This document shows positions 1 to 64,000 of a stretch of 64,000 nucleotides of DNA, in pieces. Both the position numbers and the translations under genes were made by a program. The DNA comes from an uncultured Clostridia bacterium. Its GTDB lineage: Bacteria > Bacillota > Clostridia > Peptostreptococcales > Anaerovoracaceae. The notes below the pieces were generated by a model. It saw nothing but the letters and a program-made list of their open reading frames with translations, was not told the origin of the DNA and did no database searches. Location of the stretch: positions 1-64,000 of the forward strand of contig CAKQQT010000012.1 in the NCBI GenBank assembly GCA_934271235.1. Direction: 5' to 3'. Numbering within the stretch: position 1 is the stretch's first letter; each line of letters opens with the position of its first letter.

Positions 1-398
1 CGTCTTATTTCATAGGCTGACCCTGAAAGAAAGAGGGCTGCGCCCTAACGGTTATTTTCCGTTAATGCGACAGCCCCGTGCGGTCGCGATCCGCTGCGTG
101 AAAGAAAGGCGAGGGGGGGCAAGGACGCGCGGATTTTGCGCGCGCCCGGCTTCGCGCCGCGGGGTGCGAGGGACAGTTGCCGCGTTCTCGCAGCGGCTGA
201 CCCTCGTTTTGCGCTCTGCGGGAAAGCGCGGGAGATGGCGGATATGGGACGAAAAGCGTAAAATAGGGATGAATGCAGAAGAAAAATACGCGCAGCCATG
301 TTAAAATAGTTTTAATAAGCATATTTGCAAGGCACTTGAAGAGGAATGAATGATGAGAAGGCGCTCGCACGCGCCGGAAAATCGCTGCTGATGAGGGG
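1..398. other. Intergenic start of window with two strong hairpins
   Basis: No convincing gene is visible. Two stem-loops can be read. At 34-82 GGGCTG pairs with CAGCCC and encloses TAACGG/CCGTTA. At 167-210 CGAGGG pairs with CCCTCG, encloses GCCGC/GCGGC, and is followed by TTTT, so it could terminate transcription arriving from the left. The strongly GC-rich stretch at 110-240 gives short overlapping open frames on both strands with no family resemblance. Confidence 0.4.
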
Positions 399-1349
399 GT
401 GGAATGGATGGAACATGCGATCGCGCTTGCATATCTGATTTCTTGTCTGCTGCTGGCGGCCTCCTTTCCAATCGTACTGATCCGCAAAAACCAGAACGGT
501 ACGGAGGACGTCTTTTTCGCGCATATTCAGGGCTTCCTTCTGCTCCTTTTGCTCGCGCTGCTGTTTAATATGATGCTGCATTATTACCAGATCGTATTCG
601 CGTCTGTGCAGCGGGATATTTCTTTGATGCTCTGCAATCTTCTGTGCGATCTCTGCGTTTTTTTCTGGATTGAAATGCAGCGCTGCGTTGTCACAAGCCG
701 GCTGGGAAGTATGGTGCGAAAGCTGTGCCGCCTGTATCTGATCACGTATTTGAGCGTATGGATTCTGGCAAATACGCCGCAGCTGCCGGACAAAATCGTA
801 CTGTGGTATCTGGAGCTGCTCCTGCTGCTGTTTTTGCTGCTTCATGTCATCGCCTCGGGATTTGAACAGCTTCGGGGAAAATCTGCCGATCAATTGTTTT
901 TGCTGTACAGCATCGCGGTCAGCCTGCTGCTGCTCGCAGATTACGCGAGCTATATGTATCATCCCCGCGGAGCGACCCCGGACACGCACCTTACCATCTG
1001 GTTTTGGGGGCTGATCGCCGCACTGACCTTCGGACTGAGTCTGTATAAAGGGATTATGGCACCGGAGGCGCAGCCTGCGCGGGCGGCAGGAGAAATAGGA
1101 GAAAAAGGAGAAAATTCAGAAACATCCGATTTTGAAACTGCGCTGCAGGCGGTAAAAAGGGATTTTGGTTTGACGGAACGGGAACTGGAGATTCTTCGGG
1201 CTTTCTCCTTTGAACATACGAACGCAAAGATCGCGGAGGAACTTTTTATCAGTGAAAATACCGTCAAGACGCATATCCGCAGGATGTTCGGCAAGATGCA
1301 GTGCGGCAGCCGCGGAGAAGCGATCGAGGAAGTCAGAAAGCGTATGTAA
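399..1349 (+). CDS. Membrane-anchored LuxR-type transcriptional regulator
   Basis: The 316-residue protein starts at GTG 399 behind GATGAGGGG; ATG 408 is an alternative. Residues 1-230 hold about six or seven hydrophobic membrane segments with no recognised sensor domain. A charged linker follows. Residues about 250-316 form a LuxR/GerE helix-turn-helix with the usual LTERELEIL start and the recognition-helix pattern AKIAEELFISENTVKTHI. It therefore looks like a one-component regulator that reads a membrane or membrane-soluble signal and binds DNA directly (family knowledge for the HTH, inference for the sensing). It stands alone, followed by a structured RNA and a LytTR two-component system, which may be targets. 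Target and signal are unknown. Confidence 0.8.
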   Translation: MEWMEHAIALAYLISCLLLAASFPIVLIRKNQNGTEDVFFAHIQGFLLLLLLALLFNMMLHYYQIVFASVQRDISLMLCNLLCDLCVFFWIEMQRCVVTSRLGSMVRKLCRLYLITYLSVWILANTPQLPDKIVLWYLELLLLLFLLLHVIASGFEQLRGKSADQLFLLYSIAVSLLLLADYASYMYHPRGATPDTHLTIWFWGLIAALTFGLSLYKGIMAPEAQPARAAGEIGEKGENSETSDFETALQAVKRDFGLTERELEILRAFSFEHTNAKIAEELFISENTVKTHIRRMFGKMQCGSRGEAIEEVRKRM

Positions 1350-1411
1350 AGCTTCGGCGGGAAGTTTTTAGGTTTGCGGGAGGAACGGCGCGATTCAGGG
1401 ATAAACCGCGC

Positions 1412-1440
1412 TTTTGATATGGCCTATATGAAGGTATAAT
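1412..1440 (+). promoter_or_regulatory. Promoter of the structured RNA
   Basis: A perfect TATAAT at 1435-1440 is preceded by TTGATA at 1414-1419 (15-bp spacer) or TTTTGA at 1412-1417 (17-bp spacer). No good start codon with a ribosome binding site follows, and a terminator hairpin closes the unit at 1593-1611, so this promoter most likely drives the RNA listed at 1447-1611. Confidence 0.5.
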
Positions 1441-1446
1441 ATAGGT

Positions 1447-1611
1447 AGAGGATGATTCAACCATGCAAATGAATGATCCGACACTCCTTGTAAGCAGGTG
1501 ATGCAAACTGCGGTTTGCGGCCCATAGATTGGAAACCGCCTGCCTGCTGACCCCTTCAGTGGGCAGCGGTTTCTGGTGTATGACCTTCGGTGCTCCCGCG
1601 CGGGAGTTTTT
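1447..1611 (+). ncRNA. Unrecognised stand-alone structured RNA with alternative pairings
   Basis: A roughly 165-nt unit lies between a promoter and a terminator. Visible structure: (1) hairpin GGATGATTCA (1450-1459) with TGAATGATCC (1470-1479), one mismatch. (2) AGCAGG (1494-1499) with CCTGCT (1543-1548), enclosing GCGGTTT (1510-1516) with AAACCGC (1533-1539). (3) A competing long hairpin in which the same AAACCGC pairs with a second GCGGTTT (1566-1572), with nearly continuous pairing of the bases between. (4) Terminator CTCCCG-CG-CGGGAG plus five T. Use of one AAACCGC by two GCGGTTT partners is the layout of an RNA switch. I could not match it to 6S RNA or any riboswitch class I know. It has no long reading frame. 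Confidence 0.55.
1593..1611 (+). terminator. Rho-independent terminator of the structured RNA
   Basis: CTCCCG and CGGGAG are separated only by CG and followed by TTTTT. It ends the RNA unit before the LytTR regulator gene. Confidence 0.65.
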
Positions 1612-1729
1612 GTAGCAGAAAGAAAAGGGATAAGAGCAAAAAAACAGGGATGAATGTGTAAAAAGAAAGTGTAGACAGCCTCAGCATTTTAAGGTAAGAT
1701 AGAAAAAATGCGAAAAAGGAGGGATAGCC

Positions 1730-2491
1730 ATGAGAGTCGCGATTGTAGACGATGATAAGCGCGAACAGAAGAAGCTGGAAGAAAAACTGGAGATTGTCAG
1801 CGACATTCTGCATGTGCGGATCCTCCATCAAAAGTTCAGTTCGGGTGAGGAATTCCTGGCGGCAGTAAAAAAAGGAGAGATCTTTGATGTCGTGTTGATG
1901 GATATTTACATGCAGGAAGGCTTAAGCGGCATTGAAACCGCGGCGCTCATGCGGCAAAACACCATGGATAATATCCTGATCTTTGTGACCTCCAGCGATG
2001 AGCATATGGCAGAAGCCTTTCCATACCATCCGTTCGACTATATTACCAAACCGATCGCGGACGGTGAGATTCTGCGCGTGATGAGAGATGTGGCGAAAGT
2101 CCTTTCGGAAATCGAAAGCTATCTTGCGCTCGACGCGGGGAAGTACACCATCTATTTTTTACACTCCGAAATCCTGTACATTACGGCGGACGCGAATTAT
2201 TGCGTGGTGCATGCCAAAGAGGAAACCTGCAGGGTACGGATCACCTTCCAGAAGTTTGAGGAAATGCTGGCGGAGGACACGCGCTTCTGCACGATCAACC
2301 GCGGAATTCTGGTGAACCTGGATGAGATTACTTCCATGCAGAATGGCATCTGCAGGATCAGCAACGGAGAAACTTTTCCGATCAACGCGCGCAGAAAGAG
2401 TGAAATCCAAGACGTTTTTACAAAATACCGGTTTATGCAAAGGCGGAAAAGGCTGGCCCAAATGCCGCAGGCACCGCTTGAAGAATCCTGA
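1730..2491 (+). CDS. LytTR-family response regulator (AgrA/ComE-like)
   Basis: The 253-residue protein starts at ATG 1730 behind AAAGGAGGG. The N-terminal receiver domain (about 1-120) has the acidic pocket DDD at residues 7-9, the phospho-acceptor Asp at about residue 58 (VLMDIYM) and the conserved Lys in DYITKP. The C-terminal LytTR DNA-binding domain spans about 135-240 (ILYITADANYCVVHA, then FCTINRGILVNLDEI). The family acts as a transcription activator on paired direct repeats. It lies 18 bp ahead of a GHKL histidine kinase gene, its evident partner. No peptide pheromone or AgrB-like processing gene is visible here, so the signal is unknown. Confidence 0.9.
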   Translation: MRVAIVDDDKREQKKLEEKLEIVSDILHVRILHQKFSSGEEFLAAVKKGEIFDVVLMDIYMQEGLSGIETAALMRQNTMDNILIFVTSSDEHMAEAFPYHPFDYITKPIADGEILRVMRDVAKVLSEIESYLALDAGKYTIYFLHSEILYITADANYCVVHAKEETCRVRITFQKFEEMLAEDTRFCTINRGILVNLDEITSMQNGICRISNGETFPINARRKSEIQDVFTKYRFMQRRKRLAQMPQAPLEES

Positions 2492-2509
2492 AGAAAGGCA
2501 GAAATCGCG

Positions 2510-3877
2510 ATGCACCTACATGAATTTTTCATGGCGGCTGTGGAGAATGCCGTAATCCTGCCGGTTGCGGTATTGATGCTGGCGCCTGTCAAAAACCATA
2601 TCGCATTCCAAAAACAAAATTTTTATCCTGCTATACTGCTGACACTCGTGCTTACCGTACTGGCATTGGCCGCGCTGGAAACGTACCGGAACCGGTTCAG
2701 TGCTTTAGCTGTATGGGTAGTTCTGCTGATCATGCTGCTGTGCTGCTTCCGCATGGTCTCTCTGCAGCGGCATAAGCTCATGTATGTGTTTGCCTCGGCC
2801 GCGGCACTCGTCTCTTTCACCCATTTGGGAAAGGTTCTGCTCGAGGCGTGGCTGTTTCCGGAAAAGGACAGCTTCCTGCCGACGACTTGGGGACTTGTGT
2901 TTCAATGGGCGCTGCTTTTGCCGATGACAGCGGCGGCGTGGTTTTTTTTACATAAGAATTTTGTCTGGATCGCGGAACACTCCGAGAGTAAAAAAATCTG
3001 GAGGTACGCGTGGATCCCATCGGCGGCAATCGCGGTCTGCAATACGCTGTTGGTGCCGACGAGCTACGAGGTGCTGCATTCCCGCGAGGTCATGATCACA
3101 CTGATAGCCGCGGCGCTCCTGCGCCTGCTCTTGTTTGTGCTCTTGCAGCTGATCTTTTATCAGGTGCTGCGCGCGGCATTGGAAAAAATCGAAATCAACA
3201 AAAAGAATCTCGTGCTGCAGCTGCAGGCTCAGCAGTACAGGACGCTGCGGGCTTATTTTGACCGCACGCGGCAGATGCGGCATGACTACAAGCATGTCGT
3301 CCGCACTGTGCAGGAGCTTCGCAAGAGAGGTGACTATGACGGGATCGGCCGGTTTCTGGAAGAATATGAAGCCGTCTCGGCTTTTGGGGAGGAACAGTTT
3401 TCCTTTTGCGCGCAAGCGTCGATCAACGCTGTACTGAGCCACTATATCAATCTGGCGCGGCAACGGCAGATTCGGACAAAATGCGTGGTCAGCCTGCCGG
3501 AAGCGCTGACCGTCAGCGAGGTGGACCTGTCGCTGATCCTCGGCAATCTTTTGGAAAACGCGATCAACGGCTGCCTGACCGTACCTGCGTCGGAACGGCA
3601 CCTTGAGCTTTCGATTGATGTTACAGAAGACGCGGAGCTGTACCTTGTGATCCGCAATTCCTTCGATGGGATTGTTCAAAGGAGAGAGAATCGTTTTGTC
3701 CGCGCGCATGGCGGAGAAGAGGCTGAACGCGGTATCGGGATTTTTTCGGTGAGGGAAACCGCGGCGAAATATGACGGCATGACGGAGTTTGACGCGGAGG
3801 AAAAAGAATTCTGCGCCTGCGTGATGCTGCGGACGCCAAAGAACGAAGCCGATGACGCTCAGCGTCCGGACCTATGA
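2510..3877 (+). CDS. GHKL-type sensor histidine kinase (AgrC-like)
   Basis: The 455-residue protein has about six N-terminal membrane helices (residues 5-240), a coiled linker, then a dimerisation segment with the probable phosphorylated His in MRHDYKH (about residue 258) and a C-terminal GHKL ATPase (SLILGNLLENAIN as N box, then RGIGIFSVRETAAKY as G box). It would autophosphorylate and pass phosphate to the LytTR regulator encoded just upstream. The last 11 residues (from NEADDAQ) are encoded by the start of a roughly 120-bp repeated element, so the original C-terminus was probably altered when the repeat arrived. This is inferred from the identical DNA 121 bp further on. Confidence 0.88.
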   Translation: MHLHEFFMAAVENAVILPVAVLMLAPVKNHIAFQKQNFYPAILLTLVLTVLALAALETYRNRFSALAVWVVLLIMLLCCFRMVSLQRHKLMYVFASAAALVSFTHLGKVLLEAWLFPEKDSFLPTTWGLVFQWALLLPMTAAAWFFLHKNFVWIAEHSESKKIWRYAWIPSAAIAVCNTLLVPTSYEVLHSREVMITLIAAALLRLLLFVLLQLIFYQVLRAALEKIEINKKNLVLQLQAQQYRTLRAYFDRTRQMRHDYKHVVRTVQELRKRGDYDGIGRFLEEYEAVSAFGEEQFSFCAQASINAVLSHYINLARQRQIRTKCVVSLPEALTVSEVDLSLILGNLLENAINGCLTVPASERHLELSIDVTEDAELYLVIRNSFDGIVQRRENRFVRAHGGEEAERGIGIFSVRETAAKYDGMTEFDAEEKEFCACVMLRTPKNEADDAQRPDL

Positions 3878-4003
3878 CCTTGGCGCTGCGAGTGGCGAGC
3901 GGGACGCGCGGGCAGAGCAGACGCAAGTCAGGTGTCCGAGCGAAGGAAGCGGCGAGCCGAAAGACGAAGCCGATGACGCTCAGCGTCCGGACCTATGATG
4001 AAA
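3840..4003 (+). repeat. 120-bp dispersed repeat, locus 1 (one full and one partial unit)
   Basis: The 33-bp stretch beginning GAAGCCGATGACGCTCAGC occurs at 3845-3877 and again at 3966-3998, period 121 bp. The full unit (about 3884-4003) contains the family core GGCAGAGCAGACGCAAG-CAGGTG and TCCGAGCGAAGG that also appears at 17.8 kb and 51.0-51.3 kb. GTCCG near the middle can pair with CGGAC at the 3' end. The unit ends 22 bp before the start codon of the next gene, on the same strand. The first partial unit supplies the C-terminus and stop codon of the kinase. Confidence 0.8.
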
Positions 4004-4025
4004 TACGAAAGGAGATGTGAGAGAT

Positions 4026-4403
4026 ATGGGAGTTGCTGTACTTACTTCAAAAATCAATGATTCAACCGTGATATGCCGGAAGCTGCTTGAGGAGACACTG
4101 AAACAGCGAAGATATTTGGAATATGTAGAGTTCGCGGATACGGTCGGCCTTTTGCAGTCACTCGATTGCTGCCGTTACGGCACAGTCATTTTGCGCGATG
4201 ATATTTCGAACATGCTGGAAACCGCGCAGAAGATCAGAAGCAAGCATCCCAAGATACGCATTGTGTTTCTGACAGACCATGACGAGCTCCACGCGCGGGA
4301 CTGCGGCATGCCCGCTGATTTTTGCGCGCCGGCCTATCCGGACGCGAAACAGATTACGCGGCTGATTGAAAATCTTTTTGTGAAAGAAAGCGCAGCCAAC
4401 TAA
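4026..4403 (+). CDS. Small receiver-like protein, unassigned
   Basis: The 125-residue protein probably starts at ATG 4026. GTG 4017 is too close to the GGAG at 4011. The pattern resembles a response-regulator receiver fold: VAVLTSKIND, then YGTVILRDDISNML in place of the usual phospho-acceptor strand, then KIRIVFLTDHDE and a proline-containing FCAPAYPD near the usual KP position. The acidic cluster at the N-terminus is missing, so normal phosphorylation is doubtful and no output domain follows. It lies downstream of the LytTR pair with the repeat between them. It may modulate that system (inference). Otherwise it is a hypothetical protein. Confidence 0.55.
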   Translation: MGVAVLTSKINDSTVICRKLLEETLKQRRYLEYVEFADTVGLLQSLDCCRYGTVILRDDISNMLETAQKIRSKHPKIRIVFLTDHDELHARDCGMPADFCAPAYPDAKQITRLIENLFVKESAAN

Positions 4404-4455
4404 ATCCTCTGCTATCAACTGCAATACACATGGTTCAATTTTCTTTTTTGCACAC

Positions 4456-4490
4456 CCCCGCGGCCGACAAACAAAGGCCGCGGGGATGCT
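4456..4490 (+). terminator. Rho-independent terminator invaded by a group IIC intron
   Basis: A perfect 10-bp stem CCCCGCGGCC (4456-4465) / GGCCGCGGGG (4476-4485) is followed by ATGCTCTTTG. The natural T tract seems to continue after the intron as CGTTTTTTG (5300-5308). Group IIC introns are known to insert just behind such terminator stems. Confidence 0.85.
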
Positions 4491-4494
4491 CTTT

Positions 4495-5299
4495 GTATGA
4501 CAGGCATGCCGTTCGTCTGTGGTGAAAGGCCACAAGGGGCGCAGCTGCCAGCGAACCCGACAGCAACTTGCAAGGTTCACATCGTGAGGTGCGGGCGAGA
4601 AGAAGCAACAGCGAAATCGTAGCTTGACGGACAGAAACTTGGCGGACAGAAACCTAATATGAAGGCTTGCATAGCGGATAAGTGGGCAAAGCGCCATGAA
4701 GTCCAAAAGGCAATCGTAACCTATGCAGGTAGATTAGCAGGCAGGCGAGGAAAGATGAGCGGCTTATCCCGTGAGACCTCATAGGCAGGTGTACCTGTAG
4801 TAACAACGAACTGTGAGGAGTACCCTCGCTGCGCTGGGGCAGGCCCTCAGCAGAAGCCATAGCAGCGAGGAAGTCTCTGTAATGGAGACCGAGCGAAGGG
4901 CTGAACAATTCAAGTCAAATGGACTTGTGAAAATCCGCATCCATACCCGACGAGGAAGATCGTAGCAAAGACGGAAGGAAGGCAAGACCCCACCAAGATT
5001 CCATCAAAAGATTCGAGAGGAAGCTGAAGCAGCTGAAAAAGCGAAGCTGGTCCGTGACAATGGACGAACGAATCAAAAGATTGAATCAAGTTATCCGTGG
5101 GTGGATCAATTACGAATGGGAAGTATGAAAGAAAATCTCAAGCGGCCGCAAGAACTACAGGATTGCGTCTCATGAGCAAAGAAATCCTCGCGAAACGAGG
5201 ACTTCTTTGCTGTTTGGATTATTATTTGAATTGAACCGCCGTGTGCCGAACGGCACGCGCGGTGGTGTGAGAGGGGCTACAAGTTAGCCCCTGCTCGAT
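4495..5299 (+). mobile_element. Decayed group IIC intron with deleted maturase
   Basis: About 805 bp. The 5' end GTATGACAGGCATGCC resembles the GUGYG start and first helices of group IIC ribozymes such as the Oceanobacillus intron. The 3' part is clearer: domain V reads GAACCGCCGTGTGCCGAACG then GCACGCGCGGTGGTGTGAGAGG (5233-5274), followed by a domain VI hairpin GGCTAC-AAGT-TAGCC and a CTCGAT end. Between lies only the tail of the reverse transcriptase/maturase reading frame, so most of the protein (normally 400 residues or more) is lost. Position directly after a terminator stem agrees with class C target choice. It can no longer move by itself. Splicing would need a maturase supplied from elsewhere. 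Confidence 0.85.
5006..5234 (+). pseudogene. ltrA: Remnant of group II intron maturase C-terminus
   Basis: From 5006 one frame encodes a maturase (GIIM) domain piece including KRSWSVTMDERIKRLNQVI and RGWINY, then runs off frame into a stop at 5126. The expected continuation (MGSMKENL) is in the next frame. A third stretch at 5172-5234 (EILAKRGLLCCLDYYLN then stop) matches the usual maturase end. Thus there are at least two frameshifts and the reverse-transcriptase domain is missing. The homology is from recalled family patterns. Confidence 0.8.
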
Positions 5300-5335
5300 C
5301 GTTTTTTGTCTGTTTCCGATCGTCTGTCTGTACGA

Positions 5336-6778
5336 TCACTTTCCCGTCACATGGCTGATAAAAGCGGAAGCATTTTCTGCACCGATATGGAACGTAAAGG
5401 ACTTGCCGGAGTTCATCTTCACGAACAGATATCCGTTGTCGCTGACGCCGAAATTGATGACGGAGTCAGTCGGATTGCTGGTCGATTTGAACGTGACATG
5501 GACATTGCCGCTTTCGTACGCGGAATGTTTTGCCAGCGGAGCACTTCCGTTTGCAAAGGCATAGGAGGAAACCAGTTCCTGAATGCTGCTGACGTTAAAC
5601 CTGTGATAAGAGGAATAACCGATCTGCGCGCCTTTACAGAATACAGCTTTGGCAAACGATGCGGAGGAATTGAGCCCTGCATCGGACAAGAATTGTCCCA
5701 ACGTTTCCGGTACATAGTCGTCGCTCATGTAGAGCAGCGTCTGGCTGAAACCGTCGACATCGACTGCGATCAGGAAGTCGGAAGAAACATTCTTGACTTT
5801 CCGGACTTTCGCGCTCAGTGTCGCATGGTTCGTCGTTGAGGTCTCCGGGATCTCGAGGGAGATCGTTTTGATCTCGGATGCGGTCGCCGCTGTGGTCGTT
5901 GCTTTTTCAACCACATAGTTGCTGCCGGAAACCGTGAGCGTGGAAACCGAGCTTTCTGCGAGGATCTCGCGGTTAAAAGCAATATCGCCTGTTCCCGGAG
6001 CGCCCGGCGTCACCTTGTCATCGCCGACGACATAATTGCCATTGCCGTCATCCGGGGCCGGAGGAGCAACGGTACCCGAATTGTTTCCGGAGTTGTTGTC
6101 CTTGCCGGTATTGCCGTTGGAAGAATCGGAATCATTGTCTGCCGGAACAGGCGGCGGATTGTCGCCTTTGAAAGAATCGGAACCGTTCTGTCCATTGTTT
6201 GTGCTTGCCGGATCTTTGACATTCTGAGAACCGCCGTTTCCGGAATCGTTTCCGTCCGTATCCTGCGGCTGCTCGTCATTCGTATGATTACCGAAAAGAT
6301 TACTGAGAAAACCGCCCTTGTTTTCGTCGGCGGGATCTTGCCCGTCGCCGGAACCGTTCTCTGCATCGATCAGATCATCGGCATCCGGGTCGGTCACTGC
6401 GTTCGGGTTCTGATCGTTCGGGGAGGTGACAACCGTCGGGTTGTCGATCGCCGTATGGATGAAATCCCAGGCGCGGTCTCCGGATGCAGAGCCGAAAACA
6501 GTAAAGGTTGACAGCAAAACGATAACGCCGGCAACTGCTGCCGTGCTGTAATACCATATTGATTTAGTTGTATGCTTCTTAGCTTTTGCTGCGGGTCTTT
6601 GCGAAACGGTCAGATCTTCGCATGCTCTGCGCATCTTCACATCGTCAAAGGACACCACATGTTCTGATGTTTCCGGGGAAGCATCCAATGCTGCAATCTT
6701 CGCCAGCAAGTCGGTGACCACCTCGTCAGACGGTACCATTTGTTCTTTCATGCTGCGAATCCTATCGTCAGTCATCAT
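5336..6778 (-). CDS. Single-pass membrane anti-sigma factor
   Basis: 480 residues. A cytoplasmic N-terminal part (1-80) carries a segment able to bind sigma. One membrane helix follows at about 88-108 (IWYYSTAAVAGVIVLLST). A long extracytoplasmic linker of Asn, Gly, Asp, Pro and Ser spans about 110-265, and a folded C-terminal domain of roughly 200 residues has no family I recognise. The start ATG overlaps the stop of the upstream ECF sigma gene by 4 bp (ATGA), the classic sigma/anti-sigma arrangement. Function as the membrane inhibitor of that sigma is inferred from this coupling and topology. The C-terminal domain is presumably the envelope sensor. Confidence 0.78.
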   Translation of the reverse strand: MMTDDRIRSMKEQMVPSDEVVTDLLAKIAALDASPETSEHVVSFDDVKMRRACEDLTVSQRPAAKAKKHTTKSIWYYSTAAVAGVIVLLSTFTVFGSASGDRAWDFIHTAIDNPTVVTSPNDQNPNAVTDPDADDLIDAENGSGDGQDPADENKGGFLSNLFGNHTNDEQPQDTDGNDSGNGGSQNVKDPASTNNGQNGSDSFKGDNPPPVPADNDSDSSNGNTGKDNNSGNNSGTVAPPAPDDGNGNYVVGDDKVTPGAPGTGDIAFNREILAESSVSTLTVSGSNYVVEKATTTAATASEIKTISLEIPETSTTNHATLSAKVRKVKNVSSDFLIAVDVDGFSQTLLYMSDDYVPETLGQFLSDAGLNSSASFAKAVFCKGAQIGYSSYHRFNVSSIQELVSSYAFANGSAPLAKHSAYESGNVHVTFKSTSNPTDSVINFGVSDNGYLFVKMNSGKSFTFHIGAENASAFISHVTGK

Positions 6779-7272
6779 GCGTCTACCTCCCGTATCTTCG
6801 CTTTCATCATCTCGCGGCCGCGATTGAGCTGGACCTTGACCGTACCCGGCTTGATCTGCAGAGTGCGGCTGATCATATCGATCGACATATCCTCGAAATA
6901 GAAAAGCTGAAGAACGATTCTATATTTTTCCGGAAGCTGGCGCAGCGCTAAGTGAACTGCGTTCTCTTCCTTGGATTGAAATTGAAAGGAACCTTCCTCC
7001 ATTTCGTCCATCGGCACGGTACGTTTGCGGTAAGTGCTGTCAACCACACGGAGCGAACAATTGATGGTCGTTCGGATCAGCCACGCCTTGCGATGCTCTT
7101 CATCGTTAAACTGCGGTCTGACTCTGAAATAGATCAGGAAAACCTCCTGAAAGATGTCGTCCGCATCGCTGCGATTGTTGGTGTAGGACAGTGCCACGCC
7201 GTAAATGGTGCTTTTATAACGCTGGATTATGGTTTCAATACTTTCATCTTGTACGAAAGTATGATCCTGCAT
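6775..7272 (-). CDS. ECF-type RNA polymerase sigma factor
   Basis: 165 residues. Region 2 (about 10-80) includes SDADDIFQEVFLIYFR and region 4 (about 110-160) includes LPEKYRIVLQLFYFEDMS with the HTH ISRTLQIKPGTVKVQL. Short sigma-70 proteins with only these two regions direct polymerase to stress promoters and are held inactive by a partner. The gene is translationally coupled to a membrane anti-sigma gene. Upstream on the same strand, TGTAACC at about 7317-7323 followed by TTTCAAGGGG resembles the -35 of an ECF-dependent autoregulated promoter (weak evidence). Confidence 0.9.
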   Translation of the reverse strand: MQDHTFVQDESIETIIQRYKSTIYGVALSYTNNRSDADDIFQEVFLIYFRVRPQFNDEEHRKAWLIRTTINCSLRVVDSTYRKRTVPMDEMEEGSFQFQSKEENAVHLALRQLPEKYRIVLQLFYFEDMSIDMISRTLQIKPGTVKVQLNRGREMMKAKIREVDA

Positions 7273-7483
7273 CCTTTCTCCTCCTTACATGAATAACTCA
7301 AATTTACCCCTTGAAAGGTTACACAAAAATTAAAAAATTTTAAGAATTTTTCTCAGCTTGTGAAGACCTTTCCAATCTAACTAACATAGTATACCAAAAA
7401 AACAGAAAAAATGCAAGAGCACGGCGGATGAAAAGAGGGTGCCGGATCAAAAGAGTGCGCCGGACCAAAAGAGGACGCCCGCG

Positions 7484-7840
7484 CATTTTCGGATGTATAA
7501 TGTACTGCTTTTCGGCGGGTTTTCAAAATTTTGCACGCGGCAGGGGGCATGCGGATGAAAGGATTTGACAGATAGAGAAAGAATCTCCTGTCACTCCGGA
7601 ATTTCGTTTGTCGAAGGTTGTCGAACCTTGTCAAACCTTGTTGAACCTTATCAAAAATGCTCGATGCGTGTCGCAGTGCATGCGTGTCAGAAAACTTTTT
7701 TAATTCGATTTAATTTGAAGAAAATGTAAAAAATGAGCAAAAATGTGCCGGACCAAGTGAAAATCTCGCTTTAGGCCGTGCAGATTTTTCAAAAAGGACG
7801 TAAAAGCAGTACATTCTACATACTTAGAAAATTCTGGAAA
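7484..7840. mobile_element. MITE-like non-coding element, copy A
   Basis: Perfect 14-bp terminal inverted repeats AATGTACTGCTTTT (7499-7512) and AAAAGCAGTACATT (7802-7815) bound a 317-bp unit without a gene. The inverted similarity continues inward for about 40 bp (AAAATTTTGCACG against CGTGCAGATTTTT) and outward (GCATTTTCGGATGTA against TACATACTTAGAAAATTCTGG). A diverged copy in the same orientation lies at 44239-44550. The middle of copy A has a 10-bp tandem repeat (TTGTCGAACC type, about 7609-7658). Size and termini fit a miniature inverted-repeat element; no clear target duplication is seen. Confidence 0.75.
7609..7658 (+). repeat. 10-bp tandem repeat inside MITE copy A
   Basis: Successive units read TGTCGAAGGT, TGTCGAACCT, TGTCAAACCT, TGTTGAACCT and TATCAAAAAT. 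Copy B at about 44363-44382 keeps only about two units (TTGTCGAATC, TTGTTGAAAA), so the array length differs between copies. Confidence 0.65.
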
Positions 7841-7923
7841 TGCTCAACGCTTCGGGGGTCGATATGCAGAAATGCACGGCGCTTCGGGGATCAAAATGCG
7901 GAAGCGCTGCTGCGGCATTTCGG

Positions 7924-8418
7924 TTAAAGTTCCAGGCGATACACGTAATCGTCCATGTAGAATCCGTGCCCGATGCTGTTTTTTTCGGCGCGCAGGATTC
8001 GGAAACCAAGGTTTTCATAAGCGCGGCAGGCGCTGTTCTGCTTGTTGACATTCAATTCGATGCTGTTTAAGTTCCGTTTCTTGGCGCTGGAGATGACGAA
8101 ATCTAACATTTGATGCGCGTAGCCTTTGCCGCGTTCGGCCTTGTATAAATAGAATTTGCTCAGATACAGAGCGTCGCCTTTGGGATAGAACGCAAGGAAT
8201 CCAAGGTTCCGATCATCCTCGCGCACGAAAAAATACTGATAGCCGTTTTTTAGCTGTTCTTCGATCGCCTGCTCCGTTTGGAACATGCGCAGCATATAGT
8301 CGTTTTGTTCTTTGCCGATGAGCGGATCGAAATGCTCGCGGACGATGGCGGTCGCCATTTGGGACATTTCACGGATCCACGCGGGATCTTCTGCCGATAA
8401 TGCTGTATAGTGGATCAT
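7924..8418 (-). CDS. GNAT-family N-acetyltransferase
   Basis: 164 residues, full length for a single GNAT domain. The segment DALYLSKFYLYKAERGKGYAHQMLDF contains the beta-4 strand and the acetyl-CoA pyrophosphate loop (R-G-K-G-Y-A). Later N-K-Q-N-S-A-C-R-A-Y-E-N-L-G-F is the usual alpha-4/beta-6 signature. The protein would transfer an acetyl group from acetyl-CoA to an amine; the substrate cannot be told from sequence. It is a lone gene divergent from nadE with the MITE copy on its downstream side. Confidence 0.85.
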   Translation of the reverse strand: MIHYTALSAEDPAWIREMSQMATAIVREHFDPLIGKEQNDYMLRMFQTEQAIEEQLKNGYQYFFVREDDRNLGFLAFYPKGDALYLSKFYLYKAERGKGYAHQMLDFVISSAKKRNLNSIELNVNKQNSACRAYENLGFRILRAEKNSIGHGFYMDDYVYRLEL

Positions 8419-8511
8419 GATAAAACCTATAAACCTTTCTTTTGGATGTCCGGATCTGTTTGCTGTACTGTATTTATCCTAGCACACTTTGCCGGCAGCT
8501 GCAAGAGGGGG

Positions 8512-8540
8512 TGGACGATGCGGAAAAATGGGTGTATAAT
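8512..8540 (+). promoter_or_regulatory. Promoter for nadE
   Basis: TGGACG (8512-8517), 17-bp spacer, TATAAT (8535-8540) preceded by TG at -1 spacing, an extended -10 (TGTATAAT). The nadE start codon is about 160 bp downstream, leaving a moderately long untranslated leader with no obvious structure. Confidence 0.55.
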
Positions 8541-8698
8541 AAATTGTACTTTTGAAATGTTGAACTCTGGACGGAAATGGTATAGGAATGCCTGTGACAA
8601 TGCTTAAAAACTGCGCGGGCAGGTAAAAAGCGCAGGATCAGAAATCGAAATACAGCAAAAAGCACAACATACACAACAGAAATAAAGGAGAGACAGAC

Positions 8699-9445
8699 AT
8701 GAGTTTTGATGCAAAGAAAGTGAAAGAGGAAGTTGTCGCATGGATCCGCGACTGGTTTGAGGCAAACGGCAAGGGATGCAATGCGGTCGTTGCGATCTCC
8801 GGCGGTAAGGACAGCTCAGTCGCTGCCGCGCTCTGCGTGGAAGCGCTCGGCAAGGAGCGTGTCATCGGCGTGCTCCTGCCGAAAGGTGAACAATTTGATA
8901 TCAACGTTTCGCAGGCGTTGGTAGCGCATCTGGGGATCAAAAATTATACCGTGAATATTAAGGACTGTTACGACGGTCTGGTGAACGAACTGACGGCGCA
9001 GCTCGGCGCGGAGACGATCCAGCCGCAGACGATCACCAATCTGCCGGCACGCCTGAGAATGGCGGCGACCTATGCAGTTGCGCAGTCTAATAACGGCCGC
9101 GTGGCGAACACCTGCAACCTGTCGGAAGACTGGGTCGGCTATGCGACCAGATACGGCGACGGCGCCGGCGATTTCAGTCCGCTTTCGCATCTGACAGTGC
9201 AGGAAGTCAAGGCTATCGGACGGGAACTCGGCCTGCCGTCGATGTTCGTGGATAAGACGCCGATCGACGGTCTGCAGCCGAAGACGGATGAGGAAAATCT
9301 CGGTTTCACCTACGCGGTGCTTGATCATTATATCCGCACCGGCGAGATCGACGACGCGGAGATCAAGGCGAAGATCGATCGCCTGCATGCGCTCAATCAG
9401 TTTAAACTCAAATATATGGATTGTTTTCCATACGATCCGCAGTAA
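8699..9445 (+). CDS. nadE: NAD(+) synthase, ammonia-dependent
   Basis: The 248-residue protein starts at ATG 8699 behind AAAGGAGAG. It carries the PP-loop ATP pyrophosphatase motif SGGKDSS at about 34-40 and later NTCNLSEDWVGYATRYGDGAGDF and DKTPIDGL, typical of NadE. It adenylates nicotinic acid adenine dinucleotide and amidates it to NAD. The length matches the short, glutaminase-lacking form, so free ammonia is the nitrogen donor. It is a monocistronic gene with its own terminator, and a housekeeping gene with no unusual features. Confidence 0.95.
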   Translation: MSFDAKKVKEEVVAWIRDWFEANGKGCNAVVAISGGKDSSVAAALCVEALGKERVIGVLLPKGEQFDINVSQALVAHLGIKNYTVNIKDCYDGLVNELTAQLGAETIQPQTITNLPARLRMAATYAVAQSNNGRVANTCNLSEDWVGYATRYGDGAGDFSPLSHLTVQEVKAIGRELGLPSMFVDKTPIDGLQPKTDEENLGFTYAVLDHYIRTGEIDDAEIKAKIDRLHALNQFKLKYMDCFPYDPQ

Positions 9446-9464
9446 CAGGATCAGGTAAGGCAAG

Positions 9465-9502
9465 GGCGGCCCGGCAGGTTAGGCAAGGGGCCGCCTGTTT
9501 TT
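9465..9502 (+). terminator. Terminator after nadE
   Basis: Stem GGCGGCCC (9465-9472) / GGGCCGCC (9488-9495) followed by TGTTTTT. Confidence 0.75.
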
Positions 9503-9649
9503 ACGTGCGGGGCGCAGGCGCTGCGGGAGGATTTGAGCACGCAGCGAGCTGCGGCGTGCGATTCGTCAGAATTTGTTAAGAATTGCGTGCGTGCCTTTGT
9601 AAGAAATGGATCTTATGATAGGGGTATCAGCCGGAAAGGAACAGAAAAC

Positions 9650-10384
9650 ATGACAGAAACGATGGATACGAGCAACATTCTGGTTTGCGACGATGATAAG
9701 GAGATCGCGGGGGCCATTGAAATTTACCTGCGCAACGAGGGCTATCACGTCTTCAAAGCATACAACGGCGTGGAAGCGCTGCGCATCGCGCGGGAGCAGC
9801 CGCTGCATCTGATCATTATGGATATCATGATGCCGCAGATGGACGGCGTGCAGGCAACCATGAAGATCCGCGAAGAAAAAAACATTCCGATCATCATGCT
9901 TTCCGCGAAATCCGAAGACTACGACAAGATCACCGGCCTGAACGTCGGCGCGGACGATTATGTCACCAAGCCGTTCAATCCGCTGGAACTGATCGCCAGG
10001 GTCAAGTCGCAGCTCAGGCGCTATGTGCGTCTTGGGAGCATCGACGGCGCAGCCGGAGAAAAGGCGTCCGGACAAGGAGAAGGGGTATATGTCACAGGGG
10101 GGCTGGTCGTCGACGACAATCAGAAGACTGTGAGCATGGACGGACAGCCGATCGCGGTCACGCCGATCGAATTCGGGATCTTGTGCTATCTGACGCGCTA
10201 CGCGGGACGAGTGTTCAGCATCGAGCAGATCTATGAGGCAGTGTGGAACGAACCGGCATACAGCCCGGAAAACACGGTCGCCGTACATATCCGCCGCATT
10301 CGAGAAAAGATCGAGATCGATCCGAAGAATCCGCGTTATCTGAAAGTTGTCTGGGGCATCGGCTATAAAATGGAAAAAATGTAG
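9650..10384 (+). CDS. OmpR-family response regulator (VanR-like)
   Basis: ATG 9650 has GGAAAGGA 10 bp upstream and gives 244 residues. An in-frame upstream extension to 9533 lacks a ribosome site. The receiver domain has DDD at about 14-16 and phospho-acceptor D58 in IIMDIMMP, with the conserved Lys in YVTKPFNP. The C-terminal winged helix (about 150-244) includes VAVHIRRIREKIE and YLKVVWGIGYKM. It is followed 98 bp later by a membrane histidine kinase, its likely partner. VanR/VanS-type pairs in Clostridia often answer cell-wall or drug stress, but no target gene is adjacent. Confidence 0.9.
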   Translation: MTETMDTSNILVCDDDKEIAGAIEIYLRNEGYHVFKAYNGVEALRIAREQPLHLIIMDIMMPQMDGVQATMKIREEKNIPIIMLSAKSEDYDKITGLNVGADDYVTKPFNPLELIARVKSQLRRYVRLGSIDGAAGEKASGQGEGVYVTGGLVVDDNQKTVSMDGQPIAVTPIEFGILCYLTRYAGRVFSIEQIYEAVWNEPAYSPENTVAVHIRRIREKIEIDPKNPRYLKVVWGIGYKMEKM

Positions 10385-10482
10385 CGAGGGACGCGAGACG
10401 TATTGTTAAAAGTGCTCGCGGCAGGCGCGGCGCCTTGTCAGGAAAGGCAGATGCATGATTCCTGAAAAAAAGGAGTATGAGT

Positions 10483-12375
10483 ATGGAAGTAAAAATCAAA
10501 AACAGGGGTGGGCTGCGGGCCTCAAACACCCTGATGTGGGTCTTGGCCGTTCTCAGCGGGACTGCGCTGGGGATCGCCGGCAGCTTCGCGGTGGCGCTCA
10601 GCTCGATGAGCGATTACCGCCGCGTGTATAATGATTGGATCGGTACAGACACTACCATCACAGAGCCGGAAGCACAGCGGGCATTGGAATGGATCGAAAG
10701 CAACCGCTGGGTGGTGCATTTTGCGGATGAAAACACGCAGGCAGACGTCTTGAGTGCGCTGCTGCTGGTCATGACGGGGCTGGTGATCGTGTTTGCGGCG
10801 GCGCTGATCATGCTGTGCGTGCAGACCGGCCATATGGATCGGGAAGCAGACGGCAGTCTGCATCTGAACCGCTTTGACCGTATCTGGTCGGAGGCACTGC
10901 TGATCCTCGGCTGTGCGGCAGGCGGATGTGCGGTCGCATTGGCGATGCCGCTGTATGAGATGTGGCCGCACATCCTGATCAAGGGCGTTTACACACCGGG
11001 CATGCAGGATGCCTATGTCTTCGGGCCGAGCAACACGGTGACCTTTATCCTGTGCATCGCGGGCATGGTGGTCTGCATCTTCCTGGCGGTGCTTTGCTTC
11101 GTTTCACTGGTCAAGAAGATCAAGGCGAAGATGTTCTGGGAAAAATCTTTCTTCGGCGGCATCGTGCTGACGATCTACCGCAGCATCGCGGCCAGCGATA
11201 AGACGATGTTTAAAGTCATGGCACTTTTGATCGGCGGCATGCTGCTTTCGATGACGTGGATCGGCGCGGCGGCTGTGCTGGCGGTGATCCTGCTCTGTGT
11301 GCCGAAGTTGGTCAGACAGTATCTGGCGATCCGCAGCGGCGTCAGTGAAGTGAAGAACGGGAATCTGACCTATCAGATCCCGGTCGAGACGGACCGCAGG
11401 GGAAACGTCGGCGAGCTGGGCAGACTGGCGGCGGATATCAATGAGATCTCGCAGGCGTCGAATCTGGCGGTGCAGAACGAGCTCAAAAACCAGCGCATGA
11501 AGACCGAGCTGATCTCCAATGTTTCGCACGATCTGAAAACACCGCTGACGTCAATGGTCTCCTATATCGACCTGCTGGAACAGGAGGGACTCGACAGCCC
11601 GAACGCGCCGGGGTACTTGGAGATCTTGGACGAAAAAACGCAGCGTCTCAAAGTCCTGACGGAAAATCTCTTTGAAGCAGCGAAGGCGTCCAGCGGCGCG
11701 ATCCCGGTCCACATGGAAACGATCGACCTCGGTTCGCTGGTCAGCCAGAGCCTCGGAGAAATGGGCGAACGGCTGGCAGCGCAGAATCTGGATGTGATCG
11801 TAGAAAATCACTGCGCGCAGGATATGCCGGCCGGGAACGCTGCGTGGGATCCAGCGGCGAGCCGTCCGGTCGGGCAGGCATCGTCGGAAGAAGATGCGTC
11901 TGCACTTGACGGTGCATTTGAGGCGGAGGGCGGCGTACAGTCCGCAGGCCCGCGGGTCACGGCGGACGGCCAGCTTTTGTGGCGCGTCATCGAGAATCTC
12001 TTAGGCAATGTCAGCAAATACGCGCTGCCGGGCAGCCGCGTCTATCTCGACATCAGCAGCGTGAACCGCAAAGGCAGCGGTGCAGCAGGAACGGCAGACG
12101 GGCAGGCGGAAACGGTCGGAACAAATGCGCAAGCGGGTGCTGCGGCCAATGGCTTCGTGCTGCTGGAGGTCAAGAACATCTCCAGAGACCGCCTGAATAT
12201 TTCCGCGGACGAACTCATGGAGCGCTTCAAACGCGGGGATGAATCCCGCAACACCGAGGGCAGCGGTCTCGGCCTGGCCATCGCGCGCGACCTGACCAAA
12301 CTGATGGACGGCGTCTTTGAGATCACCGTCGACGGCGACCTTTTCAAGGCTTCCGTCCTGCTGAAACAGGCATAA
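10483..12375 (+). CDS. Membrane sensor histidine kinase with low-complexity insertions
   Basis: The likely start is ATG 10483, seven bases after AGGAG. ATG 10477, two codons earlier, sits almost on the Shine-Dalgarno. About 630 residues: five to six membrane segments (to about residue 280), a HAMP-like stretch, then HisKA with VSHDLKTPLTSM (His phospho-acceptor, about residue 348), N box WRVIENLLGNVSKYA and G box NTEGSGLGLAIARDL. Two Ala/Gly/Ser/Glu-rich insertions break the ATPase domain, one before the N box and one between N and G boxes (KGSGAAGTADGQAE region). These are absent from ordinary VanS-like kinases and have higher GC than the flanks. It pairs with the OmpR regulator upstream. 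Confidence 0.88.
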   Translation: MEVKIKNRGGLRASNTLMWVLAVLSGTALGIAGSFAVALSSMSDYRRVYNDWIGTDTTITEPEAQRALEWIESNRWVVHFADENTQADVLSALLLVMTGLVIVFAAALIMLCVQTGHMDREADGSLHLNRFDRIWSEALLILGCAAGGCAVALAMPLYEMWPHILIKGVYTPGMQDAYVFGPSNTVTFILCIAGMVVCIFLAVLCFVSLVKKIKAKMFWEKSFFGGIVLTIYRSIAASDKTMFKVMALLIGGMLLSMTWIGAAAVLAVILLCVPKLVRQYLAIRSGVSEVKNGNLTYQIPVETDRRGNVGELGRLAADINEISQASNLAVQNELKNQRMKTELISNVSHDLKTPLTSMVSYIDLLEQEGLDSPNAPGYLEILDEKTQRLKVLTENLFEAAKASSGAIPVHMETIDLGSLVSQSLGEMGERLAAQNLDVIVENHCAQDMPAGNAAWDPAASRPVGQASSEEDASALDGAFEAEGGVQSAGPRVTADGQLLWRVIENLLGNVSKYALPGSRVYLDISSVNRKGSGAAGTADGQAETVGTNAQAGAAANGFVLLEVKNISRDRLNISADELMERFKRGDESRNTEGSGLGLAIARDLTKLMDGVFEITVDGDLFKASVLLKQA

Positions 12376-12428
12376 GCATCTGCGTGCTGACGGTACGTGG
12401 ACACCGATCAACGACCTTCGATATGACA

Positions 12429-12458
12429 AACCCGGGCATATGACTGTCCGGGTTTTGC
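12429..12458 (+). terminator. Terminator after the two-component pair
   Basis: Stem AACCCGG (12429-12435) / CCGGGTT (12448-12454) followed by TTG. Confidence 0.6.
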
Positions 12459-12570
12459 TGTACCGTAAACGCCGGAACCGAAAATTTTCCTGTGTTTTTT
12501 GAAGATCGGTGAAAAAAACAGACGACTTTTCGGATAATACCGATGAAAAGCTTTTCAAAGGAGAATAGCA

Positions 12571-13050
12571 ATGCTGAGTACGGAAGAGTTCAATCAGTTC
12601 GCGGAAGCCTATATGGATACTGTCTTTCGAGTCGCGTTCAGCTGCCTGAAATCGCGCGCGGACGCCGAGGACGTCACGCAGGAGGTGCTGCTGCGGCTTT
12701 ACGAGACAGATTACATTTTTGAAAGCAGCGAACACGTAAAAAACTGGCTCATCAAGGTGACCTATAATGCCTGCCGTAAGTTCTGGCGCAGAGCTTTTCG
12801 CAGGCATGAGAACATCGATGCTTATATCGAGCAGCTCACCTTTGAGGATCGCTCCTATCAGGACTTGTTTGCGGCGGTCATGAAGCTGGATCGGGCAAAG
12901 CGCGTCGTGGTGCTGCTGTATTATATAGAGGGGTATCAGATACAGGAGATCGCGCAGCTTCTGGAAATTCCGCAGGGAACGGTGGGCACACGGCTGGCGC
13001 GGGCACGCAGGGAACTCAGAACATACTTGGAGGAAGAGGTATCCATATGA
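12571..13050 (+). CDS. ECF-type RNA polymerase sigma factor (second)
   Basis: 159 residues with ATG 12571 after AAAGGAG. Region 2 includes SRADAEDVTQEVLLRLYETD and region 4 contains LDRAKRVVVLLYYIEGYQIQ plus the HTH IAQLLEIPQGTVGTRLARAR. The stop overlaps the start of the next gene by 4 bp, so the downstream membrane M23 protein is its coupled partner and probable regulator. It belongs to the same broad class as the sigma at 6775-7272, but the partners are unrelated apart from membrane topology. Confidence 0.9.
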   Translation: MLSTEEFNQFAEAYMDTVFRVAFSCLKSRADAEDVTQEVLLRLYETDYIFESSEHVKNWLIKVTYNACRKFWRRAFRRHENIDAYIEQLTFEDRSYQDLFAAVMKLDRAKRVVVLLYYIEGYQIQEIAQLLEIPQGTVGTRLARARRELRTYLEEEVSI

Positions 13051-13730
13051 GTGATAAGGAAAAAATGAGAAAGGCCTTTCAAAGCCTTAAAGCTCCGGAG
13101 GATACTCTGGAAAGGGTCAGGAAGCAAATCGAAATGAAACAGAAAGAAACTTACGGAAAGCACGCAGAGCCCGGCAGGTGCGGCAAGCATCGGTGGATGC
13201 CGGCGGCGGTCGTTCTTCTGGTACTTGTATTGGGCTGCGGCAGTGTTTACGCGGCAAAGCATTTCAGCCTGGGAAGCCTGTTTGGACAATCGGCGAGCGG
13301 ACAAAGTGAGCAAAAGGAACAAACAGAACAGACGGAACCGGCAGAACAGGCAGGGATAAATACCGCAGACGATTTTCGGATCAGCATCCCGTTTGGCTAT
13401 CAGAATCCATATACGGAAACGACTGCTTCGCATACAGGCATGGATTTCATCGCCGATGAGGGAACGCCGGTACTGGCGGCAGCCTCCGGCACGGTCCGGT
13501 GCGTGGACTTCAGCGCGGAATGGGGAAATTATCTGATCCTCGATCATGAAGAGGGCTACAGCACGTTGTATGCCTGCCTGAAAGAAACGACGGTTTCGGC
13601 GGGCGATGAGGCAGAGGCCGGCACGCAGATCGGCACGGTCGGCAAAAGCGGCATGGCAGCCGGTCCGCATCTGCATCTGGAACTCTGGCTGAACGAGCAG
13701 CCGATCGATCCGAGCACGTATCTGCCGTAG
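13047..13730 (+). CDS. Membrane protein joining a putative anti-sigma segment to an M23 peptidase domain
   Basis: 227 residues. The cytoplasmic N-terminus (1-50) is basic and helical; a membrane helix follows at about 51-70 (WMPAAVVLLVLVLGCGSV), then a Glu/Gln linker. A C-terminal LytM/M23 domain (about 115-227) carries the zinc-ligand pattern HTGMDF and HLHLEL, so the metal site looks intact. M23 enzymes cut peptidoglycan cross-bridges. It is translationally coupled to an ECF sigma, so the N-terminus is probably the sigma-binding part (inference), making this a wall enzyme or wall-binding sensor tied to a sigma. Whether the peptidase is active or only binds peptidoglycan cannot be decided. 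Confidence 0.8.
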   Translation: MSDKEKMRKAFQSLKAPEDTLERVRKQIEMKQKETYGKHAEPGRCGKHRWMPAAVVLLVLVLGCGSVYAAKHFSLGSLFGQSASGQSEQKEQTEQTEPAEQAGINTADDFRISIPFGYQNPYTETTASHTGMDFIADEGTPVLAAASGTVRCVDFSAEWGNYLILDHEEGYSTLYACLKETTVSAGDEAEAGTQIGTVGKSGMAAGPHLHLELWLNEQPIDPSTYLP

Positions 13731-13752
13731 GCTGCTGTGCCGTAAGACCACG

Positions 13753-13803
13753 AAAACTCCCGCACGTTTGTACTGCTGTACAGACAAAAGGCGGGAGTTT
13801 TTT
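13753..13803 (+). terminator. Terminator after the sigma/M23 operon
   Basis: Stem AAAACTCCCGC (13753-13763) / GCGGGAGTTTT (13791-13801) with a continued T run. Confidence 0.85.
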
Positions 13804-13936
13804 GCATGGAATAAAATTACGATTTTTTCAAAAAAACCTTGACATTTGCGCAAAATTGTATTAAAGTAATAAAATAATTGTTGAATAAAACAAAAGAAAT
13901 ATAAAAACGTTGTTAAAAACGACAAAGGAGAGAGCC

Positions 13937-14479
13937 GTGCAGAACGACCGTAAAGATTTTCTTGAAAAACTGAAAAAAATGTATGCGCCGTCGTTCGACC
14001 TGACCGAGGATGTGGTGTCGGGCGGATGGATTTTCCCGGTATACGGGCATTTCAACGTGGACAACGCCGGTTATGTGCTCTCCAAAAAAGCCAAACTCTG
14101 GGAGGCCAACTGCCAAGAGCATCTCTTTGCGCTGACGGATACGGACGAAGCTCCGTTTGAACCGCGGATGCTCGCGAAGCTGGACCGCTGGCTGCGGGAG
14201 ACTGCGGAGCCGGTCTATGTGCGAAAGGGTGAGGCGCTGCCGCCGAAAGATCATATGTACACCTATCTGACGGTGGTACTGGTGACGGATCGCGGGATCG
14301 ACGCCGCGGCGGCACAGTTTGTCAAGAAATATCATTTTGGAAGATCGTATCGCTTCCAGCTGCGGGGTTATCTGAAAACGCGGATGGTCCTCGTGTCGAC
14401 GAAGGAGCGGACGGTCGTTGCGAATCAATCCGGTAAATCGCTTGTCAACAACTACCATAAGTTATTGCGGCATTTTTAA
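13937..14479 (+). CDS. Conserved hypothetical protein preceding cstA
   Basis: GTG 13937 lies behind AAAGGAGAG, giving 180 residues; the upstream TTG has no ribosome site. It is soluble, mixed alpha/beta and rich in aromatic and basic residues, with no membrane segment and no catalytic motif I recognise. The end contains KTRMVLVSTKERTVVANQSG. The gene is 25 bp upstream of cstA and probably cotranscribed, so a role linked to the transporter or to starvation is possible (inference only). It may correspond to a small DUF family (DUF8052-like) but I cannot confirm that from sequence. Confidence 0.6.
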   Translation: MQNDRKDFLEKLKKMYAPSFDLTEDVVSGGWIFPVYGHFNVDNAGYVLSKKAKLWEANCQEHLFALTDTDEAPFEPRMLAKLDRWLRETAEPVYVRKGEALPPKDHMYTYLTVVLVTDRGIDAAAAQFVKKYHFGRSYRFQLRGYLKTRMVLVSTKERTVVANQSGKSLVNNYHKLLRHF

Positions 14480-14504
14480 TTTTTTACTTACAGGGAGGTT
14501 TTTT

Positions 14505-16145
14505 ATGAGTAGTGTAGCAATCTTGCTGGTTTCCATCGGCGCATTTGCGGTCGCCTATGTGACCTATGGATCGTATCTGGCAAAAGCTTGGGGCGTCGAC
14601 CCCAAAAGACCAACACCGGCGCATGAGCTGGAAGACGGCGTGGACTATGTGCCGGCCAATAAGGCGGTCCTGATGGGCCATCATTTTTCTTCGATCGCGG
14701 GGGCCGGACCAATCAACGGGCCGATCCAGGCGGCAGTCTTCGGCTGGGTGCCGGTGCTTTTGTGGATCTTGATCGGCGGAATTTTTTTCGGCGCGGTACA
14801 GGATTTCGGTTCCTTGTTCGCGTCGATCCGTCATAAGGGAAAATCGCTCGGCGAGATCATTGAAGTCAACATCAGCCATCGGACGAAGCTTTGCTTTACG
14901 GTGTTTGCCTGGTTAGTCCTGATCCTTGTGGTCGCGGCGTTCGCGGACATTGTAGCCGGGACGTTCGCGGGATTTGACGCAGATGGGGCAGAGGTTGAAG
15001 CGAACGGTTCTGTTGCGACCGCTTCGATGCTGTTCATCCCGCTGGCAGTGGCGTTCGGCTTGTTTAACCGCAAGCACGATCATTTGATGCTGAACACGAT
15101 CGTCGGCGTTGCGCTGCTGATCACCTGCATCGCTGTCGGCATGTATTGTCCGATCTATTTCAGCAAGGTGACTTGGCTGGTGGTCGTATTTGTATATATT
15201 TTCATCGCGTCCGTCGCGCCGGTCTGGATCCTGCTGCAGCCGAGGGATTATCTGAACAGCTTCCTGCTGTATTTCATGATCATCGCGGCTGTCATCGGCG
15301 TTGTGCTCACGAATCCGAGCATGGAGCTGGAGGCGTTCACTTCCTGGTCCACGAGCGGCGGCACATTGTTCCCGTTCCTGTTTGTAACGGTTGCCTGCGG
15401 AGCGATCTCCGGTTTCCATAGCCTGATCTCATCCGGCACGACTTCCAAGCAGCTGAACACGGAGGGTGATGCGAAAATGATCGGTTACGGCTCGATGCTG
15501 ATCGAATGCGTACTGGCGGTGGTAGCGCTGGTCGCGGTCGGCAGCGCGGGCATGGACCAGTGGACCGGCATGAACCCGCCGCAGATCTTCGCGGCCGGCA
15601 TTTCGGCAATGCTCGGCAAACTGGGTTTTCCGCAGGGCACGGCGCATACGGTCCTCCTGCTGGCGATCTCCGCGTTTGCGCTGACTTCGCTTGACACGGC
15701 GACCAGACTGGGCAGATTCCTTTTCCAGGAACTGTTCGCGACCAATAAGGACGGAAGTCCGAATGTGCTGAGCAATATGTACGTGGCAACGGCGGTCACG
15801 ATCGGCGCGGCGGCGCTTCTGACCGTTGCGGGCTACACCAAGATCTGGGCGCTCTTCGGAGCCTGCAACCAGCTGGTGGCAGTGCCGGCGTTCTTGGCAG
15901 TGGCTTGCTGGCTGAAACGGGCCGGAAGAAAGCACGGGATGCTCTATATCCCGATGTTTTTCATGCTGATCACGTCCGGCGCGGCGCTTGTTCTGAAATT
16001 TATCTCGAATATTCAGGTTCTGACGGCAGGTGAGGGCAGCATGATCGTGGAAGGTCTGCAGTGTGTGCTGGTCGTACCGATCCTGGCCTTGGCTATCGTA
16101 TTGGCGGTTGACGGCTGCAAGGTATTATTCGCGAAAAAGGCGTGA
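14505..16145 (+). CDS. cstA: Carbon starvation CstA-family peptide/pyruvate transporter
   Basis: ATG 14505 follows AGGGAGG, giving 546 residues. It has about fourteen hydrophobic segments. Typical CstA features are the N-terminal PANKAVLMGHHFSSIAGAGP and the following GPIQAAVFGWVP, and GAISGFHSLISSGTTSKQL in the middle. Family members import peptides or pyruvate when carbon is short. The length fits the shorter CstA form found in Firmicutes. It is next to a branched-chain aminotransferase, agreeing with use of peptides and amino acids as fuel. Confidence 0.92.
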   Translation: MSSVAILLVSIGAFAVAYVTYGSYLAKAWGVDPKRPTPAHELEDGVDYVPANKAVLMGHHFSSIAGAGPINGPIQAAVFGWVPVLLWILIGGIFFGAVQDFGSLFASIRHKGKSLGEIIEVNISHRTKLCFTVFAWLVLILVVAAFADIVAGTFAGFDADGAEVEANGSVATASMLFIPLAVAFGLFNRKHDHLMLNTIVGVALLITCIAVGMYCPIYFSKVTWLVVVFVYIFIASVAPVWILLQPRDYLNSFLLYFMIIAAVIGVVLTNPSMELEAFTSWSTSGGTLFPFLFVTVACGAISGFHSLISSGTTSKQLNTEGDAKMIGYGSMLIECVLAVVALVAVGSAGMDQWTGMNPPQIFAAGISAMLGKLGFPQGTAHTVLLLAISAFALTSLDTATRLGRFLFQELFATNKDGSPNVLSNMYVATAVTIGAAALLTVAGYTKIWALFGACNQLVAVPAFLAVACWLKRAGRKHGMLYIPMFFMLITSGAALVLKFISNIQVLTAGEGSMIVEGLQCVLVVPILALAIVLAVDGCKVLFAKKA

Positions 16146-16204
16146 CATAGAATATAAATCCGTAAATGGACTTGGAAGAATGGACTGGAAAAGAGGGTTT
16201 ACAA

Positions 16205-17233
16205 ATGGAAAAGAAAAACATTGACTGGGCAAATCTGGGATTTGATTATATCAAAACGGAAAAAAGATATGTTTCACATTATAAGGATGGCGTTTGGGAT
16301 GAAGGCACTTTAACGGAAGACGCAATGATCACGATGAGTGAATGCGCCTGCGTACTGCAATACGCGCAGACGGCTTTTGAGGGACTGAAAGCGTATACTA
16401 CAGAGGATGGCAGCATTGTCACGTTCCGTCCGGACCTGAACGCGGAACGTCTGCGAAATTCCTGCCGCGGGCTGATGATGCCGGAGATCCCCGAAGAAAA
16501 ATTCATGGACGCGCTGGATCAGCTGGTTGCAGCTAACGCGGCTTACGTTCCGCCTTACGGCAGCGGGGCAACGCTTTATGTCCGCCCGTTCATCTTTGGC
16601 AGCAATCCGGTCATCGGCGTTCATCCGGCATCGGAGTTTCAGTTCCGGATGTTCTGTACGCCGGTAGGTCCGTATTTTAAAGGCGGCGCGAAACCGCTGA
16701 CAATCCGGGTCAGTGATGTCGATCGCGCGGCTCCGCATGGGACCGGCAATATCAAGGCCGGTCTGAACTATGCGATGAGCTTGCGCAACATTACTGAGGC
16801 GCATGAAGCCGGTTATGATGAAAATATGTATCTGGATCCGCAGTCTCGGACCAAGATCGAAGAAACCGGCGGCGCGAATTTCCTCTTTGTCACCAAGGAC
16901 GGCAAAGTCGTCACCCCGAAGTCAGACAGCATCCTCCCGTCGGTCACCAGACGTTCACTGGTCTATGTTGCGGAGCATTATCTGGGACTGACCGTAGAGG
17001 AACGACCGATCTACAAGGAAGAGCTTGCGGATATGGCGGAAGCGGGACTTTGCGGGACCGCGGCAGTCATCTGTCCGGTCGGTAAGATCGTCGACCACGG
17101 CGAAGAACTCGTTTTCCCGGCCGGCATGGAGAAGATGGGGCCTGTCACCCAAAAACTATATGATACGTTGACAGCCATTCAGCAGGGGCACATCGAAGCC
17201 CCTGCCGGATGGATTCATAAAATTCCGGTATAA
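16205..17233 (+). CDS. ilvE: Branched-chain amino acid aminotransferase
   Basis: ATG 16205 behind AAAAGAGGG gives 342 residues beginning MEKKNIDWANLGF, the usual family start; an in-frame ATG at 16166 lacks a good ribosome site. It is a fold-type IV PLP enzyme: catalytic Lys lies in GNIKAGLNYAMS, cofactor phosphate contacts in EETGGANFLFV, and TPKSDSILPSVTRRSL is present. It moves amino groups between Val/Leu/Ile and 2-oxoglutarate. In an amino-acid fermenter it likely starts branched-chain amino acid oxidation as well as synthesis. A terminator follows. Confidence 0.95.
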   Translation: MEKKNIDWANLGFDYIKTEKRYVSHYKDGVWDEGTLTEDAMITMSECACVLQYAQTAFEGLKAYTTEDGSIVTFRPDLNAERLRNSCRGLMMPEIPEEKFMDALDQLVAANAAYVPPYGSGATLYVRPFIFGSNPVIGVHPASEFQFRMFCTPVGPYFKGGAKPLTIRVSDVDRAAPHGTGNIKAGLNYAMSLRNITEAHEAGYDENMYLDPQSRTKIEETGGANFLFVTKDGKVVTPKSDSILPSVTRRSLVYVAEHYLGLTVEERPIYKEELADMAEAGLCGTAAVICPVGKIVDHGEELVFPAGMEKMGPVTQKLYDTLTAIQQGHIEAPAGWIHKIPV

Positions 17234-17254
17234 CAGCCGGAAAGTTTCCTCACA

Positions 17255-17306
17255 GAAACAGCATGCAGGACCTGCGGCGCCGCCGCGGCGAAAGCATGCT
17301 GTTTTT
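17255..17306 (+). terminator. Terminator after ilvE
   Basis: AAACAGCATGC (17256-17266) pairs with GCATGCTGTTT (17294-17304), enclosing a GC-rich palindrome, followed by T residues. Confidence 0.8.
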
Positions 17307-17324
17307 GCGCGCGGTGTGGACTGC

Positions 17325-17430
17325 CTTGAGCCCTTGCGCACCTTGCCGCCCCTTGAGCGCCGTGCCCTGCCTTGATCCCTTGGCTCGCATTGTACGCCTT
17401 GCGCGCCGTGATATCCTTGCGTGCCCTCAA
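17325..17430 (+). repeat. Irregular CCTTGCGC-type repeat patch
   Basis: Short imperfect repetitions of CCTTGCGC(A/G)CC, CCTTGAGCGCCGTG and CCTTGATCCC occur several times in about 100 bp between the ilvE terminator and the inverted-repeat element. No reading frame or stable function is visible. Confidence 0.45.
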
Positions 17431-17451
17431 AGCGGGCCATTGAGAAAACTT

Positions 17452-17732
17452 GATGCATAAGACTGCTATCTTTTCGGCATTTTCTTCAAAAAAAAGCATG
17501 ACTTACCAAACGAAAAGCAGTTGTTCGCTTGCTGGGAAGATGGAAATTGTTTTGCGAAACGAAAAAGTAAGAATATTTTTATTACAAAAAACAAAAATAG
17601 GAAAAATGTGGAAACTGAGAACCAAACCCCGGGAAGAAAAAAGCAAAAAACAAGCTGCTCAACAGACGAACCATGCTTTTTTTTGCCGAAAATCGTAATT
17701 TAGCACCAGTTCTATGCATCATACTTTTTTCT
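17452..17732. mobile_element. Second MITE-like inverted-repeat element
   Basis: An AT-rich 280-bp unit bounded by TGATGCATA (left, about 17452) and TATGCATCA (right, about 17724). Inside these, TTTTCGGCA on the left matches TGCCGAAAA on the right, and AAAAAAAAGCATG (about 17494) matches CATGCTTTTTTTT (about 17670). The arms are imperfect over 45-60 bp with small insertions. No gene lies inside. Base composition is far lower in GC than the neighbours. The right end adjoins the promoter of the rlmD leader. Only one copy is in this window. Confidence 0.6.
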
Positions 17733-17739
17733 GCCGAAA

Positions 17740-17769
17740 CACTGGCGATCTTACCCACAATTTGATACA
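17740..17769 (+). promoter_or_regulatory. Promoter of the rlmD leader (extended -10)
   Basis: TGATACAAT forms an extended -10, with TGGCGA 17 bp upstream of TACAAT. The same arrangement (TGGCAT, 17 bp, TACAAT) precedes the tandem repeat upstream of rarA at about 51014-51042. The shared promoter-plus-repeat block suggests the two leaders have a common origin. Confidence 0.6.
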
Positions 17770-17885
17770 ATGTTCTTGGCACTGCGATTGCCAAGGCAAA
17801 GCCGCAGGCAGAGCAGATGCAAGACAGGTGCCCGAGCGAAGGCGAGCGGCAGCGAAGTTTGAATGGCGAAACAGACCAGATGCAA
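17770..17885 (+). repeat. 120-bp dispersed repeat, locus 2 (rlmD leader)
   Basis: Starts CTTGGCACTGCGATTGCCAAG, a 7-bp hairpin with a 7-nt loop, and continues with the family core AGGCAGAGCAGATGCAAGAC then AGGTGCCCGAGCGAAGGCGA. The 3' third diverges from the other copies. It lies between a promoter and the rlmD start codon, on the same strand. Confidence 0.78.
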
Positions 17886-17906
17886 ATAAAAAAACGGAGA
17901 AGCAAA

Positions 17907-19760
17907 ATGGAAAAAGGACAAATTGTAACATTGACCATAGAAGATATGAGCACCGAGGGGCAAGGGATCGGCAAACTGTACGAAGCCGGCGCTGCCGGCG
18001 CGAGCGCATCGTCCGATGCAGCCGGAGACAAGGTAGCGAGCGGCGGCCGGGAAGGCACGGCTGATACAGCAGGCAAGGCCGGCGGCCGGGAAGGCACGGC
18101 TGATACAGCAGGCAAGGCCGGCGCGGGGGAAGACGCAGCTGATACAGCGGGTGCGGCAGGTGCGGGGAAAGACGCAGCTGATACAGCGAGTACGGCCGGC
18201 GTGGGGAAAGGCGCGGCCGCAACCGCAGATGCGCGCGGCTTTGCGGTCTTTGTCAAGGATACGGTCGTCGGCGACCGCGTAAAGGTGGAACTGACCAAGG
18301 TGAAAAAACATTACGCATTCGGACGGGTGATCGAAGTGCTCGAAGCATCGCCGGAGCGGATCGAAGCGTTCTGCCCCTATCAGGACCGGTGCGGCGGGTG
18401 CGCCTACGGATCACTGCATTACGACGCGCAGCTTGCGCTCAAGGAAAAACAGGTACGCGATAAACTGATCCGTTTGGGAGGGCTTACGGATCCGGTGATC
18501 ATGCCGATCCTCGGTATGGAAGAAGAATCTTTCCGCTACCGGAGCAAAGCGGTGATGCCGGTCAGCACCGGCGGCCTGCTGACACAAAAAGGCGGGATCG
18601 TAAAACCGGTGCATGAACCGCGTATCGGTTTTTACCGCGCAAAAACCCACGAGGTCGTGGACTGCGAAGATTGCTGGCTGCAATCGGAACCGGCCATGGC
18701 AGCAGCGAACGCTCTGCGGCGTTTCATGGAAGAAGACCATATCACATCCTATGATCCGCGCTGGGAAAAAGGCCTGATGCGGCATCTGATCGTGCGGACT
18801 GCGGCCGGGACCGGTGAAGTCATGGTGATCCTGGTGATCAACGGTAAAGCGATCCCGAACGCGCAGAAACTGGTGCAGATGCTGGATGAAGCGATCTATC
18901 AGCTTCCGGTGTATGAAGATGGACCGTTGGCCGGAGTAGAATGGAATCTGGAGAGCGTGGTGCTGAACATCAACAAATCCAAGACTCTGGATGGACCGAT
19001 TCTGGGCGAAGAGTGCGTCACCATTGCCGGCAAACCGACAATCACGGAAGAAGTCGGCGGCCTGAAGTTTGAGATCTCACCGCTGTCGTTCTATCAGGTA
19101 AACCGGGAACAAATGGTGCGGCTTTATGAAAAAGCGTTGGAATATGCGGACCTGAAAGGCGGGGAAACGGTGCTCGACTTGTACTGCGGCGTGGGAACGA
19201 TCGGCCTCTTTGCGGCAGCCGAGATGGACCGCAGAGCAAAGGAGGAAAATTTCGGAGCACAAGCTTTGCGCAGCAGTCCGGTGGGCCGTGTGATCGGCAT
19301 CGAATCAGTCAAAGGTGCAGCCCTCGATGCGAACCGCAACGCAGTCATCAATGGTATCGTCAATGCGCGATACGTCTGCGGCAAGGCAGAGGAAGAACTG
19401 CCGAAGATGGTACGCACCAAAGCGCAGGAGGAAGCTGCCGCGCGCGAAGCGGCAAGGAAATTCGGAGAAGATGCGGCCAAGCGGGAAATCCTCAAAGATG
19501 AGGCACTGCGCGTCGCACACGCGGATGTTGCGATCCTCGATCCGCCGCGCGCAGGCTGCGAGCAGCCGCTTCTGCAGGCTGTCGTACAGGCCGCCCCGGA
19601 CCGCATCGTTTATGTTTCCTGTGATCCAGCAACTCTGGCACGCGACATCAAATGGCTCGGCGAACACGGCTATAAATTCCGGGAAGCCACCCCATGCGAC
19701 ATGTTCCCGTGGACGAGCCATGTTGAGACGGTCTGTTTGCTGTCAAGAAAAGATAAATAA
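17907..19760 (+). CDS. rlmD: 23S rRNA (uracil-5-)-methyltransferase RlmD-like, with repeat insertion in TRAM domain
   Basis: ATG 17907 behind ACGGAGA gives 617 residues. A TRAM domain begins at once (MEKGQIVTLTIEDMSTEGQG) but is split after GIGKLYE by about 80 residues of Ala/Gly/Asp/Thr repeats; the TRAM strand resumes at GFAVFVKDTVVGDRVKVEL. Iron-sulfur cysteines lie in CPYQDRCGGC, SAM site in LDLYCGVGTIGLF, and catalytic Cys in VSCDPATLARD. It methylates uridine in 23S rRNA (or tRNA; paralogues are hard to separate). Normal length is about 450-480, so the insertion and a further Ala/Glu-rich stretch (KAQEEAAAREAARKF) explain the excess. The gene sits behind one of the dispersed repeats. 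Confidence 0.88.
   Translation: MEKGQIVTLTIEDMSTEGQGIGKLYEAGAAGASASSDAAGDKVASGGREGTADTAGKAGGREGTADTAGKAGAGEDAADTAGAAGAGKDAADTASTAGVGKGAAATADARGFAVFVKDTVVGDRVKVELTKVKKHYAFGRVIEVLEASPERIEAFCPYQDRCGGCAYGSLHYDAQLALKEKQVRDKLIRLGGLTDPVIMPILGMEEESFRYRSKAVMPVSTGGLLTQKGGIVKPVHEPRIGFYRAKTHEVVDCEDCWLQSEPAMAAANALRRFMEEDHITSYDPRWEKGLMRHLIVRTAAGTGEVMVILVINGKAIPNAQKLVQMLDEAIYQLPVYEDGPLAGVEWNLESVVLNINKSKTLDGPILGEECVTIAGKPTITEEVGGLKFEISPLSFYQVNREQMVRLYEKALEYADLKGGETVLDLYCGVGTIGLFAAAEMDRRAKEENFGAQALRSSPVGRVIGIESVKGAALDANRNAVINGIVNARYVCGKAEEELPKMVRTKAQEEAAAREAARKFGEDAAKREILKDEALRVAHADVAILDPPRAGCEQPLLQAVVQAAPDRIVYVSCDPATLARDIKWLGEHGYKFREATPCDMFPWTSHVETVCLLSRKDK
18000..18236 (+). repeat. 39-bp tandem repeats inside rlmD
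   Basis: The insertion in the TRAM domain consists of 13-residue (39-bp) units: two nearly identical GGREGTADTAGKA units, then GAGEDAADTAGAA, GAGKDAADTASTA and a decayed last unit. All keep frame. The graded decay suggests recent expansion of the first two units. Confidence 0.85.
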
Positions 19761-19832
19761 AGGCTGAAAAGTGGCGTATATTCTAGCACCGCATTTTGAG
19801 AAAGGCTGGTAACCACCTGAAAAGAAATAAAT

Positions 19833-19875
19833 AAGGCTCCTCATTACCGGAAATTATTCAGTGGTGAGGAGCCTT
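19833..19875. terminator. Strong hairpin after rlmD
   Basis: AAGGCTCCTCA (19833-19843) and TGAGGAGCCTT (19865-19875) form an 11-bp stem. There is no T tract on the + strand, so it may be a terminator read from the other strand or the edge of the phage-derived debris that follows. Confidence 0.45.
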
Positions 19876-19884
19876 AGTGCGTCT

Positions 19885-20330
19885 ATGAAATTACGCACCA
19901 AGACCGAAACTTGGGACAGCAGAAAAGAAGCGGCAGATTTTTACCTCCGTGCCATCGCAGGCTCCGAGGGCAGCGAATGTGAACGCTACACAAAATCTAC
20001 ACGAAACTGCTTATTGGCAAGGAGGTCTGCACGGATGAATACTAAAGTGAAGGAGCAGATTCTCGCCATCCGTGCCACACCAAAGGCACATGGGCGGGAA
20101 AAGCGTTTGAACTGATAGATTGGCAGGAGCAGATTATTCGAGACGTATTCGGAACGCTCAAACCAAACGGCTGCCGTCAGTTCAATATGGCATACATTGA
20201 AATTCCGAAAAAACAGGGCAAGTCAGAACTTGCCGCTGTGATTGATGGTGCGGTGGCAACCATTATGGTACTCGACCGTGCAATCCGCTGTGGTACAGTA
20301 ACAGTGCTTCGGTCTACGATGACCGCTGGA
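19885..20330 (+). pseudogene. Fragments of a phage DNA-packaging module
   Basis: Three broken pieces in order. From ATG 19885, MKLRTKTETWDSRKEAADFY resembles a small phage protein; it shifts frame near 19989, where the expected end IYTKLLIGKEVCTDE is in another frame. ATG 20035 begins MNTKVKEQILAIRAT, the start of a DUF5049-like phage protein, cut after about 15 codons. From about 20090 a third frame reads LIDWQEQIIRDVFGTLKPNG then YIEIPKKQGKSELAA, the N-terminal ATPase part of a large terminase, also cut. A final short stretch (YDDRWILF) is unassigned. The order matches phage packaging regions. Nothing here is functional. Confidence 0.65.
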
Positions 20331-20350
20331 TTTTGTTTATATAATTTCAG

Positions 20351-20440
20351 AATAAATTCCCTTAAAAGTGCGATACTATTAAGGAAACTTCCCCTTAGCT
20401 CGTTGATTTTACCCTTATTTTCTGCTATAATTTAAGGGAA
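20351..20440 (+). promoter_or_regulatory. Promoter and repeated TTCCCTTA boxes upstream of the Fic gene
   Basis: TTGATT (20403-20408), 17-bp spacer, TATAAT (20426-20431). Around it lie TTCCCTTAA (about 20351), TTAAGGAA (about 20378), TACCCTTA (about 20411) and TTTAAGGGAA (20431-20440), alternately oriented copies of one motif that straddle the promoter. This fits an operator, possibly for the winged-helix end of the Fic protein itself. Confidence 0.55.
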
Positions 20441-20458
20441 TGACTCGGAGGTGAGGTT

Positions 20459-21505
20459 ATGAGAAATTTTAATTATTCTGAAATTAAGAATCAAAAGTGG
20501 GATTCAGATATCCTTGGTCTGATTGCAGCAATATATAAAGAAGCCGGAAAACAGGAAATGTATCTGAAACAGAGACCGGAGGAACTTGAGAAACTTGTTG
20601 AGATTGCAAAAATTCAAAGTACCGAAGCATCCAACGCTATCGAAGGCATTGTAACAACAAGCACCCGTATCAAGCAGTTGGTGGAAGAAAAAACTACACC
20701 AAAGAACCGTGATGAACAGGAAATTGCAGGCTACCGTGATGTATTGAACATTATTCACGAAAGTTTTGATGCGATTCCGATTTCGCAGAATTATATCTTG
20801 CAGCTTCATAAAATTCTGTATAGCCATATGAATAATCCTATGGCAGGAAGAACGAAAAGTGTGCAGAACTATATCAGCGCGACTTACCCGGACGGTCATG
20901 TGGAGACCTTGTTTACTCCCCTTGCGCCTTATGAAACACCGGAAGCATTGGATAGAATCTGTGAGGAATACAATCGTGTTATTGGAAATATGGAAGTCGA
21001 ACCGCTGATTGCGATTCCCGTATTTATTCATGATTTCCTATGTATCCATCCGTTCAACGATGGCAATGGCAGGATGAGCCGACTGCTCACAACCCTGTTG
21101 CTTTATAGAAGTGGTTTCTATGTTGGAAAGTATATCTCTTTGGAAGCCAAGATTGCCAAAAACAAAGACCTATATTATGACGCACTCAGTCAGGCGCAAA
21201 ACGGATGGCATGAAGGTACGGAGGACGCTGTTCCTTTCATCAAATATCTGCTTGGAACTGTTCTTGCTGCCTGCAAGGATTTTGAAGACCGCTTTGCGTT
21301 GGTAGAAACAAAACTGCCTGCTTTGGAAACCGTAAGACGTGCCACAATGAATAAAATCGGTCGATTTACCAAGCAGGACATTCGTGAACTTTGTCCGTCT
21401 CTCAGTATAAGTTCCATCGAAGGTGCCCTCCGTAAATTGGTCGCATCCGGTGAACTGAAACGAGAAGGCTCCGGGAAGAACATCTGTTATTACAGATTGA
21501 AGTGA
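20459..21505 (+). CDS. Fic-domain protein with self-inhibitory helix and C-terminal winged helix
   Basis: 348 residues, ATG 20459 behind CGGAGGTGAGG. The N-terminal helical part has the inhibitory motif SNAIEG at about 58-63 (pattern S/T-x-x-x-E-G/N), which marks a class II Fic protein that blocks its own ATP site. The catalytic loop is HPFNDGNGR at about 197-205. The C-terminal 70 residues resemble a winged helix (FTKQDIRELCPSLSISSIEG). Fic enzymes transfer AMP to protein hydroxyls; here all active residues are present. It lies alone among phage and BlaI debris, is lower in GC than its surroundings, and was probably acquired horizontally. Confidence 0.9.
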   Translation: MRNFNYSEIKNQKWDSDILGLIAAIYKEAGKQEMYLKQRPEELEKLVEIAKIQSTEASNAIEGIVTTSTRIKQLVEEKTTPKNRDEQEIAGYRDVLNIIHESFDAIPISQNYILQLHKILYSHMNNPMAGRTKSVQNYISATYPDGHVETLFTPLAPYETPEALDRICEEYNRVIGNMEVEPLIAIPVFIHDFLCIHPFNDGNGRMSRLLTTLLLYRSGFYVGKYISLEAKIAKNKDLYYDALSQAQNGWHEGTEDAVPFIKYLLGTVLAACKDFEDRFALVETKLPALETVRRATMNKIGRFTKQDIRELCPSLSISSIEGALRKLVASGELKREGSGKNICYYRLK

Positions 21506-21636
21506 TTCCATCAAATAAATATCCATTCCCTCAAAAAAACAACGAATTAAGGAAATGGTCATATTGATAAGGTTAAGCATCTATCGAAAATGATCGGTGC
21601 GAAAATTATTGAGAACCGGACGAAACAATATTGAAA

Positions 21637-21665
21637 CGATCAGATCTTTAGTGGTAGACTTCCTT
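21637..21665 (+). repeat. 29-bp dispersed repeat, copy 1
   Basis: CGATCAGATCTTTAGTGGTA followed by GACTTCCTT matches 41496-41525 with three substitutions. Both copies precede a transcription-regulator gene (BlaI here, TetR there) by roughly 100 bp. Confidence 0.5.
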
Positions 21666-21699
21666 TTTTTGTAAACCATGCTTAGACCGATTGACTTTT

Positions 21700-21746
21700 A
21701 TTGTCTAACGGTGTAGACTGCGATTGGAGTTTACTTGTGTAGACAA
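21700..21746 (+). promoter_or_regulatory. Possible BlaI operator palindromes
   Basis: GTCTA-ACGGTG-TAGAC at about 21703-21718 and CTTGT-GTAG-ACAAG at about 21734-21747 each have 5-bp arms and share TGTAGAC. They lie directly upstream of the blaI-like gene, and BlaI/MecI proteins bind palindromes containing TGTA/TACA, so these are reasonable autoregulatory sites. Confidence 0.4.
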
Positions 21747-21771
21747 GAAAGCTGTCAAGGAGGCTATGAAG

Positions 21772-22143
21772 ATGGAGATTCCGAAGATCCACGAAAGTGA
21801 ATATCGTTTTTGTTTGATCCTGTGGGAGCATGAGCCGGTGACTGCGGTCGAGCTCGTAAAGCTCTGTCAGGAGCAGCTTGGCTGGAAACGGACCACGACC
21901 TATACGGTGATCAAACGCCTTGGGGAACGTGGCGTATTAAAGAATGATAACAGCGTCGTTACATCGCTCGTTTCGAAAGACGAAGCGCAGATGTGTGAGA
22001 TCGATGAACTGGTGGAGAAAAAATTTGAGGGTTCTTTGCCGGCGTTTATTGTTGCGTTTACAAAACGTCAGGACCTATCCGAAAAAGATCTTGACGAGGT
22101 CCAGCGCATGATCGACCGCATCCGGAAAGGAGGCGCACGATGA
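21772..22143 (+). CDS. BlaI/MecI/CopY-family transcriptional repressor
   Basis: ATG 21772, eight bases after AAGGAGG, gives 123 residues. The winged helix covers about 5-75 (ESEYRFCLILWEHEPVTAVE then TTYTVIKRLGERGVL) and the dimerisation tail follows. Such repressors control beta-lactamase or other stress genes and are released when the partner BlaR1 metalloprotease senses drug. The stop codon overlaps the start of the BlaR1 gene, but that gene is broken, so induction through BlaR1 should be lost. Confidence 0.88.
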   Translation: MEIPKIHESEYRFCLILWEHEPVTAVELVKLCQEQLGWKRTTTYTVIKRLGERGVLKNDNSVVTSLVSKDEAQMCEIDELVEKKFEGSLPAFIVAFTKRQDLSEKDLDEVQRMIDRIRKGGAR

Positions 22144-22490
22144 GCACCGTCTTTTTGAAGATCCTGAATATGAGTATCGCAGCGAGTTGGCTTATTCCGG
22201 CGGTGCTGCTGCTCAGACTGATCTTGAAGAAAGCCCCTAAATGGGTGACGGTTTTCCTTTGGGGCATCGTCGCGGTCCGCTTGATCTGTCCGTTTTCTCT
22301 TGCGAGCGCATGGAGCCTGATCCCGAGTGCGGAAACCATACCCTTGGACATCGGCATGGATCCAACGCCTGCCATTCACAGCGGCATAGAGGCGATCAAT
22401 CAGGCAGTGAACCCGGTTCTCAGCCGCTCCAACACGCCGGTGCAAGGTGTGTTTTTCGCTAAGATTCTTGAAATAAAAGAAAAGCAATAA
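22140..22490 (+). pseudogene. Truncated BlaR1-type sensor (M56) gene
   Basis: Only 116 residues remain of a protein normally of 400 or more. Two membrane helices are readable (IAASWLIPAVLLLRLILKK and WVTVFLWGIVAVRLICPFSL) and the following SLIPSAETIPLDIGM is typical of M56 N-termini. The text then ends in an unrelated tail (FFAKILEIKEKQ) and stop. The zinc protease HExxH domain and any penicillin-binding domain are absent. Confidence 0.8.
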
Positions 22491-22502
22491 ATTATCACTT
22501 GC

Positions 22503-22551
22503 AAATACTCCGAAATCGCAGTAACATAAAAACTACGATTTCGGAGTATTT
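22503..22551 (+). promoter_or_regulatory. Perfect 16-bp inverted repeat before the first MarR gene
   Basis: AAATACTCCGAAATCG (22503-22518) and CGATTTCGGAGTATTT (22536-22551) are exact complements with a 17-nt loop. They end 7 bp before the GGAGG of the MarR gene. It could be a terminator for the BlaI unit (weak T tract ATTTGTT) or an operator/RNA switch in the MarR leader. Confidence 0.6.
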
Positions 22552-22569
22552 ATTTGTTGGAGGAAAACG

Positions 22570-23049
22570 ATGGAACCAAAGAGCAAGTACCAATTAGAAG
22601 AGCTGATCCAAATATACGAACGGATCGAAGATATCTACGACCGCTATGCGGCTTCGTCCGGGATCACGGATGCGGAGCTGTGCATTCTTTATGCACTGGC
22701 GGAACATAACGGAGACTATCTGCAGACGGATATCTGCCGCGGATGGTCTTACAGCCTGCAGACCATCCATACCGCCATTAAAAATATGGAAAAGAAAGGT
22801 TTCATCACCTTGCTCTGTCAGCCGGGAAATAAGAAGAACAAGTATATCCATCTGACGGAAGCAGGCGCAAAGCTGGTGGATAAGATCGCGCTGCCTCTGA
22901 TGCAGGCAGAACAGGAAGCGTTCTCCGCGCTGACCGAGGAAGAGCAGGCGCTGCTGCTGCCGCTTCTGCGGAAGCACGCGAATGCGCTCAAGACAGCGGT
23001 CGAAAAGATCCATCATCCAAAGGAGGAAGAAACATGTTCAAACTGCTGA
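22570..23049 (+). CDS. MarR-family regulator of the first ABC exporter operon
   Basis: 159 residues with ATG 22570 behind TTGGAGG. The winged helix includes ADGW-like recognition region SYSLQTIHTAIKNMEKKGFI and wing CQPGNKKNKYIHLTEAG. MarR repressors bind palindromes and release them on binding small aromatic ligands. The gene overlaps the first ABC gene by 16 bp, so it is first in the MarR-ABC-ABC operon and likely controls it. Confidence 0.9.
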   Translation: MEPKSKYQLEELIQIYERIEDIYDRYAASSGITDAELCILYALAEHNGDYLQTDICRGWSYSLQTIHTAIKNMEKKGFITLLCQPGNKKNKYIHLTEAGAKLVDKIALPLMQAEQEAFSALTEEEQALLLPLLRKHANALKTAVEKIHHPKEEETCSNC

Positions 23050-24782
23050 GATACCTGCGGCCCTACAAGGGGCGGGCGGCTCTGATGGTTTTCCTGCTGT
23101 TCGGGCAGGTACTGGGGACTTTATATATCCCGACCCTGACGGCGGACATTGTCAACAAGGGCATTGTCACCGGCATGGTGGACGAAGTCCGGAGGATCGG
23201 CGGCGCGATGCTGGCTGTCGCTGTGCTGACCGCCGCTGTCTCGATCCTGGAGACACGACTGTCTACTTCTGTTTTCGCAGCCGTGAGCCGGGATATCCGC
23301 TGCAGTTTTTTCCGCAGAGCGCAGGCGCTTACGATCAACGAGTTTAACCGCTTCGGCCCGGCCTCGATGATCACCCGCTGCACCAATGACCTGATGCAGA
23401 TCCAGCAGGGCTATATGGCCGCGACGGAGATGCTGCTGCCCGCGCCGATCATGACGGTCGCGGGACTTGTGCTGGCATTCCGCAAAAACAGCGGCATGGC
23501 GCTGCTGATCGTGGCGGCGATGGTGATCGTCTGCGTGCTCGTGGCAGCTGTCGGCTCCAAAGCGATCCGCCTCTTTGCCAGTCTGCAGACCATACTGGAT
23601 AAGATCAACCGCGTCCTGCGGGAAAATCTGACCGGCATCCGGGTCATCCGTGCGTTCAACCGCGCGGGATATGAAGAGGCACGGAGCGGCCGGATCTATG
23701 AAGAATATGCGGCGACTGCGATCCGTGTCAACCGGATCTTTGCTGTGCTGATGCCGGTCATCATGATGATCATGAATGTCTGCACAGTGCTGCTGATCGC
23801 CGTCGGCGGCCAGAGCGCGGCAAACGGGAGCATCGAGATCGGCGATATCATGGCCATGATCGAGTATGCATTCCTAATCCTGATGTATCTGATCATGGGG
23901 ATCATGGTAGCTATGATCATTCCGCGCGCGCAGACCTGTGCTGACCGTATCTGCGAAGTCCTGGAACTGCGATCCGAACAGGAACAGAAACCGGAAGCGG
24001 AAACTGCGCGGCAGATCAAAGCCGCGGCATCCTGTACCGCGCCCAAGCTGGAATTTCGCCATGTGACCTTTCAGTATCAAGGCGCAGAGGAACCGGTTTT
24101 GAGTGACATCAGTTTTACTGCCGAGGCCGGTAAAACGACTGCCATCATCGGGGCGACCGGCTCCGGCAAATCCACGATCGCGAATCTGATCCCGCGCTTT
24201 TATGACATCAAGAGCGGCAGCATCCTTCTGGACGGACAGGACATCACGACGATCTCGCTCGAAGCTCTGCGTGACCGTATCGGCTTCGTGCCGCAAAAGG
24301 CGTTCCTGTTCAGCGGTACGATCCTGGATAATTTCCGCCACGGGAAACCGGACGCCACGATGGAAGAGATACGTCATGCCGCCGAGGTCGCACAGATCGG
24401 CGATTTCATCAACGGTCTGGAGGATGGTTATGATACGGCAGTCGCACAGGGCGGCAGCAATTTTTCCGGCGGCCAGCGGCAGCGTCTTTCGATCGCCAGA
24501 GCTCTGGTCCGCAAACCGGAGATCTATGTTTTTGACGACAGCTTTTCGGCACTGGATTTCAAGACCGACGCCAAGCTTCGGGCAGCGCTGAAAGAAGAAG
24601 TCAAAGACGCGGCGATCATCCTTGTGGCGCAGCGGATCAGTACGATCTTAGACGCTGAACAGATCCTGGTCTTGGACGAGGGCCGGATCGCCGGGATTGG
24701 TACCCACCGGCAGCTGATGGCAGACTGCGAGATCTATCGGCAGATCGCCAAATCCCAATTAAGTGAGGAGGAACTTCAATGA
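23034..24782 (+). CDS. Heterodimeric ABC multidrug exporter, half with degenerate ATP site
   Basis: 582 residues: six membrane helices (about 15-310) then a nucleotide-binding domain. Walker A GATGSGKST and signature SGGQRQRLS are normal, but Walker B ends FDDSFSALD (Asp replacing catalytic Glu) and the H-loop is VAQRIST (Gln replacing His). This is the expected degenerate half of a LmrCD/BmrCD-type pair. The next gene overlaps by 4 bp and has the complete site. Together they would export hydrophobic drugs or lipids from the cytoplasmic membrane. Confidence 0.92.
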   Translation: MFKLLRYLRPYKGRAALMVFLLFGQVLGTLYIPTLTADIVNKGIVTGMVDEVRRIGGAMLAVAVLTAAVSILETRLSTSVFAAVSRDIRCSFFRRAQALTINEFNRFGPASMITRCTNDLMQIQQGYMAATEMLLPAPIMTVAGLVLAFRKNSGMALLIVAAMVIVCVLVAAVGSKAIRLFASLQTILDKINRVLRENLTGIRVIRAFNRAGYEEARSGRIYEEYAATAIRVNRIFAVLMPVIMMIMNVCTVLLIAVGGQSAANGSIEIGDIMAMIEYAFLILMYLIMGIMVAMIIPRAQTCADRICEVLELRSEQEQKPEAETARQIKAAASCTAPKLEFRHVTFQYQGAEEPVLSDISFTAEAGKTTAIIGATGSGKSTIANLIPRFYDIKSGSILLDGQDITTISLEALRDRIGFVPQKAFLFSGTILDNFRHGKPDATMEEIRHAAEVAQIGDFINGLEDGYDTAVAQGGSNFSGGQRQRLSIARALVRKPEIYVFDDSFSALDFKTDAKLRAALKEEVKDAAIILVAQRISTILDAEQILVLDEGRIAGIGTHRQLMADCEIYRQIAKSQLSEEELQ

Positions 24783-26644
24783 GCGGACAGGAACAGAAAG
24801 AGCAGCAGGGATCGCAGGCCGACCTTTTCGGTGAGGAATACAGCGTGGAGAAAGCCAAGGATTCCAGAGGGACGGCAAGACGCCTGCTGAAAAACCTCAT
24901 GGAGCAGAAATGGAAGCTGCTGATCGTCCTGATCAGTACCGTTTCCGCATCCGCGTTCGGGCTGCTTTCACCAAAAGTCATGGGCATTGCCATCAATCAG
25001 ATCTTCGACGGGATCAAAACTGCGGTCCGCAGCGGCGGCAGCTTCCGCGTGGATCTTGAGACCATGGGCTGGATCTTATCCCTCTTGCTGGGGCTTTATC
25101 TTTTGCAGGCACTGTTCATTTTCGTGCAGCAAAAGACCATGGCAAGCGTTTCGCAGACTTTGAGCCTGCACCTGCGCAAACAGGTCAGCGCCAAGCTCAA
25201 CCGTCTGCCGCTGCGTTATTTTGACGGCCATAAAAAGGGTGACATCCTGAGCCGCGTTACCAGCGACCTCGAAAAAGTAGCCGATACGATGCAGGACAGC
25301 CTGACGCAGCTGTTTTCTTCGGTGATCGGGATCGTGGGCGCGTTCGGCATGATGCTGCTGATCAGCCCGCTGCTGACGCTGATCGCCGTGGGGACCATTA
25401 CGCTCAGCATGGTCGTCGCGTTGCTCGTAGCCAAAAGGACGGAGCGGAACTTCGCCGCCAATCAGGAAGCACTGGGCAAGCTGAACGCCAGCATCGAGGA
25501 AGCTTTTACCGGCAACACGGTCATCAAAGCCTTCAATCTGGAGCAGCAGGCCATCGAGGATGTCGATGCGCTCAGTCAGCAGCTTTACGAGGTGGGCTCG
25601 AAAGCGATGTTTTCCAACTATGTCATCAGTCCGGTGATCCGGCTGGTCAACCAGTTCGGCTACGTTGCCATCGCGGTGCGCGGCGCGATCTCAGTGTTGA
25701 ACGGCAAGATCTCCATCGGCGACATCCAGGCGTTCATTCAGTATGTCAATCAGGTATCCGAGCCGATCACGGAGGTCTCCTATACCCTTAATACGCTGCA
25801 GGGTGCGGTGGCCGCGGCGGAGCGCGTGTTTGAACTGCTGGACGAGGAGGAAGAGAGCGCCGAGCAGCCGGAAGCGCCGGTTCTGGAACATCCGCGAGGC
25901 AACGTACGCTTCGAGCACGTTCGGTTCGGTTACAGCGATGATGCGATCCTGATGCAAGACATTTCGATCGATGTCCAAGCCGGCAGCAAGATCGCCATTG
26001 TCGGGCCGACTGGTGCCGGCAAGACCACGCTGGTCAATCTCCTGATGCGCTTTTACGAACTGCAGGACGGCCGGATCACCATTGACGGCGTCAATATCGC
26101 GGACATGAACCGCAGCGATCTGCGCGCGCTCATGGGAATGGTGCTGCAGGACAGCTGGCTGTTCGGCGGTACGATCCGAGAAAACATTGCTTACAGCCGT
26201 GAACACGCGACGGACGAAGAGATCCGCATCGCCGCGAAGGCCGCTCGCGCGGACCATTTCATCCGCACCATGCCGCAAGGCTACGATACGGTGCTCAGCG
26301 ATGAGATCGCCAGCCTTTCGCAGGGACAGCGGCAGCTTTTGACGATCGCCAGAGCAATCCTGGCCGACCCGACGATCCTGATCTTGGACGAGGCGACCTC
26401 CAGCGTGGATACCCGGACGGAACTTGAGATCCAGCAGGCGATGGACAGACTGATGAAAGGGCGCACCAGCTTTGTGATCGCGCATCGCTTGTCGACCATT
26501 CGGGACGCGGACTGCATCCTGATGATGGATCACGGCACGATCATCGAGCAGGGCAGCCACGAGAAACTGCTCAAACAGAACGGCTTCTACGCCGACCTTT
26601 ACAACAGCCAGTTCGCGGTCAAAGCCGATGCGGAAATCGTATAG
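24779..26644 (+). CDS. Heterodimeric ABC multidrug exporter, catalytic half
   Basis: 621 residues: a short charged N-terminus, six membrane helices, then an ATPase with Walker A GPTGAGKTT, Walker B ILILDEATSSVD (catalytic Glu present) and H-loop IAHRLST. The signature is LSQGQ instead of LSGGQ, as usual in the partner whose signature faces the degenerate site. It is coupled to the preceding half-transporter. A promoter and yjdF leader begin just after the stop. Confidence 0.92.
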   Translation: MSGQEQKEQQGSQADLFGEEYSVEKAKDSRGTARRLLKNLMEQKWKLLIVLISTVSASAFGLLSPKVMGIAINQIFDGIKTAVRSGGSFRVDLETMGWILSLLLGLYLLQALFIFVQQKTMASVSQTLSLHLRKQVSAKLNRLPLRYFDGHKKGDILSRVTSDLEKVADTMQDSLTQLFSSVIGIVGAFGMMLLISPLLTLIAVGTITLSMVVALLVAKRTERNFAANQEALGKLNASIEEAFTGNTVIKAFNLEQQAIEDVDALSQQLYEVGSKAMFSNYVISPVIRLVNQFGYVAIAVRGAISVLNGKISIGDIQAFIQYVNQVSEPITEVSYTLNTLQGAVAAAERVFELLDEEEESAEQPEAPVLEHPRGNVRFEHVRFGYSDDAILMQDISIDVQAGSKIAIVGPTGAGKTTLVNLLMRFYELQDGRITIDGVNIADMNRSDLRALMGMVLQDSWLFGGTIRENIAYSREHATDEEIRIAAKAARADHFIRTMPQGYDTVLSDEIASLSQGQRQLLTIARAILADPTILILDEATSSVDTRTELEIQQAMDRLMKGRTSFVIAHRLSTIRDADCILMMDHGTIIEQGSHEKLLKQNGFYADLYNSQFAVKADAEIV

Positions 26645-26672
26645 AGACAGAGCTTAGAACTTATGGTATAAT
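26644..26672 (+). promoter_or_regulatory. Promoter of the yjdF riboswitch unit
   Basis: GAGACA (26644-26649), 17-bp spacer, TATAAT (26667-26672), with TGG giving an extended -10 (TGGTATAAT). Transcription should start near 26679, just upstream of the CCCC/GGGG hairpin. Confidence 0.7.
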
Positions 26673-26678
26673 CAAATT

Positions 26679-26863
26679 AACCCCGGACAGAAGTACTGGG
26701 GATCAGAAAAAGCAAAGATAAAAACGCAACGTATGTATGGAGCACCGGGCAGCGGCAAAGCCGTTAGGTTTCCAAAGGTCCTGCATACCAGAGCCGGTAG
26801 GTAGCCCGGCCGTCCTGCTTGTCAGGGTAAGTAACCTGCCCCTCCGGGTTGTCCGTTTTTTGC
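26679..26863 (+). ncRNA. yjdF riboswitch with competing terminator
   Basis: The leader of the yjdF gene is highly paired. Aptamer features: GTATG (26731-26735) with CATAC (26784-26788), CGGC-AAA-GCCG (about 26752-26763), and CCGGGC (26745-26750) with GCCCGG (26804-26809). The same GCCCGG can instead pair with CCGGGTT (about 26843-26850) to form a stem followed by TCCGTTTTTT (terminator). Ligand binding to the aptamer would therefore favour read-through. The yjdF RNA class is known to bind many azaaromatic compounds; identification here rests on position before a clear yjdF gene and on the overall fold, not on an alignment. Confidence 0.75.
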
Positions 26864-26892
26864 GCATTGCAATGAAAAAAGGAGGGATTGTC

Positions 26893-27309
26893 ATGTGCAA
26901 AGTAAACGGCAGGCTGATGGTATATTTCGAAGAACCGTTCTGGATCGGCGTATTTGAGAAGATCGACGGCGGTTGCCTTTTCGCGGCAAAAGTTACGTTC
27001 GGAACAGAACCGCGAGAACGGGAACTTTATGAATGGATCTTGAAGCACTATGAAGAGCTGCAGTTCAGTCCCGCTGTGACGGCTTCCGCAAAGAACGATG
27101 TCAAAAATCCAAAACGGAGACAGCGGGAAGCCAAAAAGCAGATGCAGGATACCGGGATCGGTACGAAAGCGCAGCAGGCTTTAAAAATGCAGCAGGAGCA
27201 GAACAAACAAGAACGCAAAGTCAAAAGCCGCCAGCAGAAACTGGAAGAAGCAAAGCGTAGGTTTGCACTGAAACAGCAAAAGAAAAAAGACCGACACCGA
27301 GGGCACTGA
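26893..27309 (+). CDS. yjdF: YjdF family protein (DUF2992)
   Basis: ATG 26893 behind AAAGGAGGG gives 138 residues. The N-terminal half, with MVYFEEPFWIGVFEKIDGG, matches the YjdF fold. The C-terminal half is a long basic coiled region with NPKRRQREAKKQ, GTKAQQALKMQQEQNK and a KKKDRHRGH end, all hallmarks of DUF2992. Biochemical function is unknown in the family. It lies behind its own riboswitch and 43 bp ahead of a nitroreductase gene, suggesting a shared response to azaaromatic toxins. Confidence 0.92.
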   Translation: MCKVNGRLMVYFEEPFWIGVFEKIDGGCLFAAKVTFGTEPRERELYEWILKHYEELQFSPAVTASAKNDVKNPKRRQREAKKQMQDTGIGTKAQQALKMQQEQNKQERKVKSRQQKLEEAKRRFALKQQKKKDRHRGH

Positions 27310-27352
27310 CCGTGTCAGGGTCCGCAGGAAAAACTGAAACGGAGGCAGTAAA

Positions 27353-27880
27353 ATGAGTGAAATGATCAGCAAAATGAAAACAAGAAGAAGCATCCGCAAG
27401 TATAAACCGGATGCAGTCCCGCAGGAATTGATCGATCAGGTCATCGAAGCCGGACTTTACGCGGCGAGCGGAAAAGGCGAGCAGGACGTAATCATTGTTC
27501 AGGTCGCGGATCGCAAGGTGCGCGATCAGCTTGCGGAGATGAACCGCAAGATCGGCGGATGGGAAGACGAAAAGTTCGATCCGTTTTACGGTGCGCCGGA
27601 GGTATTGATCGTGCTGGCACGCAAGGACTGGCCGCTGCGCGTATATGACGGCAGCCTGGTCCTCGGCAACCTCATGCTCGCGGCACATGACTTGGGACTC
27701 GGCAGCTGCTGGATCCACAGAGCAAAAGAGGAATTTGAGAGCGAATGGGGCAGAGGATTCTTAAAGTCACTGGGTATCAACGAAGAATACGAAGGGATCG
27801 GACACTGCATTCTCGGCTATGCGGACGGCGAAGCGCCAAAAGCCGCGGAACGAAAACCGAACCGTGTTTACAAGATCTGA
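27353..27880 (+). CDS. Nitroreductase-family flavoprotein
   Basis: 175 residues, ATG 27353 behind GGAGG. FMN-binding features are MKTRRSIRKYKPDAVPQEL at the start, AASGKGEQD in the usual active-site loop, and GLGSCWIHRAKEEF with the C-terminal GYADGE. Family enzymes reduce nitro groups, quinones or flavins with NAD(P)H. Position directly after yjdF and before any terminator suggests it is controlled by the same riboswitch and takes part in detoxifying aromatic N-heterocycles or nitro compounds (inference). Confidence 0.9.
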   Translation: MSEMISKMKTRRSIRKYKPDAVPQELIDQVIEAGLYAASGKGEQDVIIVQVADRKVRDQLAEMNRKIGGWEDEKFDPFYGAPEVLIVLARKDWPLRVYDGSLVLGNLMLAAHDLGLGSCWIHRAKEEFESEWGRGFLKSLGINEEYEGIGHCILGYADGEAPKAAERKPNRVYKI

Positions 27881-28003
27881 GTGACCGCGGGTCAGCAGGA
27901 TATTGGTTGACCGAATCTGAAACATTCGGTGGAAATCTCCTCGAAGCTGTGTTAGAATGGTGATTGGCTGTCGCCATACTTAGGAGAAGAGGAGATTGAA
28001 AAT

Positions 28004-29326
28004 ATGAGTGATCAACATACAGACAGAGCCAAGAATTTCGGGAGCAAATGGGGCTTCATCCTGGCATCGGTCGGGTCCGCGGTCGGAATGGCGAACGTTT
28101 GGGGCTTTCCGAACAAGTTGGGGAGCAACGGCGGAGGCGCGTTCCTGCTGGTATATTTATTTTTTGTCGTTGTATTCAGTTACGTGGGACTTCCGGCGGA
28201 GTTCGCCATCGGACGCCGCGCGGGCACAGGTACGCTGGGGGCGTATCAATGCGTCTGGGCAACACGCAGTGAAAAAGCCGGAAAAGTCGGCGGCGTTCTC
28301 GCCTGGCTGCCATTGGCGGGGTCTTTGTGCATCGCGATCGGCTATGCCATCATTATCGCCTATATTCTGAAAGCGTTTGCGGATTCGCTGTTCGGCGATC
28401 TGATGACCGTGGACACCGCAGCGTGGTTTGAAAGCTTTTCCATGACCTCATACTCGGTGATCCCGTACCATATCATCGTCGTGGTCGGCACACTGCTGAC
28501 GTTATTTTTGGGTGCGCACAGCATCGAAAAGACGAATAAGATCATGATGCCGCTGTTTTTTATCATCTTTGTGATCCTGGCGGTGCGCGTTGCGCTGATG
28601 CCGGGTGCATGGGAGGGCTACAAGTTCATCTTCACGCCGAAGTGGGAAGCGCTGATCGATCCGATGACTTGGATCTGGGCGATGGGGCAGGCTTTCTTTT
28701 CCCTTTCGGTGACCGGAAGCGGGATGATCGTCTACGGCGCATATTTGTCGAAAGAGGAAAACGTCATCGGCGTCGCACAGCATACGGCGCTCTTTGACAC
28801 CATTGCCGCGGTCGTGGCGGCGCTGGTCATCATTCCAGCATGTTTTGCTTACGGCACCGACGTCGGCGCGGGCCCGAGCCTGTTGTTCGTGACCCTGCCT
28901 GCGATCCTGCAGGATGTACCGATGGGGCAGCTGTTTGCGATCATTTTGTATGCCGCGATGATCTTCGCGGGAGTCAGTTCGCTGCAAAATATGTTCGAAG
29001 CGGTCGCGGAATCTTTGCTGCACAAGTTCCCGAAGCTGAGCCGGTGGACGGTACTCATCGTCCTCTGCGTACTGTGTCTGGGCTTCGGCATCGGCATGGA
29101 AGCGATCCCGAAGTGGGGGACCTGGATGGACTGGGTATCCATTTACATCATCCCGATCGGCGCGACGTTCGGCGCGATCTCATGGTTCTACATCATGAAA
29201 AAAGATCAGCTGATGGATGCGGTCGGCACCAAGAGCAGACTCTGGTACGCAGTCGGCAGATACCTGTATGTTCCGGCAGCGCTGATCCTTTGTCTGGTAG
29301 CGCTGTTTATGAAAGTTGCATTTTAA
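28004..29326 (+). CDS. Sodium-dependent NSS-family amino acid symporter
   Basis: 440 residues with about eleven membrane helices. The N-terminal signature is NFGSKWGFILASVGSAVGMANVWGFPN split across helix 1 (shown here as GSKWGFILASVGSAVGMANV), the unwound sodium and substrate region of the NSS fold; GSNGGGAFLLVY follows in helix 2. Prokaryotic members import tryptophan, tyrosine, leucine or methionine with sodium. It sits in the detoxification block but has its own terminator, and is best seen as another amino acid importer of this organism. Confidence 0.92.
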   Translation: MSDQHTDRAKNFGSKWGFILASVGSAVGMANVWGFPNKLGSNGGGAFLLVYLFFVVVFSYVGLPAEFAIGRRAGTGTLGAYQCVWATRSEKAGKVGGVLAWLPLAGSLCIAIGYAIIIAYILKAFADSLFGDLMTVDTAAWFESFSMTSYSVIPYHIIVVVGTLLTLFLGAHSIEKTNKIMMPLFFIIFVILAVRVALMPGAWEGYKFIFTPKWEALIDPMTWIWAMGQAFFSLSVTGSGMIVYGAYLSKEENVIGVAQHTALFDTIAAVVAALVIIPACFAYGTDVGAGPSLLFVTLPAILQDVPMGQLFAIILYAAMIFAGVSSLQNMFEAVAESLLHKFPKLSRWTVLIVLCVLCLGFGIGMEAIPKWGTWMDWVSIYIIPIGATFGAISWFYIMKKDQLMDAVGTKSRLWYAVGRYLYVPAALILCLVALFMKVAF

Positions 29327-29338
29327 TTTAAAAAAACG

Positions 29339-29385
29339 ATCTCCCTGTGTGCATCAGATCAGTACCGGCACCGGGGAGATTTTTT
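29339..29385 (+). terminator. Terminator after the NSS symporter
   Basis: ATCTCCC (29339-29345) pairs with GGGGAGAT (29373-29380), followed by TTTTT. Confidence 0.75.
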
Positions 29386-29440
29386 ATGCAAAGAAATCGT
29401 GAAATTCGGTGAAAATAAGGTGAAAGTCCTGTGCGGGCGC

Positions 29441-29500
29441 TTGACATTAGGGAAAAGAAGTGATAATATTTGACGGTGATAAAACGTAACAATGTTAAAT
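29441..29500 (+). promoter_or_regulatory. Promoter and possible operator of the second MarR-ABC operon
   Basis: Perfect TTGACA (29441-29446), 17-bp spacer, TAATAT (29464-29469). Just downstream the imperfect palindrome GTAAC-AAT-GTTAA (about 29487) lies where a repressor would block elongation or initiation, a good candidate for the MarR encoded next. Confidence 0.65.
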
Positions 29501-29571
29501 AATAACCATGTGATATATTTGTCAAAAAACAGACAAAGCTGAGGCCACAAGGAAAGAATAAAGGAGATACT

Positions 29572-30039
29572 ATGGAAGATCTGTATATGGAACTGTTTAA
29601 GGCGATGAACCAGTTTCGTAAATTGCATATGGGCGATATGATGCCGGGCGGGCTCAGCCGGGCGGATTTTTTTACCCTGAACTGCATTATGGATGCGGAA
29701 GAAGGGAAGATCACCATTTCAAAGCTGGCATGCAAGTCCAAGGTACTGCCTTCTGCAATTTCCCGGACGCTCAGAGGGCTGGAGGAACAGCAGTATGTCG
29801 AGCGGAATGTGGACAAAGGAGATCGGCGCAATACGTATGTGACGCTGACGGACAAAGGGCGTGCGATCACGCTGCAGAGCCGGCAGATCATGTGTGATTT
29901 CGGCAAAGCGGTCACAAGCCGTCTGGATGAAAACGACGTGAAACAGCTGATCGGCTATTTAGACGAAATTTATCAAATCTCGAAGACCGAGATCGAGGCA
30001 AGAAAACAGAGTGACAGAAAGGGGATAAGGGATGAGTAA
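29572..30039 (+). CDS. MarR-family regulator of the second ABC exporter operon
   Basis: 155 residues, ATG 29572 behind AAAGGAGA. The winged helix includes ITISKLACKSKVLPSAISRT with wing VDKGDRRNTYVTLTDKG. It overlaps the next ABC gene by 8 bp. It is related in layout but not closely in sequence to the MarR at 22570-23049, so the two operons probably answer different ligands. Confidence 0.9.
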   Translation: MEDLYMELFKAMNQFRKLHMGDMMPGGLSRADFFTLNCIMDAEEGKITISKLACKSKVLPSAISRTLRGLEEQQYVERNVDKGDRRNTYVTLTDKGRAITLQSRQIMCDFGKAVTSRLDENDVKQLIGYLDEIYQISKTEIEARKQSDRKGIRDE

Positions 30040-32173
30040 AATATTTAAGAATATGGTGCCGTATTGGAAAACCGTGGTCATCATCCTGGCGCTGCTGCTC
30101 GTGCAGGCGATGTGTGATCTGGCGCTGCCATCCTATACGTCGGACATTATCGACGTGGGGATCCAAAAAAGCGGTGTGGAACATGTGGTGCCGGAAGCTG
30201 TGACGGCGGAGGAGTTTGAGACGGTGCAGCAGATGATGACGGAGGATGAGGCGAACCTGTGGCAGAGTCTTTATGCGCAGGATGGGGAGATTTACCGTTT
30301 GACGGAGACTTCCCAAAAAAAGCTGGACGAAATTGATGATGACCTGGTGCTGCCGCTGATCCTGCGGTACCAGATGCAAAACACAGGGACGGGGGAATCC
30401 ATAGATCCGCAGGTTGTCGCTGCGATGCGCGAAAATATGCAGAAGACGATCGACACGATGGGAAACTCCATGGTCAAGTCGATGGGGGTCGCTTATGCGG
30501 TTGCCTGTGACAAGGCGGCCGGACTGGATGTGGATGCGATCCAGACTTCGTATCTATGGTCGGCAGGTCTGAAGATGGTCGGCATGGCGCTGATCATGGG
30601 TCTGGCAACGATACTGGTCAGCTTCTTTGCTTCCCGTGTCGGTGCGGGCATCGGCAGAGACCTGCGAGACGGCGTTTTCAAGAGGGTTGTTGGATTTTCC
30701 AACGCAGAAATGGATCAATTCTCGACGGCTTCTCTGATCACCAGAAGTACCAACGATATCCAGCAGATCCAGATGGTATCGGCCATGCTGCTGAGGATGG
30801 TGGCTTATGCGCCGATCATGGGGATCGGCGGTGTGATCAAGGCGATGCAGACAGGCGCCGGCATGGGCTGGATCATCGCGCTGGCGCTGCTGGTCATCTT
30901 AGGCTATGTGATGCTGCTGATGTCAGCTTCCATGCCGAAGTTCAAGCTGATGCAGAAGTTAGTCGACCGGCTGAACTTGGTTTCCCGGGAAATCCTGACC
31001 GGCCTTTCGGTCATCCGTGCATTTAAGCGGGAGGATAAGGAAGAAGAACGGTTCGATGACGCCAACCGTGCGCTGACCAAGACCATGCTCTTTACCAACC
31101 GTGTGATGACATTCATGATGCCGGGCATGATGATGATCATGAACGTGCTGACAGTTGCGATCGTATGGTTCGGCGCTCATCAGATCGATGCGGGGACCAT
31201 GCAGGTTGGTGCGATGACTGCCTTCATTACCTATGCGATGATGATCGTCATGTCATTCCTGATGCTGACCATGATGTCCATCATGCTTCCAAGAGCAGCG
31301 GTTGCAGCAGAGCGTATCGACGAAGTGATTCAGACGGAATCATCCATTCAGGACCCGGAGCAGCCGGAAAAGCTGGATGCACATCAGGGTGTGGTTCGTT
31401 TCCATCATGTGGATTTCCAATATCCGGGTGCAGAAGAAGATGTGCTGCATGATATTGATTTTGAAGCACTGCCCGGTACAACTACAGCGATCATCGGCAG
31501 TACCGGCTGCGGCAAATCCACGCTGGTCAATCTGATCCCGCGTCTGTATGACGTGACGGGCGGCAGTATTGAGATCGATGGTAAGGATATCCGCAAGATC
31601 TCGATGGAAGAGCTGCGCAGTGAGATCGGTTTCGTGCCGCAAAAGGGCGTACTGTTCTCCGGCACCATTGCGTCGAATCTGCGTTTCGGCAAGGATGATG
31701 CAAGCGAGGAACAGATCCGGCGTGCGGCGAAGATCGCACAGGCGGAAGATTTTATTGAGGAAAAAGAAGAAAAATATGACAGCCCGATCGCACAGGGCGG
31801 CAGCAACGTTTCCGGCGGACAGAAACAGCGTCTGGCGATTGCCAGAGCCATTGCCAAAGATCCGAAGATCTTTATCTTTGACGACAGCTTCTCGGCGCTG
31901 GATATGAAGACGGATGCTGCGCTCCGTAAGGCACTGGGCGAGAATGTCAAGGACAGCACGGTGATCATCGTGGCACAGCGGATCAGCACGATCCTGCATG
32001 CAGAGCAGATCCTGGTGCTGGATGATGGACGGATCGTTGGCAGAGGTACCCATGAAGAACTGCTGGCAGGCTGCGAAGTTTATCAGCAAATTGCAAAATC
32101 ACAGCTTTCTGCGAAGGAGCTGGGGCTGGAAGATACTGCGAAAGAAAGTGAGGTGAGCGGAAATGAACAATAA
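30032..32173 (+). CDS. Second heterodimeric ABC exporter, degenerate half with large outer loop
   Basis: 713 residues. Between membrane helices 1 and 2 lies an extra segment of roughly 130 residues (about 35-165), predicted outside the cell, that the first exporter pair lacks. Then come five more helices and the ATPase: Walker A GSTGCGKST, signature SGGQKQRLA, Walker B FDDSFSALD and H-loop VAQRIST, so the ATP site is degenerate as in the 23034 gene. It overlaps the next gene by 11 bp. The outer loop may select substrate or contact the wall (inference). Confidence 0.92.
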   Translation: MSKIFKNMVPYWKTVVIILALLLVQAMCDLALPSYTSDIIDVGIQKSGVEHVVPEAVTAEEFETVQQMMTEDEANLWQSLYAQDGEIYRLTETSQKKLDEIDDDLVLPLILRYQMQNTGTGESIDPQVVAAMRENMQKTIDTMGNSMVKSMGVAYAVACDKAAGLDVDAIQTSYLWSAGLKMVGMALIMGLATILVSFFASRVGAGIGRDLRDGVFKRVVGFSNAEMDQFSTASLITRSTNDIQQIQMVSAMLLRMVAYAPIMGIGGVIKAMQTGAGMGWIIALALLVILGYVMLLMSASMPKFKLMQKLVDRLNLVSREILTGLSVIRAFKREDKEEERFDDANRALTKTMLFTNRVMTFMMPGMMMIMNVLTVAIVWFGAHQIDAGTMQVGAMTAFITYAMMIVMSFLMLTMMSIMLPRAAVAAERIDEVIQTESSIQDPEQPEKLDAHQGVVRFHHVDFQYPGAEEDVLHDIDFEALPGTTTAIIGSTGCGKSTLVNLIPRLYDVTGGSIEIDGKDIRKISMEELRSEIGFVPQKGVLFSGTIASNLRFGKDDASEEQIRRAAKIAQAEDFIEEKEEKYDSPIAQGGSNVSGGQKQRLAIARAIAKDPKIFIFDDSFSALDMKTDAALRKALGENVKDSTVIIVAQRISTILHAEQILVLDDGRIVGRGTHEELLAGCEVYQQIAKSQLSAKELGLEDTAKESEVSGNEQ

Positions 32174-34040
32174 CCATCAAAACCCAAATCAGGAAAGTGC
32201 ATACCGCCCGCCGAGAAGAAGAGGTCCGCGTGGGCCGATGGGCGGCCGTGGCATGGTGCCCGGCGAAAAGCCGAAGAATCTGAAAAAATCTCTGGCAGCG
32301 TTGATACGTTATATGGGAAAATATAAATTTGGTATTTTTGCCGTTATGATCTTTGCAGCATGTTCTACCGTCTTCAGTGTAGTCGGGCCGAAGATCCTCG
32401 GAAATGCCACGACAGAACTGTACAACGGGCTGATCGCGAAGATCCAGGGCATCGGGGCGATCGACTTCGGAAAGATCGGTCAGATCCTGCTGTTTGTCCT
32501 GGGGCTGTATCTGTGCAGCGCACTGCTCAGCTTTCTGCAGGGCTGGATCATGACCGGTATTACCCAAAAAGTATGTTATCGCCTGCGAAAAGAGATCTCC
32601 CAGAAGATCAACCGCATGCCGATGAAATATTTTGAGAGCAGAACCTATGGCGAAGTGCTTTCACGGATCACAAACGATGTGGACACGCTGGGACAGGGAC
32701 TGAACCAGAGTATTACCACGATCATCACAGCGACGGCAACGATGATCGGAGTTCTGATCATGATGCTGAGCATTTCTCCGCTGATGACGCTGATCGCGAT
32801 TATCATCCTGCCGATCTCCATGGGGCTGATCGGACTGGTGACGAAAAAGTCGCAGAAGTTTTTCCGCGCACAGCAGGAATATCTGGGGCATATCAACGGC
32901 CAGGTGGAGGAAGTTTACGGCGGCCATATGGTCATCAAGGCGTTCAACCGGGAAAAGGATACCATCGAGGAGTTTGAAAAGACGAATAACATCCTTTACG
33001 ATTCTGCGTGGAAATCGCAGTTCTTGTCCGGCATGATACATCCGATCATGATGTTTGTCGGCAACCTGGGTTATGCCTGTGTGGCGCTTTCCGGCGGCTT
33101 GCTGGCCATTCGCGGCGTGATCACGGTCGGCGATATCCAGGCGTTTATCCAGTATGTCAAGAACTTTACGCAGCCGATCCAGCAGATCGCCCAGGTGATC
33201 AATCTGGTGCAGTCTATGTCGGCGGCTTCGGAGCGGGTGTTTGAGTTCCTGGATGAAGAGGAAGAGCAGCAGCTTCTGGAACATCCGGCGGACATTACGA
33301 AGATTACCGGCGAGGTAACTTTCGCTCATGTACGTTTTGGTTATGATCCGGAGCAGGTCATCATCAAGGATTTCAGTGCACATGTGAAACCGGGACAGAA
33401 GATCGCCATTGTCGGACCGACCGGTGCGGGCAAGACGACCATGGTCAAGCTTTTGATGCGGTTTTATGACGTGAACAGCGGTCAGATCCTTCTGGATGAT
33501 ACGAATATCAAGGACTTTAACCGCCGGGATCTGCGAGATGCTTTCGGCATGGTGCTGCAGGATACCTGGTTGTTCAAGGGCAGCATTATGGAAAATATCC
33601 GTTATGGCAGACTGGATGCAACGGATGAAGAGGTCATTGCGGCAGCGAAAGCGGCAAGGGCGGATCATTTCATCAAGACGCTGCCCGGCGGCTACCGGAT
33701 GGAGCTGAATGAGGATGCCAGCAATGTATCGCAGGGGCAGAAGCAGCTTTTGACGATCGCCAGAGCGATCTTAGCGGATAACAAGATCTTGATCCTTGAT
33801 GAGGCGACATCTTCGGTCGATACCAGAACGGAAGTGGAGATCCAGAAGGCGATGGATAATCTGATGCAGGGCAGGACCAGCTTTATCATTGCTCATCGGC
33901 TTTCGACGATCCGGAATGCGGACTTGATCCTGGTCATGAAAGACGGCGACATCATCGAGCAAGGAAACCACGAACAGCTCCTTGCAGCGGGCGGTTTCTA
34001 CGCGAATCTGTATAATTCTCAGTTTGAAGAGATCGAGTAA
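32163..34040 (+). CDS. Second heterodimeric ABC exporter, catalytic half
   Basis: 625 residues. A disordered N-terminal stretch rich in Pro, Arg and Gly (RPPRRRGPRGPMGGRGM region) precedes six membrane helices; the ATPase has GPTGAGKTT, VSQGQKQLL in place of the classical signature, ILILDEATSSVD with catalytic Glu, and IAHRLST. It is paralogous to 24779-26644. The operon ends at the terminator that is duplicated around the following ATPase gene. Confidence 0.92.
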   Translation: MNNNHQNPNQESAYRPPRRRGPRGPMGGRGMVPGEKPKNLKKSLAALIRYMGKYKFGIFAVMIFAACSTVFSVVGPKILGNATTELYNGLIAKIQGIGAIDFGKIGQILLFVLGLYLCSALLSFLQGWIMTGITQKVCYRLRKEISQKINRMPMKYFESRTYGEVLSRITNDVDTLGQGLNQSITTIITATATMIGVLIMMLSISPLMTLIAIIILPISMGLIGLVTKKSQKFFRAQQEYLGHINGQVEEVYGGHMVIKAFNREKDTIEEFEKTNNILYDSAWKSQFLSGMIHPIMMFVGNLGYACVALSGGLLAIRGVITVGDIQAFIQYVKNFTQPIQQIAQVINLVQSMSAASERVFEFLDEEEEQQLLEHPADITKITGEVTFAHVRFGYDPEQVIIKDFSAHVKPGQKIAIVGPTGAGKTTMVKLLMRFYDVNSGQILLDDTNIKDFNRRDLRDAFGMVLQDTWLFKGSIMENIRYGRLDATDEEVIAAAKAARADHFIKTLPGGYRMELNEDASNVSQGQKQLLTIARAILADNKILILDEATSSVDTRTEVEIQKAMDNLMQGRTSFIIAHRLSTIRNADLILVMKDGDIIEQGNHEQLLAAGGFYANLYNSQFEEIE

Positions 34041-34091
34041 AAAAGACCTCGCAGCAGGCACCGGCAAAGTGCTTCGGCTGCGAGGTTTTTT
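34039..34091 (+). terminator. Terminator of the ABC operon, first copy of a 53-bp direct repeat
   Basis: AAAAAAGACCTCGCAGC... forms a stem ACCTCGCAGC / GCTGCGAGGT with loop AGGCACCGGCAAAGTGCTTCG, then TTTTTT. It is identical over 53 bp to 35572-35624. Confidence 0.9.
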
Positions 34092-34108
34092 GCTGGTACA
34101 AATTTTCC

Positions 34109-34188
34109 TTGAAAAAATGCGGGAATATGGTAAAATGAATGTATAAAAAATGCGGAAATCTGTAAAAAATAAAAAACAAAAAATGCGG
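34109..34188 (+). promoter_or_regulatory. Promoter and three phased AAAAAATGCGG repeats
   Basis: TTGAAA (34109-34114), 16-bp spacer, TAAAAT (34131-34136). AAAAAATGCGG occurs at 34112-34122, 34145-34155 and 34178-34188, exactly 33 bp apart, about three helical turns. The first overlaps the -35 and the last abuts the Shine-Dalgarno AAGGAGAG of the ATPase gene. Confidence 0.65.
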
Positions 34189-34205
34189 AAAAAAGGAGAG
34201 CGTAA

Positions 34206-35552
34206 ATGTTTAAGCGTAAGATTTATGATAAAATGCTTGCGTGGAAGCACGAATCGAACGGAAAGACGGCACTGATGATCGAGGGAGCCAGACGTGTCGG
34301 AAAATCAACGGTAACGGAATATTTTGCAAAGAATGAATACGAGAGCTATATTTTGATCGACTTTTCAAGAGCATCACGGGACGTAAGGGCTTTGTTTGAC
34401 GATGTGTCGGACTTAAACTATTTATTTTTACAGCTGCAGCTGCAGTATAAGACCGACTTGCATGAGAGAAATTCATTGATCATCTTCGATGAAGTTCAGC
34501 TCTGCCCGATGGCAAGACAGGCGATCAAGGCTTTGGTTGCGGATGGCAGATATGATTATATAGAAACCGGATCGCTGATCTCTATCAAGAAGAATATCAA
34601 AGATATTCTGATCCCGAGTGAGGAACGGAGGATCAGTATGTTTCCGATGGACTATGAGGAATTCCTTTGGGCGATCGGGGATGCGACAACCTTTTCCCTT
34701 CTAAAAATGTGTTTTGAAAAAAATCAGGCATTAGGGGAGGCTCTGAACCGAAAACAATTAAGACAGTTTCGCCTTTATATGCTGATCGGCGGTATGCCCC
34801 AAGCAGTGGCTGCGTATATCGAAACCAATAATTTCAGAAAGGTGGATGCTGTCAAGAGAGACATCTTAACCTTGTACGAAAGCGATTTTGCCAAGATCGA
34901 TCCAACCGGAAAGCTTGCAGCGATTTTTGACGCAGTGCCTGCGCAGCTGAATAAAAACGCAGCAAGATTTCAAGCAGGCAGCGTTCTGAACGGAGAAAAG
35001 TCGGATAAGATTTTAGAATTGCTCGCGGAACTGAAAGATTCTAAAACCGTGTTGGTCGCTTATCATTTAAATGATCCGAATGTCGGCCTGGCGAATACGA
35101 AAGATCTATCAAAATTCAAGTTGTTTTTAAGCGATACAGGTTTGTTTGTCACCTTAATGTTCAAAGATCGGGATTTTACAGAAAATGAGATCTATGAACG
35201 ACTCCTGAACGATAAACTGAGTGTGAACCTCGGCTACCTGTATGAAAATGTTGTGGCGCAGTGTTTGGCTGCAAGCGGAAATGAATTGTTTTACCATACC
35301 ATTATGAACGAGAGTTCGAAACATAATTATGAAATTGATTTTATTCTGGCGCGAAAAAACAAGATCATTCCGCTGGAAGTGAAATCGTCGACCTATCGAA
35401 CGCATCGATCTTTGGATGTTTTTACTGAAAAGTTTTCCGGCCGGATTTTAAAAAGATATTTGATCTATACCAAAGACTTGAGTAAAGACCGGGATGTCTG
35501 CTGCATTCCTGTTTATATGACACCATTTTTAGGCGATTCTGGTTCGTTCTGA
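34206..35552 (+). CDS. AAA_14/DUF4143-type ATPase
   Basis: 448 residues, ATG 34206 behind AAAGGAGAG. Walker A is GARRVGKST (about 27-35), Walker B LIIFDEVQLCP (about 93-103), sensor region YIETGSLISIKKN. The C-terminal DUF4143 part ends with NYEIDFILARKNKIIPLEVK, a nuclease-like D-ExK arrangement. The family is very common in gut anaerobes, often multicopy and horizontally spread, with unknown role (DNA transactions or defence are guesses). The gene is AT-richer than its surroundings and, with its promoter, lies exactly between two identical terminators. Confidence 0.88.
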   Translation: MFKRKIYDKMLAWKHESNGKTALMIEGARRVGKSTVTEYFAKNEYESYILIDFSRASRDVRALFDDVSDLNYLFLQLQLQYKTDLHERNSLIIFDEVQLCPMARQAIKALVADGRYDYIETGSLISIKKNIKDILIPSEERRISMFPMDYEEFLWAIGDATTFSLLKMCFEKNQALGEALNRKQLRQFRLYMLIGGMPQAVAAYIETNNFRKVDAVKRDILTLYESDFAKIDPTGKLAAIFDAVPAQLNKNAARFQAGSVLNGEKSDKILELLAELKDSKTVLVAYHLNDPNVGLANTKDLSKFKLFLSDTGLFVTLMFKDRDFTENEIYERLLNDKLSVNLGYLYENVVAQCLAASGNELFYHTIMNESSKHNYEIDFILARKNKIIPLEVKSSTYRTHRSLDVFTEKFSGRILKRYLIYTKDLSKDRDVCCIPVYMTPFLGDSGSF

Positions 35553-35571
35553 TAAACATGCCATAACAAAG

Positions 35572-35624
35572 AAAAAAGACCTCGCAGCAGGCACCGGCAA
35601 AGTGCTTCGGCTGCGAGGTTTTTT
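35572..35624 (+). terminator. Second identical copy of the 53-bp terminator
   Basis: All 53 bases equal 34039-34091, including six leading A and six trailing T. It terminates the ATPase gene and, read on the other strand, may serve the converging AGCS pseudogene. One copy is presumably the original terminator of the ABC operon. Confidence 0.9.
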
Positions 35625-35631
35625 ACTGCGG

Positions 35632-36776
35632 TTATTTCCAAAAATCCAGATCGGCATCGATCCCTGCGTCTTTCGCGATGAAGACCGGATTCTTGCCTTC
35701 TTTTTTCTGCCTGCAGTAGTCTTCTAAGCAGAGCATCGCCGGTTTCGCGAGGATCAGGATGACCGGGACATTGACGAGGACCATCAGACCCTGCGTCATG
35801 TCGGCAAGGTTCCAGACCGTGCCGGCACTCGCGATCGCGCCTACAAACACGAGGCATGTGGCAAAGATCCGGAATACCAGAAGCCCGCCCTTGCTGATGT
35901 CGCGGTTTAAGATAAAGCGCAGGCAGCCCTCACAATAGGAATAGTTTCCGATCAAGGTCGTGAACGCGAACAGCGTCATGGCCGCGCTCAGGAAAATAGG
36001 CCCGAAGCCTCCGAGATTGCTTTAAAGTCAAACGCGCTCCGGAAGATCATGGAAAACATTTCGCCCAGACGGTCGGCGTTCAAGACCAGCACGATGAGGG
36101 AGACCAGCACATAGATGATACCCATGAAAGGGACCATGATCTCGGTTGAGCGGGTCAGTCTTTTCGCGCCGCCGATGACGATGATGCCGAATAACACTGC
36201 CAGGATCGCACCGATGATGAGCGGCGTGGTCCCTTTGGCGTAGAAGCTGAACACGGAGAACGTATCCTGCAGGTTGTAGGCAGCGAGCATATTATAGCCG
36301 ACTGCATAGGTCAGGATGATTAAGAACGAAAAAAGAACGCCTAACCATCTCTGCTTGAGCGCGTCACGCATGTAAAAAGCCGGACCGCCGTAGCTTGTCC
36401 CGTCCGCGTTCCTTTTTTTGTAGATCTGCGCCAGCGTAGATTCCACGAAAGCAGAAGCTCCGCCGATGATCGCGGTGATCCACATCCAGAACACAGCGCC
36501 CGCGCCGCCTGCGCAGATCGCGGTCGCAACGCCGATGATATTGCCGGTACCGACACGGGACGCAGTCGAGACCATCAGAGCGCCGAACGAGGAGATCCCG
36601 TTTTCGGTCGTGGGCTTTTCCGTGATGACCTTAAAACATTCTGTGAATAAACGAACTTGAATGAATTTTGAGCGAACGGTAAGGATGATCCCGCCGACAA
36701 GCAGGATCAGCGGAACGCACCAAGGCTGGTACAGCACGCCGCTCACCGCACTGATAAAATTGTTAAGAAAGTCCAT
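35632..36776 (-). pseudogene. AGCS-family sodium:alanine/glycine symporter with internal deletion
   Basis: The N-terminal frame (35988-36776) starts MDFLNNFISAVSGVL and has typical AGCS text (SSFGALMVSTASRVGTGNI; GGPAFYMRDALKQRWLGVLF) up to FDFKAI, then stops. The C-terminal frame (35632 to about 36010) resumes at GGFGPIFLSAAMTLFAFTTL and ends normally. About 100 codons plus one base are missing, including the conserved KRGLFSNEAG region. Intact members have FGGFAG at the first break point and FGGFGP at the second, so loss between these similar stretches is likely. The result is non-functional. Confidence 0.85.
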
Positions 36777-36959
36777 AAAAAATTCTCCTTATAGAAATCG
36801 TGTGTATACATTCCTGCTATCATAGCATTTTTCTTGACAAATTTCAATCAAACTTTCGTGCGGCTTGAAAATCATTGAGAAAAAGAATAAAATAAATAGA
36901 GTTATCGATAAATTAATTTATTTTATTTTCATGATACACTTGAAATTTGAGGTGAACCG

Positions 36960-37538
36960 ATGCCTGCGAAGAAACAGATCACGAGAGAAAAAATTTTAGA
37001 GGCAGCGACGCAGCTGCTCCTGGAGGGCGGTATGGAAGCCGTAAACATCAAGGCGCTGGCCAAAGCCCTGCACTGCTCCACCCAGCCGATCTACTTATCG
37101 TTTGAGAACATGGAAGACCTCCGGCGGGCGCTGATACCGCTCGCGGTGCAGCGCTTCGCGGAACTTTTGCGGACCGGAACGGCTGATAACAAGGTCCCTT
37201 GCCTTTATGACATGAACTATATCCGCTTGGCTCAAAAAGAACCGCAGCTGTTCCGGTTCCTGTTCATGCGTCGGAACGCGTTCGCGGAGGCGCGCGAAGC
37301 ATTGCGGGGATTGACGGAATACGCAATCGAGCGATTTATGCAGGACTATGAGCTCGATTATGATGAAGCGCATTTTTTGCACGATCAGCTTTGGATGCAG
37401 GCGCATGGCATCGCCTCGATGCTGGCGACCGGGTTCTGCGACTGGGACATGGAAAAAGCGGAACGCCTGCTGCGGGAAACCCGCGGCCTGCTGCTCGATC
37501 GATACAAACAGACGGGGGGCAAGCCGCATGCGCTTTAG
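36960..37538 (+). CDS. TetR/AcrR-family regulator next to a MATE gene
   Basis: 192 residues. The N-terminal HTH covers about 8-52 (TREKILEAATQLLLEGGMEA then IKALAKALHCSTQPIYLSFE). The C-terminal ligand domain is of the TetR_C type seen with WHG-like motifs. It overlaps the start of the MATE pseudogene by 11 bp and probably repressed it. With the transporter broken, its remaining targets are unknown. Confidence 0.88.
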   Translation: MPAKKQITREKILEAATQLLLEGGMEAVNIKALAKALHCSTQPIYLSFENMEDLRRALIPLAVQRFAELLRTGTADNKVPCLYDMNYIRLAQKEPQLFRFLFMRRNAFAEAREALRGLTEYAIERFMQDYELDYDEAHFLHDQLWMQAHGIASMLATGFCDWDMEKAERLLRETRGLLLDRYKQTGGKPHAL

Positions 37539-38085
37539 CGATCGGGACTTAAAGCAGCAGATCCTTCCGCTGTTCGTGGAGCAGTTCCTGCTGATCCTGG
37601 TCGGCATGGCGGATACGTTCGTGGTCAGCTATGCCGGTGAAGCCGCAGTTTCGGGTGTCTCGCTGGTCAATTCGTTCAATACGGTGATGATCTTCTTATT
37701 TACTGCGCTTTCGTCGGGCGGCGCGGTCATCATCAGCCAATATATCGGCAATGGAAACAAGCCCTTGGCGCAGCGGTCGGCAGGCCAGCTGCTGATGATC
37801 TCCGCGGTGATCTCCGCAGCGCTTGCGGCGCTGATCCTGCTGTTTGATGGAACGTTGTTATCACTGCTTTTCGGTAAGGTTGAGGCGGATGTCATGGAGT
37901 CCTGCCGTATATACCTGCGCATTACAACTTGGTCCCTGCCGGCATTGGCGATCTACGACGCCGGCGTGGCGCTGGGCATGAGCATGGATTTGGTATTCCG
38001 CGGGCTGATCTTTATCCGGCGATATCATACGCAGAAGTGGACGACCTTCCGGCTGATCCAGCATGCGGAAATTTTCCTCCGGTGA
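37528..38085 (+). pseudogene. MATE efflux gene with internal deletion
   Basis: ATG 37528. The N-terminal part is normal (LKQQILPLFVEQFLLILVGM; DTFVVSYAGEAAVSGVSLVN; ALSSGGAVIISQYIGNG) through LPALAIYDAGVAL, then jumps directly to GMSMDLVFRGLIFIRRYHT and KWTTFRLI, the usual MATE C-terminus. Frame is kept but about 260 residues (most of eight helices) are gone, leaving 185. Intact MATE proteins have AG-AL-like text at both places, pointing to deletion between short repeats. It cannot work as a transporter. Confidence 0.82.
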
Positions 38086-38129
38086 AGATCCGCTGCAAGC
38101 GAAGAAATCAAGGCGGCAAGGCTATTATA

Positions 38130-38589
38130 TTATAGGTATCGCGTGAAATGATCAAAGTCCTCCTGCAGGGATTCCAAAAAGCATTTGACATGCCAGCCGT
38201 CGGCAGCGGCGTGGTGACAGGTCAGAGAAAGCGGCATCTGTGTGCGGCCTGCGTCGGAAACGAACTTGCCTGTCTCTACGGACGGAAAGTAGTACGGCTT
38301 GTTTTCATAACTGTGGACCGCGAAATGCGTGAAATCGATCCACGGCACACAGGACACCGTATAGGCGTTTGGCGGCGGAGTCTGCGGCTGTGAAAGCACG
38401 CCTTGGACGTTTGGTGACCAGCCACAGGTAGGCTGGGAAAAATTTCAGGCCGCTGTCTTTGACGGTTTTGCGCAGGGCCGTCACATCCGTTTGCACGGTA
38501 AGAGAATAGCCGGTAGGCGCCATTTTGGCAAAGCAGCAGAACATCTGGCTGCGAGGCCAGGTTTGCAGATCGATCGGTGTAAAGTACAT
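38130..38589 (-). pseudogene. Chloramphenicol acetyltransferase-like gene with internal deletion
   Basis: The start (38589) reads MYFTPIDLQTWPRSQMF, then VTALRKTVKDSGLKFFPAYLWLVTK, standard for CAT-family trimeric acetyltransferases. The end reads SQPQTPPPNAYTVSCVPWID and, further on, LSLTCHHAAADGWHV with the catalytic HHAxxDG. These lie in different frames, and about 70 middle residues are missing at about 38395-38410. The catalytic His survives but the frame does not. Confidence 0.82.
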
Positions 38590-38673
38590 CTTGTTTCCTC
38601 CTGTTTTCGCTTTTTCTGCATCGTAACATACAAATACGACGAGAAAAACCGACGCTGCGTAGAGTTAAAAAAA

Positions 38674-38708
38674 GAACGTTTGTTCTGCCTCGGATTTTAT
38701 GATATTAT
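38674..38708 (+). promoter_or_regulatory. SOS-type promoter (LexA box) of the TfoX-N operon
   Basis: GAAC-GTTT-GTTC (38674-38685) is a perfect Gram-positive LexA (Cheo) box core. It overlaps the -35 TTGTTC (38680-38685), which is followed by a 17-bp spacer and TATTAT (38703-38708). Binding of LexA here would block the promoter. Confidence 0.65.
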
Positions 38709-38741
38709 GAAAACAGCAACAATAGAAAGGCGGTGCGCGGC

Positions 38742-39065
38742 ATGGCGACATCAAAGGAATATCTGGAGTTTATTTTGGAACAGCTTTCGGACTTGGAAGA
38801 CATCACTTACCGCAGTATGATGGGAGAATATATTTTGTATTACAAAGGCCGGATCGCAGCCTATCTTTGCGATGATCGGTTTCTGGCAAAGCCCGTCGAG
38901 GCGGCCAAACGGCTGATGCCAAACGCGCAGCAGGAACCGCCTTACGAGGGCGCGAAACCGATGCTTCTGGTGGAAGAAGTCGACGATCGAGATTTTCTGA
39001 CGGACTTATTCCGTGCGATGTATGAGGAACTTCCGGAGCCAAAGAAGAAAAAGGCGAAAAAATGA
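38742..39065 (+). CDS. TfoX N-terminal domain protein
   Basis: ATG 38742 gives 107 residues: MATSKEYLEFILEQLSDLED, then ITYRSMMGEYILYYKGRIAAYL and PPYEGAKPMLLVEEVDD, typical of the stand-alone TfoX_N fold. The tail is Lys-rich. In proteobacteria TfoX affects competence; the small Firmicute proteins have no proven role. It is first in a three-gene unit behind an SOS-type promoter. Confidence 0.85.
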   Translation: MATSKEYLEFILEQLSDLEDITYRSMMGEYILYYKGRIAAYLCDDRFLAKPVEAAKRLMPNAQQEPPYEGAKPMLLVEEVDDRDFLTDLFRAMYEELPEPKKKKAKK

Positions 39066-39083
39066 CAGAAAGGCGGTGTGTGC

Positions 39084-39509
39084 GTGGAACAATACGGAGA
39101 AATGCTCATTTATCAGACCGAGGATGGGATGACAAAGATCAGTGTGAGTATGCATGATGAAACAGTTTGGCTGTCATTAGACCAAATGGCGGAGCTGTTT
39201 CAACGAGATAAATCAACGATCTCACGACATATCAAAAATGTATTTGAAGATGGAGAATTGCAGCGGGAGGCAACTGTTGCAAAAATTGCAACAGTTCAAA
39301 GCGAGGGAAACAGGCAGGTCGAAAGAGCAATAGAATATTACAATTTAGATGTCATCATTTCTGTGGGCTATCGTGTAAAATCAAAGCGCGGCGTGCAGTT
39401 CAGGATCTGGGCGACGAAGATTTTGAAAGAATACTTGCTCAAGGGCTTTGCCATGGACGATGAACGCCTGAAAGGAAACGGCAGTAAAAAGGAGGAACCC
39501 GGATCATGA
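39084..39509 (+). pseudogene. Truncated RhuM-family protein
   Basis: GTG 39084 (or 39078) starts a frame with ISVSMHDETVWLSLDQMAEL, KSTISRHIKNVFEDGEL and ERAIEYYNLDVIISVGYRV, VQFRIWATKILKEYLLKGFA, all diagnostic of the RhuM family. Full-length members have about 330 residues; this one ends at about 141 just after MDDERLKGNG and runs into the next gene. The remaining part is the DNA-binding-like N-terminal domain, so residual function is possible. The stop overlaps the following ATG. Confidence 0.75.
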
Positions 39510-39895
39510 AATTTGTTATGTCTTACAGCTGCGGCAAGGACAGCACGCTGGCACTGCATCATATGATCGCGCAGGGGCATGAGCCGATCGCGCTGCTCAC
39601 GATGTTCAATGAAGATGCGGAACGGACTTTTTTTCATGGAGCGGATCGAAACATGCTGGAAGCTTATGCAGAGGCTTTACAGCTTCCGCTTTTGCTGACT
39701 CCGGCAAAGGGCGAAAATTATCATCTGGAGATGGAGAAGATGGAGAACTGCGGGATCGATATCTGCGGCGAAAACGGGGAATATCATACTTTGGTGATGA
39801 ACGGACCGATTTTTCATACGCCGATCCCATATCGCACCGGAGAAATCCTGGAATTTGGAGATTTTTCAATTATAACGGTTGATGTACCGCTTTAA
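39506..39895 (+). pseudogene. Dph6-like ATP pyrophosphatase with in-frame internal deletion
   Basis: 129 residues against about 220 in the family. The N-terminus MKFVMSYSCGKDSTLALHHM has the PP-loop; HGADRNMLEAYAEALQLPLL follows. After KGENYH the text jumps to LEMEKMENCGIDICGENGEY, the usual C-terminal end of Dph6-type proteins (GEYHT motif present). Some 85-90 residues, including much of the substrate site, are lost in frame. The protein may be made but is unlikely to act as the normal amidoligase. Confidence 0.72.
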
Positions 39896-39953
39896 GATCA
39901 GAGAGCACGAATTTCGAGCGCAGAAAAAACGAAGACGAGCGTCAAAAATATGC

Positions 39954-40004
39954 TTGACAAGTAACCGATTGGTAACTATAATAAAAAGTAACCGAACGGT
40001 TACT
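39954..40004 (+). promoter_or_regulatory. Strong promoter with twin GTAACC palindromes
   Basis: TTGACA (39954-39959), 17-bp spacer, TATAAT (39977-39982). The spacer is almost wholly filled by GTAACCGATTGGTAAC (39961-39976). A second, perfect palindrome AGTAACCGAACGGTTACT (39987-40004) covers the start site. The TAACCGnnCGGTTA form is typical of TetR-family operators. No regulator is adjacent on this side, so the repressor may be either TetR in the window or elsewhere. Confidence 0.75.
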
Positions 40005-40029
40005 TTTGCAAAAAGGGGGAAAAAATAGA

Positions 40030-40668
40030 ATGACAGAAAACAAGATCGTCATCCGTCTCGAGGAGGAGGCGGATCAACGTAAGAACGAAGATCTGACACG
40101 CGAAGCGTTTTGGAATGTATACCGTCCCGGCTGCATGGAGCATTATGTACTGCATTGCTACCGGAACGATCCGGCGTTTGTACCGGAGCTGAATTTTGTG
40201 ATGGAACTGGACGGAGAACTGATCGGACAGGTCATCTATGTGCGTTCGGAGATCCTATGTGATGACGGACGGACGGTACCGATCATGACCTTTGGTCCCA
40301 TCAGCATCGCACCCGCTTATAAGCGGCAGGGATACGGCAAGCAGCTGCTGGACTATTCCATGGAGCAGGCACAGAAAATGGGCGCGGGCGCGCTGGCCAT
40401 CACCGGGAATACCGGCTTTTACGGTAAATCCGGTTTCGTACCGGCGAAGACAAAGGGTGTTCGCTATGCCGATGATCCGGACGCGGATTACTTCCTGATC
40501 AAGGAACTGACACCGGGATTCCTGGAGGGTATCTCCGGTACCTATAAAGATCCGGCAGGGTATTTTGTCTGCGCACAAGATCCGGAAGCCTTTGCGCAGT
40601 TTGAGGCGACGTTTCCGCCGAAGCAGAAATTAAAGCTGCCGGGTCAGATATTCGAAAGCGGCGTATAG
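40030..40668 (+). CDS. GNAT-family N-acetyltransferase behind a TetR-type operator
   Basis: ATG 40030 after AAAAAGGGGG gives 212 residues. The central part PISIAPAYKRQGYGKQLLDY is the acetyl-CoA site (Q/R-x-x-G-x-G/A), followed by GALAITGNTGFYGKSGFV. The N-terminus resembles the predicted YhbS-type acetyltransferases that have ACMEHYVLH-like text. The substrate is unknown. The tightly built operator suggests induction by a small molecule. Confidence 0.85.
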   Translation: MTENKIVIRLEEEADQRKNEDLTREAFWNVYRPGCMEHYVLHCYRNDPAFVPELNFVMELDGELIGQVIYVRSEILCDDGRTVPIMTFGPISIAPAYKRQGYGKQLLDYSMEQAQKMGAGALAITGNTGFYGKSGFVPAKTKGVRYADDPDADYFLIKELTPGFLEGISGTYKDPAGYFVCAQDPEAFAQFEATFPPKQKLKLPGQIFESGV

Positions 40669-40679
40669 GCGTATAGGCC

Positions 40680-40708
40680 TTGCAATTTCATATGGAAAGC
40701 CATATAAT
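40680..40708 (+). promoter_or_regulatory. Promoter of the Vat-like acetyltransferase gene
   Basis: TTGCAA (40680-40685), 17-bp spacer, TATAAT (40703-40708). About 105 bp of leader separates it from the start codon. Confidence 0.65.
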
Positions 40709-40729
40709 AAAAACAGCAAAAAAGGGATC

Positions 40730-40810
40730 GAGGTGGTATGCGGTGAGGCTCTGTATTGCAGTATGCCGAATGGGAAAAGAAGTTCATGAAATCTAAGCAC
40801 CATTCGGAGG
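40730..40810 (+). promoter_or_regulatory. Attenuator-like leader hiding the ribosome site
   Basis: CCGAATGG (40766-40773) is exactly complementary to CCATTCGG (40800-40807), and the right arm covers the start of the Shine-Dalgarno CGGAGGA of the next gene. Upstream, GAGGTGGTATGCGGTGA offers a ribosome site with a minimal ORF (ATG CGG TGA), and a longer GTG frame of 18 codons ends inside the hairpin loop. Ribosome stalling in this leader would expose the site, as in cat and erm leaders. The leader peptide is inference. Confidence 0.5.
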
Positions 40811-40817
40811 AACAATT

Positions 40818-41477
40818 ATGATACCAAATTGGAAAATTTATCCACGTTCACAAGGAAAAACAACCGTTTACTTAAAAAATGTCGTGACAGATCCGACGAT
40901 CACGGTCGGAGAATATACCATGTACGATGATTTCGCCCATGATCCGCGGGACTTTGAAAAAAACAATGTGCTGTACCATTATCCGGAGTGTAATCACGAC
41001 CGGCTGGTGATCGGCAAGTTCTGTTCCATTGCCTGCGGCGCGAAGTTCATTTTTAACGCCGCAAATCACGCACTTGGAAGCCTTTCGACCTATCCGTTTC
41101 CGATCTTCTTTGAAGAATGGGGACTTTCGCCGGAGCCGGAGAAGATCGCCGCGGCTTGGGACAACAAAGGCGATATCCTTGTCGGCAACGACGTATGGAT
41201 CGGCTATGAAGCGATCATTCTGGCAGGCGTGACCATCGGTGACGGCGCGATCATCGGCAGCCGTGCGGTTGTGACCAAGGACGTACCGCCTTATACCATC
41301 GTCGGCGGGATCCCGGCAAAGCCGATCCGCAGACGGTTTGACGATGCAGTTGTCGAGAAGCTGGAAACACTGCGTTGGTGGGATTGGGATGAAGAAACGA
41401 TCCGGCGGAACCTCCCGGCCATTCAGGCCGGCGATCTTGCCGCACTGACGGCAGCAAAAGGACAAAAGCGCACATAA
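40818..41477 (+). CDS. Xenobiotic acetyltransferase of the Vat/CatB hexapeptide family
   Basis: 219 residues, full length. A left-handed beta-helix of hexapeptide repeats (about 55-175) is broken by the typical loop with [16 protein letters not shown], containing the catalytic His of [26 protein letters not shown] and [20 protein letters not shown] follow. Members acetylate streptogramin A or chloramphenicol, and some only sugars. The catalytic loop supports the drug-type group, and the leader with a hidden ribosome site fits a ribosome-targeting drug as inducer. Real resistance would need testing. Confidence 0.88.
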
Positions 41478-41495
41478 TAAGAAAGTCGGCTTCGC

Positions 41496-41555
41496 CGATC
41501 AGATTTTTAGCGGTAGACTTTCTTGTTATTCCGGAAATATCGAAACGATATTTCC
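41496..41555 (+). promoter_or_regulatory. 29-bp repeat copy 2 and TetR operator-like palindrome
   Basis: 41496-41525 is the second copy of the repeat at 21637-21665; here its 3' end GACTTTCTT (41516-41524) pairs with AAGAAAGTC (41479-41487). Then GGAAATATCG (41533-41542) and CGATATTTCC (41546-41555) form a perfect 10-bp palindrome with 3-bp centre, 58 bp before the TetR start codon, a likely autoregulatory operator. Confidence 0.55.
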
Positions 41556-41612
41556 TATCTAATAAAAAGGCCGCCGAAAGGTTCGTCGGCGGAGCGATAG
41601 GAGAGGCAGAGT

Positions 41613-42176
41613 ATGTCACAAACAACCAAGCGGGCGCTGGAGACTTCGCTCAAAAATCTTCTGGCGAAAAAGCCGCTGGACAAGATCACGATCAACGATA
41701 TTGCGGAGGACTGCGGCATCAGTCGGATGACCTTCTATTATCATTTTAAAGATATCTACGACCTGATCGAATGGTCCTGCATTGAGGAAGCCTCACGGGT
41801 GATCGAGGGCAATAAGACCTACGATACCTGGCAGGAGGGTTTTCTGCGCATTTTCGAAGCAGTTCTAGCGAACAAACCGTTTGTGATGAATGTCTATCAC
41901 TCGGTCAGCCGGGAACAGATCGAGCAGTTCCTTTACAAGGTCACCTATCATCTTTTGATTTCGGTCGTAGAGGAAAAAGCGTCCGGCATGCAGGTACGGG
42001 AGGAAGACAAGGCGTTCATCGCGGACTTTTATAAGTATGCATTTGTGGGACTGATGCTCGACTGGATCCGCAAGGGCATGAAAGAGGATCCGCATCGGAT
42101 CATTGAGGATCTGAGCCTGCTGGTGCAGGGAAGTGTCAGCGCAGCGTTGGAACGTTACCGCACGGATCGGCCTTGA
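41613..42176 (+). CDS. TetR-family regulator beside oleate hydratase
   Basis: 187 residues. The HTH lies at about 8-50 (KRALETSLKNLLAKKPLDKI and DIAEDCGISRMTFYYHFKDI), with a C-terminal TetR_C domain of the DhaS-like type. It is followed by a terminator and then by ohyA in the same direction. Control of the hydratase, which detoxifies unsaturated fatty acids, is a reasonable inference from position only. Confidence 0.88.
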   Translation: MSQTTKRALETSLKNLLAKKPLDKITINDIAEDCGISRMTFYYHFKDIYDLIEWSCIEEASRVIEGNKTYDTWQEGFLRIFEAVLANKPFVMNVYHSVSREQIEQFLYKVTYHLLISVVEEKASGMQVREEDKAFIADFYKYAFVGLMLDWIRKGMKEDPHRIIEDLSLLVQGSVSAALERYRTDRP

Positions 42177-42203
42177 GGTCCGGGCAGAAAATTTATACAA
42201 AAC

Positions 42204-42241
42204 AGCCGCTTTGATAAAAGTTTTATCAAGGCGGCTTTTTT
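42204..42241 (+). terminator. Terminator of the TetR gene, containing an exact 9-bp palindrome
   Basis: AGCCGC (42204-42209) / GCGGCT (42231-42236) enclose TTGATAAAA-G-TTTTATCAA (42211-42229), followed by TTTTTTGTTT. The AT palindrome could also serve as a protein binding site just upstream of the ohyA promoter. Confidence 0.85.
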
Positions 42242-42246
42242 GTTTA

Positions 42247-42274
42247 TTGTTTTGTTTTGCGGAAAGACTATAAT
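42247..42274 (+). promoter_or_regulatory. Promoter of ohyA
   Basis: TTGTTT (42247-42252), 16-bp spacer, TATAAT (42269-42274). It begins within the T tract of the preceding terminator. Confidence 0.6.
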
Positions 42275-42309
42275 CAGGCTATCAAATGAAATGAAAGGGG
42301 AAATCAAGT

Positions 42310-44085
42310 ATGTATTATGCAAGCGGCAATTATGAAGCATTCGCGCGCCCGCGCAAACCGGAGGGCGTAGATCGGAAATCGGCGTATATCATCGGAAGCG
42401 GCTTGGCGGCGCTTTCGGCAGCGTGCTTTTTGGTCAGAGACGGGCAGATGAAAGGGGAGCATGTGCACATTCTGGAGAAAGATCCGATCCCGGGCGGAGC
42501 CTGTGACGGCTATAAATATGAAAATGTCGGCTATGTGATGCGGGGCGGCCGGGAAATGGACAATCACTTCGAGTGCATGTGGGATCTGTTCCGCTCGATC
42601 CCGTCCATTGAGACCGAGGGCGTTTCGGTGTTGGATGAATATTACTGGCTGAACAAGGAGGACCCGAACTTTTCGCTGTGCAGGGCGACGGTCAACCGCG
42701 GAGAAGACGCGCACACGGACGGCAAGTTCGCGATCTCCGATAAGGGAGCGATGGAGATCATGAAACTGTTCTTCACACCGGACGAAGAACTGGAAGATAA
42801 GCGCATCACCGATGTTTTCGATGAGGAGGTGCTGAACTCCAACTTCTGGCTGTACTGGCGGACGATGTTCGCATTCGAAAACTGGCACAGCGCGCTGGAG
42901 ATGAAGATCTACATCAAGCGTTATATCCACCATATCGGCGGACTGCCGGATTTCACGGCGCTGCGTTTCACAAAGTACAACCAGTATGAGTCGATGATCC
43001 TGCCGATGGTAAAGTATCTCAAGAGCTTCGGCGTGCAGTTCCACTACGGCGTCAAGGTGATCAATGTGGAATTTGAATGCAGCGAGGAGAAGAAACAGGC
43101 CGTACGCATCGACGTGGAGATGGACGGCAGGAACGATCACATCGATCTGACGGAAAACGATCTGGTCTTCATCACCAACGGCGGCTGCGTGGAAAACTCG
43201 GCGATCGGCAGCCAGAACGAACCGGCGGCTTTCAACAAGGAGATCAAAGAGGGAGGCGGCTGGGATATGTGGCGTAAGATCGCGGCGCAGGATCCGGCCT
43301 TCGGCCACCCGGACAAGTTCTGCTATGACCCGGAACAGTCCAACTGGATGAGTGCAACGGTCAATACCCTCGACCAGCGCATCGTACCGTATATCAAGAA
43401 AATCTGCAAGCGCGATCCTTTCTCGGGAAAAGTCGTGACCGGCGGTATCGTGACCGTCAAGGATTCTTCCTGGCTGCTCAGCTGGACGATCAATCGTCAG
43501 CCGCAGTTCCGGGACCAGCCGAAGGATCAGCTTCTGGTCTGGGTCTACGGTTTGTTCTCGGATCAGCCGGGCGATTTCGTCAAGAAACCGATGCGCGACT
43601 GCACCGGTAAGGAGATCTGCATGGAATGGCTGTATCACTTAGGCGTACCGGAGAACGAGATCGAAGATATGGCAGAGCACAGTGCCAACACGGTACCTTG
43701 CATGATGCCGTATATCACCGCATTCTTCATGCCGCGTGCGCACGGCGACCGGCCGGACGTTGTGCCGCAGGGCGCTGTCAACTTCGCATTCCTGGGACAG
43801 TTCGCAGAAACCGCACGCGATACGATCTTTACGACCGAGTATTCGATCCGTACCGGTATGGAAGCCGTTTACACGCTGCTTGATGTGGACCGCGGCGTGC
43901 CGGAGGTCTGGGGCAGCACCTATGATGTCCGCGACTTGCTGAATGCAACGGTCAAACTGCGCGACGGCAAGAAGATCACCGATATGGATCTTGGTTTCAA
44001 GGAAAAGATCGCGCTGCATGAGGTCCTCAAAAAGATCAGCGGCACGGATCTAGAGAAGATTTTGAAAGAATATGAGGTGATCTAA
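42310..44085 (+). CDS. ohyA: Oleate hydratase
   Basis: 591 residues, ATG 42310 behind AAAGGGGAAATC. Nucleotide-binding motif GSGLAALSAACFLVRDG and the flavin loop PIPGGACDG are followed by YVMRGGREMDNHFECMWDLF, unique to the oleate hydratase family. The FAD-dependent enzyme adds water to the cis-9 double bond of oleate, giving 10-hydroxystearate, a known way for gut bacteria to neutralise unsaturated fatty acids. It has its own promoter and terminator, with a TetR regulator upstream. Confidence 0.96.
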   Translation: MYYASGNYEAFARPRKPEGVDRKSAYIIGSGLAALSAACFLVRDGQMKGEHVHILEKDPIPGGACDGYKYENVGYVMRGGREMDNHFECMWDLFRSIPSIETEGVSVLDEYYWLNKEDPNFSLCRATVNRGEDAHTDGKFAISDKGAMEIMKLFFTPDEELEDKRITDVFDEEVLNSNFWLYWRTMFAFENWHSALEMKIYIKRYIHHIGGLPDFTALRFTKYNQYESMILPMVKYLKSFGVQFHYGVKVINVEFECSEEKKQAVRIDVEMDGRNDHIDLTENDLVFITNGGCVENSAIGSQNEPAAFNKEIKEGGGWDMWRKIAAQDPAFGHPDKFCYDPEQSNWMSATVNTLDQRIVPYIKKICKRDPFSGKVVTGGIVTVKDSSWLLSWTINRQPQFRDQPKDQLLVWVYGLFSDQPGDFVKKPMRDCTGKEICMEWLYHLGVPENEIEDMAEHSANTVPCMMPYITAFFMPRAHGDRPDVVPQGAVNFAFLGQFAETARDTIFTTEYSIRTGMEAVYTLLDVDRGVPEVWGSTYDVRDLLNATVKLRDGKKITDMDLGFKEKIALHEVLKKISGTDLEKILKEYEVI

Positions 44086-44138
44086 GGGACAGAGCAGCAA
44101 CAGGATCAAAAAGAAAAACATTACAGATCATTTCCAAA

Positions 44139-44180
44139 ACACCCTCCCGGCGCATGATAAGGACGCCGGGAGGGTGTTGT
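44139..44180 (+). terminator. Terminator after ohyA
   Basis: Exact 14-bp stem ACACCCTCCCGGCG (44139-44152) / CGCCGGGAGGGTGT (44164-44177), followed by TGTTT. Confidence 0.85.
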
Positions 44181-44238
44181 TTACGCGCTGCGATTTGGGC
44201 GCGCTTCGAGGATCGAAAACGGATTTTGGATGCCAGAT

Positions 44239-44550
44239 CATTTTCCGGATGAATAATGTACTGCTTTTCGGCGGCTTTTCGAAAATTTGCACGCGGCAGG
44301 AAAATTAAAATAATAAAAGTTTACAAATAAAGAAATGATTTCCTACCAATGAGGCGAGCCTATTGTCGAATCTTGTTGAAAAAGCTCGATCCATGTCACC
44401 GCGAACATGCAGCGGAAGCTTCTCAGCCTGTCTTTCTTTGAAAAAATGTAAAAAAGTACGAAAATGTGTCGGAGCAAGCGAAAATCCCGTGCAGATTTTA
44501 CAAAAAGGGCATATAAGCAGTACAATATGCATACTTAGAAAATTCTGGAA
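44239..44550. mobile_element. MITE-like non-coding element, copy B
   Basis: Left end AATGTACTGCTTTT (44255-44268) is identical to copy A; right end ATAAGCAGTACAAT (44513-44526) is one step diverged. TIR-to-TIR length is 272 bp against 317 in copy A. Shared internal text includes TTTGCACGCGGCAGG, GTGCAGATTTTACAAAAAGG and, outside the right repeat, CATACTTAGAAAATTCTGGA. It lies in the long gap between ohyA and the MGMT-family gene. Confidence 0.75.
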
Positions 44551-44639
44551 GCGCGCAGCTAGTCAGAAATCGGAGTCAAAAATTAAGAAGCGTGCGGCGC
44601 TTCGGGGAAGCACTCAGGGATCCGAGGGTCGGAACGAGG

Positions 44640-44668
44640 TTGACAAGCAGACGTTTTGCGCATATGAT
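44640..44668 (+). promoter_or_regulatory. Promoter of the MGMT-family gene
   Basis: TTGACA (44640-44645), 17-bp spacer, TATGAT (44663-44668). Confidence 0.65.
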
Positions 44669-44721
44669 TTTGATAGCATGTGTTTTAGCAGAAACAGCAG
44701 CGAAGGGGAGGATACGGAAAC

Positions 44722-45030
44722 ATGAAACGGACCTTAGATGAGGATCTGATCTATGAGATCCTGGCGGTCGTCGAAGAAATCCCGGAAGGGCGCGTGGCGT
44801 CCTATGGCCAGATCGCGCGGCTGATCGGCCGTGATAAAAACGCCAGGTTGGTCGGCAAGGTTTTGAGTATGGCGGAGTTTTATGGAGATTATCCCTGCCA
44901 CCGGGTCGTGAATCACGCCGGACGGACCGCGCCGGGCTGGCGGATGCAGCGAGCCTTGCTGGAAGAAGAGGGCGTGGGATTCCGCCCGAGCGGCTGTGTA
45001 GACATGAAGCGATATCAATGGGAATGCTGA
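44722..45030 (+). CDS. Short MGMT-family DNA methyltransferase-like protein
   Basis: 102 residues, about the size of the C-terminal domain of O6-alkylguanine-DNA alkyltransferase. IPEGRVASYGQIARLIG is the helix-turn-helix region and the active-site motif PCHRVV (58-63) keeps the acceptor Cys, unlike many alkyltransferase-like (ATL) proteins where it is Trp. The N-terminal domain of Ada/Ogt is absent. It may repair or flag alkylated guanine. It lies 12 bp before a broken histidine kinase gene. Confidence 0.87.
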   Translation: MKRTLDEDLIYEILAVVEEIPEGRVASYGQIARLIGRDKNARLVGKVLSMAEFYGDYPCHRVVNHAGRTAPGWRMQRALLEEEGVGFRPSGCVDMKRYQWEC

Positions 45031-45042
45031 GGTGGACAAATT

Positions 45043-46047
45043 ATGATACGAATGGAAATCGCATTGTTTTTAGTGCTGGTCTTTATTGCCTGCATGTATT
45101 TTTCGGCGAAACGCAGGTCCGGTATGCTGCACCGGACGTTCAGCGCGCTGCTGCTTGTGGTCCCGGTGCATCTGATCTTTGACGCTGTGACGATCTATAC
45201 CGTCAACCGTTTGGATACCGTGCCGCAAACGGTGAACGACATCCTGCACCGCTGCTTTATCGGCACGATGGTCGTGGTCATGTATCTGTTTTATCAGTAC
45301 ATCGCAGTCCTCGTGGAGGATGAAACCGGAAAACCCCGCAGGCTGGATTTCGCAGCAAGACTGTACCTTGCAGCGGCGGTTATCGCGGCACTGCTTCTGC
45401 CGATCGATTACACGATCACGCCGGCCGGCAACTATTCGAGCGGCTATGCGGCAGACATCTGTTATGTGAGCGTGGCGGCCTATCTCCTGCTTTGCGTCGG
45501 CATGATGGCCGGAAACTGGAAACAGCTGCATCTTAAAAAACGTCTGGCGATTGGCGCGGCGCTGCTGATCGAGCTGACCGTTTGCCTGCTGCAGGGACTG
45601 CATCCGACCTGGCTGATCAGCGGCATGGGACTGACGCTGATGACGCTGGCCTTTTATCTGACATTGGAAAACCCGGATATCCTCCGTGCGCAGCTGAATG
45701 AACAGCAGATGTCGATGCGTTATCTCAAAAGTCAGATCAACCCGCATTTCCTGTATAATACACTGGACGCGATCCGCATTCAGGCACAGCTCAACGACGA
45801 CAAAAAGGTCGCGGACCTGCTCATGCAGCTAGTCGATTTTTTCCGCCGCAGCGTCAAAGTCGATCAGCCGATGGTCGCGTTGGAAGATGAACTGGAGCTT
45901 TTGGACGCCTATATGAGCCTGATGTGTTACCGCTATCCGCAGATCCGATATGTCTGCGGACGAAAATACGGACTTTCTTATACCGAAAATGAAAACGGCG
46001 GCGTGACAGCCCATCTGCTGCTGCCGGCAAAGGAGGAAGAAGTTTGA
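45043..46047 (+). pseudogene. YesM-type histidine kinase lacking most of its ATPase domain
   Basis: 334 residues. Seven or so membrane helices are followed by the His_kinase signature LKSQINPHFLYNTLDAIRI with phospho-acceptor His and DELELLDAYMSLMCYRYPQI. The usual GHKL ATPase (N, G1 and G2 boxes) should follow over about 110 residues, but the text goes straight from QIRYV to CGRKYGLSYTENENGGVTAH and LLLPA, the last beta strands of the domain. Frame is kept. Without the ATP site it cannot phosphorylate. Its partner at 47455 has suffered a similar loss. Confidence 0.75.
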
Positions 46048-46144
46048 AACAAATAAGTAGAGGACAGCCAAGAAACAAAGGGCATAGCAAATAAACCACC
46101 GAAATTGCCGGTTTTGAAAATTGAATATTAACACAACACCGAAT

Positions 46145-47142
46145 CAGGGAGCAGGAACAATATCATCTTTGATAATGTAGCCTCGTCGTTTCAATAGATT
46201 CCGTGCCTGTGAAGTAGTCAATACTTTTGCTTCATTCACAGGACGTGATTCAAGAAAGCCTTCAGAAGTATATGGCTTTAAATCTGTGAGTTGGATTTGA
46301 TTAAAGCATTTGCAACTTGCACCAAAACTGGTTTAAAATAAGAAACGGCACGGGAAATCCCAGTGGATTTGATTTTGTGATTGCTTTGATCATTACGAGG
46401 ACAACATCCAGCCCATGAAACGAGGTTTTTCGCTGTGGGGAAGACAGACATATCACCTCCGATTTCAGATAGCACCTGAATGGCAGTCAATGGGTTCTTA
46501 TCGAATCCCGGTATGGTCCTGTATTTCCTCAATGGGGGTTTTACACCTGCCATCCACAAAAGGAGCTACATCAAAAGTTTCCCCAGGGTGTTGTAAAATC
46601 TGTTCTGTAATAGAACGAGAAGATTTCCCAAATATATCGGAAAAAACATCATCTAACTTTAAGTTTGATACAGTAAGACAATTATGAGCACGATTTTTCT
46701 CGCCGGTGATCATACAGGTGAGCTTAAAACGGTATCTTACCAAATCTCTTAATTCACGGATATCAGCAGGTGGGATAAAGGATGGTTTTACCATGCCGCA
46801 CATATATAAATCACAAATCCACCTGGCATCCTTACGATCTGTTTTGTTGCCCTTTTGAGGCTTGGTATATTTGGGATGGGAAAGAGTAACCCGGATGTTA
46901 TTCTTCTCTAGGACATTAAAAACAGGGAGCCAGTACTTACCGGCAGATTCCATGCAGACATCCGTACAGTTGTATTTGGAAAGCCAGCCACACAACTCTT
47001 GCAAACCTTTGGAAAAGGAAGAAAAGCGAGCTTCTTTGTACTCCGTACGCTTAAGGGAATCCGTGATGCCGATACAGGCATAGATCCAGGTTTTGTGGAC
47101 ATCAAGACCGCAACAGTTATTTTTAAGAATTTTAAACGACAA
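46145..47142 (-). pseudogene. IS110 transposase with two internal deletions
   Basis: From the start at 47142, NNCCGLDVHKTWIYACIGIT and TDRKDARWICDLYMCGMVKP show the RuvC-like DEDD domain. After KTPIEEIQ the frame breaks near 46525 and resumes as TIPGFDKNPLTAIQVLSEIG and SVFPTAKNLVSWAGCCPRND (the Tnp serine-type domain). It breaks again after ALIKSN near 46300 and resumes as LKPYTSEGFLESRPVNEAKV to the stop near 46150. Each join removes several dozen residues. The transposase is dead. Confidence 0.82.
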
Positions 47143-47146
47143 AAAA

Positions 47147-47340
47147 ATACCTCCTGATAATTGTAATTTTAAAACTGACAGTGACTGGTCATCCGGCTAA
47201 ATCGAGTCGACTTTGGAAGAGATAAGTTTACGGGCTACGATATGCGCCAATCCTTGATGCCTTAACGGATGACCGACAACATATAAGCATGCGAGGTCGC
47301 CGCTATACAGCCCCGCCACGCACCTCCACGTGTTCTGTAG
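47147..47340 (-). ncRNA. Candidate IS110 bridge RNA region
   Basis: In IS110 elements the non-coding end upstream of the transposase encodes the bridge RNA with target- and donor-binding loops. Here the matching stretch (minus strand, ending just before the transposase Shine-Dalgarno AGGAGG) contains a 9-bp exact pairing GGTCATCCG (47187-47195) with CGGATGACC (47266-47274) that closes a 70-nt internal loop region, and further GC-rich pairing at 47290-47330. The family role is established; the exact RNA ends and guide loops here are inferred. Confidence 0.5.
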
Positions 47341-47454
47341 TGTGTCAGTCTTATAACATAATAATATCAGAAGGAAGCTAGATTAGAAAAGCGAAAGTAA
47401 GCCAAGATGTTTCATGACGCATTGGTGCCTTTCGCAGAAAGGCGGATTATAAGC

Positions 47455-47847
47455 ATGAAAAAACTGCGTGTACTGTTAGTCGATGATGAGATCATGATCC
47501 GTGAGGGGTTCAAACGACTTTTTGATTGGGAAGCGCACGACTGCGAAGTCGTGGGTGAAGCAGCAGACGGCATGGAGGCGCAGAGCCGGATCGATGAATT
47601 CCACCTCAATCCGCAGTACATCAGTCAGCTGTTTAAGAATGAGATCGGCGTGAATTTTCTCACCTACCTGACCAATATCCGTATGGAAAAAGCAAAAAAA
47701 CTGCTGCTGGCCACAGCGCTTCCGATCACGGAGATCGCGGAGCAGGCCGGCTACGGAGATTACCGCGTTTTTACGAAAGTTTTCAAAAAAGCGGAGGGCG
47801 TGACGCCGTCCCAGTATCGCAAGGCTTTCCTGGAAGAAGGGATTTGA
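47455..47847 (+). pseudogene. YesN-type response regulator with internal deletion
   Basis: ATG 47455. It starts as a receiver (KKLRVLLVDDEIMIREGFKR, then EVVGEAADGMEA) but only about 43 residues remain, without the phospho-acceptor strand. It then jumps to EFHLNPQYISQLFKNEIGVN and the AraC-type helices (MEKAKKLLLATALPITEIAE; GYGDYRVFTKVFKKAEGVTP). Normal length is 400-530; here 130. Frame is kept. A free AraC DNA-binding domain could still bind DNA, but regulation by the kinase is impossible. Confidence 0.8.
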
Positions 47848-47891
47848 CACACCGAAACTATAAATCCGACACATTCCCCTGCAAAACGGGT

Positions 47892-47918
47892 CTATCGGAG
47901 AACACCTCGATCCGATAG
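47892..47918 (+). promoter_or_regulatory. Inverted repeat upstream of the small membrane protein operon
   Basis: CTATCGG (47892-47898) and CCGATAG (47912-47918) form an exact 7-bp palindrome with 13-bp centre overlapping a -10-like TAGAAT. It could be an operator for the 48027 gene. Confidence 0.35.
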
Positions 47919-48026
47919 AATAAAGAGGAAGATGCGGGACACCGCATCCGCAAAAGGGAAAAGGGGAAAACAAAAGGGGTATTTTCACGAATACAAAAAA
48001 AGATATGCAAAGGAGAGACGAAAGAC

Positions 48027-48323
48027 ATGAAAGAATTTGCAGCCGCCGCTTTGCCTTGGGTGCTGGCGGGCATTGCAGTCGTGATCATCTGCGCAAGCTT
48101 TTCCAAGACAAAACGCACGAAGGATCAGGAAGAATGGGAAAAGGAAAGAAAAAAGGAACGGAAATTGGAAACGCGTATGGCAGTGGGAATGCTGCTGGGA
48201 CTTTTGGTCGGCGCAGGCGTTTCGGCAATGAATTTATTTGATAACACAGGAACCGCTTATGCGCTGGGGTCGCTTTGGGGAATGGCGATCGCGGCTGCGA
48301 CCGGAGATACGGAGAAAAAATAA
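48027..48323 (+). CDS. Small two-helix membrane protein, unassigned
   Basis: 98 residues, ATG 48027 behind AAAGGAGAG. Helix 1 at about 6-24 (AALPWVLAGIAVVIICAS), a strongly charged middle (KTKRTKDQEEWEKERKKERK) and helix 2-3 at about 50-90 (VGMLLGLLVGAGVSAMNLF; ALGSLWGMAIAAATG). It resembles small envelope proteins found in the same operon as DUF2812 genes, but I recognise no family. It is followed after 12 bp by the DUF2812 gene. Confidence 0.65.
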   Translation: MKEFAAAALPWVLAGIAVVIICASFSKTKRTKDQEEWEKERKKERKLETRMAVGMLLGLLVGAGVSAMNLFDNTGTAYALGSLWGMAIAAATGDTEKK

Positions 48324-48335
48324 AGAGGTGAAAAA

Positions 48336-48851
48336 ATGAACGAGAAAAAAGTAGTACAGAAACTGTTCTTTGTATGGGACTTTGAAAAGGAAGAAAAGTG
48401 GCTCAATGAGATGGCTGATGACGGCTGGATGCTGGAGTCGGTCGGCTTCTGCCGCTATACGTTCGTGCCTTGTGAACCGGGCACCTATACGCTCCGGCTG
48501 GAAATGCACGACAAAGACATGAAGTACATTGACGGACTGGAAGATACCGGAGCGGAATTTGTCGGCAACGTCATGTCCTGGCTTTACTTCCGCAAGAAAA
48601 AAGAACTCGGCGACTTTGATCTTTTCTCGGACTGCAAGGAACGGATCGCGCATCTGGACCGTATCAGCAAAATGCTGCTCTGCCTCGGCGCAGCCAACTT
48701 ATGCATCGGCTTGGGCTTTTTCAACTTGGATTCTACGCTGTTCGTCAACTTCAATATCATTCTCGCAGCAGTGGTGATGTACGGCTATGCGCGCATCCAG
48801 GGGAAAAAAGAGTATTTGCAGGACGCCTGCCAAAAAAACGAAAAGAATTGA
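48336..48851 (+). CDS. DUF2812 domain protein
   Basis: 171 residues. The N-terminal DUF2812 domain is clear: FFVWDFEKEEKWLNEMADDG, WMLESVGFCRYTFVPCEPG and TYTLRLEM. Two membrane helices follow at about 110-155. Family members are usually encoded beside PadR regulators and are thought to sense or transmit envelope stress; no PadR gene is adjacent here. Function is unknown. Confidence 0.82.
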   Translation: MNEKKVVQKLFFVWDFEKEEKWLNEMADDGWMLESVGFCRYTFVPCEPGTYTLRLEMHDKDMKYIDGLEDTGAEFVGNVMSWLYFRKKKELGDFDLFSDCKERIAHLDRISKMLLCLGAANLCIGLGFFNLDSTLFVNFNIILAAVVMYGYARIQGKKEYLQDACQKNEKN

Positions 48852-48869
48852 AAGAAAAACGAAAAACGA

Positions 48870-48900
48870 TTGACTTGATGATATCAAAATGATATCATTA
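48870..48900 (+). promoter_or_regulatory. Promoter with repeated ATGATATCA operators for the SPFH operon
   Basis: TTGACT (48870-48875), 17-bp spacer, TATCAT (48893-48898). Within spacer and -10 the palindromic ATGATATCA occurs at 48878-48886 and 48889-48897, 11 bp apart, and a third partial ATGAT follows. Spacing of one helical turn suits a ribbon-helix-helix repressor, and such a protein is encoded at the end of this operon. Confidence 0.65.
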
Positions 48901-48960
48901 TGATGTAAAAGGGGAATGAAAATAGAAAGAACATCAAAAGTCAAACGGAGGGTATCAAAA

Positions 48961-49977
48961 ATGGAAGAGAAGATTTTACACGGAAAGAAAAAAGGTATGC
49001 TCGTATTGATCCTGACACTTGTCCTGTACGCCGCGGCTGTTGCCGGTCTGGTCCTGGGGATCCTGAACGAAGCGCTCGCACTGCTCGTCGTCTGCATTGT
49101 ATGGCTGGCGATCGGCTGGTTCCCGCTGCTGGGGCTGAAAGTCCTGAAACCGCAGGAAGCGCTTGTGCTGACGCTGTTCGGCAAATATTACGGGACGTTA
49201 AGAGAGGACGGATTTTACTTTGTCAATCCGTTCTGCGTTGGCGTCAACCCGGCTGCGCAGACCAAGCTCAACCAATCCGGTGACGTAGACAGCGGCAAGA
49301 AAGCGGCGCTGAGCCTTGCGCTTGGCGGCGGCGACGCAGCTGTGCAGACTCCGGAGGCGAGCGGAAAGAAGATCTCCATGAAGATCATGACGCTGAACAA
49401 CAACAAACAGAAGATCAATGACTGTCTGGGCAATCCGGTGGAGATCGGCATTGCGGTCATGTGGCGTGTCACAGACACAGCCAAAGCGGTATTCAACGTC
49501 GATAACTATAAAGAGTATTTGAGCCTGCAGTGTGATTCCGCGCTGCGCAACATCGTGCGGATCTATCCTTATGACGTAGCGCCGGGCATCGATACGACCG
49601 GAGACGGCATCGCGGATGAGGGCAGTCTCAGAGGCTCCTCGGAAGTCGTGGCGCAGCGTATCAAGGACGAGATCCAGTCCAAAGTCAATGAAGCCGGATT
49701 GGAGATCCTCGAAGCGCGGATCACGTATCTTGCTTACGCACCGGAGATCGCGGCCGTTATGCTGCAGAGACAACAGGCGAGCGCGGTTGTGGACGCCAGA
49801 GCGATGATCGTAGACGGCGCGGTCGGCATGGTCAAAATGGCACTCGAAAAACTGAGCGAAGACGGCATTGTCGATCTCGACGAAGAGCGCAAGGCGGCGA
49901 TGGTTTCCAATCTGTTGGTCGTACTGTGCGGCAATCATGACGCGCAGCCGGTCGTCAATTCCGGATCGCTGTATTAG
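48961..49977 (+). CDS. SPFH/Band 7 domain membrane protein
   Basis: ATG 48961 after CGGAGGG gives 338 residues; an upstream ATG at 48916 has poor spacing. Two membrane helices (about 14-52) are followed by an SPFH domain ([60 protein letters not shown]). An Ala/Gly-rich insertion at about 110-140 interrupts it. These proteins form membrane-associated oligomeric rings or microdomains. The next gene, 12 bp on, is an Arc-type protein, a common pairing in Firmicutes. Confidence 0.9.
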
Positions 49978-49988
49978 GAGGCGAGCGC

Positions 49989-50183
49989 TTGGCAGAGAAA
50001 AAACAGGTACCGCTGCGGATCTCCGCGAAGTTGTTCGAGGAAATTTCCGCGTGGGCAGAGGATGATTTCCGCTCGGTTAACGGGCAGATCGAATATCTTC
50101 TGACGGAATGCGTCCGGCAGCGAAAAAAGAACGGAAAATATGTCGGAGAAGAGATCGACAAACCGCTGGAGATCGATATTTAA
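49989..50183 (+). CDS. Arc-type ribbon-helix-helix DNA-binding protein
   Basis: 64 residues starting at TTG 49989, with the Shine-Dalgarno TAGGAGG overlapping the stop of the SPFH gene. VPLRISAKLFEEISAWAEDD then RSVNGQIEYLLTECVRQR is the Arc/MetJ fold. It likely represses the operon through the ATGATATCA boxes at 48878-48897 (inference from symmetry, spacing and gene order). Confidence 0.85.
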   Translation: MAEKKQVPLRISAKLFEEISAWAEDDFRSVNGQIEYLLTECVRQRKKNGKYVGEEIDKPLEIDI

Positions 50184-50217
50184 AAATATGGAAAGAAGGA
50201 CAAAAATGTCGTAACAA

Positions 50218-50275
50218 AAAGCAGCCCGCGGGGAAGAACGAAAAGGTTCTGCCTTGCGAGCTGCTTCTTTTGGCT
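50218..50275. terminator. Bidirectional terminator between the Arc and DUF308 genes
   Basis: AAGCAGC-CGC on the left pairs with GCG-GCTGCTT on the right (about 50219-50228 and 50257-50268), with A-rich and T-rich flanks, so it can stop transcription from both sides. Confidence 0.6.
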
Positions 50276-50309
50276 TTTATCGAAGAGCCGATCGGCGAGG
50301 TCGGCTTAC

Positions 50310-50897
50310 CTATGCTTCGGGAGCCTCCGGCTGCGCGTCTGCGGCTTCCTTTGCTTTCTGGATCTTTTTGAGCTGGCGCGTGAAGAAGATATCCGATACG
50401 AAGTCGGAAAGGCCGCTGACGAAAAGTCCGAGACCGAGCATGAAGAACAGCAGCTTCGCGGTGGAGAACGGGTTCATCATGACCAGAACGCCGAAAAGCG
50501 CGATGATAACGGAAACGATCAGAACGCCTTTTGAGGTCGGATAACCGAATTTTCGGAAGTTGATGACATTCTGGATCCCTTCCAGACCTTTATAGGTGAT
50601 CATGAAGCCGAGGATGAACGGGATCGCGGCGATGATCATGGTCCCCTTGAAGCAGAGGAAAACGCCGAGGACGACAAGGCTGACGCCGATCGCGAAGCCG
50701 TTGGTATCGTTCAGGATACGGCTTTCCACTTTTGTGATGCTGTAGCCGATCAGCTTGAGCACGCCGAGCGCGATCACGCACAGGGCGAGGATCGTACAGA
50801 TCACGTTTTCGATTTTTTGCGGCCAGAGCATCAGAGCCAGTCCGAAGAGAATATAAATAAAGGAAGTAACGAATTTCATAATACCGGATTCTTTCAT
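50310..50897 (-). CDS. DUF308-family membrane protein (HdeD-like)
   Basis: ATG 50897 (minus strand) behind AGGAGACAAAG gives 195 residues; the frame is open far upstream only because it crosses the repeat array. About six membrane helices in three hairpins (SFIYILFGLALMLWP; ICTILALCVIALGVLKLIGY; FFMLGLGLFVSGLSDFVSDI) match DUF308/HdeD. Role unknown, envelope or acid stress in relatives. The C-terminus is Lys/Ala/Glu rich. Confidence 0.82.
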   Translation of the reverse strand: MKESGIMKFVTSFIYILFGLALMLWPQKIENVICTILALCVIALGVLKLIGYSITKVESRILNDTNGFAIGVSLVVLGVFLCFKGTMIIAAIPFILGFMITYKGLEGIQNVINFRKFGYPTSKGVLIVSVIIALFGVLVMMNPFSTAKLLFFMLGLGLFVSGLSDFVSDIFFTRQLKKIQKAKEAADAQPEAPEA

Positions 50898-51013
50898 TTC
50901 TTTGTCTCCTTTTTTGGTATGATTCACTGACACCATTATACTACACCTGCTCAAAAAAGCAATGCCTGACCGACAGGATTCCCTGCGCGTGCCAAAATTC
51001 CCCCCGAGGCACT

Positions 51014-51042
51014 GGCATCTTGTCACAAAATGTGATACAATG
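51014..51042 (+). promoter_or_regulatory. Promoter of the rarA leader
   Basis: TGGCAT, 17-bp spacer, TACAAT with extended -10 TGATACAAT, the same layout as at 17740-17769. Transcription would start at the first repeat unit. Confidence 0.6.
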
Positions 51043-51280
51043 TCCTTGGCACTGCGATTGCCGAGTTGAAAACGACGGCAGAGCAGATGCAAGACAGGTG
51101 TCCGAGTGAAGGCGACTGCGGAGCGAGAGCGACAGCAGAGCCGCTCAGCGACCGGACCAATGTCCTTGGCACTGCGATTGCCGAGTTGAAAACGACGGCA
51201 GAGCAGATGCAAGACAGGTGTCCGAGCGAAGGCGACTGCGGAGCGAGAGCGACAGCAGAGCCGCTCAGCGACCGGACGAA
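51041..51280 (+). repeat. 120-bp dispersed repeat, locus 3 (two tandem units before rarA)
   Basis: Units 51041-51160 and 51161-51280 are identical except for one base in the core (GAGTGAAGG versus GAGCGAAGG) and the final bases. Each begins TGTCCTTGGCACTGCGATTG (hairpin CTTGGCA/TGCCGAG), has the core GCAGAGCAGATGCAAGACAG and a GTCCGAGCG that can pair with CGCT...CGGAC at its 3' end. The array ends 41 bp before the rarA start codon. Confidence 0.9.
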
Positions 51281-51321
51281 TATCCTAAACGTAAATAAAA
51301 CAAAGGAAACAGGAAGAAACC

Positions 51322-52650
51322 ATGGAACAGACCACCATGTTCGATAATCGGACCGAGCAGCCGCTGGCATCGCGGCTCCGGCCGGAGTCGCTGGAAGAAT
51401 TTGCAGGTCAGAAGCATCTTTTGGGTGAGGGAAAGGTGCTGCGCCGGCTGATCGAAAGCGACCATATTACGTCGATGATCTTCTGGGGACCGCCGGGGGT
51501 CGGCAAGACCACGCTGGCAAGGATCATCGCCAACCGCACAAAAGCGACTTTCATTGATTTTTCAGCTGTGACCAGCGGGATCAAGGAGATCAAGACCGTC
51601 ATGCAGCGCGCGGAGAACAACCGCCGTTTCGGGGAAAAAACGATCGTCTTTGTGGACGAGATCCATCGCTTTAACAAGGCGCAGCAGGACGCCTTTTTGC
51701 CGTTTGTGGAAAAAGGAAGCATCATCCTCATCGGCGCGACGACCGAAAATCCGTCGTTTGAAGTCAACGGCGCGCTGCTGTCCCGCTGTAAGGTCTTTGT
51801 CCTGCAGGGGCTTAAGACGGAAGATCTGACTGCGCTTTTGAACCGGGCGCTGTCCGATCCGCGCGGATTCGGAGAACAGAAGATCCGTATGGAGGGCGAC
51901 GCGCTGGAAATGATCGCCAACTTTGCCAACGGCGATGCGCGCATGGCGCTTTCCACCTTGGAGATGGCGGTACTGAACGGCGATATCGTACAGGAGGACG
52001 GGCAGGAAGTAACGATTGTAACGCCGGAAACGCTGGAACAGTGTACTTCCAAAAAATCGCTGCTGTATGATAAAAAAGGAGAAGAACATTACAATCTGAT
52101 CTCGGCGCTGCATAAGTCGATGCGTAATTCCGACCCGGATGCGGCCGTCTATTGGCTGGCGCGCATGCTGGAAGCGGGCGAGGACCCGCTGTATGTGGCA
52201 CGCCGCGTGGTGCGGTTTGCCAGCGAGGATATCGGGCTGGCAGATCCGCGCGCGCTGGAGATTGCCGTGGCGGCCTATCAGGCCTGCCACTTTATCGGGA
52301 TGCCGGAGTGCTCGGTCAATCTGACACAGGCCGTGACCTACATGGCGATGGTGCCGAAATCGAACGCCATGGAAGTGGCTTATCTGGAAGCGCGCCGGGA
52401 CGCGATCTCGCAGCTTGCAGAGCCGGTGCCGCTGGTCATCCGCAACGCGCCGACTAAGCTGATGAAAGAACTGAATTACGGAAAGGGCTATCAATACGCG
52501 CACGATACCGAAGAGAAGCTGACGAATATGCAGTGCCTGCCGGACTCCCTCGCGGACCGGGAATACTATCATCCGACGGATCAGGGGCTGGAGGCGCGCT
52601 TCAAAGAACGACTCGCGCAGATCAAAGACTGGAAGCGCAGGCACAGATAA
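51322..52650 (+). CDS. rarA: Replication-associated recombination protein A (MgsA/RarA ATPase)
   Basis: 442 residues. The N-terminal RPESLEEFAGQKHLLGEG leads to Walker A GPPGVGKTT, Walker B FVDEIHRFNKAQQDA and sensor 1 GATTENPSFEVN. The C-terminal MgsA_C oligomerisation domain (AVYWLARMLEAGEDPLYVAR; YQACHFIGMPECSVNLTQAV) is complete. It is a clamp-loader-like ATPase acting at stalled forks with SSB. A monocistronic gene behind the tandem repeat leader. Confidence 0.95.
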   Translation: MEQTTMFDNRTEQPLASRLRPESLEEFAGQKHLLGEGKVLRRLIESDHITSMIFWGPPGVGKTTLARIIANRTKATFIDFSAVTSGIKEIKTVMQRAENNRRFGEKTIVFVDEIHRFNKAQQDAFLPFVEKGSIILIGATTENPSFEVNGALLSRCKVFVLQGLKTEDLTALLNRALSDPRGFGEQKIRMEGDALEMIANFANGDARMALSTLEMAVLNGDIVQEDGQEVTIVTPETLEQCTSKKSLLYDKKGEEHYNLISALHKSMRNSDPDAAVYWLARMLEAGEDPLYVARRVVRFASEDIGLADPRALEIAVAAYQACHFIGMPECSVNLTQAVTYMAMVPKSNAMEVAYLEARRDAISQLAEPVPLVIRNAPTKLMKELNYGKGYQYAHDTEEKLTNMQCLPDSLADREYYHPTDQGLEARFKERLAQIKDWKRRHR

Positions 52651-52668
52651 CCGGCGCCTGCGCAGACG

Positions 52669-53187
52669 TTATTCCGCGTACCGTACGTTCAGCTCGATGG
52701 TATCCGGAAGCCCGGTGAGATCGGTTTCGGCGACCAGATACGGATAGGTGATGATGCGGGAGACCGTTTCCCCCTCGGCAGGTTCTCGGAACAGAGCGGT
52801 CACGACCAGATTGGAACCGTCTTCGGTCTTTTCCAGCAGCATTTTTTCGATGGAAAGATCGTAACCGGCGGTGGGTTTTTCTCCGCGCGTGACGACCACG
52901 TAGACCTTGCCGTCGACCAGACAGCCGAGCGCGCGTTCCAGATCGCGATATTCCGGGATCACGTCTTTTTCGATGGTCTGCGGGATCTCCTCTTTTGTGA
53001 GCTGCGTAAAGCCGACGGCCTTGCCGCTGAAAAGCTGACCCGGAAACCCGGCGCTGACGGCCAGATAGGTCAGCGCGCCCAGAAGAAGGATCGCCGCGCC
53101 GCTGATGATCGTTTTTTTGGATGGTTTATGAAAGAATTTCTCACTGCCCCGCTCACGGGGTTCTTTCTTTTTGGTATGATCCGCCAT
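52669..53187 (-). CDS. Membrane-anchored PrcB C-terminal domain protein
   Basis: 172 residues: charged cytoplasmic N-terminus, one membrane helix at about 30-50 (TIISGAAILLLGALTYLAV), then a domain whose second half has KVYVVVTRGEKPTAGYDLSI and RIITYPYLVAETD, the G-x-x-P-T-x-G-Y pattern and YPY end of PrcB_C. PrcB proteins assist spirochaete and other proteases; in Firmicutes the role is unknown. It converges with rarA, 19 bp apart. Confidence 0.72.
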   Translation of the reverse strand: MADHTKKKEPRERGSEKFFHKPSKKTIISGAAILLLGALTYLAVSAGFPGQLFSGKAVGFTQLTKEEIPQTIEKDVIPEYRDLERALGCLVDGKVYVVVTRGEKPTAGYDLSIEKMLLEKTEDGSNLVVTALFREPAEGETVSRIITYPYLVAETDLTGLPDTIELNVRYAE

Positions 53188-53410
53188 AAATCGTTTTCCT
53201 CCGCTTCAAAGATTTAAATGATCTCAAATCATATGTTTACGACATCCTATGCAGGTCGGCCGCGGAATATGCCGCCCGGAAGAGCTTGCCGGAAGATCGC
53301 CGAAAAAAGCGAACAATCCGACTATGGAAAAAGGCAAAAGTTTGTGAAAAAAATAGGAATCGGACCGAAAAACCATCGGTTTGTGAAATATGGGTAAAAT
53401 AACTGAAAAT

Positions 53411-53474
53411 AGTTACCAAAAAACAAAATTTATAATAAAAAATAGTTGACAAAAAACAAAAACGGGAGTAAAAT
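53411..53474 (+). promoter_or_regulatory. Promoter of the M20D cluster with a duplicated A-rich motif
   Basis: TTGACA (53446-53451), 17-bp spacer, TAAAAT (53469-53474). AGTTGACAAAAAACAAAA here is repeated 34 bp upstream as AGTTACCAAAAAACAAAA (53411-53428), followed by TATAAT-like TTTATAATAA, so the region may hold a second promoter or a repeated activator site. The remaining gap from 53188 to 53410 shows nothing else. Confidence 0.6.
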
Positions 53475-53551
53475 TCGATTTGGCAAAAACAAATGTGAAA
53501 GAACTGCTAAGAAATCTGAAAACAGAACGTCACCAAACAGGAGGCAGACAA

Positions 53552-54742
53552 ATGAGTATATATGAAGAAGCGCAGCAGCTGCAAGAGGAGATCACCCAGA
53601 TCCGGCGTACCTTTCACCGGCACCCGGAGATCGGACGGAAAGAATTCCGTACTTCTAAGCTGATCCGCGAAAAACTGGAGGAGATCGGCGTGGATGAGAT
53701 CCAGTCGCCGGTACCGACCGCGGTCATCGCACTGATCCACGGCGGCAAGGGTCCGGGCAAGTGTGTGGCGCTTCGCGCGGATATCGATGCGCTCCCGGTC
53801 ACGGAAGAGACCGGGCTTCCTTACAGCAGTGAGGAACCGGGCATGATGCACGCCTGCGGACATGATCTGCACGCATCCATGCTTTTGGGGACCGCGAAGC
53901 TGCTCTGCAAGCACAGAGATGATTTTGCGGGAACCGTAAAACTGATCTTCCAGCACAGTGAAGACACTCTCCCGGGCGGCGCCAAAGAACTCGTCGAAGT
54001 CGGCGCGTTAGAGAACCCGCACGTTGACGCGATCTTCGGCATGCATGTTTTCCCGGATGAACAAGTCGGCAAGATCGGCTTTCATGCAGGCCCGCTGACC
54101 ACTTCGGTAGACCTTTATGATGTAACAGTCAAGGGCAAGGGCGGGCACGGCTCGACGCCGCATCTGACCAAAGACCCGATCCTGGCAGCCTGCCAGGCGG
54201 TCGTCCTGCTGCAGCAGATCCCGGCTCGTTACGTGGATCCGTTGGAGACCGTGATCTTCCCGGTCTGCAGCATCCACAGCGGAGACGCGCCGAACGTCAT
54301 TCCGGGCGAAGCGAAATTCAGCGGCATCGCAAGATCCTATGTGGACAGCATCCGTGCGGATGTGACCAAGCAGGTCTTTGACATTGCCGCCGGCGTGGAA
54401 AAGATCTCGGGATGTGAATTCGACATCGATCATTACGAAGGCTATCCGGCCTGCTATAATGATGAAGCGTTGACGGAACTGGCAGAAAGCGCAGTCTGCG
54501 AAGCACTCGGTGAAGAACGCATCATCCACATTGAAAAACCGCTGTCTTTCAGCGAGGACTTCAGTTATTACACGAAGATGACCGGCACACCGGGATGCTA
54601 CATGATGCTCTACGCAGGACATGAGGGTCCGCTGGTCGCACTCCATAATCCGAAATGCGCCGTCAAAGAAGAAGCGATGCCTTACGGCATGACGGCCATG
54701 ACATCGGCAGCGCTGAAATATCTGAACAGCGCAGATGCATAA
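53552..54742 (+). CDS. M20D-family amidohydrolase 1
   Basis: ATG 53552 after AGGAGGCAG gives 396 residues. The metal-binding text MMHACGHDLHASMLLG and the later QHSEDTLPGGAKEL and GKGGHGSTPHL place it in the N-acyl-amino-acid / aminobenzoyl-glutamate amidohydrolase group (M20D). These cut acyl groups from amino acids using two metal ions. First of three paralogues near one transporter. Confidence 0.9.
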   Translation: MSIYEEAQQLQEEITQIRRTFHRHPEIGRKEFRTSKLIREKLEEIGVDEIQSPVPTAVIALIHGGKGPGKCVALRADIDALPVTEETGLPYSSEEPGMMHACGHDLHASMLLGTAKLLCKHRDDFAGTVKLIFQHSEDTLPGGAKELVEVGALENPHVDAIFGMHVFPDEQVGKIGFHAGPLTTSVDLYDVTVKGKGGHGSTPHLTKDPILAACQAVVLLQQIPARYVDPLETVIFPVCSIHSGDAPNVIPGEAKFSGIARSYVDSIRADVTKQVFDIAAGVEKISGCEFDIDHYEGYPACYNDEALTELAESAVCEALGEERIIHIEKPLSFSEDFSYYTKMTGTPGCYMMLYAGHEGPLVALHNPKCAVKEEAMPYGMTAMTSAALKYLNSADA

Positions 54743-54888
54743 CTTTGTTTATCGGGCAGTCCCTTTTTGCAATTATCCAAGAATCTTAAGCAGGCTGCCT
54801 GAAGCCTCGTCCGCGAAAGAATAGCGCTTTCGTGCCGGGAGGCGAAGATATAATTACTTAACACAAAACGAAAGAGAGGAAAAACGCT

Positions 54889-56106
54889 ATGTATAACTTT
54901 GTACTTGCATTTGTAATCTGCGCCATCGTTTACATCATCGGTGAACTGGTCGCAACCGTTACCAAAGCATGGGTCCCGTCCGTATTCGTAACCGCAGTGG
55001 TTCTGCTGATCGGATACTGGACCGTCATTCCGAAGACCGTTGTCAGTGACTCCGTATTGATCCCATTCGGAAGCAGCATCGGTATTTATCTTTTGATCAC
55101 CCACATGGGTACCGTTATCAGTTTGAAGCAGCTCAAAGAGCAGTGGAGGACCATCGTTGTCTGCCTGGCAGGTCTTGCCGGTATGATGATCCTCGGTTAC
55201 TTCGTCGGCAGCCTGGTCATGGACAGAAACCTCATCATTGCCGGCCTTCCGCCTCTGACAGGCGGTATCATCGCTGCAACTATGATGCAGACTGCTGCAC
55301 AGGAAGCAGGATTGGAACTTGCCGCGGTATTCGCGATCGCGATGTACTGTATCCAGGGCTTCATCGGCTACCCGCTGACCGCCCTTTGTCTGCAGTCCTA
55401 CGGCAAAAAGCTTGTCAAAGGTCTGCGTGACGGTTCCATCGTGATCACCGAGCAGGACAGACTCGAAATGGCAAACGCCGGTATGACCGCAGTGCCGACC
55501 GACGACGGCAAGAAAAAGCTGATCCCGGCACTTCCGGCAAAATACAACACGCCGATCATGATGCTCTTGAAGCTCGGTATCGTTGCATGGTTTGCAACCT
55601 TGATGGGACAGATTCAGTTCCCAGTCATCGGCAGCATCAGCGGCGCGATCTGGGCATTGGTACTCGGCGTTATCTTCACGACCATCGGTTTCCTGGACAC
55701 CAACCTGCTGAACAGAGCAAACTCTTTCCAGATCACCATGTTCGCGCTGATGATGTACGTATTCGACGGCCTGAAAGACTGCACACCGGATATGCTGAAG
55801 CAGATTATCGGACCAATGCTGCTCCTCATCGTGATCGGCGTTGCCGGTATGGCACTGTTCGCATTCATCATCTCCAAGATCTTAAAGATGTCCTTCCCGC
55901 TCGCATTCGCAAACGGCCTGACCGCTTTATACGGATTCCCTTGTGACGCGATCATCACAGAATCCACTTGCAACGGCGTCGGAGAGACAGAAGAAGAAAG
56001 AAAGTACTTACTGAGCAAGATGTTCCCATCCATGGTTGTCGGCGGTTTCATCACAGTTACCATCACTTCCGTATTTATCGCGGGCGCATTCGCAAAATTA
56101 CTGTAA
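54889..56106 (+). CDS. Integral membrane transporter-like protein, family not identified
   Basis: 405 residues with about eleven membrane helices. Two gly-rich inverted segments (LPPLTGGIIAATMMQTAAQE and ANGLTALYGFPCDAIITEST) resemble the re-entrant elements of carboxylate and glutamate/sodium carriers such as GltS, though overall identity cannot be judged. It stands between M20D amidohydrolase genes 1 and 2, so uptake of their N-acyl or peptide substrates, or export of products, is the natural guess. It has a terminator directly downstream. Confidence 0.65.
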   Translation: MYNFVLAFVICAIVYIIGELVATVTKAWVPSVFVTAVVLLIGYWTVIPKTVVSDSVLIPFGSSIGIYLLITHMGTVISLKQLKEQWRTIVVCLAGLAGMMILGYFVGSLVMDRNLIIAGLPPLTGGIIAATMMQTAAQEAGLELAAVFAIAMYCIQGFIGYPLTALCLQSYGKKLVKGLRDGSIVITEQDRLEMANAGMTAVPTDDGKKKLIPALPAKYNTPIMMLLKLGIVAWFATLMGQIQFPVIGSISGAIWALVLGVIFTTIGFLDTNLLNRANSFQITMFALMMYVFDGLKDCTPDMLKQIIGPMLLLIVIGVAGMALFAFIISKILKMSFPLAFANGLTALYGFPCDAIITESTCNGVGETEEERKYLLSKMFPSMVVGGFITVTITSVFIAGAFAKLL

Positions 56107-56118
56107 TTGCAAACCCTG

Positions 56119-56149
56119 CACCCGTCTGCATCTGCAGGCGGGTGTTTTT
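56119..56149 (+). terminator. Terminator after the transporter
   Basis: CACCCGTCTGCA (56119-56130) pairs with TGCAGGCGGGTG (56133-56144, one G-T pair), followed by TTTTT. Confidence 0.85.
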
Positions 56150-56294
56150 CATGCAGCAGGAAGCGGACAGGGAAGTTTTTCCGGCGCAGACGACCTGTTT
56201 TCACCGGAAACACACTTACTCGCCGCATACAAATTTGATATGATAAAAGCGGAAGATTCCGCAAGAAAAAATACAACAGAAAGGGAGATTCAAA

Positions 56295-57473
56295 ATGAAA
56301 AACGTTTGGGAAATGGCGAAAGCCAATGAGGACTATATCATAGACAGAAGAAGATACTATCATGCGCATCCGGAGCCATCTATGCATGAAGTAGAGACCA
56401 CCAAAGCCATCGCAAAAGATCTGGAAGCGATGGGCATCGAATATAAGACATTCCCGGATCACACCGGCGTACTCGGCGTCATCCACGGCGGCAAGCCGGG
56501 CAGGGGTATCATGCTGCGCGCGGATATCGACGGACTTTCGGGCGTCCATGAAGGCACTGGACTGCCGTTCGCGAGCCAGAATCCGGAATGCATGCACGCG
56601 TGCGGACATGATACGCACATCAGTGTCCTGCTCGGCGCGGCAAAGATCTTAAACGAGATCAAAGACGAACTCTGCGGCACCATCAATCTCTGCTTTGAAC
56701 CGGCAGAAGAGACCCTGCAGGGAGCTTCCTTGATGATCAAGGACGGCTGCCTGGACGGCATGGACGCCTGCTTCGGCATGCACACTTGGGCGGCGGGCCA
56801 CAGCGGCAAGGCAACGTTCACCAAGGGCAATATCATGGCTGCCGGCGGTATGTTCACCGTAACGGTCGACGGATATGCTTCCCACGGCGCAGAACCGCAG
56901 AAAGGGCATGACGCAGTTATCGCGGCCTGCAGCATCGCGATGAACCTGCAGACTTATGTTTCCCGCAGAAACGATCCGCTGAACCCGCTGGTACTGACCA
57001 TCGGCACCATCCACGGCGGCGCGCGCTGGAACTGCGTAGCCAATCAGGTCGTCATGGAAGGTACGCTGCGTACCTTTGATCCGGAAGTCCGCAAAAACCT
57101 GAAGAAAGACCTCAGCCAGATCGTCGAGAACACCGGCAAGGCACTCGGCGTGAACGCGCGCATCGACTATGAAGAAATGTGGCCGCCGACAATCAACTCA
57201 GACGACGAGATGCTTTCCATCAGCCGCAACGCAGCGGTCAAGCTGTTCGGAGAAGAGGTACTGGAGGAACTTCCTCCGACGATGGGCGGAGAATCCTTCT
57301 CCTTGTATCTGGAAAGGATCCCGGGCGTATTCGGCTTCATGGGCAGCTACGACGACGCACACTGCTACAGCAACCACAATGAAAAATACGATATCGATGA
57401 GGGGATCTTAAAACGCAGTGTTGCTCTGTTCGTACAGGTTACCGTTGATTTCCTGAACAAGGACGAAAAATAG
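56295..57473 (+). CDS. M20D-family amidohydrolase 2
   Basis: 392 residues, ATG 56295 behind AAAGGGAG. It has the metal ligands in CMHACGHDTHISVLLGAAK, the catalytic Glu pair in CFEPAEETLQGA, and SHGAEPQKGHDAV in the dimerisation domain. The sequence is clearly different from copies 1 and 3, so substrate ranges probably differ. It is followed after 41 bp by copy 3. Confidence 0.9.
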   Translation: MKNVWEMAKANEDYIIDRRRYYHAHPEPSMHEVETTKAIAKDLEAMGIEYKTFPDHTGVLGVIHGGKPGRGIMLRADIDGLSGVHEGTGLPFASQNPECMHACGHDTHISVLLGAAKILNEIKDELCGTINLCFEPAEETLQGASLMIKDGCLDGMDACFGMHTWAAGHSGKATFTKGNIMAAGGMFTVTVDGYASHGAEPQKGHDAVIAACSIAMNLQTYVSRRNDPLNPLVLTIGTIHGGARWNCVANQVVMEGTLRTFDPEVRKNLKKDLSQIVENTGKALGVNARIDYEEMWPPTINSDDEMLSISRNAAVKLFGEEVLEELPPTMGGESFSLYLERIPGVFGFMGSYDDAHCYSNHNEKYDIDEGILKRSVALFVQVTVDFLNKDEK

Positions 57474-57514
57474 CGCAGAACAAAAGTTAAGAGTGAAAAA
57501 GAGAGGACAAGAAG

Positions 57515-58681
57515 ATGAACATTGCTGAAGCAGCGCAGAAATACGCTGATTATACGATTGAAATGAGAAGATACTTCCACAAATATCCGGAACTGGGTTT
57601 GCAGGAAGAAAACACATCCAAAAAGATCCGGGAAGAACTGACCAAGATGGGCATCCCGTTCGTTACCATGGCGAACTACGGCACCGTTGCCACCATCGGC
57701 GGCAAGAAACCGGGAAAATGCGTGCTGCTGCGCGCGGATATGGACGCGCTTCCGGTACAGGAAGAAAACGATTTTGATTATGCTTCTTCCAAGCCGGGGA
57801 TCATGCATGCCTGCGGACATGACAGCCACAGCGCGATGCTGCTTGGCTGTGCGAAGATCCTCAAGGATATGGAAGACGAGATCAACGGTACGGTCCGCCT
57901 GTGCTTCCAGCTTTCGGAGGAAAATGGGCAGGGCGCGAAGCTGATGATCAAGGAAGGCCTGCTCGAGGGCGTAGACGCCTGCTTCGCACTGCATGTATGG
58001 GCTGACGTCGACAGCGGTTATGTCGCGGTCGCGCCGGGTCCGGTCATGGCAGGCGCAAACCTGTTTGAGATCCGGATCAAGGGCAAGGGCAGCCACGGCT
58101 CCGCGCCGCAGCAGGGCATCGACGCACTGACTACCGGCTGCGCGGTCGTCGAAGAAATGCAGAAGATCGTCAGCCGTGAGATCGACCCGCAGGACCCTGC
58201 GGTCATTACGGTCGGCGTTTTTGAGAGCGGTACCGGCTGGAACATCATCGCCGATTCCGCAAAATTGGTTGGAACGACCCGTTGCTACTCCAAGGAAGTC
58301 AACGCATTGCTGCCGGAAGCAATGAAACGTGTTGTTGAAAACGTCTGCGCGGCGCATCGCTGCGAGGGCAAGCTGATCTACACGCCGATCGTAGATCCGA
58401 CTATCAACGATGAAAAACTGGCAGCTCTGGCACAGGGAGCTGTGACCAAGGTCTTCGGCGAGGGCAAAGTCCGGCATCTGAAACCGGTGACCGGCGGCGA
58501 GGATTTCTCGGAAATGATCCGTGACCTTCCGGGCGCGATCTGCATGGTCGGCGTGCGCAATCCGGAGATTGACGCGGTTTACGCAAACCACCACGGAAAA
58601 TTCAAAGTCGATGAAAAAGAAATGGTCAAGGGCGCAGGTCTGTACGCACAGCTTGCGGTCGACTACCTGAACCAGCAATAA
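57515..58681 (+). CDS. M20D-family amidohydrolase 3
   Basis: 388 residues with IMHACGHDSHSAMLLG, QLSEENGQGAKLMIKEG and KGSHGSAPQQGIDAL. It is the end of the M20D unit, which has a very strong terminator. As with its neighbours, candidates for substrate are N-acetyl, N-acyl or aminobenzoyl amino acids; sequence alone does not decide. Confidence 0.9.
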   Translation: MNIAEAAQKYADYTIEMRRYFHKYPELGLQEENTSKKIREELTKMGIPFVTMANYGTVATIGGKKPGKCVLLRADMDALPVQEENDFDYASSKPGIMHACGHDSHSAMLLGCAKILKDMEDEINGTVRLCFQLSEENGQGAKLMIKEGLLEGVDACFALHVWADVDSGYVAVAPGPVMAGANLFEIRIKGKGSHGSAPQQGIDALTTGCAVVEEMQKIVSREIDPQDPAVITVGVFESGTGWNIIADSAKLVGTTRCYSKEVNALLPEAMKRVVENVCAAHRCEGKLIYTPIVDPTINDEKLAALAQGAVTKVFGEGKVRHLKPVTGGEDFSEMIRDLPGAICMVGVRNPEIDAVYANHHGKFKVDEKEMVKGAGLYAQLAVDYLNQQ

Positions 58682-58715
58682 GCAATAGGCTCTGAGGCCT
58701 CTATGAAACAAAACG

Positions 58716-58770
58716 GCGCGGCCCGCGCGGATCCCTTCCTTTTGAGAAGACCCGCGCGGGCCGCGCTTTT
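58716..58770 (+). terminator. Very strong terminator after amidohydrolase 3
   Basis: Exact 15-bp stem GCGCGGCCCGCGCGG (58716-58730) / CCGCGCGGGCCGCGC (58752-58766), then TTTT. Confidence 0.85.
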
Positions 58771-58881
58771 GTAAAATTTGCGTGAAACAGGTAGAAAACG
58801 GTTTTAAAAAGTGGTATACTACAACTATCTATGGGGTATTGCCGCTTTTTTCTTTTTGGAAAAAGCAGAGAGGAGACAAAC

Positions 58882-59769
58882 ATGACAACCACTAAAAAAC
58901 GATGGGGAGACCGCAGAGACGCTGTGTGGCTGCGTGATCTGGACGCGCTGCATGTTTTCCTGCCGTACATCTACCCGAATCGCGCAGACAATGAAGCTTT
59001 TATCAGCGAGACCATAGACTTGGAGAATATCGAAACGTATCTGGCGGAGAAGAACGCCGCGCTCCCGGAGGGCGAAGAACCGTACAAGCTGTTTTACCTT
59101 TTGCTGGCGGCACTGGTCAAGACGATCACTCTGCGGCCCAAAATGAACCGCTTTATCAAAGGCGGCCGTATTTACCAGCGGGACAAGCTGTCCCTGGCTT
59201 TTGTCGTCAAAAAGCAGTTTCAAGATGACGCCCACGAGGCTCTGGCCTTTATCGAGTTTGATAAGGACACGACCATCGACGATGTCCGGCGAAAGCTCGC
59301 GGCGGAGATCCACGAATGCAGGAGCGACAAGGTGGACAATTCGACGGCCGGTATGGACATGCTGGGCAAGCTGCCGCGGCCGATCCTGCGTTTTGTGATG
59401 TGGATCCTGCATAAACTGGATTATTACGGCAGAGTCCCATACAGCCTGGTCAAGACCGATCCGAATTACGCGACCTGCTTTGTGACCAATCTGGGCTCGA
59501 TCGGACTGAAAGCCGGCTATCATCACCTTTCCAACTGGGGTACGAATTCGATCTTCATCGTGATCGGCGAGAAAAAACTGCAGCCGCGCTGGGAGACAGA
59601 CGGCAGCATGACGATGCGCGAAGTGCTGCAGCTGGGATTGACCCTCGACGAACGTATCGCGGACGGCTATTACTATTCGAAGACCGTGAAGCTTTTGAAA
59701 TATCTGCTGCACAACCCGCAGCTGCTGGAAACTCCGGCAAAAGAGGAGGTCAATTATGGAGCAATTTGA
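58882..59769 (+). CDS. CAT-fold acyltransferase-like protein with altered catalytic motif
   Basis: ATG 58882 after GAGAGGAGAC gives 295 residues. It resembles the catalytic domain of 2-oxoacid dehydrogenase E2 subunits: FYLLLAALVKTITLRPKMNR, LSLAFVVKKQFQDDA and FVTNLGSIGLKAGYHHLSNW. There is no lipoyl or E1/E3-binding domain. The usual DHRxxDG motif reads DERIADG (about 256-262), so the catalytic His is Glu. It overlaps an acyl-CoA ligase gene by 14 bp. It may use CoA thioesters made by that ligase with a different mechanism, or act as a binding or regulatory partner. Confidence 0.75.
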   Translation: MTTTKKRWGDRRDAVWLRDLDALHVFLPYIYPNRADNEAFISETIDLENIETYLAEKNAALPEGEEPYKLFYLLLAALVKTITLRPKMNRFIKGGRIYQRDKLSLAFVVKKQFQDDAHEALAFIEFDKDTTIDDVRRKLAAEIHECRSDKVDNSTAGMDMLGKLPRPILRFVMWILHKLDYYGRVPYSLVKTDPNYATCFVTNLGSIGLKAGYHHLSNWGTNSIFIVIGEKKLQPRWETDGSMTMREVLQLGLTLDERIADGYYYSKTVKLLKYLLHNPQLLETPAKEEVNYGAI

Positions 59770-61480
59770 GAATTTGAATGTGAAGACACCGTGGATCAAA
59801 AACCTCGGCGGCGTACCGGCTCATCTGGATTACTATCAGGGCAGTATGTACGACAAAGTGGCCGAGATCGCGGTGCATTACCCGGATTATATCGCGTATG
59901 ACTTCATGGGCGGCAAGGTCCGCTACAAGGACTTCATCCGCAAAGTGGATGACTGCGCCAGAGCGCTGGCAGCCATCGGCGTCAAAGAGGGAGAAAGCGT
60001 GACCATCTGCATGCCGAACGCGCCGCAGGCAGTCATCATGTTCTACGCGGTCAACAAGGTCGGCGCGATCGCCAATATGGTGCATCCGCTGTCCAGTGAA
60101 GCGGAGATCGAATTTTGTCTGCGCCAGTCCGCCAGCGTGGTCTGCCTGACACTTGATCAGTTCTACGGCAAGTTTGCCAATATCCGCGGCAGCGTACCGC
60201 TGCGCAGCCTGATCCTGACCAGCATCAAGGATGCTCTCAGTCCGGTCAAACAAAAAGGCTATTATCTGGCAGAAGGGCGCAAGGTCAAAAAAGTCCCGGC
60301 CAGCGCGGAGATCGTATGGTGGGAAAAATTCCTGCGCGACGGCAATGACTATCACGGTCCGTATCACGTCGTGCGCAAAGCCAAAGATCCGGCAGCGATC
60401 CTTTACAGCGGCGGCACGACCGGGACTATGAAAGGTATTCTGCTTTCCAACCTGAACTTCAACGCGCTCGGACAGCAGATCATCGCCACCAATCCGATGT
60501 TCAAGCCGGGCGACAAGATGCTGGCAGTCATGCCGATCTTCCACGGCTTCGGTCTGGGCGTCTGCATCCATTCCATGCTTTCGCAGGGCGGACGCTGTCT
60601 GCTGATCCCGCGGTTCAATCCGGAAAGCTACGCGAAACTTCTCAAAAAGCATAAACCGAACTTTATCGCCGGCGTACCGACGCTCTACGAAGCACTGCTG
60701 CGCCTCAAGAGCCTGAAACGTGCCGATCTGTCCTGCCTCAAAGGCGTTTTCAGCGGCGGAGATTCGCTTTCCATCGAACTGAAAAAGCGCTTTGACAAGT
60801 TCCTGAAGGAACACAACGCGGCGATCCCGGTCCGCGAGGGCTACGGCACGACCGAATGCGTCACCGCCAGCTGTCTGACCCCGTCGCACTGGGCGAAAGA
60901 GGGAAGCATCGGACTTCCTTTCCCGGATACGTTCTATAAGATCGTCAAACCGGGCACCGAGGAAGAAGTTCCTTACGGCGAAGAGGGTGAGATCTGTCTG
61001 ACCGGCCCGACGATGATGATGGAATACATCAACAATCCGGAGGAAACCGCCAATACGCTGCGCAAGCATCCGGACGGCCTGACCTGGCTGCATACCGGAG
61101 ACCTGGGCATGATGGACGAGGACGGCTTCGTCTATTTCCGTCAGCGGATCAAGCGTATGATCGTGACCAGCGGCTACAATGTCTATCCGTCGCAGATCGA
61201 AAACGTGCTCGACGCGCATGAGCTGGTACATATGAGCTGCGTCATCGGCGTACCGGATCCGTATAAAATGCAGAAAGTCATCGCTTTTGTCGTGCTGAAG
61301 CCGGACGTCAAGGTTTCACAGGAAGAGGCGCGCAAGATCTTGCTGGCATACTGCGAAAAACATGTCGCGAAATACGCGATGCCGAAAGAGATCCATTTCC
61401 GCGAAAGCCTGCCGAAGACTTTGGTCGGCAAGGTCGCATACCGTGTTCTGGAAGAGGAAGAAGCGAAAAATTACGCATAA
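59756..61480 (+). CDS. AMP-forming acyl-CoA synthetase
   Basis: 574 residues. Core motifs: YSGGTTGTMKGILL (P-loop), GYGTTECVTASC (A5), and TGDLGMMDEDGFVYFRQRIK with the hinge KRMIVTSGYNVYPSQIE; catalytic Lys in GKVAYRVL. It activates a carboxylate to an acyl-adenylate and thioester. The substrate is probably a fatty or aromatic acid. It is coupled with the CAT-fold protein and downstream of M20D enzymes that would release free acids, so it could re-activate those acids (inference). Confidence 0.9.
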   Translation: MEQFENLNVKTPWIKNLGGVPAHLDYYQGSMYDKVAEIAVHYPDYIAYDFMGGKVRYKDFIRKVDDCARALAAIGVKEGESVTICMPNAPQAVIMFYAVNKVGAIANMVHPLSSEAEIEFCLRQSASVVCLTLDQFYGKFANIRGSVPLRSLILTSIKDALSPVKQKGYYLAEGRKVKKVPASAEIVWWEKFLRDGNDYHGPYHVVRKAKDPAAILYSGGTTGTMKGILLSNLNFNALGQQIIATNPMFKPGDKMLAVMPIFHGFGLGVCIHSMLSQGGRCLLIPRFNPESYAKLLKKHKPNFIAGVPTLYEALLRLKSLKRADLSCLKGVFSGGDSLSIELKKRFDKFLKEHNAAIPVREGYGTTECVTASCLTPSHWAKEGSIGLPFPDTFYKIVKPGTEEEVPYGEEGEICLTGPTMMMEYINNPEETANTLRKHPDGLTWLHTGDLGMMDEDGFVYFRQRIKRMIVTSGYNVYPSQIENVLDAHELVHMSCVIGVPDPYKMQKVIAFVVLKPDVKVSQEEARKILLAYCEKHVAKYAMPKEIHFRESLPKTLVGKVAYRVLEEEEAKNYA

Positions 61481-61605
61481 TTTCCAATATCTTTTCGGAG
61501 CAGAGAAGATTATAATAGAAAAAAGAGCCAAATAAAACGAAACAAAATAAAAACGCACGCGCCCCGGCTTTTGCGGCCGGGACGCTTCTTTGCAGGAGGG
61601 GGAGC

Positions 61606-63750
61606 ATGAGGAAATTGAGAAAATTGGGAAAACTGAAAAAACAAGGAATTTTGGCATGCGTTCTGGCGATCGCGATGGTGCTCAGCACCGCGTTCGCCTT
61701 TGCCGGAACGAGTGTATCCAGATATACCGGGAGCACTTATACGCATAACAGCCGGTTCGACAGCTGTATCCTCGCGAATGGGATCGATGTGTCGGCGTAT
61801 CAGGAAAAGATCGATTGGCAGGCGGTAAAAGCCAGCGGCGTTGATTTTGCGATCATCCGTATCGGTTATCGCGGTTATGGCGCAGCGGGAAATATGCAGC
61901 CGGACAATTGTTTCCTGTCGCATATCGAGGGCGCTAAAGCAGCCGGCATCATGGTCGGCGTCTATTTCTTTTCACAGGCGCTGAACACGCTGGAAGCGAG
62001 AGCCGAAGCGCGTTACGCGCTGGAGCTTCTGGGCAGCTATGACCTGGACCTGCCGATCTTTATGGACTATGAATTTTCGACGTCCTCCAGCGGACGCTTT
62101 ACCAGCGGCACGATCACGAAGCTGCAGGCGACCGAAAACGCGCAGGCGTTCTGCGACTACATCCGTGAAAACAGTCAGTATGAATCCGGCGTTTACGCGA
62201 ATCTGAACTTCCTCAACAAGACGGTGGACGGCAACATCCTCAGCCAGTCTTATCCGATCTGGGTCGCGCAGTACAACAAATCCTGCGGCTACGCGAACGC
62301 TTACGACTTCTGGCAGTACAGCTCAAGCGGCAGTGTTTCCGGCATCAGCGGCAGAACGGACGTGAATGTGTGGTATGTGGACCCTTATCGGGCGTCAACA
62401 TCCTATTATTCTATGGTTGACGCACAGGCGAGCATCGTTGGAACAACAAACTTTACATATCATAACGGACAAGCGTTCACCCCGCAGGTGACCGTTTACC
62501 ACAGCGGCCGCTCCTTGATCGAGGGCGTGGACTATAAGGTTCGCTATATCGGCAACACGCAGGGCGGGACCGCTTATGCGATGATCCTCGGCATGGGCAT
62601 GTACACGGATTACAAGCTGGTGCCGTTTACCATCCAGCCATCCTCTGATATTTCCGGTATCACGGTCGCAAAACCGGCGGATCGTACCTACACCGGCAAA
62701 GAGAACAAACCGACCTCGCTGACCGTCAAGGATGCTTCCGGCAAAACCCTGCGTGAGGGTCTGGACTATACCTGGACCGTCAGCAACGCGATCGAAGCCG
62801 GGACTGCGACCGTGACGGTGCAGCTGATCGGAAACTATACCGGCAGACTGACGACATCCTATCAGATCAAAAAGGCCGGACAGACGATCACCATCGGCAA
62901 TCGCAAAACGGAAACTTTCCTGAGTGATGGGCCGTTCAATCTGAATGTTTCCCTGTCCGCGTCCGGAAGTAAAGTGACCTATACTTCAAGCAATCCGGAC
63001 GTGGCCTCGGTTTCGGCAGACGGGACCGTAATTCCGAAGAAGAGCGGGCAGACGACGATCACCGTCAAAGCCGCGGCGAGCACAGACTATGCGGCGGCGT
63101 CGGAATCCTTTGTCCTCAAAGTCAAAGGCGCGGCACAGACCGTCACGACCGCCTATACCCGCTATACCCGTCAAGTCGGCGGCAAAGGCTTCAACCTGAA
63201 AGCCAAGACGGACGGCGACGGCGCGCTCAGCTATACTTCCAGCGACGGATCGATCGCCGTCATTGACCAGACCGGACAGGTCGAACTGACCGGCGGCGCC
63301 GGCGTGGTGCAGTTTACCGTTACTGCGGCTGAAACCGAATACTACGGCGCCGGACAGAAGATCGTAACGCTGACCGTAAATGAGATCCCGGAAAAAACGC
63401 GGGAAGAAGAACTGGCAGAGCGCGTCAGCGCGCTGCGGCTCAAGGCGCGTTCCTCCAAGACGGCGGCCGGCAGCATCAAGGTGGTCCTGGAAGTGAGCGC
63501 GGGCGATATCGCGTCGATCGAGGAACTGGGCTATACGGTCAAGTACAAATTCTTCCGCTCTTTGAAGCCAAGCACGGCTTACGAGGCGAAGTCCACTAAG
63601 AGCAATGCGGCTTACGTCAACACAGTCGGCAAGAAAGGCACCCGCTACTACTATAAGGCGCGCGTCATGGTCTACGACGAAGACGGCACGCTGGTGACCT
63701 ACAGCAAGCTGACGCAATGTAACTACGCGGCGCGCATCTGGACAAAATAG
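61606..63750 (+). CDS. Secreted GH25 lysozyme with Ig-like repeats
   Basis: 714 residues, ATG 61606 after GGAGGGGG. The signal peptide (about 1-33) ends AFAFAG. The GH25 muramidase domain (about 57-270) has GIDVSAYQEKIDWQAVKASG, the acidic pair in LPIFMDYEF, and SGVYANLNFL plus YDFWQYSSSGSVSGI. C-terminal repeats include two strand-rich units (ITVAKPADRTYTGKENKPTS) and Big_2-like units (VTYTSSNPDVASVSADGTVI; LSYTSSDGSIAVIDQTGQVE), then a fibronectin-like end. It cuts the glycan of peptidoglycan outside the cell, possibly during growth or competition. The terminator follows at 63804-63849. Confidence 0.92.
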   Translation: MRKLRKLGKLKKQGILACVLAIAMVLSTAFAFAGTSVSRYTGSTYTHNSRFDSCILANGIDVSAYQEKIDWQAVKASGVDFAIIRIGYRGYGAAGNMQPDNCFLSHIEGAKAAGIMVGVYFFSQALNTLEARAEARYALELLGSYDLDLPIFMDYEFSTSSSGRFTSGTITKLQATENAQAFCDYIRENSQYESGVYANLNFLNKTVDGNILSQSYPIWVAQYNKSCGYANAYDFWQYSSSGSVSGISGRTDVNVWYVDPYRASTSYYSMVDAQASIVGTTNFTYHNGQAFTPQVTVYHSGRSLIEGVDYKVRYIGNTQGGTAYAMILGMGMYTDYKLVPFTIQPSSDISGITVAKPADRTYTGKENKPTSLTVKDASGKTLREGLDYTWTVSNAIEAGTATVTVQLIGNYTGRLTTSYQIKKAGQTITIGNRKTETFLSDGPFNLNVSLSASGSKVTYTSSNPDVASVSADGTVIPKKSGQTTITVKAAASTDYAAASESFVLKVKGAAQTVTTAYTRYTRQVGGKGFNLKAKTDGDGALSYTSSDGSIAVIDQTGQVELTGGAGVVQFTVTAAETEYYGAGQKIVTLTVNEIPEKTREEELAERVSALRLKARSSKTAAGSIKVVLEVSAGDIASIEELGYTVKYKFFRSLKPSTAYEAKSTKSNAAYVNTVGKKGTRYYYKARVMVYDEDGTLVTYSKLTQCNYAARIWTK

Positions 63751-63803
63751 AGAATATCCCCGATCGGATCGAGCAGGATAGGACAGAATAAAAGAGAACG
63801 GAG

Positions 63804-63849
63804 CAGCTGCTTCGGCGTATCGGAAACGAACGCCGAGGCAGCTGTTTTT
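63804..63849 (+). terminator. Terminator after the GH25 gene
   Basis: CAGCTGCTTCGGCG (63804-63817) pairs with CGCCGAGGCAGCTG (63831-63844), then TTTTT. Confidence 0.85.
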
Positions 63850-63872
63850 GCGTGGCGTGCACAGTTCTTTCG

Positions 63873-63918
63873 CTTGTGCGCACGTATGCGCACGCAGGCA
63901 TCCTCTTGTGCGCACGCA
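63873..63918 (+). repeat. Short direct repeat CTTGTGCGCACG
   Basis: CTTGTGCGCACGTAT (63873-63887) and CTTGTGCGCACGCAT (63904-63918) are 31 bp apart in a GC-rich patch with further CGCTTGCGCGC copies. No gene is present. Confidence 0.5.
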
Positions 63919-63950
63919 TATCGGTTGCCTTCGCTTGCGCGCAAAAGAGG

Positions 63951-63993
63951 TTGACAGGTGCTTGTGAATTTAGTATACTTAAAGTATACTAAA
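63951..63993 (+). promoter_or_regulatory. Strong promoter with palindromic operator at the window end
   Basis: TTGACA (63951-63956), 17-bp spacer, TATACT (63974-63979). TTTAGTATACTT (63969-63980) and AAGTATACTAAA (63982-63993) form a 12-bp palindrome covering the -10 and start site, an evident repressor operator for a gene beyond the window. Confidence 0.75.
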
Positions 63994-64000
63994 TAAAATA

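Follow-up and report, generated by a model that had tools for sequence, protein, structure and literature searches.

A candidate small interspersed repeat with a probable conserved RNA hairpin upstream of three unrelated genes in a Clostridia gut bacterium

Why should nearly the same stretch of about 120 bp precede three genes that have no function in common? In the window analysed here, namely the whole 64,000-nucleotide stretch at the start of contig CAKQQT010000012.1, a preliminary description had counted five whole or partial units at three loci, all on the plus strand and before start codons, and repeat search, core scan and nhmmer search bear this out. In particular, the direct-repeat search returned a family (D1) of four 120-nt copies starting at 3872, 17768, 51038 and 51158, and an nhmmer profile of these four recovers all of them together with a weak match at 3826-3871, the next match having an E-value of only 3.8. 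The 24-nt core, taken at three or fewer mismatches, has four matches in the window, all on the plus strand, and none in 100 shuffles, in keeping with the near-constancy ascribed to it, and the unit spacing of 120-121 bp is likewise as claimed.

At the first locus, ahead of a receiver-like gene, the full unit (3872-3998; nhmmer 3872-3992, E 1.9e-29) scores 85 bits with our covariance model, of which it is itself a training sequence. It is preceded by a partial copy corresponding to the 3' part of the unit, at about 3826-3877 (nhmmer 3826-3871, E 0.0034), in which 3835-3877 is 93% identical to 3956-3998 at a spacing of 121 bp (direct-repeat family D8). At rlmD only the 5' part of the unit is present (17768-17853; the nhmmer match runs from 17768 to 17877, E 8.9e-27). 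By our reading of the alignment, homology of this copy to the rarA copy ends near 17853, and a different module follows. Ahead of rarA there are two 120-nt units in tandem, the first at 51038-51157 (direct-repeat search, nhmmer and Tandem Repeats Finder) and the second at 51158-51277 (pairwise comparison and Tandem Repeats Finder), which are identical at 119 of 120 positions and are followed by some 9 nt of a third copy, up to 51286; Tandem Repeats Finder reports the array as 51038-51286 with 2.1 copies. In other words, each locus carries one or two units, two being the case in the rarA tandem, and the copies are dispersed over three loci within 64 kb.

The genes downstream of the units are, as judged by family models, functionally unrelated. 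The receiver-like gene (4026-4403, plus strand) is only weakly identified, its Response_reg match (E 7.7e-05, 23.3 bits) lying below the curated cut-off of 30.2; rlmD (17907-19760, plus strand) encodes a 23S rRNA (uracil1939-C5)-methyltransferase (TIGR00479, 349.2 bits, cut-off 183.55), and rarA (51322-52650, plus strand) encodes the AAA+ replication-associated recombination protein (MgsA_C, E 7.6e-68). The unit at the receiver locus forms the spacer between two same-strand genes, lacks the promoter DNA common to rarA and rlmD, and likely sits within an operon. Namely, a GHKL histidine kinase gene (2510-3877, plus strand; HATPase_c_5) ends inside the partial copy, and in translation 3835-3877 encodes the C-terminal tail of the kinase, PKNEADDAQRPDL, and its stop codon. 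The kinase relatives P0131 and P0132, the two close ones among the 10 related kinases reported, also end in DAQRPDL, but their tails have other linkers (PKNEGEDDDAQRPDL and PKNEDAQRPDL), which suggests that the tail is older than the divergence of these kinases. Both receiver-locus copies also contain the self-complementary words GACGCTCAGCGTC (with one mismatch) and GTCCGGAC.

The surroundings of the loci, and the window at large, hold other elements as well. Just 3' of the receiver-like gene there is a match to group II intron D1-D4-3 (4578-4763, 84.8 bits), and the one ORF checked near it (5306-5839, plus strand) has no NCBIfam match. The interior of rlmD contains four 39-bp tandem repeats (18041-18196) that encode a low-complexity insert ahead of the TRAM domain. 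A second, apparently unrelated repeat pair, at 7486-7846 and 44242-44557, looks like a MITE-type element, with inverted ends and differing middles, the outer 59 and 71 nt being 92% and 86% alike. An azaaromatic (yjdF) riboswitch match (26708-26872, 57.4 bits) overlaps the start of an ORF at 26737-27309, and a 57-bp sequence, 98% identical between 34039-34095 and 35572-35628 and terminator-like by eye, stands at the ends of two neighbouring ORFs.

What lies immediately upstream of the unit? Both at rarA and at rlmD the unit begins at a -10-like TACAAT, and about 40 bp ending in TGATACAAT are homologous between the promoter-bearing stretch at rarA (51002-51041, plus strand) and a stretch of promoter-like layout at rlmD (17732-17771, plus strand; CTGGCG...TGATACAAT). 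The score of this comparison is 19, while the best control scores are 6 among 518 on the plus strand and 8 among 637 on the minus strand; the portion above the -10 alone scores 10, against 5 for the best of 518 controls. What is more, the window contains two occurrences of the arrangement CTGGC-N15-22-TACAAT and no others, one at each of these loci, whereas 0.19 are expected and 2 of 100 shuffles reach two. The two loci do share the promoter layout that had been proposed for them, but only rarA passes the promoter-consensus scan (CTGGCA-18-TACAAT, with TG before the second hexamer), the rlmD stretch falling below the threshold, with no match in 17600-18000. We retain the reading as an element all the same, since it rests on homology and not on the consensus scan. 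That said, the related suggestion of a repeat lying behind promoters as a structured leader fits rlmD and rarA but not the receiver locus, where the shared upstream DNA is absent and the scan of 3700-4150 gives no promoter-like match. The tandem duplication at rarA left the promoter-bearing upstream DNA uncopied.

The 5' half of the unit can be drawn as a 56-nt hairpin, which we call structure II: TGT.CTTG.CACTGC..TTGCC...(3-bp tip)...GGCAG.GCAG.TGCAAGACA. It was taken from the folds of lowest energy computed for rlmD and for the two rarA units, its outer three pairs being added from RNAalifold, and it occupies, always on the plus strand, 3875-3930 at the receiver locus (where it is placed by covariation, its own fold having z -0.16), 17771-17826 at rlmD (z -2.97), 51041-51096 in rarA unit 1 (z -4.32) and 51161-51216 in unit 2, which is the same in sequence as unit 1 across this stretch. 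Four of its pairs change on both sides. Namely, the two tip pairs (columns 29-35 and 30-34) are U-A and U-A at rarA, G-C and C-G at rlmD, while the receiver locus has C-G and G-C. In the receiver copy, moreover, the A-U of pair 14-51 is replaced by G-C, and the U-A of pair 6-57, one of those added by RNAalifold, by A-U. That these four pairs covary among the three independent loci is supported by controls of unequal strength. In its 19-pair version, structure II has 94.7% of cells paired, which is reached by 0 of 500 shuffles, while slid versions of the hairpin are 22-50% paired; its covariation score of 0.228, against 0.065, is reached by 1 of 500 shuffles, its three two-sided pairs are matched by 21 of 500, and its further pair types by 27 of 500, though such alignment shuffles are not probabilities where the sequences are related. 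When the observed substitutions are instead placed at random, the four compensated pairs between rarA and the receiver locus (13 substitutions) have p 0.001 and the two between rarA and rlmD have p 0.024. The base of all this is three independent DNA copies, two of which supplied the folds that revealed structure II, while all three entered into the finding of pair 6-57.

On this footing, an RNA copy of the repeat probably folds into a conserved hairpin, although not the one first singled out. The preliminary description had seen compensating changes in a hairpin CTTGGCA/TGCCAAG and in a pairing GTCCG...CGGAC. The former (columns 8-14 with 22-28 of alignment A4) was rejected as a conserved fold, having one-sided changes only and, in the receiver-locus copy, one cell that does not pair; the latter is invariant where present and lacks its 3' side at rlmD, and as it does not vary among the copies that have it, it is possible as a pairing yet receives no compensatory support. 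RNAalifold proposes pairs in the 3' half as well, one of which (64-100) has a two-sided change, and we do not claim these as conserved structure.

Structure II is not equally well formed everywhere. Of its 22 pairs, 3 are broken in the receiver copy and 1 at rlmD; the receiver copy is no more stable than its shuffles (z +0.84 for the whole unit, -0.16 for the hairpin), and the probabilities computed at rlmD for the four pairs of columns 8-11 are 0.10-0.20. In the equilibrium fold of the rarA tandem, the two copies pair with each other, leaving each its own hairpin with a probability of 0.01-0.03; separate rarA hairpins would have to form during transcription. Pair 21-44 is U-G at rarA and rlmD, and by its codons in the protein P0130 discussed below, and is broken at the receiver locus. 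The unpaired positions G12, A20, A45 and A50 are invariant in the four DNA copies; by our reading, the codons of P0130 copy 1 require all four, those of P0126/P0127 require three and allow A45, and G12 is replaced by T in P0130 copy 3.

Relatives of the unit were found in the form of read-through proteins. Searching the joined read-through peptide against 5.8 billion proteins gave 24 candidates and 5 reported matches (E 2.2e-9 to 6.4e-4), all from ENA, and these five metagenome proteins carry unit-related sequence. P0130 runs in sense through three units, of which the third is incomplete; codons compatible with TACAATG precede its first unit, and codons compatible with GGACCAATG, like the rarA junctions, precede the later two, with a shift of frame between units. 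The remaining four, P0126-P0129, read the unit in antisense, and in P0126/P0127 as in P0130 the codons are merely compatible with TACAAT. In P0127 the unit alternates with a module, R2 (GTKAQGLFCHSNFAYTRFHGTEP in antisense), which is also present at rlmD and in P0128 and P0129. Namely, the fragment that replaces the usual 3' part at rlmD (17854-17877, plus strand) matches the back-translated R2 peptide of P0127: the GLFCHSNFAYT part of that peptide matches nowhere in the window as well as at the end of the rlmD copy, which scores 33 of a possible 47, the runner-up scoring 22. R2 (GTKAQGLFCHSNFVCTRFHGTEP) recurs in P0127 and P0128; as both proteins also share the flank MKDIELFKEVIL, it may be a separate dispersed repeat.

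Back-translation also permits structure II to be looked for in these proteins, where "possible" pairs are weak evidence wherever codons are degenerate. In P0130 copy 1, 21 of 22 pairs are possible, 11 of them forced, while sliding by 1 to 3 columns leaves 10 to 13 of 22 (13 of 21 at +3). P0126/P0127 allow 20 of 22 (14 to 17 when slid) and P0128 allows 19 of 22 (15 to 17 when slid), three of its pairs being unable to form. P0130 copy 2, in which only the outer stem is covered, allows 13 of 13, against 7 to 11 of 10 to 13 in slid positions, and copy 3 allows 9 of 10, against 4 to 8 of 8 to 13. P0129 was excluded from the count, as its 5' part aligns only with a frame change. Taken together, the read-through relatives are mostly compatible with structure II.

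Beyond these proteins, copies are scarce. Among species-genome contigs, the 20-nt core is found in two stretches, one in a Reyranella MAG and one in a Dehalococcoidia MAG, where by a rough estimate about two are expected by chance, and neither stretch has a match to the hairpin model at E 10 or better. With the core occurring only twice in this collection and without the hairpin, the family would be narrow or fast-diverging, or its species unrepresented. Viral contigs gave no match for two core patterns and one 3' pattern; 32 stretches met a pattern in the comparison with P0128 and none was confirmed; one match to the R2 pattern and two to the 5' pattern were judged unrelated by eye; and the 16-nt core found 77 stretches, in which the hairpin model has three matches at E 1 or below, the best at 0.12, which we attribute to chance. 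Neither the rarA unit nor P0127 has a match in phages or plasmids, and the receiver and rlmD units have in plasmids only short weak matches (E 0.09 or worse) from unrelated genera. Among plasmid-collection sequences, the closest rarA with a name belongs to a Subdoligranulum variabile record (76.0%), which suggests a Clostridia, Oscillospiraceae-like host. This rarA is too distant to offer an empty site, its upstream region contains no unit, and across the record (OY725880.1) the model finds nothing at E 1 or better. In Rfam 15 no unit has a match at the gathering threshold, the best low-threshold matches (E 1.4, 0.12 and 0.054) all being well below the gathering scores of their families, which agrees with the initial remark that no named RNA family resembles the unit.

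Is the repeat then a mobile one? Its dispersal, module exchange and tandem duplication suggest so. As regards the usual marks of transposition, the unit ends have only GTCC/GGAC in common as terminal inverted repeats, and when the three loci were searched for inverted repeats as short as 8 nt, no pair joined the ends of any unit. The rarA array is preceded by AATGTCC and followed by AATATCC, an imperfect correspondence, and no empty site, clear target duplication or link to a transposase was seen.

Several simpler accounts have to be weighed against this. The similarity might reflect ancestral paralogous promoters and chance likeness, with no element at all: GC-rich words of the GAGCGA type are common in genomes of this sort. 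That said, the absence of the core from all 100 shuffles, the unrelatedness of the downstream genes and the related sequence in five metagenome proteins leave this account with hardly any credibility. Only slightly more credible, and still very improbable, is that the unit is a translated upstream peptide or a protein-coding repeat. The AEQMQDRCPSEG frame, which had been noted as readable through the repeat, is indeed open through both rarA units and at rlmD, and DAQRPDL terminates the kinase of the window as well as P0131 and P0132. However, over the first 63 columns the rarA and receiver copies differ at 6 first, 7 second and 1 third codon positions, opposite to what coding constraint would give, and for rarA and rlmD these counts are 4, 2 and 3; the ATG of the frame is ACG in the receiver copy, a change that keeps a hairpin pair, and P0130 changes frame between units. 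With no excess of third-position substitutions, an upstream peptide from this frame was rejected. The unit could also be passive repeat DNA spread by recombination or replication slippage, its hairpins reflecting DNA copying and having no role as RNA. The near-identical tandem copies are what slippage would produce, the helix takes in bases upstream of the expected +1, and both strands fold, the minus-strand hairpins having z -3.48, -1.99 and -0.79; at the receiver locus the minus strand has the better z-score for whole unit and hairpin alike. Against this, the plus strand folds better at rarA and rlmD, and the U-G of pair 21-44 would be A-C on the opposite strand, although that pair is broken at the receiver locus. 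On these grounds we find passive DNA a doubtful explanation.

At the other end of the range, the unit may be a true cis-regulatory leader RNA in which a protein or ligand binds structure II and thereby governs a group of genes, rarA and rlmD among them. The covarying stem with its nearly invariant unpaired bases is what one would expect of it, as is the placement on the plus strand before start codons at all three loci, with promoter-like DNA at two. On the other hand, the target genes are unrelated, Rfam offers no match, and G12 is not kept throughout. What is more, scans of 50700-51400, 17600-18000 and 3700-4150 gave no terminator-like site on the plus strand (the minus strand has two weak ones at the receiver locus), and the predicted accessibility of the start region is unchanged whether the unit is present or left out in silico (0.62/0.63, 0.74/0.76 and 0.49/0.49 at the three loci). 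A riboswitch or attenuator working through a terminator or through masking of the start is accordingly not supported, which leaves mRNA protection or processing, factor binding or no effect at all, and we hold a leader of the regulatory kind to be unlikely. A more elaborate proposal, in which promoter and 5'-terminal RNA travel as one mobile cassette, a trans factor binds the bulges, the number of tandem units sets the dose and insertion assembles a post-transcriptional regulon, appears to us a rather long shot.

Our preferred reading, which we consider reasonably probable, is that of a lineage-restricted small interspersed repeat, of the BOX or Correia kind, in a Clostridia gut bacterium, carrying a structured leader. 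It is built on the dispersal over three loci, the upstream homology at two of them, the tandem duplication, the exchange of modules and the compensated pairing. The core of such a repeat would be the 56-nt hairpin, followed by exchangeable 3' modules, and at some sites the repeat would have arrived with a promoter or landed directly at one. Transcription from the upstream promoter would then begin near the foot of the first hairpin and make the repeat the 5' leader of the following gene. Judged by the -10-like hexamer, transcription at rarA may start at about 51048, within the base of the first hairpin. Such an RNA would lack the outermost four to seven base pairs of the full helix, which the second copy of a tandem, or a copy internal to an operon, would retain. 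At rarA, recombination would later have doubled the leader unit, the promoter not being included. We infer that the RNA may act mainly at the level of the mRNA, through protection of the 5' end or processing at the hairpin, and not by switching translation or termination.

How does this compare with known repeats? Genera such as Neisseria and Streptococcus are described as having small interspersed repeats that carry promoters and RNA structure (PMC3049150, PMC10969869, PMC2229807). BOX elements of Streptococcus consist of modules boxA, boxB and boxC, one of which varies in number, form a predicted stem-loop if transcribed, may sit in 5' leaders and have ORFs on both strands (PMC3049150). By description, not by sequence, the present repeat stands beside them: it is small, modular and interspersed, with exchangeable modules (R2 at rlmD), one or two units per locus, a stem-loop, a 5' leader position and both strands open, whereas its multiplied module begins at the -10-like hexamer and equivalents of flanking boxA and boxC are undefined. 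Correia/NEMIS elements of Neisseria measure about 105-155 bp, often lie 5' of genes, may carry sigma-70-like promoters, form an RNA stem-loop, may fuse to reading frames and are classed as MITEs (PMC2229807, PMC10969869). Length range, position, stem-loop and reading-frame fusion are alike, and promoter carriage may be, but our repeat has no demonstrable terminal inverted repeat or target duplication, and its promoter-like DNA borders the tandem unit on the upstream side without being part of it. ERIC and Rickettsia palindromic elements, as summarised in PMC2229807, are structured, about 105-146 bp long and sometimes in frame into genes, for which one may compare the kinase tail; their stem-loop joins the 5' end with the 3' end, however, whereas the hairpin here is confined to the 5' half. 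With no terminal inverted repeats, mobility unproven and the BOX likeness descriptive, the repeat cannot be filed under BOX or Correia. Among the literature matches listed, we recognised no published repeat as this unit, which does not by itself prove absence, and it looks like a new family among the small scattered bacterial repeats already known.

A family from gut Clostridia that combines shared promoter-like DNA with a compensated hairpin would offer a tractable case in which to ask if repeats of this kind live as parasites or serve as regulatory leaders that can be carried from gene to gene. In particular, the reading predicts that 5' ends would fall at the foot of the hairpin and that the number of units would differ among strains, both of which can be checked in RNA-seq data and metagenomes.
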